A stretch of DNA of 9,117 bases from contig JAJOLG010000053.1 of the NCBI GenBank assembly GCA_021129445.1, positions 1-9,117 on the forward strand, given 5' to 3'. The notes below the pieces were generated by a model. The model saw only the letters and a list, made by a program, of their open reading frames with translations, made no database searches and was not told the DNA's origin. Both the position numbers and the translations under genes were made by a program. The DNA comes from Candidatus Altimarinota bacterium (lineage in GTDB: Bacteria > Patescibacteriota > Gracilibacteria > GCA-2401425 > JAJOLG01). Positions 1-9,117 of this stretch are shown in pieces (within the stretch, counting starts at the first letter, position 1; each line of letters opens with the position of its first letter).

Positions 1-375
1 TATTGTAATAAACTTGTTGAAAATTGAGAGTCTGTGATAATTACAGGGGATTTTAATGTTTGTCATCAGGAAATTGACATCGCAAGACCAAAAGAAAATC
101 AAAATTCAATTTGATTTTTGCCAATTGAGAGAGCAAAAATTTGAGAGTTTCTGGATAATTGATATATTGATGTTTTTAGATTTAAAAATCCTGATTTAAC
201 TGATAAATATACCTGGTGGTCGTATCGTTGAGGTGCTAGATCTAGAAATGTTGGCTGGAGATTGGATTATTTTTTTGTTTCAAAAGATTTAATTTGAAAA
301 GTTAAAAATGTTGATCATCTTGATCAACAAATGGGTTCCGACCATTGTCCAATTGTTTTGGAAATTGATTTATAA
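1..375 (+). CDS. xthA: Exonuclease III-family AP endonuclease, C-terminal part (5' end outside window)
   Basis: This frame is open from base 1 to a TAA at 373-375 and gives the last 124 residues of an exonuclease III-type endonuclease/exonuclease/phosphatase protein. The family cuts the DNA backbone 5' of abasic sites in base-excision repair and usually has about 250-270 residues, so roughly half is missing at the window edge. Visible signatures, in fragment numbering, are GDFN (Asp17, Asn19), a GFLP loop, the YTWWSYR..GAR..NVGWRLDYF block (Asp89) and the terminal SDHCP with the catalytic Asp114-His115 pair. Six in-frame TGA codons fall at plausible glycine positions, including the Gly of GFLP, while the family tryptophans are TGG. 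The gene converges on the PH-domain gene with only 7 bp between the stop codons. The family assignment is firm; the exact orthology within it is less so. Confidence 0.95.
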
Positions 376-382
376 AAATTTT

Positions 383-1006
383 TTAATTTCTCCTAAATCA
401 ATTTTTTTTAACTCAATTATTTCAATTTTTTTCCAAACGTTCAGAAATTATTTCTCATAAAAGTGATTTTAATCATTCTTTATCGATTTCTTGTCATTCT
501 CAAAAATTTATTCATCAAATTCTCGAAATTTTTCTTGCCTCTAAAATTTTTAACTCGGCCTCTTTTGGGTTTGCAGTGTGTTTAAAAAGTATTTCTCATG
601 CAGGTCTTTCGATATGTAAATCTCAAAAATCAAAAATTGATGATAAAATTCAAGATAATTCAAAACTTATATCTTCAATTGATTCGTATTCCATTCTTGA
701 TGATGAACTTTTAAAAAATCAATCCCATTGATAATGAACAATTCAATAATCTGTTAAAGTCAATGTATCCAAATACCAATCGAAAAAATCATAAATTGCC
801 ATTACGGCAACAAATAAAAATCAAAATACTATATAAGAATAGTATTGAGGATAAAGCCAAACTAAAAATCCTGGAATAAAAATTCATAAAATTGACCACT
901 TAAAAACTGGTCAGACAAAGTCAATCCAATGTTTATGGACAATATGAATAACTTCCTCGTCTTCATCAAGTTGCCTTTTTAGGAAAAAACTTTCTAATTT
1001 ATTCAT
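383..1006 (-). CDS. Two-helix membrane protein with bacterial PH-like domain (DUF304/bPH2 type)
   Basis: A 207-residue protein begins at ATG 1006-1004 and ends at TAA 385-383, read with TGA as Gly. The N-terminus is charged and contains a KHW motif. Two hydrophobic segments follow at about residues 36-52 and 55-73. Then comes the pattern typical of the YdbT/DUF304 bacterial PH family: D-W-Y-L-D-T-L-T-L-T, a Q-W-D-G-F-F-K stretch, I-E-D-I, a G-I-L..I-F-D-F-G-D segment and E-R-P-A-G. The last 50 or so residues are charged and probably helical. The function of such small membrane PH proteins is generally unknown, so I infer only a membrane-associated role with the PH-like part facing the cytoplasm. 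It lies 37 bp downstream of the pseudouridine synthase on the same strand with no terminator between them, so co-transcription is likely. No Shine-Dalgarno sequence is visible. Confidence 0.85.
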
Positions 1007-1043
1007 TTTTTAAATTTTTTTAGATTTTTGAAAATTTTTTATT

Positions 1044-2075
1044 TTATGCAAGGTTTTTTAAACATTTTTTTAAATCATCAGAAATTTTTAACTTGAATTT
1101 TATTTTTTTTCAAGTTGTTGGGTGTGTAATTTCAAAAAAATACGAGTGTAAAAAATGTCTTTTTAATCAAATTTCTTTTTGAAAAATTTTGTTAAATTTA
1201 AAATCTCAATATATTTGATCCATTATAAGCGGTGTTCATTTTGACTTCATATGGACACGAATTTGATGCATTCTTCAAGTTTTTATATTTAAATCCATCA
1301 ATGAAAATTTTTCAATTTTATCTCAAATTTTTTTGGAAAATGTTTTTATAATTTTAAAATTTGTTTGGCTAATTAATGCATTTTTATCTCACTTTTTTGC
1401 CAAAATAACTTTGTCTCAATTTTTTCAATCAGTTCTTTTTACAAGGCAAATAATTTTTCAAGATTTTTCTCTAATTTCTCATTTTATCAATGCAAAATAT
1501 TTTTTTTCAACTTTTCTTTTTTTTATCATTTCATTGATTTTTCTCAAAGTTTCAGATTTTTTTGCAAATAATAAAACTCATGAGGTATCAGCATCAAGAC
1601 GATGAGCAAGCTGAATAAAATTGTCTCATCAGGGATTTTTTTTCTCCAAATAATATTTTGCAAAACAAATCATCGTTTTTCATTCCGGGTGATTGCTTCA
1701 CGGATGAACCGCAATTCATGCGGGTTTGTCTGCTACTAAAATTTCTTCATCTTCAAAAATAATTTTAAAATTTTCTTGAAAATTTTTTTCTGAAACAAAA
1801 TTTTTTTTATTTTTATCCAAAATTTTTCAAGTTTTTTCTAAAAATTTTTTATTTTTTTCAAAATTTTTTTCCATTTCTCATCAAATAAAAATCGAAATTT
1901 CATCTCATTTTTTTGCAATTTCATCTTGTTTTACTCGTTTTCAATTGATTTTTACATCCTTTTGCCTGAAAATTTTTTGGATATCTCAAAGTTGCAATTC
2001 TTTAAAATTGTCTTTTATGATTTTAAAAATCTTTCTTCAATTATCTTTTTCGGTGATTGTAAAAGTTTTTTTCAT
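1044..2075 (-). CDS. RluC/RluD-type 23S rRNA pseudouridine synthase with S4 domain
   Basis: This 343-residue protein starts at ATG 2075-2073, the first ATG in an open frame reaching back to about 2123, and ends at TAA 1046-1044. An S4-like RNA-binding domain occupies about residues 10-65, with the pattern DVKINGKRVK..GDEISI. A lysine-rich linker follows, then the RluA-superfamily catalytic domain: DKPAG..VHPG, HRLDADTSGVLLFA with the presumed catalytic Asp161, a KKYFALIKG strand and the late T-G-R-MHQIRVHM motif. These enzymes isomerise specific uridines of 23S rRNA; RluC, RluD and relatives share this architecture, and I cannot tell which uridines are modified. Several signature glycines (PAG, TSG, TGR) are TGA. 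It is the first gene of a minus-strand pair with the PH protein and diverges from tatD. The linker at about residues 68-100 is longer and more Lys/Asn-rich than I would expect. Confidence 0.95.
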
Positions 2076-2149
2076 TGTTTTTCTTTTATTGAAAAAAAAT
2101 TTTTGATTTGTGCAAAATTTTTTTTAAAAATTTAAAAAAATCTAAAAAT
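2076..2149. promoter_or_regulatory. Divergent promoter region between rluD-like gene and tatD
   Basis: This 74-bp gap lies between two divergent start codons, so it should carry promoters for both directions. It is almost pure A/T. On the minus strand a TTGCAC hexamer at 2115-2110 is followed after about 19 nt by AATAAA. On the plus strand TTGATT at 2103-2108 has a TAAAAA about 16 nt downstream. Both matches are weak and base composition alone could produce them; the position is better evidence than the motifs. Neither start codon has a Shine-Dalgarno sequence. Confidence 0.35.
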
Positions 2150-2902
2150 ATGATAGACACACATTGCCATCTTTATCGGAAAAACATGCCAAAAATTGAA
2201 GAAACTTTGGCAAATGCAGAAAAAGTTTGAGTTAAAAAATTTGTAAATGTTTGAACAGATATTTCAACTACTAAAAAAGCCTTTGAGCAAGCGAAAAAGT
2301 TCGATAAGATTTTTTTCACAGCTTGAATTCATCCGGTTGATTCAAATTCTTGCGAAATAGATTGGCAGGAATTTGAAAATTTTTTGAAAGAAAAAAAATG
2401 TTTAGCGGTTGGAGAGTGCGGTTTTGACTTTTATCATCAGCCTTTTGATGAGAAAATTCAGGATGAGGTCTTTTTAAAACAAAAAGAATTGGCAAAAAAA
2501 TATGATTTACCGTTAGTAATTCACAATAGAAATGCTTGAATGAAGATTTTTGATTTTCTTGAAAAATGAGATAAATTTGTAATTCATTGTTTTTCTGAAA
2601 ATGCAGAATTTGCAAAAAAAGTTGTGGAATTTGATTGAATGATTTCAGTTTGAGGAATTTTAACTTATCCAAAAGCTTATGAATTACGAGAAATTATAAA
2701 AAATTTTCCGCTTGAAAAAATTATGCTTGAAACAGATGCGCCATTTTTGGCACCACAAAAATTTCGTTGAAAACCTAATCAGTCTGCATTTATGAAGGAA
2801 GTTTTGATAAAAATTTCTGAGTTGAAAAATATGAATATCCTGGAATTGGAAGAAATTTTAGATGAAAATTCAGAAAAATTTTTTGGATTTGAAAATAAAT
2901 AA
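2150..2902 (+). CDS. tatD: TatD-family metal-dependent DNase
   Basis: A 250-residue protein, close to the usual 250-260 of the family, runs from ATG 2150 to TAA 2900-2902. The metal ligands are all in place: DTHCH at the N-terminus (His5, His7), the GECGFDFY motif with Glu89, VIHNRN (His125), VIHCFSE (His146) and the LETDAP motif with Asp196. This is the amidohydrolase-type TIM barrel of TatD/YcfH nucleases, which act on DNA 3' ends and have been tied to repair and DNA turnover; it should be cytoplasmic. TGA encodes Gly at family positions such as the G of GIHP and the G of F-R-G-K-P-N. CGA occurs in Y-E-L-R-E-I-I-K, a spot where the family normally has Arg. The gene heads a plus-strand run; the next gene starts 5 nt after its stop, so the two are probably translated together. 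There is no visible Shine-Dalgarno sequence. Confidence 0.96.
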
Positions 2903-2907
2903 AAAAT

Positions 2908-3882
2908 TTGAGTAAAAATAAATTTTTTACAGGCATAAAAATTTTTTTTAATAATTTTTTTCAAGCAAAAATTGTTTGAAAAAATATTTTTAAGCATTGA
3001 AAATTTTGAGAAAAAATTTTTTTAGAAAAAGTTAAATTTTTTATAAATATTTTGATTTTTGCTTTGTTTATCTTAATTTTGTGGAATCCAAGTTTTTGAA
3101 TTTCTGAACAAGATAAAAAAAATATTTCCTACGAAATTGTATTTTGACTTGACAATTCTTTATCGATGTTGTCTTTAGACTGAAAAGAAAAAGGAAGGTT
3201 TGATAGAGCAAAAGATAAAATTTTAGAAATTGTTAATTGAATAAATTGAGAATTTTGACTATTAAAATTTGCTTGAAATAGCTATGTTTCTATACCTTTT
3301 ACTTTTGATAAAAATAGTTTTTCAATAATTTTAAAAAAAATTGATATTGAAAAAGGTGCAAGAAAATGAACAGATTTCGCATCAATAAAAGAAAATTTGA
3401 ATAAAATTTTTAATTTAAAAAAAGATAAGGATAAAATTTTAATTTTACTTTCAGATTGAGAAAATTTGGAAGGGGATTTTGTGGATTTGGAGTTTTTTAA
3501 AAAGAATAAAATTCATGTTTTAACAATTTGATTTTGAAATGAAAATTGATCAAAAATTTTTTTGTGAAAAAATAAAAATTGAGAAAGTATTTTTAAAAAA
3601 TATGATTGAGAAGAGGTTTTGTCAAAGCTTAATAAAAAATTTTTAGAAAATTTATCAAAAGACACTTGATGAAAATATTTTTCCGAATATGATAATTTTG
3701 AGAAAATTTTTACTTTTATTCAGAAAAATTTTGAGAAAAAAATAATTTTGGAAAAAGAAATTCAGGAAAAAAAATATTTTCAATTATTTGCTTTTTTGGC
3801 TTTTTTGTTGATAATTATTGAAATTTATTTGGAAAGAATTTTTAAAATATTAAAAAAAAATAAAAAAAATATTTTTAAATAA
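2908..3882 (+). CDS. Membrane-anchored von Willebrand factor A (vWA) protein, BatA/BatB-like
   Basis: This 324-residue protein has one transmembrane segment at about residues 44-59 (ending L-W-N-P), a vWA domain, and a C-terminal transmembrane segment at about 292-312. The metal-ion-dependent adhesion site is complete: D-N-S-L-S (Asp82, Ser84, Ser86), Thr155 in K-G-T-D and Asp183 in L-L-S-D-G. The layout of helix, P-x motif, vWA and terminal helix matches BatA/BatB-type proteins of Bat/MoxR systems, although no MoxR ATPase gene lies in the window. The likely role is metal-dependent protein binding at the membrane; the partner is unknown. The only reasonable start is TTG at 2908, because no ATG precedes the MIDAS motif, an in-frame TAA sits at 2896-2898, and the basic N-terminus before the helix fits the family. 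It starts 5 nt after tatD. The C-terminal tail is an A-rich run coding mainly Lys/Asn. Confidence 0.9.
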
Positions 3883-3944
3883 AAAAAAATTTGTTTTAAT
3901 GATAAAAAAAAATATTTTCATATAAAAATAAAAAAAATATAAAA

Positions 3945-5150
3945 ATGAATAAATTTCAAGAAAAAATAAAGGATAAAATTCATGATTTTTTATCTTCAAA
4001 TATTTCTGCAATAATGTTTTCGTTATTGTGATTATTTATATTAAATTTAATAATTTTCTGAGTTTTATATAAAATTTGAAAACCTGAATTACCAATTTAT
4101 TCAATAGTTTTAATACAATTTTTGGTTTCAATTATAGTTTTTTGAATTTATATTTTTTTTGTTTGACTGCCTTTACAGAATATTTTAAGAGAGATTCAAC
4201 ATCTTGTTGACTGAAAAGAATTTAATAAAATTGAATTTAGAAGAAATGATGAAATTTGAAAAATTTCTCATTTTATAAATCAAGTTGTAAAAAGGGTTTG
4301 AGATTTAGCTGATGAGCTACATGAATGAAAAAGGGTGAAATGAGAAGTTGATACAGCATCGCAGATTCAAGCATCTACAATGCCGACAAAAGCACCTGAT
4401 TGAATTATTTGACTTGATATAATTGCACAAAGTAAGTCTTCATCAGAAATTTGATGAGATTGTTATGATGTTATTCAGCAATGAACAAACACTTTGATTT
4501 ATCTTTGAGATGTAACTTGACATTGAGTTCCGGCAGCTCTTGTGATGATGATGGCAAATGTTTCAATTAAAACTCTTGCAGATTGAAATCTGAATTCAGT
4601 TGATATTTATAAAAAAACCAATGATTTGCTTTTTGAAAAAATTAAAACAAATCATTTTATGTCTTCTGTAATGTTAAGGTGGGATAATGAAAGACAAAAA
4701 ATGTATCGGACTTGAGCATGACATGAGACAATTATTCATTATTCAAAAGAAACTTGAAAAGCTACAAATATTAAAACTTGATGAATTGCAATTAAAATGG
4801 TTAAAAATATTTGAAATATTTTACAAGAAAAAGAAATTGATTTTAAGGAATGAGATGTTTTAATTTTATATTCTGATTGAATTACAGAAGCTAAAAATGA
4901 AAAATGAGAAATGTATAAATTAGAACATTTTACGGAGATTATTGAGAAAAATTGAGAAAATGCATCAAGTGTAATTTTTGATAATTTTACAAGAGATTAT
5001 TCAAAATTTGTCTGAACCATGCCACAAGAGGATGATGTAACTTTTATTTTAATAAAAAATATTTGACAATATTGATGAAAACCTTTTATTAAAATTTGAT
5101 CATCAAAAGATAATGATCAGTGAATCTCATCAACAAAATGGAGTTGGTAA
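3945..5150 (+). CDS. Membrane HAMP-PP2C (SpoIIE/RsbU-type) serine/threonine phosphatase
   Basis: The 401-residue product starts at ATG 3945 and ends at TAA 5148-5150. Two transmembrane helices lie at about residues 20-43 and 51-73. A HAMP-like linker follows at about 75-118, with P-L-Q-N-I near the start and R-N-D-E-I-G-K-I-S near the end. The rest is a PPM/SpoIIE-type phosphatase domain with its acidic metal ligands: G-G-D-C-Y-D (Asp172, Asp175), G-D-V-T-G-H-G (Asp189), Y-S-D-G-I-T-E-A (Asp311) and E-D-D-V-T-F (Asp363/364). Such enzymes dephosphorylate anti-sigma-factor antagonists or other phosphoproteins in signalling; no partner kinase or STAS protein is in the window. The extracytoplasmic loop between the helices is very short, so sensing probably occurs in or near the membrane. 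A 62-bp A/T-rich gap separates it from the vWA gene, with a TATAAA at 3921-3926 but no clear -35. The C-terminal tail after the catalytic domain is Gly/Ser-rich and ends T-K-W-S-W. Confidence 0.93.
5140..5143 (+). promoter_or_regulatory. Shine-Dalgarno-like GGAG before the nitroreductase start
   Basis: GGAG sits 8 nt before the ATG at 5152, within the last codons of the phosphatase gene. It is the only purine-rich Shine-Dalgarno-like site I see at any start in the window. With a 1-nt gap between stop and start, it suggests translational coupling of the two genes. Confidence 0.5.
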
Positions 5151-5151
5151 T

Positions 5152-5793
5152 ATGTGAGTTGTTGATGTTTTAAAATCAAGAAGGGCAATTCATAATTATA
5201 TTCCAAATAAAAAAATTCCAAGAGAAGATTTTGAAAAAATTTTTGATACAGTAAGGTATACTCCGTCTTGATACAACGCTCAACCTTGGGAGTTTGTTGT
5301 AATCGAAGATGAGGAAAAAAAGAAGGAGTTGCAAAAAATTGCATTTAATCAATCACATGTTTCACAAGCATCTGCAGTGATTTGTGTTTTAGGTGATGTA
5401 AATATTTGAAGAAATGCGGAAAAGATTTTAAAAGAGTGGGTTGAATATTGATATTGCAAAGAAGAAAAAGTACTGGCTTATAGAAATGCTTTTACAAAAA
5501 AAAGATCAGAGCAAAGACTTCGTGAAATGGCAATTCGTAATGTTTCTTTGGCCTGTATGAATATTTTACTTGTTGCAAAAGAATTATGATTTGCGACTTG
5601 TCCAATGCTTTGATTTAACCAACCTTCTTTATCTGATTTTCTGGAATTACCAAAAGAAATTATTCCAATTATGATGATTACTATTTGATATGAAAATACC
5701 TGAAAGGAAAGAAAAAAATTGCCTTTAAAAAGTTTAGATGAAATTTTGCATTTTGAAAAATTTGAAAAGTATAAAAATAAAACCGCTTTTTAG
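5152..5793 (+). CDS. Nitroreductase-family FMN oxidoreductase
   Basis: A 213-residue protein runs from ATG 5152, 1 nt after the phosphatase stop, to TAG 5791-5793, the only TAG stop among the complete genes here. The N-terminal S-R-R-A-I-H-N-Y (residues 9-16) is the FMN phosphate-binding motif of the family, and T-P-S-G-Y-N-A-Q-P-W (37-46) is the second signature that contacts the flavin. The C-terminal half has the usual M-A-I-R-N-V-S-L-A helix, the L-G-F-A-T-C-P-M-L-G strand and the I-G-Y-E-N motif. Members use NAD(P)H to reduce nitroaromatics, quinones, flavins or other substrates in the cytoplasm; the physiological substrate cannot be read from sequence. The last codons and the stop lie within the terminator hairpin. 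The ATG is followed directly by TGA, so the protein begins Met-Gly. It is the last gene of the tatD-vWA-PP2C run. Confidence 0.94.
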
Positions 5794-5814
5794 CGGTTTT
5801 ATTTTATTTTTTTA
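5774..5814. terminator. Bidirectional intrinsic terminator overlapping the nitroreductase stop
   Basis: A hairpin with arms 5774-5787 and 5792-5805 has a core of AAAACCGCT paired with AGCGGTTTT, extended by further A-T pairs, around a TTTT loop at 5788-5791. A T-rich tail follows on the plus strand (to about 5814), and the A-rich left flank gives a T-rich tail when read on the minus strand. It lies between the convergent nitroreductase and surface-protein genes, so it most likely ends transcription from both sides. The GC-rich core stands out from the surrounding A/T sequence. Confidence 0.9.
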
Positions 5815-5832
5815 TTGTTGTAGAAATATATT

Positions 5833-6942
5833 TTAATTACTTGAAATCGAATTATTTTCATTTCAATTCTTATCAATAACTGCTCATATTCAAAGTGTAA
5901 ATGAATTAGATTCTGCTCAATAAATATCAATTTGATTTTGTGTAATATCAAAATCTGTAATTGTTCAATTTGTGGTTAGAAGTTCTAAAAAGTTTTTATT
6001 TGGATTTTCCATTATATTTTCATCAAAAAATATTTTTAAAATTTTATTTGTTGCATCGTAAGTTTTACTTATAAATTGTGGTTTTTTATTGTCGATTAAA
6101 ATTTCTCATCAGATTGTATCTCAAACGACTAAGTTTTTATCATTAATTCTTCAATCTAAATCAGAGATTAAATTATCATCAATAATTATTCTTCAAAAAT
6201 CAACTTTAAATAAATTGTTAAAAGTTAAAACTAATTCATTTTGATGTATTTGAAATTGTAGATTTTGTGGTGTAAATTTTGTCAAAGTGTTGTAATCTGA
6301 ATAAAAAGTTATTCAATCTTTCAATGCAAAATCATAATATTTTCAATTTTTAATATCTTTGTCAAAATAAATTGTAATTCAGGTTCAGCTTTCATTAATT
6401 TTATAATTTGCATTTATTCAAGGTTGTTTAGTTAAAACTGGGTAATTTACAGTATTATTTTCCAAATTGGCTTCATTTACAACTTCTCATAATTTTAAAT
6501 ATTGTGTAGTTCATTGGAATTTATATCTCCGTCAGTATGGACATGTTGGTTTTGAAGTTATATTGTCAATTGCAATATCTATATTTTGATTATCATTATC
6601 TAAAACATAATAATTTAAATAAGTTTTACCATCTTTTTGCAAAATTCAGTTGTTTATTATATCATTAGATGGTGAAAATGATAAAGTTGGTTCAACTTGT
6701 CTTCATGTTTCTCAATCGTAAATTATATTTTCTTCACTTGTATTAAATAAATCTGCTTTAAAGTTTTCTGAATTTTGTGAGTAAAAAATTGTAAAAACAA
6801 AAATGAAAGAAAACATTAAAGCGAAAACAAAGTCTTTTTTTGTAATTTTTTTATACATTTTTTGTTCAAATTCTTGCCTTTTTTGTTTAAAATCAATATT
6901 TTGATTTTTTATCTGCTGTTGATTGTTTTTATCGTTATGCAT
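5833..6942 (-). CDS. Membrane-anchored extracytoplasmic protein with Ig-like domain (SbsA/Big_5-like)
   Basis: The 369-residue product runs from ATG 6942-6940 to TAA 5835-5833. A Gln/Asn/Lys-rich hydrophilic N-terminus (1-37) leads to a single hydrophobic segment at about 38-54, then a long polar, Asn/Asp-rich region without further helices. This suggests an N-terminal membrane anchor with the remainder outside the cell. The last 90 or so residues (D-N-K-K-P-Q-F-I, K-I-L-K-I-F-F-D-E-N-I, ending in V-I-D-K-N-G-N) resemble SbsA-type Ig-like domains of surface proteins, and an earlier repeat-like copy (I-T-I-Y-F-D-K-D-I) is visible near residue 195. A cell-surface or adhesion role is inference only. 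Met29, just before the basic stretch and helix, would be a more typical signal-anchor start and cannot be excluded. Nearly all glycines are TGA. It lies 95 bp downstream of hrcA on the same strand, across an A/T-only gap with a TATAAA at 6980-6975 but no clear -35. Confidence 0.8.
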
Positions 6943-7037
6943 ATATTTTTTTTAAAAAAATTAAATCAAAATATTTTATATAAAAAAAAATATTTTTTAT
7001 AAATTTTATCTTGTAAAAAACAAAATTTATTATTTTT

Positions 7038-7778
7038 TTATAATTCTAATTTTTTAATATAATTTTCTCAATCTATCATTGCCTTTGCTTCTTCTAAAAG
7101 TGCAATATTTATTCAATAATTCATTTTCATTGGTCACAAAATTCAAATAATTCATTGAAATCAAAATGAATTATATTTTATTGCAAGCATTGAACAAGAT
7201 TCAAATTGTGGGAAAATATTTTCATCTCATATAAAAGTTTTTACTTCGATTTCTGAAATTTTTACATCGTTCAATTTTCAAATCAATCATCATTCAAAAA
7301 CCTCGATTACTGATGATAATTCCTCGATGTCTTGCAAAGAATTTGTTCTCAAAAAATTTCATAATCACAAAAAAATATTTTTTTCATTTTTTGGAATTGT
7401 TGCAAAAGCAATATTTTTTGTAAGCGATGACAAAATTTTTATTGATTCTGAAACTTTTTCTTTTGCCTTTTTTAAGGCAAAAATTTTTCTTGCTTCTTCA
7501 AATTGTTTTTTCGCAATTTCGCGATTTTTTTTCAAATTTCAGAAGTTTTCATTGCTTAATTCCAAATATTTTTTATAAGCTTTTTCTGTTGGAATCCTTC
7601 ATCCCGAGGTGTAAGGCGAAATCAAAAGACCTTCTTTTTCAAGAGAATTCATCTCTTTTCTGATTGTTGCAGAGCTTACAGAAAATTCCTCAGATAAAAC
7701 TGATGATCAAACTGGTGATCAAATTTTTATGTAGTTCTCAATAATTCTCAATAAAATATTTTTTTTTCTCTCTTGCAT
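7038..7778 (-). CDS. hrcA: HrcA-like heat-shock repressor, short form
   Basis: A 246-residue protein runs from ATG 7778-7776 to TAA 7040-7038. Residues 1-65 match the HrcA winged helix: E-R-K at the start, Y-I-K-I-G-S-P-V-G-S-S, the recognition helix S-S-A-T-I-R-K-E-M-N-S-L-E-K-E-G-L, and T-S-G-G-R-I-P-T (57-64), equivalent to the usual TSAGR-PT wing. Near the C-terminus G-P-M-K-M-N-Y-G corresponds to the family GPxRMxY motif. HrcA represses chaperone genes by binding CIRCE and needs GroEL for activity in the systems studied. This copy is about 90-100 residues shorter than typical HrcA (about 340), with the loss in the central ligand-like and inserted dimerisation region. No chaperone gene and no canonical CIRCE element is in the window. 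It diverges from thrS, and a good sigma70-type promoter lies upstream. The fold assignment is strong; the regulatory target is unknown. Confidence 0.88.
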
Positions 7779-7801
7779 TTTTTATTAAAAAATTTTTTTT
7801 A

Positions 7802-7830
7802 ATTATTTTAATTTTTTTTTATTGTGTCAA
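7802..7830 (-). promoter_or_regulatory. Sigma70-type promoter for hrcA
   Basis: On the minus strand a perfect TTGACA (7830-7825) is followed after 17 nt by AATAAT (7807-7802), which matches the -10 consensus at five of six positions. Transcription would begin near 7795, giving a leader of under 20 nt before the hrcA ATG at 7778. The -35 box forms one arm of the palindrome at 7826-7844. Confidence 0.6.
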
Positions 7831-7844
7831 AAAATTTTTTTGAC
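7826..7844. repeat. 19-nt palindrome in the hrcA/thrS divergent gap (candidate operator)
   Basis: The arms GTCAAAAAA and TTTTTTGAC are perfect inverted repeats around a single T at 7835. Each arm ends in a TTGAC core that would serve as the -35 box of the promoter on its side. The site is therefore placed to affect transcription both ways. It bears no resemblance to CIRCE. An A/T-rich genome will produce A6T6 palindromes by chance, but the GTC/GAC ends and the promoter overlap make this one notable. Confidence 0.5.
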
Positions 7845-7867
7845 TAATAAAATATTTTTTTTATTTT
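7840..7867 (+). promoter_or_regulatory. Possible promoter for thrS
   Basis: TTGACT at 7840-7845 matches the -35 consensus at five of six positions. A weak -10 candidate, TATTTT, follows after 16 nt at 7862-7867, about 20 nt before the thrS ATG. The -35 is the other arm of the palindrome shared with the hrcA promoter. The -10 is poor, so this is tentative. Confidence 0.35.
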
Positions 7868-7887
7868 TTTTGAAAAAAATAAGTGTT

Positions 7888-9117
7888 ATGAGTGAAATAA
7901 AAACAATTAGGCATAGTTGAGCACATCTTTTAGCAATGGCAGTTTTGGATATGTTTCCAGATGCAAAATTTTGAACTTGACCAGATACGAAAGATGGGTT
8001 TTATTATGATTTTTTGCTTCCAAGAGCGCTTTCGCCAGAAGATTTAAAAATCCTTGAAAAGAAGATGAAAAATTTTTCTCAGCAGGCTTTTAAATATGAG
8101 CAATTTGATATGGAAATTAATGAAGCAATACAGTTTTTGAAAGAGAAGAATCAAGATTTTAAAGTTGAAATTGCAGAAGATTTAAAAAAATCATGAGAAA
8201 CAAAATTATCATTTTATAAATTGTGAAATTTTGTAGATATGTGTTCTTGACCACATGTTGAGCATACTTGAAAAGTAAAACATTTCAAATTGACAAATAT
8301 TTCATGAGCATATTTTAGATGAGATTCAGAAAAACCAATGCTACAAAGGGTTTATTGAGTTTGTTTTGAGACAAAAGAGGATTTGCAAAATTATGAAAAA
8401 ATGCTTGTTGAAGCCAAAAAAAGAGACCATAGAGTTTTATGAAAAAAAATGTGATTATTTACTTTTTCTGAAAAAGTTTGAGCTTGATTACCACTTTTTA
8501 CCGTAAAATGAACAAAAATTAGAAATGCAATTGTTAGGGAAATTCAGGCTTTGCAGAGAAAATATTGATATTGAGAATCTGATGTTTCAATTCCTCATAT
8601 TACAAAAAAAGATTTATATGAAGCAAGTGGGCATTGGGCAAAGTATAAAGACGATTTATTTCATGTACAATGAAAATCCGATACAGAATTTGTAATGAAA
8701 CCAATGAATTGTCCGCACCATACTCAAATTTTTGCTTGTGAACCAAGGTCTTACAGAGATTTACCAGTTAGAATGACAGAGGTCACAACTTGTTATCGTG
8801 ATGAATTAGCATGAGAATTATCTTGAATTTCAAGGGTTCGCTCGCTTACTCAGGATGATTGACATATTTTTTGTACAGTTTGACAAATTAAAGAAGAAGC
8901 TTGAAAAATCGTAAATATTATCAAAGATTTTTATACAAAGTTGGAAATGTTTGATGAGAAAAATTATTGGGTTTCGCTTTCTGTTCGTGATTCAAAAACT
9001 CCAGAAAAATATTTATGAGATTCAGAAAAATGGGATAAGGCAGAGCAATTTTTAAAAGAAGTTGCTGATGAAAATAATTTAAATTATGAAAGAATTGAGT
9101 GAGAAGCTGCATTTTAT
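7888..9117 (+). CDS. thrS: Threonyl-tRNA synthetase lacking the TGS domain (3' end outside window)
   Basis: The frame is open from ATG 7888 to the last base, giving 410 residues without a stop. The N-terminal editing domain has its usual residues: H-S-G-A-H (His9, His13) and D-M-C-S-G-P-H-V (Asp117, Cys119, His123), followed by the S-G-A-Y-F-R-G-D motif. The class II catalytic core follows, with S-G-H-W, M-N-C-P-H-H (zinc ligand Cys275), motif 2 Y-R-D-E (Arg304) and T-Q-D-D-G-H-I-F-C (zinc ligand His326). The third zinc ligand and the anticodon-binding domain would lie beyond the window. The protein starts directly at the editing domain, so the N-terminal TGS domain of standard bacterial ThrRS (about 60 residues) is absent; no in-frame upstream coding fits within the divergent gap. 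It charges tRNA-Thr and clears Ser-tRNA-Thr. By hand count about 25 glycines are TGA and only 2 are GGN. No Shine-Dalgarno sequence is seen. Confidence 0.96.

Follow-up and report, generated by a model that had tools for sequence, protein, structure and literature searches.

UGA read as glycine in an AT-rich Peregrinibacteria genome, most likely a second origin of the reassignment

The genome from which this stretch of DNA was taken (GCA_021129445.1) reads UGA as glycine throughout, which its codon alignments place beyond doubt, and its lineage is most likely the site of a second, separate origin of this change. In the account that we consider well supported and probable, the organism is an uncultured, AT-rich, small-genome member of the Peregrinibacteria (Patescibacteria) whose shift of UGA to glycine would be separate from the one in JAEDAM01 (Gracilibacteria BD1-5 plus Absconditabacteria), with CGG very probably reassigned to tryptophan and CGA still arginine. 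A second origin is proposed because the genome and the closest relative found, Candidatus Peregrinibacteria isolate NORP126 (NVTB01), lie inside standard-code families, and because a single clade of all genomes with TGA as glycine is rejected. The assembly is a draft of 77 contigs, about 95% complete and with a listed contamination of 0.54%; some 79% of its sequence was read as stretches.

Glycine at TGA codons

The window, that is the whole stretch of 9,117 nucleotides, is covered to 95% by ten open frames if TGA is read through:

1..375, + strand: exonuclease III-like protein, 3' part, cut by the window start (PF03372, E 1.2e-15; 6 TGA; stop TAA)
383..1006, − strand: membrane protein (no Pfam match; 17 TGA, 1 GGN)
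1044..2075, − strand: RluA-type pseudouridine synthase (PF00849, E 8.4e-30; 24 TGA, 0 GGN)
2150..2902, + strand: TatD-family nuclease (PF01026, E 5.8e-72; 8 TGA)
2908..3882, + strand: vWA-domain protein (PF13519, E 2.1e-11; 20 TGA)
3945..5150, + strand: SpoIIE-type PP2C phosphatase (PF07228, E 1.7e-38; 35 TGA, 0 GGN)
5152..5793, + strand: nitroreductase (PF00881, E 3.5e-30; 8 TGA; stop TAG)
5833..6942, − strand: unknown protein with a single N-terminal hydrophobic stretch (no Pfam match; 21 TGA)
7038..7778, − strand: HrcA heat-shock repressor (PF01628, E 2.6e-17; 16 TGA)
7888..9117, + strand: thrS, 5' part, cut by the contig end (PF00587, PF07973; 25 TGA, 2 GGN)

Eight of the ten frames, translated with code 25, matched Pfam families, at E-values of 2.6e-17 to 5.8e-72 except for the vWA and exonuclease matches. 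None holds an in-frame TAA or TAG, and each frame whose end falls inside the window is terminated by one of these two codons. The longest run free of TAA and TAG is 443 codons, compared to a mean of 103 and a maximum of 141 in 50 shuffles, and under table 11 the longest open reading frame does not exceed 118 residues. Together the frames contain 180 TGA, 19 GGN and 18 TGG codons. The original prediction of many in-frame TGA codons with glycine meaning is thereby borne out, while its count of nine genes has to be raised to ten open frames.

The motif glycines cited in that prediction were all checked codon by codon and are TGA: in GFLP of the exonuclease, DTSG and TGRMHQIR of the pseudouridine synthase, GIHP of TatD, the MIDAS-region SDG of the vWA protein (and also its GLDNS), GGDCYD, GHG and SDG of the phosphatase, and CSGPH and RGD of ThrRS. 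The tryptophans expected in QPW, SGHW, YTWW and NVGW are likewise TGG, as claimed. For thrS the proposed ratio of about 25 TGA to 2 GGN is exact, and TGA is the dominant glycine codon of the whole genome, with 5,866 TGA against 976 GGN in 339 kb. TGA occurs in 244 of the 246 genes.

The profile-style inference that had been suggested as a check covered 3,705 aligned TGA codons in 183 genes and put glycine 4,750 nats ahead of the second-best residue; tryptophan was 11,200 nats worse than glycine. In the ribosomal proteins, which contain 233 TGA columns, glycine was found in 145 of the 155 conserved ones. Orthologues from NORP126 have glycine at 152 of 200 TGA columns and tryptophan at none, and 20 of the 25 TGA codons of the window ThrRS correspond to glycine in the NORP126 enzyme. 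TGG remains tryptophan, and TAA and TAG are the stops that are left. The expectation that standard-code gene calling would fail also proved right: the coding fraction is 0.05 under table 11 and 0.83 when TGA is read as glycine. Reading TGA as tryptophan (code 4), or as a site of readthrough or selenocysteine insertion, can be given hardly any probability. Tryptophan is the common outcome when bacteria reassign UGA (PMC8629427), but the alignments refute it here, and rare recoding is excluded because 35 TGA codons sit in one gene.

The gene for release factor 2, prfB, whose absence had been predicted, was not found in this draft, whose completeness of about 95% leaves some chance of a gap, whereas the same kind of search recovered thrS despite its 25 TGA codons. 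A tRNA-Gly(UCA) was not found in scans of the genome either. This cannot be used against the code, because the draft also lacks tRNAs for Met, Glu, Leu (UAA) and Arg (UCU) and the RF00005 model misses the BD1-5 form of tRNA-Gly(UCA). Scans for intron-split tRNAs yielded implausible matches only, and for an orphan T-arm (contig C13, 2043-2071) no matching 5' half was found. The gene prfA was also not found in the draft, for which loss of RF1 was considered; against this, TAA and TAG serve as stops. The NORP126 copy of prfA is separated by no more than about 1 kb from tRNA-Arg(UCU), which is also missing here, so that a gap is likelier than RF1 loss. Since other essential tRNAs are missing too, the lack of both tRNA-Gly(UCA) and prfA is likely due to assembly gaps. 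The draft would then be incomplete at the very genes that bear on the code, which weighs against the preferred account.

CGG as probable tryptophan and the known codes

Alignments suggest that CGG has very probably changed from arginine to tryptophan, with CGA still arginine, a second change that the original prediction missed. The 17 CGG columns, from 16 genes, have tryptophan at 8, an aromatic residue at 14 and arginine at 1. Tryptophan is preferred over arginine by 49.8 nats, and by at least 44.4 nats when any one gene is left out. For the 16 CGA columns arginine is the best residue and tryptophan is 45.8 nats worse. The same analysis gave arginine for both codons in NORP126, and the pipeline also recovered the published CGA-to-tryptophan change of the Absconditabacteria. 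Sites supporting the change include those in the motifs PRxAVAYKFPA and KPHxxLGE, which as motifs point to a DNA-ligase-like and a SerRS-like protein. The ribosomal proteins allow no inference on CGG because none was found in them. The tRNA(CCG) has the Trp-like end bases A1:U72 and G73, but its D-loop, as read by hand, has an A at the site that serves as an arginine mark, which counts against tryptophan. Three CGG codons lie in the window:

2177..2179, + strand: in tatD, probably tryptophan by the genome-wide rule, weak as a single site (the aligned FRxK position is Gly in PDB relatives)
4707..4709, + strand: in the SpoIIE phosphatase, probably tryptophan (Tyr in two relatives)
6529..6531, − strand: in the unknown protein, probably tryptophan by the genome-wide rule

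The code resembles table 25 of SR1 and Gracilibacteria (Campbell 2013, Rinke 2013 and Hanke 2014, as cited in PMC8629427 and PMC6851277) in UGA as glycine, UGG as tryptophan, UAA and UAG as stops and prfB not found. It differs in that not all other codons are standard, CGG being very probably tryptophan, in the Peregrinibacteria lineage of its host, and in the share of TGA among glycine codons of marker genes, which is 0.94 compared to at most 0.71 in 15 code-25 genomes. The Absconditabacteria read UGA as glycine and both CGA and CGG as tryptophan (PMC8629427); the present genome agrees in UGA and, by alignment, CGG, but its CGA aligns to arginine and it belongs to a different clade. Some Gracilibacteria (BD1-5), with UGA as glycine and CGG predicted as tryptophan (PMC8629427), have the same pair of changes, yet the present genome forms a separate lineage in the ribosomal protein and combined trees.

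Placement and rival explanations

The original prediction pointed to Gracilibacteria or Absconditabacteria, and this part is not supported. In the ribosomal protein tree, to which NORP126 contributes 7 of 18 proteins, the genome groups with this standard-code relative at 100/99, nested among standard-code families, although its own branch is long and AT-rich. The two are classified in one order. NORP126 has prfB, ends 28 of 177 open reading frames with TGA, and has a GC content of about 35%, compared to 25% in the present genome. The window ThrRS is sister to that of NORP126 at 99 and 69% identical to it, and its best three matches in named genomes are Peregrinibacteria; in other parts of the ThrRS tree the history is mixed. 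Three separate contigs agree on the placement, and neither the ribosomal protein nor the combined tree puts the genome in JAEDAM01.

The strongest competitor of a second origin, which we nevertheless regard as unlikely, is that the genome lies in or next to JAEDAM01 and inherited UGA as glycine, perhaps with CGG as tryptophan, as a near-ordinary code 25, its grouping with Peregrinibacteria being a tree artefact. Further families within this class have also reassigned UGA, and CGG is tryptophan in Absconditabacteria and some Gracilibacteria (PMC8629427). With rpoB alone a single clade of TGA-as-glycine genomes only borders on rejection (p 0.051), but in AU tests it is rejected by the ribosomal proteins (p = 0.0015) and by these combined with rpoB (p 0.0087). 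Dayhoff-6 recoding leaves the genome with standard-code genomes, its composition should draw it towards AT-rich code-25 genomes, opposite to the result, and its CGA is arginine where f12 has tryptophan. One origin would be the simplest account of the two changes shared with JAEDAM01 members.

Far less probable is a class-wide ancestral UGA-to-glycine code from which all Peregrinibacteria except this lineage later returned to UGA as stop. It would require regain of prfB and purging of TGA from every gene, and prfB is present in nearly all other families. The point in its favour is a tRNA-Gly(UCA)-like gene in the bin of G012, a prfB-bearing standard-code relative, but this gene is on a 7.3 kb contig of unproved binning. 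A chimeric bin, combining a code-25 contaminant with Peregrinibacteria contigs, would suit a draft in so many pieces and is slightly less probable still, as the same genes display both Peregrinibacteria affinity and dense TGA (26 in rplB, 31 and 27 in two segments of rpoB, besides thrS); the near-universal presence of TGA and the low listed contamination also oppose it.

Possible route and meaning of the proposed second origin

For the preferred independent origin, a possible route begins with UGA stops becoming scarce under AT pressure and the shrinking of the genome. RF2 would have been lost next, with UGA passing to a tRNA-Gly(UCA). Drift would then have turned GGA into TGA, up to the present share of 86-94% of glycine codons, and CGG may have come to be read by the tRNA(CCG) with its Trp-like ends. 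A more tentative extension, which we hold as doubtful, is that both changes are second origins in Peregrinibacteria within a primed class, with G012 as a possible living intermediate in which UGA means both stop and glycine.

In practice, table 11 shatters the genes of this genome, and if CGG is reassigned table 25 would still mistranslate it, in the window at three codons. A 2026 review (PMC13293708, citing Ivanova 2014) confines UGA-to-glycine to JAEDAM01 and treats it as a single event, a view that a second origin contradicts. If true, a second origin with standard-code sisters would be a natural replicate in which the question why glycine was chosen becomes testable, and the order of events could be studied by comparing close relatives. 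The probable CGG change in this genome, for its part, suggests that identical codons were driven to change on two occasions by like conditions, namely AT richness and a shrinking genome.

TGA and the stop codons

With TGA read as sense, ten close-packed genes, one more than originally predicted, cover 95% of the window:

exonuclease III (3' part)
membrane protein
RluA-type pseudouridine synthase
TatD
vWA protein
SpoIIE-type phosphatase
nitroreductase
unknown protein
HrcA
ThrRS (5' part)

These genes contain 180 TGA, 19 GGN and 18 TGG codons in frame. The longest run free of TAA and TAG is 443 codons (mean in shuffles, 103), and under table 11 no ORF exceeds 118 aa. A codon-by-codon reading confirmed the motifs named in the original prediction, and its assignment of TGA to glycine was borne out across the draft genome (673 kb, 77 contigs, 94.8% complete), of which the window forms contig C33, by three sets of alignments. 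In 18 ribosomal proteins, with 24 standard-code genomes as reference, 233 TGA codons could be scored, and glycine occupied 145 of 155 conserved columns. In alignment to the closest relative, the Candidatus Peregrinibacteria isolate NORP126, TGA stood opposite glycine at 152 of 200 sites, the codon there being mostly GGA, and opposite tryptophan at none of the 200. Over 183 genes glycine was favoured over the next residue by 4,750 nats at 3,705 TGA columns; nat scores assume independent columns, which inflates their magnitude but leaves the ranking beyond doubt. TGG still encodes tryptophan, as predicted, and the stops are TAA (216) and TAG (30). The TGA share of glycine codons is 86% over 339 kb and 94% in marker genes, the highest of the 16 TGA = Gly genomes compared; in the 15 code-25 genomes (translation table 25, UGA = Gly) the marker-gene share runs from 0.01 (G092) to 0.71 (G022), versus 0.94 here.

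Release factors and tRNAs

The expected absence of prfB was upheld: none was found in the 94.8%-complete draft by a search of the kind that recovered thrS despite its 25 TGA codons, nor by a code-25 tblastn covering 533 kb. No prfA was found either, despite the listed completeness. The prfA of NORP126 sits no more than about 1 kb from tRNA-Arg(UCU), another gene not found here, even though AGA is the commonest arginine codon; the absence of prfA is therefore likely an assembly gap, since TAA and TAG require RF1. Among 353 genomes of the class, prfB is missing in families f12, f15, f18 and f19 and present in nearly all others. The exception, G126 (f15), carries a full-strength prfB (C153:10080-11129, 507.7 bits), which its 2.7 Mb, 500-contig bin suggests to be contamination.

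Twenty-six tRNAs were found; those for Met, Glu, Leu-UAA, Arg-UCU and others were not, nor was tmRNA in 533 kb. A tRNA-Gly(UCA), present in several known code-25 genomes, was not found by covariance model, ARAGORN (79% of the genome) or pattern search (whole genome); the BD1-5 form escapes the RF00005 model, and other essential tRNAs are missing as well. Two tRNAs have a CCA anticodon (C8:1944-2019, L059; C4:12830-12904, L055), the one on C8 having C1:G72, G37 and A73, unlike normal tRNA-Trp. Downstream of tRNA-Ile, at a distance of about 100 bases, is an orphan T-arm with CCA end (C13:2043-2071, minus strand, L064) that lacks a matching 5' half. The bin of G012, a prfB-bearing standard-code relative, holds a UCA-anticodon tRNA (C1:4485-4561; L281:1467-1543) with glycine-type ends (GCGGGAG...CTCCCGC, U73) and a body resembling Absconditabacteria tRNA-Gly(UCA), on a contig of only 7.3 kb; if the gene truly belongs to G012, it may represent an intermediate state. 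In an f12 genome a SAM riboswitch adjoins a tRNA cluster (L284:1173-1270).

CGG as a probable second reassigned codon

Three CGG codons occur in the window. Genome-wide, after exclusion of overlapping shadow frames, 17 in 16 genes were scorable; the majority residue was tryptophan in 8, aromatic in 14 and arginine in 1. The margin of tryptophan over arginine was 49.8 nats and stayed at 44.4 or more whichever gene was omitted, against a background of tryptophan majorities in 0.16% of 1,899 arginine-codon columns. Example sites are PRxAVAYKFPA and KPHxxLGE, which we take to be DNA ligase and seryl-tRNA synthetase motifs. CGA encodes arginine, and in NORP126 and G012 both codons do. The tRNA(CCG) (C5:3026-3102, L056), read by hand, has Trp-like A1:U72 and G73, the two other arginine tRNAs found having A73, but also an A where the D-loop bears an arginine mark, so the sequence is ambiguous as to its charging. 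Judged from the alignments, CGG has very probably passed from arginine to tryptophan.

Placement and origin of the code

The predicted placement in Gracilibacteria/Absconditabacteria was not supported. Alignment-based inference gave TGA = Gly in f12 and in f15/f18/f19 and recovered the published CGA = Trp on f12; these groups thus fit Absconditabacteria and Gracilibacteria. The present genome falls elsewhere. In a ribosomal-protein tree that scored TGA as missing, to keep the trait from pulling the topology, it joined NORP126 (100/99) within standard-code families, and Dayhoff-6 recoding kept the pair together. NORP126, its sole order-mate among the genomes compared, has prfB and a TGA-free prfA and uses TGA as stop in 28 of 177 ORFs. 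A single clade of all TGA = Gly genomes was rejected with ribosomal proteins (p 0.0015) and with rpoB added (p 0.0087); rpoB by itself gave p 0.051. The window's ThrRS is sister to that of NORP126 (99), and its three best matches among named genomes are all Peregrinibacteria, NORP126 first. Three contigs thus give concordant placements beyond the code-25 clade described so far; all of them carry dense TGA, which makes a chimeric bin very improbable.

Absconditabacteria and Gracilibacteria are well known to read UGA as Gly (PMC8629427, PMC6851277, PMC13059738), and a 2026 review confines this reassignment to that lineage, with a single origin (PMC13293708). CGA and CGG encode tryptophan in Absconditabacteria, and CGG does in some Gracilibacteria (PMC8629427). 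Absconditabacteria thus share UGA = Gly and, very probably, CGG = Trp with this genome but differ in CGA, which is Trp there and Arg here. That both changes are common to this genome and the known clade is the main ground for caution on a second origin. No report of either change in Peregrinibacteria was located in a search of open literature that took in few subscription papers and no preprints.

Alignment shows the codon meanings, and the lack of prfB and the kinship are likewise observed; the mechanism was probably codon capture, a route discussed for low-GC clades (PMC8629427). Low GC (25%, as against some 35% in NORP126), together with a genome reduced in size, would have made UGA stops rare; RF2 would then have been lost, UGA captured by tRNA-Gly(UCA), and GGA have drifted to TGA. 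Sequence comparison makes it probable that UGA = Gly arose a second time, in this Peregrinibacteria lineage, and very probable that CGG is a second reassigned codon.
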